Shown here piece after piece: positions 1 to 34,657 of a stretch of 34,657 bases of DNA. The notes under the pieces are model-generated. The model saw only the letters and a program-made list of their open reading frames with translations. It made no database searches and was not told where the DNA came from. The stretch is from an uncultured Flavobacteriales bacterium. Its GTDB lineage: Bacteria; Bacteroidota; Bacteroidia; Palsa-965. The stretch's first letter is position 1. Each line of letters starts with the position of its first letter. The stretch lies in assembly GCA_903873905.1 (NCBI GenBank), contig CAIQQJ010000035.1, positions 1-34,657 of the forward strand, given 5' to 3'. The position numbers and the translations under genes are program-made.

Positions 1-188
1 ACCTTGGTGATCTTACTCTTGTAGTAACGGATATGCAAGGAAGAGTTGTTTATTCTTCAGTAGATAATAACGTTCATTCTGGATTTGTAAAACAAATCAG
101 TCTTGACACACAGGCATCAGGATTGTATCTTTTGCACATCATTGCAAATGGAGAACAGAAAACGCAAAAGATTTCTGTTCAGAAATAA
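1..188 (+). CDS. C-terminal end of a T9SS-sorted secreted protein (5' truncated)
   Basis: The frame starting at base 3 is open from the window edge to a TAA at 186-188 and gives about 61 residues. They have the shape of a type A T9SS C-terminal sorting domain: a strand ending in VVTDMQGRVVYS, then a turn, then SGLYLLHIIANGEQKTQKISVQK at the very end. In the Bacteroidetes this domain sends proteins through the Por secretion system to the cell surface, where it is normally cleaved off. The functional part of the protein lies outside the window, so nothing can be said about its role. A terminator follows within about 20 bases. Confidence 0.85.
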   Translation, partial: LGDLTLVVTDMQGRVVYSSVDNNVHSGFVKQISLDTQASGLYLLHIIANGEQKTQKISVQK

Positions 189-206
189 ATTTCAAAATTG
201 AAAATG

Positions 207-240
207 AAAAGAGTCCCCTGGAAACGAGGGACTCTTTTTT
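207..240 (+). terminator. Intrinsic terminator of the upstream T9SS cargo gene
   Basis: GAGTCCC (211-217) pairs with GGGACTC (228-234). The stem is extended by the A-run before it and the T-run after it (235-240). It lies 20 bases after the stop codon of the partial gene and 35 bases from the end of the convergent ispG. With A-rich and T-rich flanks on both sides it could stop transcription in both directions. Confidence 0.8.
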
Positions 241-274
241 ATGTGAAGTTGCATAGCGTGATGGAATAAATTTC

Positions 275-2230
275 TTAATTCGTTTTCTCCACCCAGTCGC
301 CATGTACGCGAATCAATTCAATAAGTGCATCAACGGCTTCTTTCTCATCAATATTTTTCTGCACCACTTCTTTCCCTTTGTATAATGTGATTTTCCCTGG
401 ACCCGTTCCCACATATCCATAATCCGCATCCGCCATTTCTCCTGGACCATTTACGATACAACCCATAATTCCAATTTTCACGCCTTTCAAATGTTCCGTG
501 CGTTGACGGATTTTATTGGTGGTTTCCTGCAAATCAAAAAGTGTTCTTCCGCAGGACGGACAGGAAATATATTCTGTTTTTGAAATGCGCGTGCGCGTTG
601 CCTGAAGAATTCCGAATGATGTGGAGTTCACACTTTTCATATTGACATTTTCATTCGCGGAAATCCAAATGCCATCGCCCATTCCTTCGAGAAACAAGGC
701 GCCGAGATCTGTTGCGGAACAAAGAAGAAAATTATTTTCAACCACGCCTTCGTATTTTCGATTGATGATGACTGGTGTTGTGCAATTGTTTTCCATCAAT
801 GAAATAAAGGCTCTGCGTTCTTCTGGCATGGCGTGTTCATTGCTGGTTTTCAAAACCAAAACAATTGTTTTTTCTTCTTTTAGTTTTTCGATGAATTCAA
901 GGGACAGTGTTTTTATTTCAACTGAAATGAAATTCAGTTCGGTGGATATTTTTTTCGAATCAAAATAATCATTGCCTGAAAAAATCGGATAGCGACGAGT
1001 TGTGTTATTTAACAAACTCCATTTTTCTGAATCAACAATTATTCCAAGCGTACCCGGAATCTCAAAACTCACATCCAAATCACCTGCATATACATAATCG
1101 CAAGCTTGGTCGCTAAGATTCCATTTGTCATTCGGGACTGAATAATTATTTCCAACGGCAAATAAAGAAGCCGGTGTGATTTCTTTTTTATTGGAAAAAT
1201 CTGCAACGACTCTAGGAACATTTGTGCCACCAATGTTTCCAACGGCAACTGTATTCCTACGCTTGTATTCATAAGGAGAATAAGGAAGAACTATTTTTCC
1301 TTGCTCTGTTTTTATTTCAGGAATGGGCGAGTGATTTTTTCTGTTTGCATATCGATTCACCAATTGTTTTGCCACAGGAATTTCAAATTCAGGATCTTCT
1401 GTCAATGAAACACGAACGGTATCGCCCAAGCCATCTTCCAACAATGTTCCAATTCCCACTGCCGATTTTATTCTTCCATCTTCACCATCGCCCGCTTCTG
1501 TTACACCGAGGTGCAATGGATAATTCATTCCCGCGTGCATCATGTTTTGCACGAGCAGACGATAGGCTTGCACCATTACTTGTGTGTTGCTTGCTTTCAT
1601 GGACAACACAATGTTGTGGTAATTCTCCTCCTCACATATGCGCAAGAATTCCATTGCCGATTCCACCATTCCCAATGGCGTATCGCCGTAGCGACTCAAA
1701 ATGCGATCGCTGAGTGAACCGTGATTGGTTCCGATGCGCATGGCCGTTCCATACTCTTTGCAGATTTTTATCAATGGAATAAAACGTTCACGGATTCTCA
1801 ACAATTCTGAATCGTAAGTGGAATCGGTGTAATCGATGTGTTCGAATTTTTTTCTGTCGGCGTAATTTCCCGGATTCACTCTCACTTTTTCCACAATGCG
1901 CGCAGCCAATTCAGCAGCGTTGGGAGTGAAATGAATGTCGGCAATGAGTGGTGTATTGTAGCCGCGCTTGCGCAATTCCTTTTTGATGTTTTCCAAATTC
2001 TGTGCTTCGTTCATGCTCGGCGCAGTGATGCGTACATATTCGCAACCCGCATCAATCATGCGAATGGATTGTTCAACCGTTGCTATTGTATTGAGCGTAT
2101 CGGTTGTGGTCATTGATTGTAAGCGAATGGGATTGTCTCCTCCTAGAGGAACATCACCAAGAGTTACCACGCGTGTTTTCCAACGAGAATATGAAGTGAG
2201 AGAATTGCAATATGGCGGAAAGGAATTCAT
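275..2230 (-). CDS. ispG: 4-hydroxy-3-methylbut-2-enyl diphosphate synthase, long (insertion-containing) form
   Basis: This enzyme (IspG/GcpE) reductively opens 2-C-methyl-D-erythritol 2,4-cyclodiphosphate to HMBPP in the cytosolic MEP isoprenoid pathway, using a [4Fe-4S] cluster. The N-terminal part is a TIM barrel with family motifs such as SMTTTDT, ADIHF and RVNPGN. The C-terminal domain carries the cluster ligands: CPSC (Cys557, Cys560) and Cys591 in GCIVNGPGE, which also holds the conserved glutamate. At 651 residues it is far longer than the roughly 370-residue enterobacterial enzyme. The extra 200 or more residues, about 305-540, sit between the two domains, as in plant and Bacteroidetes enzymes. 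The start at 2230 gives the expected N-terminus. dxs, the pathway's first enzyme, lies at 13843-15795. A TAnnTTTG box ends four bases before the ATG. Confidence 0.97.
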   Translation of the reverse strand: MNSFPPYCNSLTSYSRWKTRVVTLGDVPLGGDNPIRLQSMTTTDTLNTIATVEQSIRMIDAGCEYVRITAPSMNEAQNLENIKKELRKRGYNTPLIADIHFTPNAAELAARIVEKVRVNPGNYADRKKFEHIDYTDSTYDSELLRIRERFIPLIKICKEYGTAMRIGTNHGSLSDRILSRYGDTPLGMVESAMEFLRICEEENYHNIVLSMKASNTQVMVQAYRLLVQNMMHAGMNYPLHLGVTEAGDGEDGRIKSAVGIGTLLEDGLGDTVRVSLTEDPEFEIPVAKQLVNRYANRKNHSPIPEIKTEQGKIVLPYSPYEYKRRNTVAVGNIGGTNVPRVVADFSNKKEITPASLFAVGNNYSVPNDKWNLSDQACDYVYAGDLDVSFEIPGTLGIIVDSEKWSLLNNTTRRYPIFSGNDYFDSKKISTELNFISVEIKTLSLEFIEKLKEEKTIVLVLKTSNEHAMPEERRAFISLMENNCTTPVIINRKYEGVVENNFLLCSATDLGALFLEGMGDGIWISANENVNMKSVNSTSFGILQATRTRISKTEYISCPSCGRTLFDLQETTNKIRQRTEHLKGVKIGIMGCIVNGPGEMADADYGYVGTGPGKITLYKGKEVVQKNIDEKEAVDALIELIRVHGDWVEKTN

Positions 2231-2234
2231 CTTA

Positions 2235-2242
2235 CAAAGTTA
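2235..2242 (-). promoter_or_regulatory. Candidate -7 box of ispG
   Basis: On the minus strand this reads TAACTTTG, a full match to the Bacteroidetes -7 consensus TAnnTTTG, ending four bases before the ispG ATG. Transcription would begin at or next to the start codon. No TTG is found about 20 bases upstream, so the -33 element is weak or absent. A 13-base tandem duplication (unit TAGTGGTTTGTTT at 2241 and 2254) occupies that place. Confidence 0.4.
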
Positions 2243-2340
2243 GTGGTTTGTTTTAGTGGTTTGTTTTGTTGTTTTCCCAATTAATATCCTTAATAACTTA
2301 AGTCCTTCGTGCTTTTGTGTTTTTCACAAAAAAGCGACTG

Positions 2341-2374
2341 CCGAAAGCCGACCCGAGTTTCGAGGGGCACGCCC
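2341..2374 (-). repeat. Truncated copy of a structured Bacteroidetes-type intergenic repeat
   Basis: Read on the minus strand, this begins GGGCGTGCCCCTCG and continues to GGGTCGGGCTTTCGG. The second part of the window holds a fuller relative at 18843-18949 with GGCGTG, then AGGTCGGGCTATCCG. Here the matching 3' half (a CTATCCCTCACGC-like end) is missing, so this looks like a 5' fragment. It lies between the ispG start and the end of the EamA gene. Confidence 0.45.
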
Positions 2375-2421
2375 ATATGATTATAGATTACAGATTAAAA
2401 AAAGTTATCTGACAAATAATT

Positions 2422-3297
2422 TCATGTCTTTCTCATTTTCATGTAGGCATTCAGAAAAACGGTGGACAAAATTATTGCGGCGCCGATGTAAAATGTTCCT
2501 GTCAATTCCTTGTTTTCGTGAAAAATAAAATAGGCGAAAATTATTCCGTAAAGCGTTTCGAGATTTAGTGTTAATGAAACGGTGTAAGGTGAAATGGTTT
2601 TTAGAATGTGCAAACTGATTAAAAATGGAACGGCCGTTGCTGCAATTCCCAGTACGATTAAATAAAACAAATCGTGTCCTGACATTTCTATCCATGCACC
2701 ATCCCACGGTTTTACGATGAGCACAAAAATGCTCATGCCCAAAAAACCACCGAGCATTTCATAGAGTGAAATGTGAGTTCCATTGTGTCCGCGTTGCACC
2801 ATGAATCCGTTTAGCACACCGAAGATGGAAGAGGTAAATGCAGCCATGACGGCAAGGAAAATCCCCCATTTGTAATGTGACTCAACATGAAAAATCATGA
2901 GCAATGCAGCAACGACCATCAATCCGAAAACAATTTCATACAATCGAATTTTTCTTTTCAAAAAAAGCGGTTCTATGAAAGCCGTGAAGAGTGAGCCAAT
3001 CGAAAAACAGGCGAGCGTGATGGAAACATTGCTTTCCTTGATTGCACTATAAAAACAAATCCAATGAAGCGCGACAATTAATCCAACGGCAAGATATTTC
3101 ACGACATTTTTCGGAGATGCAAGGATCGGTTTTTTTCTAATGAGCAGGTAAGCAAAAATGCCTGCCATTGCAATTGGAAGACGTAACCAGACCAGTTTTT
3201 CAGCAGGTAGCGTGATGATCTTTCCAAGAATGGCGGTCCAACCCCAGATAAATACGATTAGATGAAGAAGAAAAAAATTCCGTCGGCTTTCTGACAC
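2422..3297 (-). CDS. EamA/DMT-family inner-membrane transporter
   Basis: This is a 291-residue, very hydrophobic protein with about ten predicted membrane helices in two halves, the size and shape of the drug/metabolite transporter superfamily (two EamA repeats). Family hallmarks include the first helix FFLLHLIVFIWGWTAILGKI, the AIKESNVSITLACFSIGSLFTAFIEP segment ending the first repeat, and SPYTVSLTLNLETLYGIIFAYFIF near the end of the second. The substrate cannot be read; relatives export amino acids or other metabolites. The start is a GTG at 3297: an in-frame TAA lies just upstream at 3307-3309 and no ATG intervenes. It is divergent from the PKD-domain gene and shares a 136-base upstream region with it. 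Confidence 0.9.
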   Translation of the reverse strand: MSESRRNFFLLHLIVFIWGWTAILGKIITLPAEKLVWLRLPIAMAGIFAYLLIRKKPILASPKNVVKYLAVGLIVALHWICFYSAIKESNVSITLACFSIGSLFTAFIEPLFLKRKIRLYEIVFGLMVVAALLMIFHVESHYKWGIFLAVMAAFTSSIFGVLNGFMVQRGHNGTHISLYEMLGGFLGMSIFVLIVKPWDGAWIEMSGHDLFYLIVLGIAATAVPFLISLHILKTISPYTVSLTLNLETLYGIIFAYFIFHENKELTGTFYIGAAIILSTVFLNAYMKMRKT

Positions 3298-3317
3298 AAA
3301 AAAAATTTAATGGAATG

Positions 3318-3325
3318 CAAAGGTA
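3318..3325 (-). promoter_or_regulatory. Candidate -7 box of the EamA transporter gene
   Basis: The minus strand reads TACCTTTG, a full match to TAnnTTTG, 20 bases before the GTG start. That would give a leader of about 14 bases. The nearest TTG lies 24 bases upstream rather than 19-21, so the -33 part is uncertain. Confidence 0.4.
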
Positions 3326-3406
3326 AATGCTTTCTATCCGAATTATTGCCAATTTGAATGCGTAAGAAAAGAAGCAATTCATTTTTTTGTTATTTAAAAA
3401 TTGGAG

Positions 3407-3414
3407 CATCTTTG
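3407..3414 (+). promoter_or_regulatory. Possible -7 box of the PKD-domain gene
   Basis: CATCTTTG matches seven of the eight constrained and free positions of TAnnTTTG and lies 19 bases before the chosen ATG at 3434. A TTG at 3387-3389 is 17 bases upstream, somewhat closer than usual. This is a weak call. Confidence 0.3.
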
Positions 3415-3433
3415 TTTTGTAAAAAAATCACCT

Positions 3434-4279
3434 ATGAAAACATTACGTTTATTTCTCTTCTTGTATTTGCTGACACCCGCATTCGGCATTCAGGCACAAT
3501 CGAATTGTATTGCTTCATTCACGCAATCAACAAATGGAGCTACAGTTACTGTGAATAATACTTCACTCGGAAATTATACGCAAGCCTACTGGAATTTCGG
3601 TGATAATTCAAATTGGTATGCGGCAACTTCAAATCCTTTTAACCACGTGTATTCCAATGTGGGAACCTATTGGATTACGCTTGGGCTTGGCGACAGTCTT
3701 TGCGCTTATTGTTGTGATTCCATTGGTCATTCAACAAACATCACGAGTGTGTGTTCAGCTGATTTTACTACTGTAGATTCAGTTGGGTATATTTTCTTCA
3801 TCAACACGTCAACGCTTGGGAATAGTGGTGTTTATTATTGGGATTTTGGTGATAATAATTCTTCTACACAGCAATATCCGTCCAATGCTTATAGCGCAAT
3901 TGGAACGTATCAAGTTTGTCTGATTGCCTATGATCCTTTACAAGGTTTCTGTGATTCAACTTGTCATAATATCACCGTTACAAATGTTTCGGGCATTACA
4001 GAAAATTCTAATTCATTTTCTTCCTTGAACATTGCACCTAATCCGTGTGATGAAAACGTGAATATTTCTTTTACAATGACGCAGGAGGGGAATGTTCAGA
4101 TATCCGTTTTTGATATTGTTGGTCGTGTGGTTTCAGATTTTGGAAAGGAACACTATGCAAGTGGAAAACAAATTAAACAAATCGATACGCAGGGAATTTT
4201 ACCTGGAACATATTTTGTGCAGATTAATCTTGGCGGTCAAATTCAAAATTGTAAAATGATCGTTACGCATAAACAATAG
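3434..4279 (+). CDS. Secreted PKD-domain protein with T9SS sorting domain
   Basis: This is a 281-residue exported protein. Residues 1-22 form a signal peptide ending FGIQAQ. Two PKD-type immunoglobulin-like domains follow, marked by WNFGDN near residue 53 and WDFGDN near residue 136, each followed by the family's Y..G.Y motif (VGTYWITL, IGTYQVCL). Cysteine pairs in each domain probably form disulfides. Residues about 195-281 are a T9SS type A sorting domain (IAPNPCDENVNISF ... LPGTYFVQINLGG). PKD domains usually act as spacers or binding modules on the cell surface. No catalytic domain is present. An upstream in-frame TTG at 3401 would spoil the signal peptide, so the ATG at 3434 was chosen. 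Confidence 0.9.
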   Translation: MKTLRLFLFLYLLTPAFGIQAQSNCIASFTQSTNGATVTVNNTSLGNYTQAYWNFGDNSNWYAATSNPFNHVYSNVGTYWITLGLGDSLCAYCCDSIGHSTNITSVCSADFTTVDSVGYIFFINTSTLGNSGVYYWDFGDNNSSTQQYPSNAYSAIGTYQVCLIAYDPLQGFCDSTCHNITVTNVSGITENSNSFSSLNIAPNPCDENVNISFTMTQEGNVQISVFDIVGRVVSDFGKEHYASGKQIKQIDTQGILPGTYFVQINLGGQIQNCKMIVTHKQ

Positions 4280-4336
4280 ACAAAAGATTGTTTTTACAAA
4301 TCTCCCCCTGTGTTTTGTGTTTGGGGGGATAACCCG

Positions 4337-4373
4337 GAAGGGCGCCAACGGGAGATGGTGCCCTTCTTTTTTT
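4337..4373 (+). terminator. Intrinsic terminator after the PKD-domain gene
   Basis: GAAGGGCGCC (4337-4346) pairs with GGTGCCCTTC (4357-4366) in a ten-pair stem with one G-T pair. A seven-T run follows at 4367-4373. It lies 57 bases after the stop codon and shields the next gene from read-through. Confidence 0.85.
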
Positions 4374-4472
4374 GCCACAGATTGCCCAGATTCATGCAGC
4401 TTGAAATTGAATATCTTCTTATCAAAGAAAGCGGAGGTAAAAATCCGTGAAAAACCTGCGAAATCTGTGGCT
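4372..4472. repeat. Inverted-repeat remnant with CACAGATT/AATCTGTGG arms
   Basis: GCCACAGATT (from about 4374) and AATCTGTGGC (4462-4471) are inverted copies about 90 bases apart. Next to them are degenerate versions of the same unit (GCCCAGATT, ATCCGTGAAA, CCTGCGAAATC). The pattern resembles the 9-11 base CACAGATT-type intergenic repeats scattered in many Bacteroidetes genomes. That link is from memory and not checked. The right arm runs directly into the -7-like box of the cysteine desulfurase gene. Confidence 0.45.
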
Positions 4473-4479
4473 AACTTTG
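4472..4479 (+). promoter_or_regulatory. Candidate -7 box of the cysteine desulfurase gene
   Basis: TAACTTTG is a full match to TAnnTTTG and ends four bases before the ATG at 4484. It is the same box and the same spacing as at ispG. A transcript from here would be leaderless or nearly so. No TTG lies at the expected -33 distance. Confidence 0.4.
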
Positions 4480-4483
4480 CAGC

Positions 4484-5632
4484 ATGTCCTCCTCGCCAAT
4501 TTATCTTGATTATAACGCAACAACTCCTGTTGATGTTCGAGTGTTGGAAACGATGCTGCCGTATTTTTCACAACACTTTGGAAATGCTTCGAGTCGCACA
4601 CATAGTTTTGGTTGGATTGCAGAGCAGGCAATTACTGATGCACGTGAAAAAATCGCGCATTTGATCAATGCGGAAGCGCAAGAAATCATTTTCACATCGG
4701 GATCAACAGAAGCGATTAATCTTGCATTGAAGGGAGTTTTTTCTGCGTATCATTTGAAGGGGAAGCATATTATCACAGCAAAAACAGAACATAAAACAGT
4801 TTTGGATACGTGTGTTGCTTTGAAAGGTTTGGGTGCAGAAATCACTTATCTCGATGTTGATCGCGAAGGAATTATTGATCCTGAATCCTTGAAAAAAAAT
4901 ATTCGTCCGGATACCATACTTGTTGCAATCATGTTGGCAAATAATGAAACAGGAACCATCCAAGACATTGCAAATCTTTCTGAAATTACACACGCCAACA
5001 ATTCCATTTTTTTCTGCGACACAACACAGGCATTCGGTAAAATGAAAGTGGATGTGCAGGAATTGGGAATAGATATGTGTTGCATTTCCGCTCACAAAAT
5101 TTATGGACCAAAAGGCGCAGGTGCCTTATTTGTTCGAAGAAAAAATCCACGAGTAACATTGATTTCACAAATGCACGGAGGCGGGCATGAGCGCGGATTG
5201 CGATCAGGCACACTCAATGTTCCAGGAATTGTGGGTTTGGGAAGTGCAGCAGAATTTGCCGCTAATGAATGGTGGGACAATGCACAGAAATTATCAACAT
5301 GGAGGACAAAGTTTGAATGGAAATTGACTGCATTAGAAAATGTTTTTGTCAACGGAAGCATTCGTAATCGATTACCAAATACCTGCAATGTTTCCATTGG
5401 TGGAATAAAGGCAGACACACTCATTGCAAAATTACCCCTCCTCGCTTTTTCCACAGGCTCTGCATGTACGTCTGCATTGCCAGAACCTTCACACGTTCTA
5501 AAAGCAATGGGACTTTCTGAGTCAGAAGCTTATTCTTCAATTCGAATTTCATTGGGAAAAGATTCAACTGATGATGAAGTTCTGCATGCTGCAAATGAAA
5601 TTTGTAACCAAATTGAGAAATTGCGTTCTTGA
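4484..5632 (+). CDS. Cysteine desulfurase (NifS/IscS family)
   Basis: A PLP-dependent class V aminotransferase-fold enzyme that takes sulfur from L-cysteine and carries it as a persulfide for Fe-S cluster or thio-cofactor synthesis. It has 382 residues, the normal family length. The N-terminus YLDYNATTP is diagnostic. His103 in TEHK stacks on the PLP ring, Asp179 in FCDTTQ contacts the ring nitrogen, and Lys205 in SAHKIYGPKG is the Schiff-base lysine. Cys328 in STGSACTS is the persulfide-forming cysteine on the catalytic loop. No iscU, iscA or suf gene is adjacent, so it stands alone here. The sequence fits the NifS/IscS branch (group I); whether it serves general Fe-S assembly or tRNA thiolation cannot be told. 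Confidence 0.95.
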   Translation: MSSSPIYLDYNATTPVDVRVLETMLPYFSQHFGNASSRTHSFGWIAEQAITDAREKIAHLINAEAQEIIFTSGSTEAINLALKGVFSAYHLKGKHIITAKTEHKTVLDTCVALKGLGAEITYLDVDREGIIDPESLKKNIRPDTILVAIMLANNETGTIQDIANLSEITHANNSIFFCDTTQAFGKMKVDVQELGIDMCCISAHKIYGPKGAGALFVRRKNPRVTLISQMHGGGHERGLRSGTLNVPGIVGLGSAAEFAANEWWDNAQKLSTWRTKFEWKLTALENVFVNGSIRNRLPNTCNVSIGGIKADTLIAKLPLLAFSTGSACTSALPEPSHVLKAMGLSESEAYSSIRISLGKDSTDDEVLHAANEICNQIEKLRS

Positions 5633-5640
5633 AAAAGGCG

Positions 5641-5763
5641 CACGGGACACGGGGCTTGGGACTAGAGAAAATAATTAGATCATCCCTTGTTCCATGTCCC
5701 TCGTCCCTTTCTTCACAACATAGTTAATATCTCGTCACATGTCCCATGTCCCTCGTCCCTTTT
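5641..5763. repeat. GTCCC-type intergenic repeat array (imperfect inverted and direct copies)
   Basis: A 19-base unit, CCATGTCCCTCGTCCCTTT, occurs exactly at 5692-5710 and again at 5744-5762. A diverged inverted copy (GGGACACGGGGCTTGGGAC, 5644-5662) precedes them. The opposite orientation of the same word family is at 15914-15947. The array fills most of the 181-base gap between the cysteine desulfurase and the MORN-repeat gene and has no coding potential of its own. Confidence 0.7.
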
Positions 5764-5770
5764 TTTCTGA

Positions 5771-5778
5771 TAGTTTTG
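5771..5778 (+). promoter_or_regulatory. Candidate -7 box of the MORN-repeat gene
   Basis: TAGTTTTG is a full match to TAnnTTTG, 35 bases before the ATG at 5814. It lies directly after the GTCCC repeat array. No TTG is found at the usual -33 distance, which falls inside the repeat. Confidence 0.4.
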
Positions 5779-5813
5779 AAAACTAAATCACTCACATTTT
5801 CCGTTATCATACC

Positions 5814-7685
5814 ATGAAGCGAATTCTTCCAATTATTTTGATGTTCATTTCCGTTTTGTCTTTAGCACAATCCACCATTCCCAATACAACTGGAAATGGG
5901 AAAGGCAAAAAAGTTCCTGCGCCTAAAGCCGCTCCTTCCAAACCAATAAAGAAAATTGAATATTGGGATGAGCAAAAGAAACATAAGAAAAGTGAAGAGT
6001 TTCTCGTTGACGGAAAATTGGAGGGGAAAGCATATTATTATTCTCAAGAGGGGAAGTTGGACCATTCTGGGGCGTATAAAAATGGTAAGCAGGATAGCAT
6101 TTGGACTTTTTATTTTGCAGAGGGAAATAAGAAAGGTGAAGAAAGATATTTTGAAGGAAAAAAAAGTGGACCAGCCTCCTATTGGTATAAAAACGGGAAA
6201 CTCTATTTGACGTGCAAATTTGTTGAAGATCTTCCGGATAGTACTTGGACTTCCTATTTCGAAAACGGAAAAATCAACAGCGTTGAACAATATCAGATTC
6301 AATTCAAGAATTACAAATGGTCGTCGAAAAAGAATGGACATTGTCAATATTGGCAAGAAAATGGGAAACAAATTGCCGATGAATATTTTGTGAATGATAC
6401 ATTGAATGGGAAATATATTACGTGGTATTCAAATGGGAATAAAAAAGAGGAAGGTGAATATTCAGATGGAAAAAAATCTGCAAGATGGAAGGATTATTAT
6501 GAAAATGGAAAGCCTCTTGATGAAATGGAATACAAGAATGGAATTGAATACATGTGGGAGTTGTGGGCGGAGGATGGAAAGCAGGTAATCAAGAATGGTT
6601 ATGGTAAAATGATTCTCACTTATGAAAGTGGAAAAGAACGTGGCGAAGGAATTTATCGCGATGGTTTGAAAGACAGCACTTGGACTTTTTATGCACCTTC
6701 TGGAAAAACTGATTTCAAAGATGATTTTAAGAATGGGAAAAAGAATGGACAGTCAATTCATTGGTATGAAGACGGAAAAAAATCAATTGAAGGACAATAT
6801 TTAAATGATCAGAAAACAGGTTTGTGGACTTGGTACAAAGCAGATGGCAACATTGACATGAAAGGTGAGTTTCTCAATGATAAAAGAAATGGTCATTGGC
6901 AATATTGGTTTGCAGATAGCAAGCAAAAACAAATGGACGGTTGGTACAAGGATGATAAAGAAGACAGCACCTGGATTTTCTGGTATCCGAATGCACAATT
7001 ATATAAAACGGGGCCGTTCAAAAATGGAATGAAAAATGGTTCATGGACTTTCTATTTTGAAAACGGACAAAAATTGCAAGAAGGAATTTACATTGACAAT
7101 AAGGAAAATGGCGCGTGGTCTTCTTGGTATGACAATGGACAATTAAAAGATGAAGGAAGTTTCAAATTGGGATTGATGGTTGCAGATTGGAAAGGATATT
7201 ATGATAATGGCAAGCCAAATTATGCTGGAAAATATGCAAATGGTGTGAAGGATGGCGCGTGGCAATTTTGGTGGAAAAATGGAAAGGTTCATCAGCAGGG
7301 AAAATTCAAAATGGGCTTGAAGGAAGGAAAATGGATTTCCTATTATGAAACCGGTTATGTTGATGAAGCAGGGAGTTATCATCTGGACAAGGCAGATGGA
7401 AAGTGGTTGTATTATTATGAAACCGGCGCATTGAAAACGGAGACGAATTATCAGTTGGGAAAACTTTCCGGAAAGACTGTAAATTATTATGAGAGCACCA
7501 AGAAACAAAGTGTGACCTACAACAAAATTTATAAGGAGAAAGAATACTTATTGACCAAAGCAAATGGCAAGAAGGTTTACAAGATTCGATATGTAAGTAA
7601 ACCAAATGGCACTTGGACTTATTATGATCTGAACGGAAGTGTGCTTTCAGAAATAAAATACAAGAATGGAGCAAAGGTCCAGTAG
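5814..7685 (+). CDS. Secreted protein made of about 22 MORN-type (YwqK-like) repeats
   Basis: This is a 623-residue protein with a signal peptide (MKRILPIILMFISVLSLAQS) followed almost entirely by about 22 repeats of 23-24 residues. The repeat pattern is roughly W-x-x-Y-Y-x-x-G-K-x-x-x-x-G-x-Y-K-x-G-x-K-x-G, for example SWTFYFENGQKLQEG and KWISYYETGYVDEAG. These are MORN_2-type repeats that stack into an elongated beta sheet. Databases often label such proteins as YwqK-family antitoxins, but nothing here supports a toxin-antitoxin role: there is no partner gene, and this protein is exported. There is no T9SS sorting domain and no lipobox, so it is probably periplasmic or loosely attached. The repeats are AAAATGG-rich at DNA level but clearly diverged. 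Confidence 0.88.
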   Translation: MKRILPIILMFISVLSLAQSTIPNTTGNGKGKKVPAPKAAPSKPIKKIEYWDEQKKHKKSEEFLVDGKLEGKAYYYSQEGKLDHSGAYKNGKQDSIWTFYFAEGNKKGEERYFEGKKSGPASYWYKNGKLYLTCKFVEDLPDSTWTSYFENGKINSVEQYQIQFKNYKWSSKKNGHCQYWQENGKQIADEYFVNDTLNGKYITWYSNGNKKEEGEYSDGKKSARWKDYYENGKPLDEMEYKNGIEYMWELWAEDGKQVIKNGYGKMILTYESGKERGEGIYRDGLKDSTWTFYAPSGKTDFKDDFKNGKKNGQSIHWYEDGKKSIEGQYLNDQKTGLWTWYKADGNIDMKGEFLNDKRNGHWQYWFADSKQKQMDGWYKDDKEDSTWIFWYPNAQLYKTGPFKNGMKNGSWTFYFENGQKLQEGIYIDNKENGAWSSWYDNGQLKDEGSFKLGLMVADWKGYYDNGKPNYAGKYANGVKDGAWQFWWKNGKVHQQGKFKMGLKEGKWISYYETGYVDEAGSYHLDKADGKWLYYYETGALKTETNYQLGKLSGKTVNYYESTKKQSVTYNKIYKEKEYLLTKANGKKVYKIRYVSKPNGTWTYYDLNGSVLSEIKYKNGAKVQ

Positions 7686-7700
7686 AACTTACTGCATTAG

Positions 7701-7736
7701 AAATCCCATCTCGATTTATTCGGGATGGGATTTTTT
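7701..7736 (+). terminator. Intrinsic terminator after the MORN-repeat gene
   Basis: AAATCCCATCTCG (7701-7713) pairs with CGGGATGGGATTT (7721-7733) across a seven-base loop, with one G-T pair and a T-run to 7736. The convergent small membrane-protein gene ends 22 bases further on. Confidence 0.9.
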
Positions 7737-7758
7737 CATTTAAAAATGCACCTTTCTC

Positions 7759-8082
7759 TTAAGAAGTTTTCTTTTTTAATTTTCTGAAGTGGGGGTCATG
7801 CGGGTGGTCAAAATGTTTTTGCGGCCTTTGCGAACCGTCATGATTTGCAGAAACTTTTGAAGACCCTTTGCTTTGTGCCGCACCAATAAACCATGCAAGC
7901 AGGATAACACCGACAATCATACCAACATAACCGAGTATTTCAAGCAAAGAAATCCCATCGCTTGACTTGGCTGGTGTTTGTTGTGCCATAGCCTGTTGTC
8001 CTTGCAAAAGGAGAAAAAGAAGTGCGGTTGGTTTGATGATTTGAACCCCACGCATGCGCATTAAAGTCGTTTTTGTCATCAT
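7759..8082 (-). CDS. Small membrane protein with His-rich cytoplasmic-type tail, function unknown
   Basis: I do not recognise this 107-residue protein. It begins with a signal-peptide-like stretch ending QGQQAMAQ. One strong membrane helix follows (about residues 46-68, LLEILGYVGMIVGVILLAWFIGAA). The tail is polar and rich in His, Lys and Asp (NHDGSQRPQKHFDHPHDPHFRKLKKK). The reading could start at 8082 or at the adjacent ATG at 8079. Two more in-frame methionines follow at residues 8 and 10, and the latter gives a more typical signal peptide. It is divergent from rimP, and the 223-base gap between them carries the rimP promoter. The composition looks natural for a real gene, but homology is untested. 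Confidence 0.65.
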   Translation of the reverse strand: MMTKTTLMRMRGVQIIKPTALLFLLLQGQQAMAQQTPAKSSDGISLLEILGYVGMIVGVILLAWFIGAAQSKGSSKVSANHDGSQRPQKHFDHPHDPHFRKLKKKTS

Positions 8083-8216
8083 AATAATGATTTTTCGAAT
8101 TTATTGCCTTTTGACCGAACAAATGGGGTTAATATAAAGTGCTTTTGCCTAGTACAAAACGGCAGTCTACCAATTCTTTTTACGATGATTTGAAAAAAAG
8201 GTTGTTTCAGTTCTGC

Positions 8217-8247
8217 TTGTTTTTTTGCTTTCTTAGTCTTATATTTG
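8217..8247 (+). promoter_or_regulatory. Promoter of the rimP-nusA-infB operon
   Basis: TTG at 8217-8219 is followed, after exactly 20 bases, by TATATTTG at 8240-8247, a full match to the Bacteroidetes -33/-7 promoter. Transcription should begin near 8253-8255, giving a leader of about 50 bases before rimP. The dxs promoter has the identical spacing and the identical -7 box. Confidence 0.8.
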
Positions 8248-8274
8248 CCTCCTGTTATAAAAGAAGGATCAGAT

Positions 8275-8302
8275 CAGGGGACGCTTAGTCCCCTGTTTTT
8301 TT
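8275..8302 (+). terminator. Terminator-like hairpin in the rimP leader (candidate attenuator)
   Basis: CAGGGGAC (8275-8282) pairs perfectly with GTCCCCTG (8288-8295) around a GCTTA loop, and seven T residues follow at 8296-8302. The rimP ATG starts only three bases later. The structure is therefore a complete intrinsic terminator lying between the operon promoter and its first codon, suggesting that a share of transcripts stops here. Confidence 0.8.
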
Positions 8303-8305
8303 GTC

Positions 8306-8770
8306 ATGATTAGCACGGCACTCATACGCGAAATCGCTGAAAATAAGCTACGAGAAAACGAAAGTTTCCTGGTAGATGTCATAATTAGCCCCACGAATAA
8401 AATTCGGGTTACGATTGATAATTTTCAAGGCGTATCCATTCAGGAATGTGTTAGTGTGAGTAGGTTTATTGAAAACCAACTTGATCGTGAAGCTGAAGAT
8501 TTTGAACTTGAAGTAAGTTCACCGGGTCTCGATCAACCTTTTAAGGTGCTTCAACAGTATCAAAAATATCTCGGACGAGAGGTGGAGATAAAGTTTTTTG
8601 AAGGAAAAAAAACAGAAGGTAAATTAGTTGCAGTAAATGAAAAGGAAATAGAATTAGAACAATCTTCAAAAGAAAAAATCGAAGGGAAAAAGGGAAAACA
8701 ATTGGTGACAAAACGGTTGAACCTTCCTTTTGAAAAAATAAAAGAAACAAAAATCATTATCAAATTCTGA
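8306..8770 (+). CDS. rimP: Ribosome maturation factor RimP
   Basis: RimP binds the 30S subunit and is needed for its late assembly. The protein has 154 residues, the normal length. The N-terminal alpha/beta domain contains the conserved run EDFELEVSSPGLDQPF (about residues 64-79). The C-terminal SH3-like barrel follows (GREVEIKFFEGKKTEGKLVAVNEKEIEL). It is the first gene of the conserved rimP-nusA-infB operon, 42 bases before nusA. The start at 8306 gives the standard N-terminus. No Shine-Dalgarno sequence is possible because the T-tract of the leader hairpin abuts the ATG, which fits the usual weak use of such sites in this phylum. Confidence 0.95.
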   Translation: MISTALIREIAENKLRENESFLVDVIISPTNKIRVTIDNFQGVSIQECVSVSRFIENQLDREAEDFELEVSSPGLDQPFKVLQQYQKYLGREVEIKFFEGKKTEGKLVAVNEKEIELEQSSKEKIEGKKGKQLVTKRLNLPFEKIKETKIIIKF

Positions 8771-8812
8771 TTTCAATTTTAAGATAGAAAAACGACTTAC
8801 AACTCGATAAAA

Positions 8813-10063
8813 ATGGAAAATATAAACCTCATCGAATCCTTTTCGGAATTCAAAGAGACAAAAAACATCGACCGTGCAATGCTTATGAGCATTTTGGAAG
8901 ACGTTTTCCGCAGCATGATCCGTAAAAAATACGGCAGCGATGAAAATTTCGATTTCATTGTTAACCCTGAACGTGGTGACTTGGAAATCTGGCGTAACCG
9001 GGAAATTGTTGACGATGAATTCGCTGATGATAGTTTTGATTACGATGAAAACAAACATATCAGTCTTGCAAATGCAAAGAAAATCGAACCCGATTTTGAA
9101 ATAGGCGAGCAGGTAACTGATCGTATTTTGCTTGATGATTTCGGTCGTCGTGCTGTTCTTGCTATTCGTCAGAATCTAGTGTCTCGTGTTCTTGATCTTG
9201 AAAAAGATGCGCTGTATCGCAAATACAAAGAGCGTGTTGGCGATGTGATCACTGGTGAAGTTTACCAGGTATGGAAAAAAGAAACACTTGTTCTCGATGA
9301 TGAGGGAAATGAATTGATCCTTCCTAAAGTAGAACAGATTCCTGGAGATTTTTTCAAAAAAGGAGATGCGGTTCGTGCTGTTGTTTTGAAAGTGGACATG
9401 CGCAACAATTCTCCCGTAATTATTTTGTCTCGTACAGCTCCTTCCTTCCTCGAGAAATTATTCGAAATGGAAGTGCCTGAAATTTATGATGGACTTATAA
9501 CGGTTAAGAAAATTGTTCGTGAACCAGGTGAACGTGCAAAAGTTGCAGTTGAATCTTATGATGATCGTATTGATCCCGTTGGAGCTTGTGTAGGAATGAA
9601 AGGATCTCGTATCCATGGTATCGTTCGTGAGTTGCGAAATGAAAATATCGACGTAATTAATTACACAGCAAATTCACAACTGCTTATTTCACGCGCACTC
9701 AGTCCAGCGAAAATCACTTCTGTAAAACTGGATGAAGAAAACAAACGTGCTGAAGTTTATTTGAAACCAGATCAGGTTTCTCTGGCAATTGGAAAAGGTG
9801 GACACAACATTCGTTTGGCTGGTCGTTTGACAGGTTATGAAATTGATGTCTATCGTGATACCGATGAAGATGTGGAGGATGTTACACTCGATGAATTCTC
9901 GGATGAAATTGAACAATGGATCATTGACGAATTCAAATCTGTTGGTTGTGATACTGCGAAAGCTGTACTTGAACTGAGCGATGAAGAACTTGTTAAGCGT
10001 ACCGACCTTGAAGAAGAAACAGTAAAAGAGGTAAAACGTATCCTTCGCACTGAATTTGAATAA
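8813..10063 (+). CDS. nusA: Transcription termination/antitermination protein NusA
   Basis: NusA binds RNA polymerase and the nascent transcript and governs pausing, intrinsic termination and antitermination. The 416-residue protein has the usual order. The N-terminal polymerase-binding domain covers about 1-130. The S1 domain covers about 140-205 (GDVITGEVYQVWKKETLVL). KH1 has GMKGSRI, and KH2 has GKGGHNIRLAGRLTG. A short acidic helix-hairpin-helix-like tail follows (SDEELVKRTDLEEETVKEVKRIL). It is shorter than the 495-residue E. coli protein, which carries two acidic repeats, and close to what I expect for Bacteroidetes. It sits between rimP and infB and may act on the leader hairpin of its own operon. 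Confidence 0.96.
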   Translation: MENINLIESFSEFKETKNIDRAMLMSILEDVFRSMIRKKYGSDENFDFIVNPERGDLEIWRNREIVDDEFADDSFDYDENKHISLANAKKIEPDFEIGEQVTDRILLDDFGRRAVLAIRQNLVSRVLDLEKDALYRKYKERVGDVITGEVYQVWKKETLVLDDEGNELILPKVEQIPGDFFKKGDAVRAVVLKVDMRNNSPVIILSRTAPSFLEKLFEMEVPEIYDGLITVKKIVREPGERAKVAVESYDDRIDPVGACVGMKGSRIHGIVRELRNENIDVINYTANSQLLISRALSPAKITSVKLDEENKRAEVYLKPDQVSLAIGKGGHNIRLAGRLTGYEIDVYRDTDEDVEDVTLDEFSDEIEQWIIDEFKSVGCDTAKAVLELSDEELVKRTDLEEETVKEVKRILRTEFE

Positions 10064-10070
10064 CGAAAAT

Positions 10071-10107
10071 AATGCGGAATACATAATTCGTATTCCGCAT
10101 TGTTTTT
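10071..10107 (+). terminator. Terminator-like hairpin between nusA and infB
   Basis: AATGCGGAATAC (10071-10082) pairs perfectly over twelve bases with GTATTCCGCATT (10090-10101). The loop is seven bases. A GTTTTT run follows at 10102-10107. It starts seven bases after the nusA stop codon. It may be a partial terminator that sets the infB level or a barrier against 3' decay of the rimP-nusA part. Confidence 0.7.
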
Positions 10108-10130
10108 GCGAACTTTGTAAAAGCTTAGCC

Positions 10131-10137
10131 GGGGAGG
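10131..10137 (+). promoter_or_regulatory. Strong Shine-Dalgarno sequence of infB
   Basis: GGGGAGG ends ten bases before the infB ATG at 10148 and supports that start. Most other genes in this window show no comparable sequence, so this site stands out. Confidence 0.6.
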
Positions 10138-10147
10138 CAAGCAGTAT

Positions 10148-13015
10148 ATGGCAGAATCAGAAAATAAAATCCGGATCAGTAAAGTCAAGGGAGAATTTAA
10201 TGTCTCGCTTGCACGTCTTTGGGATTATCTCGAGGAAAAAGGACAAAAGACCGACCGGAATCCTAATGGAAAAATATCGGAGGAGCAATACAGTCTCCTT
10301 CTGAAAGAATTTGCGCAAGACCGTGAGGAGAAGAAAGAATCAAAGCTTGTAGGCCTTTCAACCAGAACAAAAAAAGAGACGGTAGAAATGCCGGAAGAGG
10401 TAAGTACAAAAGCGCAGCAAAGAGCAATTGAGCGTGATCAGGAGGAGGTCCTCATTAAGGACATGAATTCGACCACCTCAAAAACAGCACCGACTCCTGA
10501 GAAGGAAAAACCAAAGAAAGTCGTTGAGAAACAGGAAGAGGAAGTTGTCAGAGTAAAAGCAGAGTCCAAAGTAAATCTGAAAGTCATTTCGAAAATTGAT
10601 CTTGAGCCAGCAAAAACGAAAGCGAAGAAAAAGAAAGTTGAAGAGCCTGCTCCAGAACCAGAACCTGAGAAAAAAGTATCTGTACCTGTAGTTGAAGTTC
10701 CAGTGTCTGTGCCTGTGCCTGTGCCTGTGGTCGAAGTCCCAGTACCTGTGGTCGAAGTTCCAGCACCTGTGGTTGAAGTTCCAGCACCTGTCATTGAAGT
10801 ACCAGTTCCGGAAGTAATTCCTGATAAACCAGAAGAAGTACTTTATCGTCGCAGTGTCGAGAAATTGGAAGGTCCGAAAATCATGGGCAAGATTGAATTG
10901 CCTGTTAAGGAAGACAAGAAAAAACCTGTTGCATCTTCATCTGCTGAATTCGAAGCAGCTAAGAAAAGAAAACGCCGCCGCATCCGTAAAGAAGGCGGAC
11001 CGGTAAATAACGCACCTGGTGCACAAGCGCCTGGGAACCGTGGTCCAGGTACTGGAGGTCACATTGCAGGCAACAGAAAACTTGTTGCCACTCCACGTGC
11101 GCCGAAAGCTGAACTAACAGAAGAAGAAGTTCAGAAACAAATCAAGGAAACACTCGCACGATTAAGCGGTGCAGGAAAATCAAAAGCCTCCAAATACCGT
11201 CGTGATAAACGTGAACAAGTTTCTCAGCGAATTGAAAAAGAAGCTGCTGATAAGGAAATTGAAAAAGGAATTCTTAAGGTAACTGAATTCGTTACTGCGA
11301 ATCAGCTTGCAACAATGATGAATGTACCTGTTACGCAGATTATTTCTACCTGCATGACAATCGGTCTTTTTGTTTCTATCAACCAACGTTTGGATGCTGA
11401 AACAATTGCCATTCTCGCTGAAGAATTCGGATTTAAAGTTGAATTTGTAAGTGTTGAAGTTCAAGAATCCATTGTTGAGGAAGAAGATAAACCGGAAGAT
11501 CTTTTGGATCGCTCACCAATTGTTACGGTGATGGGTCACGTCGATCATGGAAAAACATCCTTGCTGGATTATGTACGTAAAGCAAATGTAATTGCTGGTG
11601 AAGCCGGTGGAATTACCCAGCATATTGGTGCATACAATGTTCAACTTGAAAACGGAAAACACATTACATTCCTTGACACTCCGGGTCACGAAGCGTTTAC
11701 CGCTATGCGTGCACGTGGTGCGCAGGTAACAGATATTGCAATTATTGTTGTTGCAGCTGACGATAGTGTCATGCCACAAACTGTAGAGGCGATTAACCAC
11801 GCACAAGCTGCTGGTGTACCACTAGTATTCGCGATAAATAAAATTGATAAGCCAGGTGCAAATCCTGATAAAATACGTGAAGCACTTTCTGCGATGAATA
11901 TTCTTGTCGAAGAATGGGGCGGTAAATTCCAATGCCAAGAAATTTCTGCAAAGAAAGGGCAGGGTATTGAAGACCTTCTTGAAAAAGTTTTGTTGGAAGC
12001 TGAAATGTTACAATTGAAAGCGAATCCGAATAAGCGTGCAACGGGAACAATCATTGAATCTACACTTGATAAAGGACGTGGATTTACTGCAACTGTTCTT
12101 GTAGAAAACGGAACGATGCGTGTTGGCGATGTTGTACTTGCTGGTTGTTATTCTGGTCGTGTAAAAGCGATGCATAACGAACGTGGCGGTGATGTTGAAG
12201 AAGCTGGTCCTTCCTATCCGGTTCAAATTCTTGGATTGAGTGGAGCGCCACAAGCGGGTGATAAATTTAATATCATGGCAGATGAGCGTGAAGCGCGTGA
12301 TATCGCAACACGTCGTTTACAATTGCAACGTGAACAATCTATTCGTACTACAAAACACATTACGCTTGATGAAATTGGTCGTCGTCTTGCTATTGGTGAT
12401 TTCCAAGAATTGAATGTCATTATCAAAGGTGACGTAGATGGATCCATTGAAGCGCTTGCCGATTCATTATTGAAACTTTCAACTGAGAAAATTCAGATTC
12501 GCATCATTCATAAATCTGTTGGTGCCATTTCTGAATCTGATATTCTTCTTGCTTCTGCTTCAAACGCGATCATCATTGGATTCCAAGTTCGTCCTTCTGC
12601 GAGTGCGAAAAAATTGGCAGAGACCGAACAAATTGATATCCGACTTTATTCCATCATTTACAAAGCGATTGATGAAATCAAGGCTGCTATGGAAGGAATG
12701 TTGGCGCCAGAATTTGAAGAAAAAATTACTTGCAACGTTGAAGTTCGTGAAGTGTTCAAGATTACCAAAGTCGGAACTGTTGCAGGTGCTTATGTACTTG
12801 ATGGAAAAATCAATCGTCATACAAAAATCCGAATCATTAGAAATGGAATTGTATTGCATGATGGAAACCTCGGTTCACTCAAACGTTTCAAGGATGATGT
12901 AAAAGAAGTTACTTCTGGTTACGAGTGCGGATTGAACATTGACAAATTTGATAACATCGAAACTGGAGATATTATTGAAGGATATGAAATGGTGGAGATA
13001 AAGGCGAAACTATAG
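10148..13015 (+). CDS. infB: Translation initiation factor IF-2
   Basis: IF-2 is the GTPase that brings initiator tRNA to the ribosome and promotes subunit joining. The protein has 955 residues. The N-terminal IF2 subdomain ([20 protein letters not shown]) is followed by a charged linker. That linker contains a Val/Pro/Glu repeat tract (about residues 177-224, built from VEVPAPV and VEVPVPV units) and a basic stretch ([10 protein letters not shown]). The IF2_N helix is near 378-440. The G domain starts about residue 457 with G1 GHVDHGKT, then DTPGHEAF (G3) and NKIDKPGAN (G4). Beta-barrel domains II-IV follow, including the [13 protein letters not shown] segment. It ends the rimP-nusA-infB operon and is followed by a strong terminator. 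Confidence 0.97.
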
Positions 13016-13016
13016 T

Positions 13017-13037
13017 CAGACTTCGATACATTTTTGT
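13017..13037. repeat. Copy 1 of a 21-base repeat
   Basis: The 21 bases, beginning CAGACTTCGATAC and ending TTTTTGT, recur exactly at 18949-18969, and 18 of them recur inverted at 19017-19034. This copy starts two bases after the infB stop codon. Nearby TTTTTGTCAG (13031-13040) and CTGACAAAAA (13090-13099) form a further inverted pair around the intergenic sequence, so the gap resembles a decayed repeat element. Confidence 0.75.
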
Positions 13038-13116
13038 CAGAGAACTTTTTATTTCAAAAGAAATATTTCGGTTGACAAAAACACTCAGCCTGACAAAAAA
13101 TAACAGATTGCAAATG

Positions 13117-13146
13117 AAGGACTACAGAAATGTGGTCCTTTTTTTT
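13117..13146 (+). terminator. Intrinsic terminator of the rimP-nusA-infB operon
   Basis: AAGGACTACA (13117-13126) pairs with TGTGGTCCTT (13131-13140) around a GAAA tetraloop, with one G-T pair and a T-run to 13146. It lies about 100 bases after infB and 11 bases before the end of the convergent outer-membrane-protein gene. Confidence 0.92.
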
Positions 13147-13156
13147 AATAGTTGAT

Positions 13157-13726
13157 TTATTTTTTTGAAGGCCCATCAAAAATTCTTGGTTCGAAATTAT
13201 AGCGAAAGGAAGTATACAACATGTTCACCGTTGAAATATCCAAACCAAAACAAGCCTCGCCGGGGAAATACAAACGGTAACCAATGAATGCACCATTGGC
13301 AAGTGGCGCATAACTCAAATCAATATCAATACTTCGGTTTCTGGATTTGAATTTGTTCATTTTATTTTTTCCCCAAGGCAAAATAGTTCTGCTCATGCCC
13401 GCCTTGAACATAAAACGCGAATCGGAAAATGCAATTGCTCCGAAGGATTTTGTGTGATACCAAGTCTCCTTATAAATCTCACCTTTGGAATGAAAATAAT
13501 TCAAGCCTGCATAAATTCCAGTTGCAGTTTTTCCAAGACCCGAATCAAAAACAAATGGTGTATAATTAATTTCCAACCCAAGAGAAATTCCAGCATCGAA
13601 AATATATCCGACATTTATTCCTGGAGTTATTGCTGATGGGAAAAAGTTTTGCGCAGAACTGTTTTTTGCTAAAAAAAAGATCGTAAATAAAAATGCAAAA
13701 CAGTGGATGAGAAATTTGCGTTTCAT
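13157..13726 (-). CDS. Probable small outer-membrane beta-barrel protein, function unknown
   Basis: This is a 189-residue protein with a clear signal peptide (MKRKFLIHCFAFLFTIFFLAKNSSAQ). The mature part alternates polar and aromatic residues in short strands separated by glycine turns (PGINVGYIFDAGISLGLEINYTPF, TATGIYAGLNYFHSKG, LANGAFIGYRLYFPGEACFGLDIS). It includes a late aromatic strand, TSFRYNFEPRIF. That pattern suits a small outer-membrane barrel of eight or so strands. I do not recognise a specific family. It lies 116 bases downstream of dxs on the same strand and could be co-transcribed with it, although no functional link is visible. Confidence 0.7.
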   Translation of the reverse strand: MKRKFLIHCFAFLFTIFFLAKNSSAQNFFPSAITPGINVGYIFDAGISLGLEINYTPFVFDSGLGKTATGIYAGLNYFHSKGEIYKETWYHTKSFGAIAFSDSRFMFKAGMSRTILPWGKNKMNKFKSRNRSIDIDLSYAPLANGAFIGYRLYFPGEACFGLDISTVNMLYTSFRYNFEPRIFDGPSKK

Positions 13727-13842
13727 AAAATAACGAATGGGTTATGCTTTATGAAAGTTAGGAAATAAAAATTAACAGTAAGAATGTAAATCGAATTTAC
13801 ATGAGGTGCTGCTGAGGTTTATTTTAGAAAAACCTTACAAAA

Positions 13843-15795
13843 TCAGACCTTCAAACTTTCCAATTGATTTTGCAGCACCATCTCTTTCGCTTTCGCCACA
13901 ATAGCATCAACATCGAAGCCACATTCATTCCACAATTCGGCTTGCTCTCCGTGTTCAATCCATTTATCAGGAATGCCTAAACGTTTTACTTCGGCCTTGT
14001 AATTATTGTCAACCATGAATTCAATTACAGCTGAACCGAATCCACCTTGGATACATCCATCTTCTACTGTAATTATCTTGTCAAATTTTGAAAAAACCTC
14101 GTGCAACATTTTTTCGTCAATCGGTTTTACGAAACGCATATCGTAATGTGCTGCATCAACACCTGCTTTTTTCAATGTAGCGCAAGCCTCAACAACAAAA
14201 TTTCCTGGATGACCAATGGTGAGAATTGCAATGTCTTTTCCATTGCGAATTTTTCTTCCAGTTCCTATTTTAATTTCTTCGAATGGCGTTTTCCATTCAG
14301 GCATCACACCTTGTCCGCGTGGATAACGTATTGAAAATGGGAATGAATTTTTTTCGAGTTGTGCGGTGAACATCAAATTTCGCAATTCCGATTCATTCAT
14401 TGGTGCACTCACTACCATATTCGGAATGCAACGGAAAAAGGCCATGTCAAATGCACCATGATGCGTTTGACCATCAGCGCCTGCCAATCCACCGCGATCC
14501 AAACAGAACACAACGTGAAGGTTTTGCAAGGCCACATCATGCACCACTTGGTCGTAGGCGCGTTGCATGAAGGAGGAATAAATATTACAGAATGGAATCA
14601 TGCCTTGTGTGGCAAGACCTGCGGAAAAAGTCACTGCATGTTGTTCAGCAATTCCAACATCGATGGCTCGATCGGGCATTGCTTTCATCATGATGTTGAG
14701 TGAACATCCAGAAGGCATGGCAGGTGTAATGCCCATGATCTTCGGGTTTTTTTCTGCCAATTCTACCATGGTATTTCCAAAAACATCCTGATACTTTGGT
14801 GCTTGAGGTTCGTTTGAAACAGCCTTGATGATTTTACCAGTTGTCTTATCAAACAACCCTGGTGCGTGCCACAAAGTTGGATTTCCCTCTTCTGAAAATT
14901 TGAAACCTTTCCCTTTTGTGGTAAGCACATGAAGAATTTTCGGACCGGGAATGTCTTTCAAATCATTCATCACTTTCACCAAACGATCCACATCATGGCC
15001 ATCTACAGGACCGAAATAACGGAACTGAAGCGATTCAAAAAGATTGCTTTGTTTCAAAAGTGCAGCTTTCAAAGTATCGCTCACTTTCGAAGCGATATAC
15101 TGCGCATCGGGTCCGAACTTGGAAATCTTGCCAAGCAATTTCCACAAATCATCTTTTACCTTATTGTAAGTATGGGAAGTGGTAATGTCACTTAAGTATT
15201 CTTTCAGTGCACCGACATTCGGATCGATACTCATGCAGTTGTCATTTAATACAACCAATAAATTGCTTTTTTCAATTCCCGCATGATTCAACCCTTCGAA
15301 TGCCATTCCTGCGGTCATGGCGCCATCACCGATTATGGCAACAACCTGACGATTTTCCTTGTTGCGATTTGCAGCAACGGCCATTCCAAGTGCGGCAGAA
15401 ATGGAGGTGGAAGAATGTCCCACTCCAAATGAATCATATTCGCTTTCACTGCGTTTTGGAAAACCGGAAATGCCTTTGTAAATTCTGTTGGTATGAAAAA
15501 CTTTTCTGCGACCAGTAAGAATCTTGTGCCCGTAGGCTTGATGTCCAACATCCCAAACCAACTGATCGTAAGGCGTATCAAAAACATAATGAAGCGCAAC
15601 CGTTAATTCAACAACACCCAAACTCGCGCCAAAATGTCCACCTCTTTTTGAAACGAGATCAATAATATATTGACGTAATTCTTTGGAAACTTCTGGAAGT
15701 TGATCAACTCGAAGTTTGCGCAAGTCGGCGGGCAAATTGATCTGCTCGAGCAATTTACCTGCTTTGAATTCTCCGGAAAGTTGATTTTCACTCAT
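13843..15795 (-). CDS. dxs: 1-deoxy-D-xylulose-5-phosphate synthase
   Basis: Dxs is the thiamine-diphosphate enzyme that condenses pyruvate with glyceraldehyde 3-phosphate, the entry step of the MEP isoprenoid pathway. The 650-residue protein is of normal length. Family signatures in order are: GGHFGASLGVVELTVALHYVFD near the N-terminus; the ThDP/Mg motif GDGAMTAGMAFEGLNHAG followed by NDN; SFMQRAYDQ with DRGGLAGADGQTHHGAFD in the pyrimidine-binding domain; and a transketolase C-terminal domain (ITVEDGCIQGGFGSAVIEF). It has its own strong promoter. ispG of the same pathway lies about 11.6 kb away, on the same strand, so the two are not one operon. Confidence 0.97.
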   Translation of the reverse strand: MSENQLSGEFKAGKLLEQINLPADLRKLRVDQLPEVSKELRQYIIDLVSKRGGHFGASLGVVELTVALHYVFDTPYDQLVWDVGHQAYGHKILTGRRKVFHTNRIYKGISGFPKRSESEYDSFGVGHSSTSISAALGMAVAANRNKENRQVVAIIGDGAMTAGMAFEGLNHAGIEKSNLLVVLNDNCMSIDPNVGALKEYLSDITTSHTYNKVKDDLWKLLGKISKFGPDAQYIASKVSDTLKAALLKQSNLFESLQFRYFGPVDGHDVDRLVKVMNDLKDIPGPKILHVLTTKGKGFKFSEEGNPTLWHAPGLFDKTTGKIIKAVSNEPQAPKYQDVFGNTMVELAEKNPKIMGITPAMPSGCSLNIMMKAMPDRAIDVGIAEQHAVTFSAGLATQGMIPFCNIYSSFMQRAYDQVVHDVALQNLHVVFCLDRGGLAGADGQTHHGAFDMAFFRCIPNMVVSAPMNESELRNLMFTAQLEKNSFPFSIRYPRGQGVMPEWKTPFEEIKIGTGRKIRNGKDIAILTIGHPGNFVVEACATLKKAGVDAAHYDMRFVKPIDEKMLHEVFSKFDKIITVEDGCIQGGFGSAVIEFMVDNNYKAEVKRLGIPDKWIEHGEQAELWNECGFDVDAIVAKAKEMVLQNQLESLKV

Positions 15796-15808
15796 TTGTA
15801 AGGAGGAA

Positions 15809-15839
15809 CAAATATAAGAAGAAAAGAGGCTGAGGTCAA
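15809..15839 (-). promoter_or_regulatory. Promoter of dxs
   Basis: On the minus strand TTG (15839-15837) is followed after 20 bases by TATATTTG (15816-15809), a full Bacteroidetes -33/-7 match. It has the same spacing and the same -7 box as the rimP promoter. The predicted start is near 15803, which leaves a leader of only about eight bases before the ATG at 15795. Confidence 0.75.
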
Positions 15840-15913
15840 TAGTGGGATAACGTGGATTTCATTGGTTTCGTGTTGTGATACGAAGATGGAAGGGTTAAGG
15901 TTTGTTAATGAAA

Positions 15914-15947
15914 GGGGACAAGGGACGAGGGGTTAGGGACAAGGGGG
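15914..15947. repeat. GGGAC-type repeat tract (opposite orientation of 5641-5763)
   Basis: Units GGGGACAAGGGACGAGGGG and TTAGGGACAAGGGGG follow each other. Their complement (CCCTCGTCCCTTGTCCC) matches the GTCCC-type array at 5641-5763. The tract lies in the 392-base non-coding region between dxs and the beta-propeller gene. Apart from this tract, the hairpin at 16033 and the dxs promoter, I see nothing else in that region. Confidence 0.6.
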
Positions 15948-16032
15948 AATTCTTATTTTCGGAAATTCTCTCGATCTACGTGTTTTATTGTTTGAAACTG
16001 GGATGGTCTAAAATAGCCCTGATTGTAGTGTA

Positions 16033-16074
16033 AAGCCTCCCAACCCCAACAGAATTGTTGGGGGTGGGAGGCTT
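16033..16074. repeat. Long palindromic hairpin, copy 1 (CCCCAACA-GAAT-TGTTGGGG core)
   Basis: Two 19-base arms (16033-16051 and 16056-16074) pair with a single mismatch around a GAAT loop. The arms read AAGCCTCCCAACCCCAACA and the matching complement. No T-run follows, so it is not a standard terminator. The core 20 bases recur in reverse orientation at 18897-18916. It lies 114 bases before the beta-propeller gene start. Confidence 0.8.
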
Positions 16075-16187
16075 GAAACGGAAAGCAGGTGAGGTGTTTC
16101 CTGAAAACTGAAGATTTACTGCTCCAAATCTTGAAATTGGTTTTAACACTTCAAATGGCGAACTTACACCTTCTAAAAAAATCACAC

Positions 16188-18746
16188 ATGCGAAAATCTC
16201 AAATTCTTTTTCTTTCCATTGCTGCGGGCGGAATGGTTATGTTATTTCACAACATTGATTCATCGAGTAAAAAAACAGCACTTGTCACTCGTCCATCTTC
16301 ACTTGCCACCACAGAAAAAGAGGGTGAACGCACAGAGGCTTTAGAGGGCATGCAATGGATGAATCGCGCGCGTGCTTATCCGAATGCTGACATTCCTGCG
16401 AATGCATATGAAATGGCCATGCTGCAACATACTGCGCGTTTCGGAAATCAGCAATCGACTGCGAGTGGAACTTGGACAAGTATTGGACCGAATAATGTTG
16501 GAGGAAGATCTTTGTGCGTTGCGATTGATCCGATTGACACAAATAAAATTTGGATGGGTTCTGCTGGTGGAGGTTTATGGAAATCAACTGTTGGCGGATT
16601 GGGCACCAATGCATGGACGTATGTTCCGATTGGATTTCCTGTTGTGGGTGTGAGCACTGTTGCCATCAATCCTGTAAATCCACAAGTGATGTACATCGGA
16701 ACAGGGGAAACATATAATCTCGGTTCGTATGGAGTGGGTTTGACAGATCGTACAACGCGTGGTTCTTATGGAATGGGAATTTTCAAAAGTGTTGATGGTG
16801 GTGTAACATGGACACAAGCATTGAATTGGTCGTATCAACAACAACAATGTATTTGGGAAATTGTAATCAATCCCCTTCGACCGAACACTGTTTTTGCAGC
16901 CACCACTCAAGGCGTTTACAAGAGTACAGATGCTGGTGCAAATTGGGTGCAAGTGTTGAATGTTCCTGTTTGTATGGATCTTGCCTTGTTGTCTAATGAT
17001 ACAACCGTGATCATGTGTGGTGCAGGTGACATGAATTCCACAAACAAAGGTTTGTATCGTTCTGCTGATGGTGGATTGAATTGGTCCATCGTCTCTGGAA
17101 TTCCGAATGCAAGTCATTTGGGAAGAACCACCGTTGCGTTGTATCCCACAAACAACAGTATTGCCATTGCACAAGTTTGTGATGTGTACAACACAATTGG
17201 ATTTTATAAAACCATTGACAAGGGTGTAACCTGGACAACGATTTCCTCAACGGATATTTGTGGATATCAAGGGTGGTATTGTAAGGGAATGGCATTCATG
17301 CCTGGCAATCAGAATGTATTTCTTGCGGGTGGTGTGAACATGTATAAATCCACCGATGGCGGTGCAAATTATTCTCAAATTTCAGATATGAATTGGGGGC
17401 CACAATACATGCACTCCGATGTTCATGATATTGTTGTGAATCCACAAAACCCGTACAGCATTTTTGTTGTAACAGATGGAGGACTCGTTCGCTCTTGGGA
17501 TTTCGGAACTTCTTATACCGAATGCACTGACGGTTATGTTACTTCACAATGTTATATCGGTTCTGTTTCTCAAACCAATCCTAATTTTGCATTGTCAGGT
17601 TTGCAGGATAATTTTTCTGTGGAATATAATGGAACACCCTATTGGACTCCTGTGATGGGTGGTGATGGTTGTTATAATGCAATTGATCCTTCCAGTGATA
17701 TGAATTCATTTGTTGCCTATCAATACTTGAATGTTTTTATTTCTACCGATCAAGGCGCATCTTACAATTACCAAGTTAATTATGAACCTTCTTATCCTAC
17801 AGGTGGAAATCCTTGCGCGTTTTTGGCGCCATATATTATTTGTCCTAATCCAACTTCCAGAATGTACGCAGGAACAACAGGAATCATTCGCAGTGATGAT
17901 GGTGGATATTCCTGGCCGGTTGTAAGTGCAGATCCGATTGATAATGGTAATTATGTTTTGAGTATTGCGGTTTCTTCCACCAATTCAGATTCGGTTTACA
18001 TTGCCACTGCTCCAGATATTTCTCCAATGAAATTGATGTTGAGTGCTGATGCGGGAGTAACTTTTGTTGATCGTTCTGCTGGATTACCGAATCGTTATCC
18101 AAGAAGAATTGCTGTTGATCCGCGCAACAGTAAAATTGTTTATGTAGTGTTTGCTGGTTTTGGAACTGGACACATTTTCAAAAGTGTCAATGCAGGTGTA
18201 ACGTGGAATGACATCACTGGCACTTTACCAGATGTTCCAACACATTGTGTTTTTCTTGATCCGCAATATCCCGATATCGTTTATGTTGGTTCCGACATTG
18301 GACTTTACGTAAGTACGAATGGTGGAACCACATGGGCATCACACAACACAGGACTTCCCGATTGGACAATGGTGTATGATTTGGTTTCCTGCAATGCAAA
18401 TCGCTCCGTGAAATGTTTCACACATGGTCATGGTGCATGGGAAAGAAGTTTGAATGATGTGATCAGTGATGTGAATGAGCATCCAATGCAAACACCATTC
18501 TCCATTTCTGTTTTCCCGAATCCTGTAAATGAAAATGCAACTTTGGTTTTCGGAGAATCAACAGGACCTGTTCAGATTTCGATTCTTGATTTGCAAGGGA
18601 AAATAGTTTTCTCGAAGGAAATTACACTTGATCCAGCATCACCAACACTTCATGTTGATGTGAGTGAGTGGGCGAGTGGTTGTTATATAATACAAGCTGT
18701 GAATGGAAATAAAGTAGGATCACAGAAATTATTGGTGCAACATTAA
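16188..18746 (+). CDS. Large secreted Asp-box beta-propeller protein with T9SS sorting domain
   Basis: This is an 852-residue exported protein. A signal or anchor-like N-terminus (MRKSQILFLSIAAGGMVMLF) is followed by a pro-region-like segment. The body carries at least twelve Asp-box (BNR-type) motifs of the S-x-D-x-G-x-x-W kind, such as SVDGGVTWTQ, STDAGANWVQ, SDDGGYSWPV and SVNAGVTWND. Twelve boxes suit one large or two consecutive propellers, as in sortilin/Vps10 and GH74-like proteins. The opening WTSIGPNNVGGR with GSAGGGLWKS is typical of Bacteroidetes secreted propellers. Residues about 770-852 are a T9SS type A sorting domain (VFPNPVNENATLVF). No sialidase or GH74 catalytic residues can be claimed. 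The upstream in-frame GTG at 16089 would bury the signal peptide, so the ATG at 16188 was chosen. Confidence 0.9.
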   Translation: MRKSQILFLSIAAGGMVMLFHNIDSSSKKTALVTRPSSLATTEKEGERTEALEGMQWMNRARAYPNADIPANAYEMAMLQHTARFGNQQSTASGTWTSIGPNNVGGRSLCVAIDPIDTNKIWMGSAGGGLWKSTVGGLGTNAWTYVPIGFPVVGVSTVAINPVNPQVMYIGTGETYNLGSYGVGLTDRTTRGSYGMGIFKSVDGGVTWTQALNWSYQQQQCIWEIVINPLRPNTVFAATTQGVYKSTDAGANWVQVLNVPVCMDLALLSNDTTVIMCGAGDMNSTNKGLYRSADGGLNWSIVSGIPNASHLGRTTVALYPTNNSIAIAQVCDVYNTIGFYKTIDKGVTWTTISSTDICGYQGWYCKGMAFMPGNQNVFLAGGVNMYKSTDGGANYSQISDMNWGPQYMHSDVHDIVVNPQNPYSIFVVTDGGLVRSWDFGTSYTECTDGYVTSQCYIGSVSQTNPNFALSGLQDNFSVEYNGTPYWTPVMGGDGCYNAIDPSSDMNSFVAYQYLNVFISTDQGASYNYQVNYEPSYPTGGNPCAFLAPYIICPNPTSRMYAGTTGIIRSDDGGYSWPVVSADPIDNGNYVLSIAVSSTNSDSVYIATAPDISPMKLMLSADAGVTFVDRSAGLPNRYPRRIAVDPRNSKIVYVVFAGFGTGHIFKSVNAGVTWNDITGTLPDVPTHCVFLDPQYPDIVYVGSDIGLYVSTNGGTTWASHNTGLPDWTMVYDLVSCNANRSVKCFTHGHGAWERSLNDVISDVNEHPMQTPFSISVFPNPVNENATLVFGESTGPVQISILDLQGKIVFSKEITLDPASPTLHVDVSEWASGCYIIQAVNGNKVGSQKLLVQH

Positions 18747-18842
18747 GGAGTGATTTGCAGATTTCTGATGTGCAGATTGTTTTTAATAGGTGATCGATAA
18801 CTTATAACGGCTTACTTTATTTCGACAGCCTCCTTTTCTTTA

Positions 18843-18949
18843 AGGCGTGTCCTTCCTTCGTCAGGTCGGGCTATCCGTTGCAAGTCCTCGTCCCAACCCC
18901 AACAATTCTGTTGGGGGGACTGTGGGCTTTCCTCTTCTATCCCTCACGC
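18843..18949. repeat. Structured intergenic element (GCGTG...CACGC) with nested palindrome
   Basis: The element opens with AAGGCGTGTCC and closes with ATCCCTCACGC, so GCGTG and CACGC can pair and close a stem. Inside are AGGTCGGGCTATCCG, then the palindrome at 18897-18916, then GGGCTTTCCTCTTCT. The 5' half is shared with the truncated copy at 2341-2374. I recall elements with this GGGCGTGCC...GGTCGGGCT...CTATCCCTCACGC framework as dispersed intergenic repeats in Bacteroidetes genomes, but could not check this here. It lies between two convergent genes. Confidence 0.5.
18897..18916. repeat. Palindrome copy 2 (reverse orientation)
   Basis: CCCCAACA (18897-18904), ATTC loop, TGTTGGGG (18909-18916): a perfect eight-pair stem. 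The loop ATTC is the complement of the GAAT loop at 16052-16055, so this is the same 20-base sequence in the other orientation. The two copies bracket the beta-propeller gene. Confidence 0.8.
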
Positions 18950-19034
18950 AGACTTCGATACATTTTTGTTTTTGATGTCAAATGGAAGAAGGAATTATAA
19001 AACAGTTTCTAAAAAAACAAAAATGTATCGAAGT
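18949..19034. repeat. Perfect 22-base inverted repeat containing the 21-base repeat
   Basis: The arm at 18952-18973 (ACTTCGATACATTTTTG...) is perfectly complementary to 19013-19034, with a 39-base spacer. The first arm together with bases 18949-18951 contains the exact copy of the 21 bases found after infB at 13017-13037. It is placed between the ends of two convergent genes, so it may act as a bidirectional transcription stop, although neither side has a long uninterrupted T-run. Confidence 0.8.
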
Positions 19035-19041
19035 AGGGAAT

Positions 19042-19725
19042 TTATTTCACCACTTCTCCATCGTGCAAACGAATCGAGCGATCGGTTTGTGCGGCGAGCG
19101 CCATGTCGTGTGTCACCACCAAAATTGTTTGACCGAATTTTTCTTTCAGTTCCTTGAACGTATCAAAAACATTTTGTGCGTTTTTTGAATCAAGATTTCC
19201 CGTTGGCTCATCGCCGAATATAATATCAGGATCATTGATCAGCGCGCGAACGATTGCGACGCGTTGCTGTTGTCCACCAGAAAGTTTGTTCGCCCTTTTG
19301 TCGGCTTGATCTGCCAATCCCAACATTTCCAATTTTTCCATTGCACGTTTCTTGATTTCCGGCTCGGGATATTTTGCGAGTTTCAAGGCGGGCAACATCA
19401 CATTTTCAAGAACGGTGAATTCGGGAAGCAAATAGTGAAACTGAAAAACAAAACCGATTTTAGCATTACGGATTTCAGCCAATTGGTTTTTAGTTTTTTT
19501 GCTCAAATCTTCTCCATCCAAAAAAATCTGTCCTTCATAATCCGTATCCAAAGTGGAAAGCACGTAGAGCAAAGTTGATTTTCCACTTCCAGAAGAACCG
19601 ATGATGGAAACGAATTCTCCGCGTTTGATGGAAATGTCAACATTCTTCAGCGCCTGAAAATCCACAGGGTCTCTGAAAAACTTGCTGAGATTTTTTGTTT
19701 CGAATATGTAATTCTCTTTAGACAC
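19042..19725 (-). CDS. ABC transporter ATP-binding protein (LolD/MacB-type)
   Basis: This 227-residue nucleotide-binding subunit energises the adjacent permease. Walker A is GSSGSGKST (43-51), followed by the Q-loop in [16 protein letters not shown] (94 onward). The signature is LSGGQQQR (148-155), Walker B is [13 protein letters not shown] (168-180), and the H-loop is His206 in VVTHD. The [10 protein letters not shown] and DEPTGNLDS motifs are those of the MacB/LolD/FtsE group, which move lipoproteins, peptides or drugs by mechanotransmission rather than by membrane translocation. It is the last gene of the adaptor-permease-ATPase set, 46 bases after the permease. The exported substrate is unknown. 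Confidence 0.95.
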
Positions 19726-19743
19726 TTTTTTATAAATTATTTT

Positions 19744-19771
19744 TTGCCGCAGAGTGGCAGAAGACGCGGAG
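19744..19771. repeat. CGCAGAG-type intergenic repeat remnant
   Basis: The 46-base gap between the permease and ATPase genes contains GCCGCAGAGTGGCAGAAGAC followed by GCGGAG. It has a GCAGAG-like unit three times in degenerate form. This looks like a decayed CGCAGAG-type tandem repeat of the kind scattered in Bacteroidetes intergenic DNA. The family assignment is from memory. Confidence 0.35.
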
Positions 19772-21037
19772 TTATTTTGAACGAATGATATCTATGGCAT
19801 CCACTTTTGCGGCTTTGCGGGCGGGAATGTAACCTGCCAGTGCAGTTACAATCAAACCAAAACAATAAGCGAAAATGAAAAAGCCAGGTGATGAATTGAA
19901 TTTTAAGTATTTCATGGAAACAAATCCATTAATGTCCATCCGAATGCTTCCAACAATTTTCTGCATCAGAAAACCGATCAACAATCCAAGCAACCCACCG
20001 AAAATTCCAATCATGAGTGATTCAATCAGGAAAATGATCTTGATGTCTTTGTCTTTAAAACCAGTTGCTTTTAAAATGGCAATGTCAGGCATCTTTTCAT
20101 AAATGATCATCATGAGAATGTTGAAAATTCCAAAACCGGAAACAATCAAAATAGAAATGATGATAAGATACGTTACCAAATTCTGGATTTTGAATACGCT
20201 AAAAATATTTTCATTTGCCGCTTTCCAATCTTGCGCCTTGAAACCGAATTTATCGTGGTAATGTTTTGCAATCGTTTCCGCAGTATTGATGTCCTTCAGT
20301 TTTATATTGATATCAGTAATGTAAGAGCCATCGACGCCCAAAAGTTTTTGACCATTGTGGATGTTGATGAACGCACGTGCATTATCCAATTCCGTAATTC
20401 CTGATTTGTGAATTCCTGTAACGCGCATATCCAATGCAACTCCTTTGGGAGATGTCACCGTCATGTTATCACCGATTTTCGCTCCAAGTTTTTTTGCCAA
20501 ACCTTCGCCAAGGATAATTCCATTGGGGGAAGTTTCAAGATCCAGCAAATTCCCTTCTGTCATGTATTTCTCCAAATCGAAAATTGCATTTTCCTTTTCT
20601 ATGTTCACACCTGAAACACGGCCGGAGGCTTGTGCGAGGCCAAGTCGGAATAAGGATTGTGTTCCAATAAAAGGGGAAACACCTAGTACTTCAGGATCTT
20701 TTTCAATAAGGTCCATGATTTGTTTTCCATCTTTCACCTTGGGATCTTCATCTTTCGGTTTTTGATTGCGAACAACAATCCATGCATTTTTATTTGTGTT
20801 GGACATTTCCAAAATACTCTGACGCACCTCCTGCACATCATTATAAATCCGAACGTTTGCAGTGGTATTTACCGTTTCTTCAATGAACGTAGATTGAAAG
20901 CCCGACATCAAGCCTGCCTGAAAAATAAAAATTGCAATTCCAAATGTCACGCCCAGCATAGCCACAATTGTCTGACGCTTCTTTGAAACAAGATGCGTCA
21001 TTGCAATTCGGAAGACTGGACTTTTGAAGAAGGACAT
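19772..21037 (-). CDS. ABC transporter permease (MacB/FtsX family)
   Basis: This 421-residue inner-membrane protein has the MacB/LolC layout. One helix is near the N-terminus (about 25-45, TIVAMLGVTFGIAIFIFQAGLMSG). A large periplasmic MacB_PCD-type domain covers about 50-280 and contains GIILGEGLAKKLGAKIGD. Three helices close the protein (about 285-410), ending ALAGYIPARKAAKVDAIDIIRSK, the FtsX-domain hallmark. With the lipoprotein adaptor upstream (66-base gap) and the ATPase downstream it forms a MacAB-like exporter. No outer-membrane channel gene is in this cluster. The TolC-like protein at 30638 belongs to a different locus but could be shared. Confidence 0.93.
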   Translation of the reverse strand: MSFFKSPVFRIAMTHLVSKKRQTIVAMLGVTFGIAIFIFQAGLMSGFQSTFIEETVNTTANVRIYNDVQEVRQSILEMSNTNKNAWIVVRNQKPKDEDPKVKDGKQIMDLIEKDPEVLGVSPFIGTQSLFRLGLAQASGRVSGVNIEKENAIFDLEKYMTEGNLLDLETSPNGIILGEGLAKKLGAKIGDNMTVTSPKGVALDMRVTGIHKSGITELDNARAFINIHNGQKLLGVDGSYITDINIKLKDINTAETIAKHYHDKFGFKAQDWKAANENIFSVFKIQNLVTYLIIISILIVSGFGIFNILMMIIYEKMPDIAILKATGFKDKDIKIIFLIESLMIGIFGGLLGLLIGFLMQKIVGSIRMDINGFVSMKYLKFNSSPGFFIFAYCFGLIVTALAGYIPARKAAKVDAIDIIRSK

Positions 21038-21103
21038 TTTTTTAATTGGTTGGAGGTGATTAGGAATGATAAATTCTATTCATCAATTACTAATTTTCAT
21101 TTA

Positions 21104-22189
21104 CTATTTAATTATTTCATCCGATTCTGTAATTCCGCCAAGAATTTCAACATACTGCAAGTCGGAAACACCTGTTTGAACTTTCACGGGTTCGTCCTTC
21201 CCTTTCACATTTACCATTTTTCCCGGCAACAAATATTCACGTGGAATAACTAGAATGTTTTTTTTCTCTGAAATGACAATGTTTGCTTCCACTGACATTC
21301 CTGAAAAAACTCTAAGACCATTTGGTATTTCCACTGAAGAAATTACTCGTGAGGTTTTGTTACCCGGACTGATTCGTGGATATTCTTCTTCCACCACACC
21401 TTTGAATTCCTTGTCTTTGTATGCGTCAATTGTATAAACAATATTTTGTCCTCTTGATAATTGTGCAATATCGGTTTCATCAACGCTTAATTCTACTTCG
21501 AAGGAAGATGCGTCTCCAATTTCCAACACGGGTAATTGGGGTCCAACAAGCTCACCAGTTTTTGGAATGATGTCGTATACTTTCCCATTTACTGCGGAGG
21601 TGATTGTATAATCGCTGTGATTAGAAGATTGTGCATCGAATTGCAATTTTGCATTTGTAAATTCTGTTTTCAATCGATCGCGTGTGCTGCTTAAATTGCT
21701 TTGCGCGCGTTGGTAAATAGCGCGTGACGATTCGTATTGCACTTTCGATTGATCAAATTGCAATTGTGATGCGGCATTCTGTTTCAACAAGTTTGAATAA
21801 CGAATGTAATTGACAGAATCCAATTCATATTTTGATTTGGCCGAACTTACATCTTGCTTGAGTGCTGAAATCAATGCGCCATTTTCATCTGCATTTTTCT
21901 GCGCAAGATTCAATTGGTTTTTTGCGGCGTCTACATTTATTTGTGTTACTTCACTTCTCACGGTAAGCAAAGGCTGTCCCACCTTTACAGAATCTCCAAC
22001 ATGCACGTGAATTTCCTCTACATATCCAGCAAGTTTTGCGAACACCTTATAATCGTTTTTTGGAAAAACTTTTCCTGAAGCATAAACCGCTTCTGTCAAA
22101 TCACGGCGTTCGGGATGAGTGCTTGAACCTTTTTTACTGCAGGAAAATAGTGCAAGTGAAATGGGTATGGCTAGAATGAAATATTTCAT
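21104..22189 (-). CDS. Lipoprotein periplasmic adaptor (MacA-like membrane fusion protein)
   Basis: This is a 361-residue adaptor (HlyD/MacA family) that bridges an inner-membrane pump and the outer membrane. The N-terminus MKYFILAIPISLALFSC has a lipobox with Cys17 as the lipidated residue. A split lipoyl/barrel-sandwich domain is visible (VEEIHVHVGDSVKVGQPLLTV ... TITSAVNGKVYDIIPKTGELV). Between its halves lies a long helical hairpin (about residues 75-170, rich in Gln, Lys, Asn and Ser). A beta-barrel domain follows (FEVELSVDETDIAQLSRGQNIV). It is the first gene of the adaptor-permease-ATPase operon. A TACTTTTA box at 22209-22216 is one base off the -7 consensus. Confidence 0.92.
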   Translation of the reverse strand: MKYFILAIPISLALFSCSKKGSSTHPERRDLTEAVYASGKVFPKNDYKVFAKLAGYVEEIHVHVGDSVKVGQPLLTVRSEVTQINVDAAKNQLNLAQKNADENGALISALKQDVSSAKSKYELDSVNYIRYSNLLKQNAASQLQFDQSKVQYESSRAIYQRAQSNLSSTRDRLKTEFTNAKLQFDAQSSNHSDYTITSAVNGKVYDIIPKTGELVGPQLPVLEIGDASSFEVELSVDETDIAQLSRGQNIVYTIDAYKDKEFKGVVEEEYPRISPGNKTSRVISSVEIPNGLRVFSGMSVEANIVISEKKNILVIPREYLLPGKMVNVKGKDEPVKVQTGVSDLQYVEILGGITESDEIIK

Positions 22190-22434
22190 TTGATGGTTAT
22201 TCTTTGTATAAAAGTAAAGTAAAATCGCAGGCGTAATTTGGTAGGTATAGGAAATGTTAGGAGGATGAGGCGTTGTAAGTTCGACTTCAAAAAAGCAGGG
22301 TTCGTCGATAATTAAAAAAATAGTTTAGAAAAATTCCTAAAAACCATGACATTCCTGCTTTTTAAATAATTTTTACTTTGTATATTGTGGGTAGCAAATA
22401 GTTAGTCCCCTATACTCATAAATTTTATCGGAAA

Positions 22435-23580
22435 ATGAAAAGTAAACCCCTTACTTTCCTTCTGGCAATTATTGTCAGTCTACTCATCAATCAAACTTTA
22501 TTCGCCCAGAATGTTGGCATTAACGCCACGGGAGCAACACCCAACGCCTCAGCCGGTTTGGATGTTGATTTTACCAATATGGGGATACTCATTCCTAGAA
22601 TGACAACAGCGCAACGCAATGCAGTTGCCACCCCAGCCACCAGTTTGATGATCTTCAACACAACAACAAACTGCTTGGAAATTTACATTGGCGGCTGGCA
22701 AAGTATTTACTGCGGATGTTTAGCTGCTCCTACTGCTCCTGTTGCAAATGCTGCATCAAGTGTATTGGTAAATGGATTCACGGCTAACTGGGCTTCTGCT
22801 ACAGGGGCAACTGGTTATTTTCTCGATGTGGCAACGGACATTGGCTTTACACTATTTGTTGCAGGATATAATAATCTTAATGTCGGTAATGTAACGGGGT
22901 ATAGCGTTAGCGGTTTAACATGTGGAGTTACCTATTATTACAGAGTGCGTGCAATGAATCTTTGCGGTACAAGTGCAAATTCCAATATTATTACACAAGC
23001 AACAATTTCTTGTTGTCCGGCTTCATACGCAGTTACCAGTATTGCATTTGCGCCGATTGCCGGTGTTGGAACAGGTGTTGTATTGAGTGATGATCAAACC
23101 AGTACTGCTTTGCCTATCGGGTTTAATTTCTGTTTTTACGGAACAACCTATACACAATTTGTAATTTCTTCCAACGGTTTTATTTCTTTTGATTTAGCCG
23201 CTCCCAATGGATGTTGTAGTGGTGTTGCAACACCGAGTGCCGGTTTACCAAACAATGCCGTTTCAGTCTGCTGGACTGACTTATATCCTCCAGGTGGCGG
23301 AAGTGTTGATTATTTTGTTTCAGGTGTATCACCTAACCGAAAGTTAGTGGTGAGATGGAATAGTGTTCCTGAATATAGCTGCGGAGGCAATTTTAATGGG
23401 CAGATCATCTTGTGTGAAACCACGAATGTAATTGAGACGCACACTACCTCTTGTAATATGGTTTGTCATACGATGGAAGTGGGTGTTGAAAATTCAACAG
23501 GCACATTAGGAACAGGTGCTCCTGCACGGAATACTGCCACTAATCCAGTTTTCGTCAATGAAGCTTGGAGATTTCAATAA
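22435..23580 (+). CDS. Secreted Cys-rich protein with fibronectin type III domain
   Basis: This is a 381-residue exported protein. The signal peptide ends TLFAQ|NVGIN (about residue 25). Residues 26-90 are a Bacteroidetes surface-protein head (ASAGLDVDFTNMGILIPRMTTAQRNAV ... IFNTTTNCLEIY). Residues about 99-186 are one fibronectin type III domain (FTANWASATGATGYFLDVATD ... YYYRVRAMNLCG). The last 190 residues form a Cys-rich beta-sandwich-like domain (GFNFCFYGTTYTQFVISSNGFISFD, CWTDLYPPGGGSVDYFVSG) of a type common in Bacteroidetes surface proteins. It ends EAWRFQ with no T9SS sorting domain and no lipobox. It leads a three-gene run with gaps of about 30 bases. The function is unknown. Confidence 0.85.
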   Translation: MKSKPLTFLLAIIVSLLINQTLFAQNVGINATGATPNASAGLDVDFTNMGILIPRMTTAQRNAVATPATSLMIFNTTTNCLEIYIGGWQSIYCGCLAAPTAPVANAASSVLVNGFTANWASATGATGYFLDVATDIGFTLFVAGYNNLNVGNVTGYSVSGLTCGVTYYYRVRAMNLCGTSANSNIITQATISCCPASYAVTSIAFAPIAGVGTGVVLSDDQTSTALPIGFNFCFYGTTYTQFVISSNGFISFDLAAPNGCCSGVATPSAGLPNNAVSVCWTDLYPPGGGSVDYFVSGVSPNRKLVVRWNSVPEYSCGGNFNGQIILCETTNVIETHTTSCNMVCHTMEVGVENSTGTLGTGAPARNTATNPVFVNEAWRFQ

Positions 23581-23613
23581 CGGTTATTCTTTAGAGATTG
23601 ATATTTGACAAAA

Positions 23614-24141
23614 ATGAAAATCATGAAAAATATAATTAGAAATGGAATGTTGTTGCTTGTATTGCTTGCAAGCAGCATCAGTTTGCGTGCCCAATCAGTT
23701 TCTGAAAGTGAAATTCCAACTGCTGTTCGTAAAACAATCAATACGCTTTACCCTACTGTTAAGGAAATAAAATGGGAACGAACAAAAAGCAATTCTTATT
23801 CTGCAGTTTTTTTATCTAATGGTTCGAAAACTACACTTGTTATAGATCCAAGTGGAAATGTTGTAACAGGAGACAATTCGAATTCAAACGTTGCGACAAA
23901 AACTTCAACTGACGTAAAAGCAACTTCTTCCAATACAACAACTTCATCTTCCAATATCAGTTACCAAGAAATCCCAATGAGTGTGAGAAAACAAATTGAA
24001 ACAAAGTGTAACCCTGCGGATATTTTGTCAGTGAATAAATTGAAGGATAAGGATGGAAACAATGTTTATGAATTTGACCTTGCTTCGATGAGAATAATGT
24101 ACAACGAACAAGGGACTTTACTGAATGAGTTTTCCAAATAA
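23614..24141 (+). CDS. Periplasmic/secreted protein with two PepSY-like modules
   Basis: This 175-residue protein has a signal peptide (MKNIIRNGMLLLVLLASSISLRAQS). Two similar modules follow. One is EIPTAVRKTINTLYPTVKEIKWER...YSAVFLSNGSKTTLVIDPSGNVV. The other is EIPMSVRKQIETKCNPADILSVNKLKDKDGNNVYEFDL..MRIMYNEQGTLL. Between them is a Ser/Thr/Asn-rich linker. The IP..VR..I pattern and the following strands are those of the PepSY-like (BLIP-like) family, which is common in Bacteroidetes and without a settled role. The start could be 23614 or the ATG at 23623; the in-frame TTG at 23605 is unlikely. It lies 33 bases after the FN3 gene and 29 before the next gene. Confidence 0.8.
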   Translation: MKIMKNIIRNGMLLLVLLASSISLRAQSVSESEIPTAVRKTINTLYPTVKEIKWERTKSNSYSAVFLSNGSKTTLVIDPSGNVVTGDNSNSNVATKTSTDVKATSSNTTTSSSNISYQEIPMSVRKQIETKCNPADILSVNKLKDKDGNNVYEFDLASMRIMYNEQGTLLNEFSK

Positions 24142-24170
24142 AAGTGAAACAATCTTGAATTGATTTGTAA

Positions 24171-25766
24171 ATGAAAAAGGTGAAAAGGAATCAACTCATT
24201 CTGAAAACAATTTTTATTTTGGGAACATTTCCCACTATCGCTTTTTCCCAAGGCCTGATTAATAATGGCTCGCATATTGTTATTTCTTCCGGTTCTAATA
24301 TTGTTGTCAATACTGCAGGAACAGGAAATTATTTGAGTCAGTCAGGTGGATTGATTCATAACAGTTCGGTTGGAGGAATTATTAAGGTAATGGGAAACTG
24401 GACAAATAATGCTGCTAATGTTGCCTTTGCAAATGACGGATCAACAGTTATTCTTTCAGGTGTAAATCAATCCATCGCAGGGAGCAACTCTACCACTTTT
24501 TATAATCTCACCTTACAAGGCACAGGAACCAAAACATTGAATGTGAATACTACTGTTGGAGGAATTGCAACATTGACAGGAGTATTATCATTGACAACAT
24601 TACCGTTGGTTCTCAATAGTAATGTGCTTACGGTTTCAAATCCAGCAGCAGGTGCAATTACCAATACTACAGGATATATTCAAAGTGAAACAAATGTTGC
24701 ATTAAATCCCAGTCAAGTAAAATGGATTGTTGGAACAACTTCAGGATCGCACATCATTCCTTTTGGTTTGGCTGCGGCTCAAATTCCATTCACGATGAAT
24801 ATAACTTCGGCAATGTCTTCAGTAGCGTCGTACGTTATTGTTTCTACACGGCCAACGGTTGCAACCAATAACACGCCATGGTCATCCACCGTTACACATA
24901 TGTATGACCCAACAATCGGAGGTGATGGTTCTGTTCAAGCTGTAATAGATAGATGGTGGGATTTAACTTGGAGCAATGCTGCCACAGCAACTCTTACTTT
25001 TTCTTACAGAGGTGCTGAAAACACCTTGAATGCTCCTTATAATTCAGGAAATCTTGGTGCTCAATATTGGGCTGCCGGATGGCTTCCTGATAATTCAAAC
25101 ATTGGCTCTACACTTGCTGTTCTCGCTGGTGTAGGGACTGTTACTGCTTCTGGTGTTGCATTTGTAGCTGCTACCTACCGACCAATGGTTCTTACATCTG
25201 TAAACGCACCGCTTCCAATTGAACTACTCAGTTTTGCAGCCAATTGTAATTCTTCTTCAGAAATTATTTCTTGGTCAACCGCAACGGAAAATAATAATGA
25301 TTTCTTTTCCATTGAGAAAAGCGAGGATGGAAATAATTTCAATGTCATTGGACAAGTAAATGGTTCTGGAACAAGTTCGCAGGTTCATCATTATTCATTT
25401 GCAGATCCTGTTCCTGTATTGTCAACAGTTTATTATCGTCTTCGACAAACGGATTTTAATGGAACCAGCACGGAATCCACCATAATAACGGGGGAAACTT
25501 GTAATGGGAATATTAATACAATAGATGCATTTGCTTCAGGGTCTGAAATAAATATTTCTTTAAATGTCATCGAGGCATCTGAATACAACATTGCTGTTTT
25601 TGATATGCAAGGAAAAAAATATGGTGAAGAAAATGTTTCTGCTGCACAAGGATCAAATCACTTTTTGTTGAATGGAAATATTCTTGCTGCTGGAATTTAT
25701 CTTGTACGTGTAACAGGAGTTGACGGAAAATGTTACAGCAAAAAAGTAATGCTTACGCAAGATTAA
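24171..25766 (+). CDS. T9SS-sorted secreted beta-rich protein
   Basis: This is a 531-residue exported protein. The signal peptide ends PTIAFSQ (about residue 27). The next 300 residues are Gly/Asn/Thr/Val-rich short strands (GLINNGSHIVISSGSNIVVN, TVILSGVNQSIAGSNSTTFYNLTLQGTGTKTL), suggesting a beta-helix or adhesin-like stalk. Residues about 347-440 form the module common before sorting domains (LPIELLSFAANCNSSSEIISWSTATENNNDFFSIEKSEDG). The end (EYNIAVFDMQGKKYG ... LAAGIYLVRVTGVDGKCYSKKVMLTQD) is a T9SS type A sorting domain. It is the last of three closely spaced genes and has a shared terminator behind it. No catalytic motif is seen. Confidence 0.88.
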   Translation: MKKVKRNQLILKTIFILGTFPTIAFSQGLINNGSHIVISSGSNIVVNTAGTGNYLSQSGGLIHNSSVGGIIKVMGNWTNNAANVAFANDGSTVILSGVNQSIAGSNSTTFYNLTLQGTGTKTLNVNTTVGGIATLTGVLSLTTLPLVLNSNVLTVSNPAAGAITNTTGYIQSETNVALNPSQVKWIVGTTSGSHIIPFGLAAAQIPFTMNITSAMSSVASYVIVSTRPTVATNNTPWSSTVTHMYDPTIGGDGSVQAVIDRWWDLTWSNAATATLTFSYRGAENTLNAPYNSGNLGAQYWAAGWLPDNSNIGSTLAVLAGVGTVTASGVAFVAATYRPMVLTSVNAPLPIELLSFAANCNSSSEIISWSTATENNNDFFSIEKSEDGNNFNVIGQVNGSGTSSQVHHYSFADPVPVLSTVYYRLRQTDFNGTSTESTIITGETCNGNINTIDAFASGSEINISLNVIEASEYNIAVFDMQGKKYGEENVSAAQGSNHFLLNGNILAAGIYLVRVTGVDGKCYSKKVMLTQD

Positions 25767-25771
25767 TTTGC

Positions 25772-25811
25772 AAATGAAAACTGCCACCTTTTACAGTAGC
25801 AGTTTTCATTT
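25772..25811. terminator. Bidirectional terminator between the T9SS gene and the RND pump gene
   Basis: AAATGAAAACTGC (25772-25784) pairs perfectly over thirteen bases with GCAGTTTTCATTT (25799-25811), with a 14-base loop. A-rich and T-rich arm ends serve both directions. It is 5 bases after one gene and 22 bases from the end of the convergent one. Confidence 0.8.
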
Positions 25812-25832
25812 ATCCCAAAGCCTATTGATTTA

Positions 25833-28800
25833 TTAATTGTGATGGTGATGTGGCGGGTCATGATGTGTGTTGCTGCCATCGTCAACGCTATTCGGAATGA
25901 ATATTTCGGAAGGAGTTGTGTGAACTGAACCAGTAGTTTTTGTTTCTCCTTTTCCAAATAGTTTTCTCAATTTCCTTCCTGCGTTATCTGAAAGCAAATA
26001 CATAACTGGAAGAACGATGAGTGTAAGGACCGTCGCAAAACTCAAGCCGTAAATCATGGTCCAGGAAAGTGGTCCCCAGAATGCAACACTATCACCACCA
26101 ATAAAAATGTGTGGATTGAAATCGCTGAACAATGTTGCGAAGTCAATGTTGAGTCCAATTGCAAGTGGAATCAATCCAAGTATGGTTGCTGTTGCTGTCA
26201 ACAACACAGGAGTCATTCTTGTTTTTCCAGCTTCTACGATTGCTTCTTTCAAATCCATTCCACGTTCTCGAAGAATGTCAATGAATTCCACAATGAGAAT
26301 ACCATTTCGCACCACAATTCCTGCAAGCGCAACAATTCCAACACCCGTCATTACAACTGAAACATTCATTCCAAAAATTGCAAGTCCAAGGAAAACTCCA
26401 ATGACGCTGAAAATAATTTCACTTAGAATGATAATTGTTTTTCCAATGGAGTTGAATTGTGTGATGAGAATTAAAACGATAATGCCAATAGAAGAAAGCA
26501 ATGCTCCACCGAGAAATGATGCTGTTTCTGCCTGTTCTACTTTCTGTCCACCCATATTCACTTCCACACCTGGAGGAAGATGTGATAATTTCCAAAGATC
26601 AACTTGTGCACGCACTTCGTCGGCAACTTCATTTGCATTGTAACCGGAAAGTACATTCGATTCTAAAGTGATAATTCGTTTCTGTGCTTTGCGTTTTACT
26701 CCGCCATAACTAACATCATATCTAATGTCAGCAAAGGAGGAGAGCGGAACGTTTCGAATTGCACCACCCATGTTCATGTCTCGGTAAGTCAATTTTAAAT
26801 TGCGAAGCGCATTGAGATCATTGCGTTGATCTTGTCGGTATCGAACCATGATTGGATATTCATCATTCTCATCACGGAATTTTGAAGCCTCCACACCCAT
26901 CAAACCATTTCGCAATTCACCTCCGATTTGTGCAGTGGAAATTCCTTCACGGTTGGCGCGTTCACGATTGATTGAAAAAACAATTTCAGGTTTGCTTGCA
27001 ACGATGTCACTTTTTAATTTTTCTACTCCTAAAACTCTTATGGTATCGTTTTCTAGATATTTCTTGAGTGTTGTGTCAGCTGCAATGAGATCCTCGAGTT
27101 TGTCGCCAGTGATTTCAATACTGATTGCTTTTCCAACGGAAGGGCCACCTTGTTCTTGTTCAGCAACAATTTCAGCTCCGGGAATTTTATTTTCCGCGAA
27201 AGATTTTTGTACTCGTTGAAGAATTGAACGTGTTGATTTTCCATTTCTTTTTGCAAATTCTGTAAATGCAACAGTGACTTTTGCCTTGTGGGGTTGAATG
27301 GAAATGTCATTTGCGCGAGGATCACCTGCGCCGAAAGCAACATTCGCAATGATGGAAGTTACCATATCAGAATCATTTCCGATTTCTTTGCGAATTCGTT
27401 CTTCCACTTCCTTGGCAACAGCATTTGTTTTTATCTGGTCTGTTCCAACCGGCATTTCAATATAGGTGTAAATGAAATTCGGATCTGCTATCGGAAAAAA
27501 GTCGACTTTCGGTTGTCTGGCCATAAGCATGAAAAGAGAAAGGAAAAACAACACTACAGTTGATGAAAGAATTGTTTTTGGATGATTGATGGACCAAGTT
27601 AATTTTCTTCCGTACCAATTTCTGAATCGCGGCCACAAGTTTTCTTGAAATGCGAAAATCCAACGACGCAAAATATAGTGATGCAATAGAACAAGTCCGT
27701 AAAGAATCAACATAAAATTTCCAAGACCACGTGCAATAAAAACATAAGCTATAATTGCAAGGAGTGCGGTAAGAATTGAATATGTTTTTAGCCAACGCGG
27801 CCACTTAGTGTTTTTCGCAGTTTTAGAATCATAATGACGCATGAATGTTGCAGCAAATACAGGATTGATAATATACGCTACCAGCAATGAAGCAAGAAGT
27901 GTTATAATCATTGTAACCGGCAAATAGAACATGAACTTTCCGATCATTCCTCCCCAAAATGCCAATGGAATAAATGGTGCAAGTGTTGTTAGTGTTCCAG
28001 AAAGCACGGGAAGAAAAACTTCTCCTGCAGCAAGTTTTGCAGCTTTTATTATTCCAAGGCCACTGTTCTCAAGAAAAATTCGATGCGTGTTTTCAATCAC
28101 TACAATTGCATCATCAACAACAATTCCGAGTGCAAGTAGAAATGCGAAAAGTACAATCATGTTCATCGACCATCCCATTGCATAGATTACCATGAACGCA
28201 ACGGCCATAGACAATGGAACTGACAATGCAACGAAAAATGAATTTGTTGCGCCCATGAAAAACATGAGCACGATAATAACAAGAATGAATCCGATGATGA
28301 TGGTATTGATAAGATCGTGCAACGTAGTTCTTGTACGGCTCGATTGATCACCAGTAATTGTAACCTTAAGGTCGTCAGGAATTTCTTTTGATGCAGTCAT
28401 TTTTGTGACGAGATCATTGATGCCATCGGAAGCGTTAATCAAATTTTCTCCTGAACGTTTAATGATGTTAAGTGTGATTACATCTTTTCCTTCCAACCGT
28501 GCGTAACTTTCTTTTTCCTTATTTCCATCAATCACATCAGCAACATTTTGCAAATAAATTTTTGCACCTGCCTGTGAACCGACAATGATTTGTTTTATTT
28601 CATCCACGGTCTTGAATTCATTCTTGATGGAAAGTGAGCGTTTCATTCCATCGGTTGTAACTGTACCACTGGAAATGGTCATGTTTTCCATTTGAATGGC
28701 TCGTTGAATATCACCAAGCGTTAATTGAGCAGCTTGCATTTTGTACATGTCAACATCTACCTGAATTTCACGATCGAGCGCTCCAACCATATCCACGCGC

Positions 28801-29330
28801 GTAATTTCTTTCATGGATTCAATGTGATCCTTCACATCATCTGCAACACGTTTTAATTTTTTCAAATCATCACCTGCGATGTTCACATTCATGATTGGAA
28901 TTTCAGAAAGATTCATTTCCTGAACATTTGGTCCAGAAGTGAGTTTTTCAGGAAGATCTTTTTTCGCCTTGTCAATTGCATCCTTAACTTTTTGCAAAGC
29001 GACTTCCGTTTCAACATTTGTATTGAATTCCACAATTACGCTGCAGAAATCCTGAATGGAATTGCTGGTAATTTTCTTTACACCGGAAATTGACTTGACT
29101 TGTTTTTCAATTGGTTTGGCAACAAGATTCTCCATATCTGTTGGAGAAGTTCCTGCATAAACAGTCGTGCAGAAAATGATTGGAACTTTTACTTCAGGAA
29201 AATTTTCTTTCGGAAGTTTGTTGTAAAAATTATACCCGAGCAGGGCGAGAAACGCAGTAAGGAGAAAGATGGTTGTCTTGTTATCAATGGACCAACTTGT
29301 CGGCTTAAATTCTTTTATTTTTTCTAACAT
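25833..29330 (-). CDS. RND efflux transporter, HAE-1-like (AcrB family)
   Basis: This 1165-residue inner-membrane pump exports drugs or other hydrophobic compounds by proton antiport. It has the two-repeat RND layout: TM1 (TIFLLTAFLALLGYNFYNKL), a porter domain, TM2-6, TM7 near 590, a second porter domain and TM8-12. The TM4 acidic pair is present (GIVVDDAIVVIENTHRI). In TM10 the usual Lys position reads Arg (AGIVVRNGILIVEF). Two features are unusual. A probable extra pair of helices (about residues 515-560) sits in the TM6-TM7 linker, and the C-terminus is His-rich (THHDPPHHHHN). At about 1165 residues it is longer than the 1040-1060 typical of AcrB. It is the last gene of the tetR-tolC-adaptor-pump locus. 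Confidence 0.94.
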   Translation of the reverse strand: MLEKIKEFKPTSWSIDNKTTIFLLTAFLALLGYNFYNKLPKENFPEVKVPIIFCTTVYAGTSPTDMENLVAKPIEKQVKSISGVKKITSNSIQDFCSVIVEFNTNVETEVALQKVKDAIDKAKKDLPEKLTSGPNVQEMNLSEIPIMNVNIAGDDLKKLKRVADDVKDHIESMKEITRVDMVGALDREIQVDVDMYKMQAAQLTLGDIQRAIQMENMTISSGTVTTDGMKRSLSIKNEFKTVDEIKQIIVGSQAGAKIYLQNVADVIDGNKEKESYARLEGKDVITLNIIKRSGENLINASDGINDLVTKMTASKEIPDDLKVTITGDQSSRTRTTLHDLINTIIIGFILVIIVLMFFMGATNSFFVALSVPLSMAVAFMVIYAMGWSMNMIVLFAFLLALGIVVDDAIVVIENTHRIFLENSGLGIIKAAKLAAGEVFLPVLSGTLTTLAPFIPLAFWGGMIGKFMFYLPVTMIITLLASLLVAYIINPVFAATFMRHYDSKTAKNTKWPRWLKTYSILTALLAIIAYVFIARGLGNFMLILYGLVLLHHYILRRWIFAFQENLWPRFRNWYGRKLTWSINHPKTILSSTVVLFFLSLFMLMARQPKVDFFPIADPNFIYTYIEMPVGTDQIKTNAVAKEVEERIRKEIGNDSDMVTSIIANVAFGAGDPRANDISIQPHKAKVTVAFTEFAKRNGKSTRSILQRVQKSFAENKIPGAEIVAEQEQGGPSVGKAISIEITGDKLEDLIAADTTLKKYLENDTIRVLGVEKLKSDIVASKPEIVFSINRERANREGISTAQIGGELRNGLMGVEASKFRDENDEYPIMVRYRQDQRNDLNALRNLKLTYRDMNMGGAIRNVPLSSFADIRYDVSYGGVKRKAQKRIITLESNVLSGYNANEVADEVRAQVDLWKLSHLPPGVEVNMGGQKVEQAETASFLGGALLSSIGIIVLILITQFNSIGKTIIILSEIIFSVIGVFLGLAIFGMNVSVVMTGVGIVALAGIVVRNGILIVEFIDILRERGMDLKEAIVEAGKTRMTPVLLTATATILGLIPLAIGLNIDFATLFSDFNPHIFIGGDSVAFWGPLSWTMIYGLSFATVLTLIVLPVMYLLSDNAGRKLRKLFGKGETKTTGSVHTTPSEIFIPNSVDDGSNTHHDPPHHHHN

Positions 29331-29369
29331 AACCTGTATTCGTATGATCGGTTAATTCGGACTTTAAAA

Positions 29370-30503
29370 TTATTTTACGGAAATCAAATCACCAGAATTT
29401 AAATCGGCATTTCCATCTGTGATGAGTTGGTCGCCAACTGCTAAGCCTGTGTTTATTTCAGCTGCACCATTATATGTTTTTTCAAAAGTTATATCACGTC
29501 TTGTTGCAGCCATTTTTCCATTCTTGTTTTTCAATGCGATGTAAACGAAGGTTTTTCCGTCTGATGTTTGCTGAATTGCACTAAGCGGAACAACAATGGC
29601 AGAGTCATTTGTGTAATCGGTAATTTTCACCACTGCAATCATGTTCGGAACAACATTTGGTTCGTTCGGAGGAAGAACCACTTCAATATTAAAAGTTCTG
29701 TTCACTTTATTGATGATGCGACCAGAATAGGTGATTTTTGATTTCAAGTTTTTATTCGCATCTGGAAAATAAAGATTGACATCATTTCCATTCTGAACTT
29801 TGGCAACGTAAGCTTCGGCAACTTCGCCCTTCACTCTGAGTTTGGAAGTGTTTACAATTACGATACTTGAAATTCCAGCCGCTCCAATTTCTCCCACTTT
29901 CATATTCACAGCGTCCACAATTCCATCCATTGGTGCTTTCAAGTTCGACATGCTAATTTGATCTTCCATTGCACTGATTTGTTTTTCAACCGCATCATAT
30001 TGTGTTTTGGATTGCAGATATTGGATTTCAGTTCCAATTTTCTGATCCCACAAATTTTTCTGTCGATTAAAAACGTCTTTCAAAAGATCGCGTTGTATTT
30101 TAAGAGCACCTAGTTGTTGTGTTAATGCAGCTGCATCAATTTGAGCAAGAATTTGTCCTGCCTGCACTTTGTCGCCTGCATGAACAAGAACACTTTTTAC
30201 GAGACCTGGCATTGTTGGTCCTACCGATACACTTTCGTCAGCATCTACTCTTCCTTGAATATCGATGGAGTGCTGAAAAGATTTTGTTTGTACAACAGAA
30301 ATGCGAACAGGCTTTCCGAAATCGCTGTGCGTTGTATCGCTTTTTGCAAGTTCTACTTTGAGATCGGTAATTTCCTTTCGGAGTTTCTCAAAGGCTTCCA
30401 TCTTGGTTTTGAGGTTGGCTTTGAGTTTCTCTTCTTTTGACTGTTGGCTGCAGGAAAATGCCAAAAAGGAAAAAATACTGATGAATGCAATTGTCTTTTT
30501 CAT
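29370..30503 (-). CDS. RND efflux periplasmic adaptor lipoprotein (HlyD/AcrA family)
   Basis: This 377-residue membrane fusion protein connects the RND pump to the outer-membrane channel. The N-terminus MKKTIAFISIFSFLAFSC carries a lipobox with Cys18. A short coiled coil follows (EEKLKANLKTKMEAFEKLRK). The lipoyl halves are VKSVLVHAGDKVQAGQILAQID and LKAPMDGIVDAVNMKVGEIG, with a helical hairpin between them (about residues 115-175). Beta-barrel and membrane-proximal domains run to SGDLISVK. Only 39 bases separate it from the pump gene, so the two are co-transcribed. The 134-base gap upstream, towards tolC, holds a nine-base inverted repeat (GTCTTGACA at 30575-30583 and its complement at 30618-30626). 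Confidence 0.93.
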   Translation of the reverse strand: MKKTIAFISIFSFLAFSCSQQSKEEKLKANLKTKMEAFEKLRKEITDLKVELAKSDTTHSDFGKPVRISVVQTKSFQHSIDIQGRVDADESVSVGPTMPGLVKSVLVHAGDKVQAGQILAQIDAAALTQQLGALKIQRDLLKDVFNRQKNLWDQKIGTEIQYLQSKTQYDAVEKQISAMEDQISMSNLKAPMDGIVDAVNMKVGEIGAAGISSIVIVNTSKLRVKGEVAEAYVAKVQNGNDVNLYFPDANKNLKSKITYSGRIINKVNRTFNIEVVLPPNEPNVVPNMIAVVKITDYTNDSAIVVPLSAIQQTSDGKTFVYIALKNKNGKMAATRRDITFEKTYNGAAEINTGLAVGDQLITDGNADLNSGDLISVK

Positions 30504-30637
30504 AATAGAATTTATTGTCGCGGATGATTTTTAGTAGTTCAAGATTTTTGTTCAATTATTTATCACCCTGAGTAGTCTTGACAATCTGTGATATTAATTT
30601 TTATAATTTATTTTTTATGTCAAGACGTATCAAAGGA

Positions 30638-31990
30638 TTATTTTAATGTGCCAATGGATTTGTCGTATTCAACTTTTGCGATTACCGCCTCATAAAGCGC
30701 ATTGAAATAATTTGTTTGTGCTTCCTTCAATGCAGTTTGTGCGTTGATGACTTCAAGATTTGATCCGACACCCTGATCATATTTTTTCTTTGTCACATCA
30801 AAAACACTTTCTGCCAAAGCCATGTTGTCTTTTTGTGATTGTAGCGTAGCAGCGCTATTTTGCAAATTCACTTTGGCAACGGCTTGTTGCATGTCAATGG
30901 TGCGTTGCATGAATAACAAATTGTTTTGTGCTTGACGAATACCGATAAGATCTTCTTGAATGCGATAATGTCTTTGCAGCCCATCAAAAATCGGAACGCT
31001 TACTTGCAATCCGACAATGGCGATTGGGTACCATCCTTTTTTTGTATCGAAAATGTCAAATTTCGTTCGTTGCGCTTGTGCAACCATTGAACCAAAAAGC
31101 GCAACGGTTGGGAAATAGCCGAATCGATCGGCTTTCATAATCATTCTTTTTCCTGTTAGGTTGAGATCGTAAATTTGAAATTCAGTGCGCTTGGTATAAT
31201 CAAATTTTCCAGTTTGAATTGTTTCAGGCGTGAACGTAAGATTTTCAATTTTATCTGTGAGGGAAAGATTTGCACTTTGATCCATTCCCATTTGATATTT
31301 CAACAGGACAAGCGAAAGGTCAAGCAGGCGATTGATGTTTGCCACTTCTGTTGTGAGGTTATTATAGGTAACGGTAATTCTGTCGACATCAATTTTTTCA
31401 ACAAAACCATTGGCGTATAAAACTTTTGTATCGTCAGACAATTTTTTGATGCGTTCTACATTGGCATCCAACAATTTTTTCTTTTCATTGTTGACCAATA
31501 CCGTGTAATATGCTTTTGAAACATCTGCTGACGTTTCAATTCTTGTGCGTTCTGAATTTTTCTGAGCAAGATCTTGGTAAACTTTTGCCGCTTGAACTCC
31601 TACAAAATAACTTCCGCTGAACACCAATTGACTTGCAGAAAAAGTGAGGTTGGCATTGTACTTCGTTCCGAATTTTACGGGAATGAATGATCCTGGAGGG
31701 CCACCGAAAATTTCACCTGGCAACAAGGAAGTTGGGATTTCCAGATATTCTTGGACCTGCGAACTTGCATTTATTTGCGGAAGTCCGGAGCCAATTATTT
31801 CTTTCACTTTATATCCAGCAGCTTGCTGATCCAAAATTGCATTTTGCATGGAGGTATTGTGCTGAATTGCAAAATCAACGCATTGCTGTAGCGAATAAGA
31901 ATAGCTTCCTGTGTCAATTTGTTGCGCCTTTAAGGAAGCAAAGCTTGTGATGAAGGCGAATGCGAGCAGTTTAATTCTTGTTGTTTTCAT
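30638..31990 (-). CDS. TolC-family outer-membrane efflux channel
   Basis: This 450-residue outer-membrane factor provides the exit duct for the tripartite pump. The signal peptide is MKTTRIKLLAFAFITSFASLKAQ. Two OEP repeats follow, with long amphipathic helices, heptad-like patterns, and family motifs such as LQQCVDFAIQHNTSMQNAILDQQAAGYKV near the start and KYDQGVGSNLEVINAQTALKEAQTNYFNALYEA near the end. It has the family length. An in-frame TTG at 32041 would add 17 residues before the signal peptide and is rejected. The 63-base gap to the tetR-like gene upstream suggests one transcript. Confidence 0.93.
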   Translation of the reverse strand: MKTTRIKLLAFAFITSFASLKAQQIDTGSYSYSLQQCVDFAIQHNTSMQNAILDQQAAGYKVKEIIGSGLPQINASSQVQEYLEIPTSLLPGEIFGGPPGSFIPVKFGTKYNANLTFSASQLVFSGSYFVGVQAAKVYQDLAQKNSERTRIETSADVSKAYYTVLVNNEKKKLLDANVERIKKLSDDTKVLYANGFVEKIDVDRITVTYNNLTTEVANINRLLDLSLVLLKYQMGMDQSANLSLTDKIENLTFTPETIQTGKFDYTKRTEFQIYDLNLTGKRMIMKADRFGYFPTVALFGSMVAQAQRTKFDIFDTKKGWYPIAIVGLQVSVPIFDGLQRHYRIQEDLIGIRQAQNNLLFMQRTIDMQQAVAKVNLQNSAATLQSQKDNMALAESVFDVTKKKYDQGVGSNLEVINAQTALKEAQTNYFNALYEAVIAKVEYDKSIGTLK

Positions 31991-32053
31991 AACAGAAAAT
32001 AGTGAGCGGACGGTTGGTGGTTTTGGGTAAGTCGTTTTCAATTGAAAAATATT

Positions 32054-32665
32054 TTACGCAGCGATAATTTGTTTGTTTTTATTAATGAGTTTGTGGCCTT
32101 TTATTGTGCAGATTCCATAAAGGAAATGTTCTGTCATGGCCAATTGCACTTCGAGAATGTTGAATTTGTCGGTTGGGAAAACATGTGGATTGAATCCCAT
32201 GTCAATTTGTTCCACACGCATTCGTGCAATCACTTTTGAGTTAAGGTCTTCTCGTATGAACCCTTCCAGTTTTCCCTTGTCAATGGATTTCTCAACTACA
32301 TCCAACAAATATTCAGTTCGGAATGTCCTGAATAAATCCCAAGTTCCCTTATGATATTTACGCAAATCATAAAAAATACTTGGATTGATTTGTGCAAGCA
32401 GCAAATGCATTTTTTTCATGTAGGAAAAAACTTCCTCTACCACATTTTTGGATGAGGTGGCGATTACATCAAATTCCATTCTGTGTTGCTGAAGATAATT
32501 GTCAAACAACACATGAACGATTTCATCCTTGTCAGAGAAAAACTGATAAATCGTTTTCTTCGACATCGACAAGTGTTTCGCGATATCATCCATCGTTACG
32601 CTTTTGATTCCGTAACGGAAGAACAATTCAAAGGCGGCGTGAAGAATTTTCTCTTTGGTTTCCAT
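32054..32665 (-). CDS. TetR/AcrR-family transcriptional regulator
   Basis: This 203-residue repressor-type protein has an N-terminal TetR helix-turn-helix (KEKILHAAFELFFRYGIKSVTMDDIAKHLSMSKKTIYQFFSDKDEIVHVLF, about residues 4-54). The C-terminal helical ligand-binding domain is variable in sequence. It is the first gene of the efflux locus and directly upstream of tolC, so it very likely represses its own operon and releases it when a pump substrate binds. That is inference from context. The C-terminal domain resembles the group in which TetR regulators control AcrAB-TolC-like pumps, but the ligand cannot be read. Confidence 0.92.
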   Translation of the reverse strand: METKEKILHAAFELFFRYGIKSVTMDDIAKHLSMSKKTIYQFFSDKDEIVHVLFDNYLQQHRMEFDVIATSSKNVVEEVFSYMKKMHLLLAQINPSIFYDLRKYHKGTWDLFRTFRTEYLLDVVEKSIDKGKLEGFIREDLNSKVIARMRVEQIDMGFNPHVFPTDKFNILEVQLAMTEHFLYGICTIKGHKLINKNKQIIAA

Positions 32666-32695
32666 GAAATTTCAATGCCCAGAATTTTGGGAGCA

Positions 32696-32703
32696 CAAAA
32701 CTA
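32696..32703 (-). promoter_or_regulatory. Candidate -7 box of the efflux operon
   Basis: On the minus strand this reads TAGTTTTG, a full TAnnTTTG match, 30 bases before the regulator's ATG. No TTG lies at the usual 19-21 base distance upstream, so the -33 part is unclear. A GAAAC word repeats on the minus strand further upstream and could belong to an operator, but no convincing palindrome is seen. Confidence 0.35.
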
Positions 32704-32828
32704 TGGAAACATTTTATGAGTTGAACGTTTCTTTGTCACAATGTTTCATGATTATTGTTGTCAGTCCAATGGTTTGTTGCAAAAGGCTGAATTTGAGCCG
32801 GTAAAAAATAGTCATGATGGAAATTGAT

Positions 32829-32861
32829 TTTGCAGTCTCATTTTTTGGGTAACTATTTTTG
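32829..32861 (+). promoter_or_regulatory. Promoter of the kelch-like gene
   Basis: TTTG at 32829-32832 is followed after 21 bases by TATTTTTG at 32854-32861, a good Bacteroidetes -33/-7 pair. Transcription would start near 32868, about 60 bases before the ATG. Confidence 0.55.
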
Positions 32862-32929
32862 TACCTTTCAAATTGGAAAGCAGCGGAAGTTGTATGATTG
32901 TTTATCCAACCAATTTTCTTTCAAAGTAG

Positions 32930-34159
32930 ATGCTCTTTCGGATATTTTTAGTGCTAATATTTCTTTTCCCATTCAGGTGTATTTGGGAAGGTAATGAGTT
33001 GTTTGCCCAAGGCACGTGGACACAAAAAGCTAATTTTTCAGGAGCGGCACGAGAGCGGGCTGTTGGTTTTTCAATTGGAACAAAAGGATATATCGGGTTG
33101 GGTGATTGTGGAGCTCCAATGTTTTCGGATTTTTGGGAATGGGACCAAGTCACAAATACATGGACACAAATTGCAAACTTTCCCGGGGTGGCAAGAATCC
33201 TCTCAGTTGGATTCTCAATTGGGACAAAAGGATATATTGGAACAGGATACGATAATAACAATTCATCTGCACTGAATGATTTTTGGGAATGGAATCAGGG
33301 AACGAATGTGTGGACACAAAAAACAAACTTTGGCGGAGCCGCTCGATATGGTGCTATTGGTTTTTCCATCTTAACAAAAGGATATATTGGAACTGGTTAT
33401 TACAACGGAAACATTTTTTGTCAGGATTTTTGGGAATGGGATCAAGTAACGAATGTCTGGACACAAAAAGCAAATTATTCAGGAGGAGGAAGAGGAGATG
33501 CAGTTGGCTTTTCTATACTTGGAAAGGGATATATTGCAACAGGTGATACATTTATTTCAGCCAGTGCAACACAATCAACTCAAGATTTATTGGAATATGA
33601 CCCAGTCATGAACATGTGGTTAAATAAAGCGAATTTTGGAGGTTCAGCGAGGCAATTTGCATCTGGATTTTCCATCGGCAATAAAGGTTATGTCGGAATC
33701 GGAGATGGTTTCCTAATTGATTTTTGGGAATGGGACCAAAGCTTAGATGTTTGGACACAAAAGGCTAATTATGGCGGGGGAGGCCTTTATTTGGCTGTTG
33801 GATTTTCTATAGGCAATAGAGGTTATTTTGGATCAGGGAATTTCACAGGTTGCAGTCAACAATTCTGGGAATATAATCCCGATGGAATAGATAATGTCAG
33901 CGAAGTCTATAATGAACCTGCTGTTTCAGTTTACCCAAATCCAATTACAGCTTCGGCAACATTTATTTTTACTGATGCGCAGAAAAATGCAGTTCTGAAA
34001 ATTTATGATTTACTTGGAAAAGAAATAAGGGAATTTGAAATTCCAAATGGAGCTAAATGTTTCATTTTTGAGAAAGAAAATATTTCTTCTGGAGTCTATT
34101 TTTATCAAATATCATCACAGGAGAAAAATAGATTTTCAGGAAAATTAGTAATTGAATAG
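32930..34159 (+). CDS. Secreted kelch-like six-repeat protein with T9SS sorting domain
   Basis: This is a 409-residue exported protein. The signal peptide ends ELFAQ|GTW (about residue 27). Six closely similar repeats of 45-53 residues fill residues 30-330. Each begins WTQKANFSG-like, continues AxGFSIGTKGYIGxG, and ends DFWEWDQVTNxWTQ. This is the kelch blade pattern, so a six-bladed propeller is predicted. The repeats are similar at the DNA level too, with the fourth most diverged (DLLEYDPVMN). Residues about 332-409 are a T9SS type A sorting domain (VYPNPITASATFIF ... SSGVYFYQISS). There is no galactose-oxidase active site. A binding or structural role at the surface is likely. Confidence 0.9.
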   Translation: MLFRIFLVLIFLFPFRCIWEGNELFAQGTWTQKANFSGAARERAVGFSIGTKGYIGLGDCGAPMFSDFWEWDQVTNTWTQIANFPGVARILSVGFSIGTKGYIGTGYDNNNSSALNDFWEWNQGTNVWTQKTNFGGAARYGAIGFSILTKGYIGTGYYNGNIFCQDFWEWDQVTNVWTQKANYSGGGRGDAVGFSILGKGYIATGDTFISASATQSTQDLLEYDPVMNMWLNKANFGGSARQFASGFSIGNKGYVGIGDGFLIDFWEWDQSLDVWTQKANYGGGGLYLAVGFSIGNRGYFGSGNFTGCSQQFWEYNPDGIDNVSEVYNEPAVSVYPNPITASATFIFTDAQKNAVLKIYDLLGKEIREFEIPNGAKCFIFEKENISSGVYFYQISSQEKNRFSGKLVIE

Positions 34160-34288
34160 TTTTTAATTTGAAACAATTGTTCATGGTTTCTTTCCATAAA
34201 AACCGCTTTCAGTGTAAACTGTCATAGTCAATTTTTATTGTTTTCTTTGTGCTCCGTTTCGGAATAAAATTTACAAGCAACATTTGTC

Positions 34289-34657
34289 ATGGCACACGAA
34301 AAGATTAAAGACCTTCTTACCTCAACAGAACTCGATCGCGAAGTAACCGCTAAAGGATGGGTGCGAAGTGCGCGCGGAAATAAATATGTGCAGTTCGTCC
34401 ATTTGAATGATGGCTCCACCATAAAAAACATTCAAGCAGTTGCTGACGTTGCGAAATTTCCCGAAGATCTTTTGAAACTGATTACAACTGGCGCTTGCAT
34501 TTCCGTTACCGGAACATTGGTTGCATCGCAGGGAAAAGGGCAAGCACAGGAAATCCAAGCAACATCAATTGAAATTCTTGGTGCCTGCGATCCGGAAACT
34601 TATCCTTTGCAAAAACGTGGTCAGGATAGCAAAGACAAAAAAACCGTTACACTTCCT
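34289..34657 (+). CDS. asnS: Asparaginyl-tRNA synthetase, N-terminal part (cut by window edge)
   Basis: The ATG at 34289 opens 123 codons that run off the window. The visible part is the N-terminal OB-fold anticodon-binding domain of a class IIb synthetase ([33 protein letters not shown], then [28 protein letters not shown]). It ends in [10 protein letters not shown], which matches AsnRS (IEILG.aDPeTYPLQ) better than AspRS or LysRS. The segment after it ([14 protein letters not shown]) looks slightly longer than in the forms I remember, where LxFLREIAHLR would follow. The catalytic domain, which makes Asn-tRNA, lies outside the window. No clear promoter was found in the 129-base gap upstream. 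Confidence 0.88.

Follow-up and report, generated by a model that had tools for sequence, protein, structure and literature searches.

The rimP-leader of Naville and Gautheret (2010) is described as the most ubiquitous predicted attenuator, and its traits are a terminator stem of the type GGGc(...)gCCC, a T-stretch, a distance of 4-130 nt to the gene and the lack of an antiterminator (PMC2965389). These authors argued from the GGGc..gCCC motif for specific protein binding; the main text of their paper, as distinct from its supplement, does not mention the Bacteroidota (PMC2965389). NusA of Bacillus subtilis autoregulates through leader termination (PMC12288461), and RNA-seq of Streptococcus agalactiae revealed a short RNA whose 3′ end lies 31 nt past the rimP start site, at an intrinsic terminator, for which feedback by NusA was proposed (PMC4448216). 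The Escherichia coli operon is reported to be regulated by NusA and its leader to be cut by RNase III (PMC6511841). In E. coli K-12, GGGC-TTTAG-GCCC followed by T7 is located just before rimP, downstream of a CCCCG..CGGGG terminator with T6. A structured 5′ element has been reported before rimP in Flavobacterium psychrophilum, where it is conserved in other Flavobacteriaceae and has no Rfam match (PMC9723704).

Here we analyse a rimP leader from an uncultured Flavobacteriales bacterium, within a stretch of DNA of 34,657 nucleotides (termed the window), and the comparison gives good support to the view that its hairpin is the form taken in the Bacteroidota by the rimP-leader attenuator already described. 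Like that attenuator, the element sits in the leader of rimP-nusA-infB and comprises a single hairpin with a G-run in the 5′ arm, a C-run in the 3′ arm and C-G closure, in agreement with the GGGc(...)gCCC-type motif, and the stem is directly followed by a T-stretch (T7 in the window). The described range of 4-130 nt from the gene start includes the window (10 nt) and its relatives (10-107 nt), apart from one at about 217 nt, and the leaders are without an antiterminator, apart from a weak CCUG:CAGG match at the level of the genus. Two features differ from the published description: the Bacteroidia consensus is GGGGAC..GTCCCC, in which an extra A-U (or G-U, or G-C) pair separates the G-run from the closing pair, and a Bacteroidota -7 box is present at near-fixed spacing.

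The Rfam rimP leader of the Gammaproteobacteria (RF01770) shares the gene context and the location of a terminator before rimP; its covariance model (cut-off 47 bits) gave no match at the window site even at E values up to 10, and a search of Rfam as a whole at E up to 10 returned no meaningful match at the hairpin. E. coli has two tandem terminators, unlike the single hairpin of the window. The predicted arrangement in the window, a short leader RNA that starts at the operon promoter and is ended by an intrinsic terminator, resembles the rimP/nusA leaders of S. agalactiae and B. subtilis, although these belong to another phylum and have another type of promoter, and the comparison made is one of layout. 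The F. psychrophilum element is from the same phylum as the window; the main text of that report gives neither a mechanism nor a phylum-wide extent (PMC9723704). On our reading, an attenuator that is very widespread, though little studied, would extend to all of the phylum Bacteroidota, in which transcription termination is less studied and the rimP-leader form has no Rfam family.

The rimP leader of the window

The features of the locus are as follows, with the basis of each assignment in brackets.

7759-8082, minus strand: divergent upstream open reading frame, family without assignment (no Pfam or NCBIfam match)
8217-8219, plus strand: TTG, putative upstream (-33) promoter element, 20 nt 5′ of the -7 box (sequence; weak alone)
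8240-8247, plus strand: TATATTTG, Bacteroidota -7 box of the form TAnnTTTG (sequence and recurrence of the box in rimP leaders)
8251-8274, plus strand: short untranslated leader 5′ of the hairpin (sequence and box-to-stem spacing in 124 loci)
8275-8282, plus strand: hairpin 5′ arm, CAGGGGAC (sequence, folding, covariation)
8283-8287, plus strand: loop, GCTTA (sequence)
8288-8295, plus strand: hairpin 3′ arm, GTCCCCTG (sequence, folding, covariation)
8296-8302, plus strand: T7 tract, expected termination site (sequence; a T-run is common among relatives)
8306-8770, plus strand: rimP, ribosome maturation factor (Pfam PF02576/PF17384; NCBIfam NF002531)
8813-10063, plus strand: nusA, with N-terminal, S1 and KH domains, the proposed sensor (Pfam; TIGR01953)
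10148-13015, plus strand: infB, IF-2 (Pfam; TIGR00487)

Read directly, the leader runs in the order TTG, 20 nt, TATATTTG, hairpin, T7, GTC and the rimP ATG at 8306. The promoter TTG-N20-TATATTTG, the 8-bp hairpin, the 5-base loop and the seven T residues given in an earlier note on this DNA are thus exact to the base, and its naming of the operon as rimP-nusA-infB agrees with Pfam and with NCBIfam models for RimP (NF002531), NusA (TIGR01953) and IF-2 (TIGR00487), all above cut-off. The statement in the same note that the structure ends three bases before the ATG holds for the end of the T-run but not for the stem, which ends 10 nt before it. Transcription would start at about 8251-8254, as estimated from the position of the -7 box. 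The divergent open reading frame has no match in either Pfam or NCBIfam and, because it is divergent, cannot be terminated by the hairpin.

The stem (8275-8295 with its 5-nt loop) has 8 bp, six of them G-C pairs, and is the dominant fold of the 81-nt stretch, but an equally good fold was obtained in 7 of 200 shuffles, and 23 terminator-like sites lie in the first 20 kb of the window against 16.8 expected, so that the evidence from this single sequence is modest. Within the genome, GGGGAC-n3-8-GTCCCC occurs only once in 3.93 Mb, in the rimP leader, whereas the backward pattern is found at three places.

CCTG at the start of the leader (8251-8254) could pair with CAGG in the 5′ arm (8275-8278), at -5.3 kcal/mol, and the same match is present in leaders L003, L004, L007 and L008 (-2.8 to -5.8 kcal/mol). 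It is possible that this CCUG:CAGG pairing acts as a weak competitor of the hairpin, limited to the genus of the window and a near relative. A search for an antiterminator over 124 loci found none conserved, the duplex between leader and 5′ arm averaging -0.98 kcal/mol against -1.34 kcal/mol in shuffles.

Conservation of the hairpin and its promoter in Bacteroidia

Leaders of rimP were collected by searching 99 related whole genomes and from 80 loci found via NusA in genome contigs; after removal of a duplicate of the window and of loci without usable upstream sequence, the final set comprised 145 leaders including that of the window itself. A hairpin whose 5′ arm contains a run of G and whose 3′ arm contains a run of C is present in 143 of these, 139 recognised by script and four by eye, namely L019, L054 (GGAGGAGG..CCTCC), L136 and L144, the last with its hairpin about 217 nt 5′ of the start codon. 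Conservation in close relatives, which the earlier note had set as a test that could refute its proposal, is therefore borne out. The hairpin is absent only from L133 and L151, which both come from small genomes (2.2-2.3 Mb). L151 has a TACCTTTG box immediately 5′ of the start codon. Under a fixed criterion (at least 6 bp, at least four G-C pairs, at least five T in 8 nt and no more than 120 nt from the start), 132 of 144 rimP leaders passed. Among the other genes of these loci whose upstream sequence is free, 3 of 191 passed, as did 1 of 720 shuffles of rimP leaders. This comparative evidence is decisive that the hairpin is not due to chance.

At least five T residues occur among the first 8 nt 3′ of the stem in 133 of 139 loci, whereas an A-run is found on the other side in just 38 of 139, indicating that the element is directional. 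Covariation was assessed in 49 sequences of equal loop length (4 nt), in which 99.2% of cells are paired and 25 cells carry a change at both partners, compared with 4.9 in shuffles; this signal disappears in the same sequences once the pairing partner is slid. Compensatory changes are seen at five of the eight stem pairs. For example, the outer pair is variously G-C, U-A, C-G or A-U, and the A-U pair beside the loop-closing pair varies to G-U (7/49) and G-C. Taken together with loop lengths of 3-12 nt among relatives, the G-U pairs point to an RNA hairpin rather than a DNA operator. Three G-C pairs are invariant in the 49 sequences and the C-G closing pair is retained in 47, while diverged Bacteroidia have GGGCC/GGCCC or GGGGC/GCCCC stems, or GGGC..GCCC. 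Within the class, the stem is more constant than termination alone requires, which hints at a factor that reads its sequence.

Of 131 rimP leaders, 106 have the box TAnnTTTG in the 65 nt 5′ of the stem, against 5% in shuffles, and the end of the box lies 24.6 ± 5.9 nt from the stem (median 26, IQR 22-28, n=124 loci). The distance from stem to start codon is less tightly held (sd 10.5 nt, range 10-107 nt, and about 217 nt in L144). The position of the hairpin is therefore fixed relative to the promoter no less tightly than relative to the start codon, as would be expected of early termination more than of control over translation; the suggestion in the earlier note that the hairpin may also control rimP translation finds no support as a conserved feature. 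Among 95 loci scored, the box is accompanied by a divergent upstream gene in 46 and by a co-directional one in 36. Eight loci of the Bacteroidales type have a tRNA-Gln gene 5′ of the hairpin with no box between them. The tRNA-Gln gene is co-directional and 47-117 nt before rimP in L045, L046, L047, L053, L070, L071, L073 and L089, an arrangement that resembles metY-rimP of E. coli but with another tRNA.

Terminators before rimP in other classes of the Bacteroidota

A covariance model of the element (R1) found the rimP leader as its only site in the genome of the window at E up to 0.01, and the rimP leader was the best match in 26 of the 42 relatives that had any match. Other matches are often on both strands, as expected of ordinary bidirectional terminators. 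Across the phylum, 62 of 296 genomes were matched, a figure that is no measure of absence because the filters were strict and few candidates were taken from each genome, and the extent within the phylum was judged instead by reading leaders anchored on rimP. For this purpose 24 genomes outside the class Bacteroidia were taken, chosen for some R1 match elsewhere (a mild selection); rimP was found in 22 of them, and its leader could be read in 21.

All 21 of these leaders (L214-L234) contain a hairpin followed by at least five T before rimP, and for each of them no more than one shuffle in 30 was equally good. Their stems are unrelated, for instance GTGAGCG..CACTCAC, GTGGGG..CCCCAC, GTGGCC..GACCAC and TCGCCC..GGGCGA, and position, pairing and U-tract are therefore kept more deeply than stem sequence. 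At the level of sequence comparison, the hairpin, the U-tract and the promoter box with its spacing are conserved throughout the class, and the place of the terminator throughout the phylum. The change of stem from class to class at constant position, pairing and U-tract provides natural variants with which to ask whether NusA feedback reads the strength or the sequence of the terminator. One speculative and rather unlikely scenario is that the stem is both a terminator and a class-specific binding site, in which NusA (or RimP) of the Bacteroidia would read GGGGAC/GTCCCC, stem and protein having changed together between classes. If true, this would constitute sequence-specific autogenous termination within 50 nt of the start site, as opposed to plain NusA-stimulated termination.

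Regulation of the operon and alternative explanations

Conservation, covariation, the polarity of the U-tract, promoter spacing and the comparison with control genes together lend strong support to the earlier proposal of an intrinsic-terminator attenuator between the promoter and rimP. Neither the published rimP-leader class nor an extent over the whole phylum figures in the note that made this proposal. We consider it probable that this attenuator, of the rimP-leader kind, acts through partial termination in the leader that is raised by NusA, resulting in negative feedback on rimP-nusA-infB. RNA polymerase would start about 25 nt 5′ of the hairpin, some complexes would halt in the U-tract to give a leader RNA of ~50 nt, and the remainder would read through into rimP-nusA-infB. 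NusA, itself a product of the operon, would stimulate termination at the hairpin, such that more NusA leads to less readthrough. By analogy with B. subtilis, E. coli and S. agalactiae, feedback by NusA is likely at the leader in the window; we infer partial termination in vivo, with an efficiency governed by NusA.

It is less likely, and in our estimation improbable, that the hairpin is an unregulated partial terminator, which would impose a fixed low readthrough or shield the operon from transcription arriving from upstream, and would not sense NusA. The leaders have revealed neither an antiterminator nor a sensor domain, and 36 of the 95 loci scored combine a promoter box with a co-directional upstream gene, as such a role would allow. 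Insulation, however, does not call for a terminator 3′ of the promoter that drives the operon, whereas the box is 5′ of the hairpin in most loci, 46 of them with a divergent neighbour, and the equivalent leader of B. subtilis is reported to be NusA-dependent (PMC12288461). We give somewhat less credence again to the GGGGAC/GTCCCC stem as a specific protein site, bound by the KH domains of NusA, by RimP or by a ribosomal protein, that represses or antiterminates. The three invariant G-C pairs and the near-invariant closure are in its favour, as is the same argument made from the GGGc..gCCC motif (PMC2965389), but other classes keep the terminator with different stems (GTGAGCG.., GTGGGG.., TCGCCC..), as do the diverged Bacteroidia with GGGCC/GGCCC or GGGGC/GCCCC.

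It is very unlikely that the hairpin serves 5′ stability, RNase III cleavage or translational control instead of termination: the stem of the window does end 10 nt before the ATG, and RNase III processes the E. coli operon leader (PMC6511841), but such a role predicts neither the U-tract in 133 of 139 loci nor a distance to the start codon that varies from 10 to 107 nt, and ~217 nt in L144. A terminator of the upstream gene, as the eight Bacteroidales loci with tRNA-Gln and no intervening box might suggest, or a palindrome in the DNA that a repressor recognises, can scarcely be entertained, the former being rejected in the window by the divergent neighbour and the latter by loops of 3 to 12 nt and G-U for A-U in 7 of 49 sequences, which fit RNA.

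Further upstream on the plus strand, positions 5814-7685 encode a 623-aa protein with Pfam MORN_2 repeats, in a region of strong GC skew (0.30 over 6001-8000). A terminator-like hairpin, AAATCCCATC..GATGGGATTT, followed by T residues is located 3′ of this gene at 7701-7733 on the same strand, indicating that the upstream plus-strand unit has a terminator of its own.
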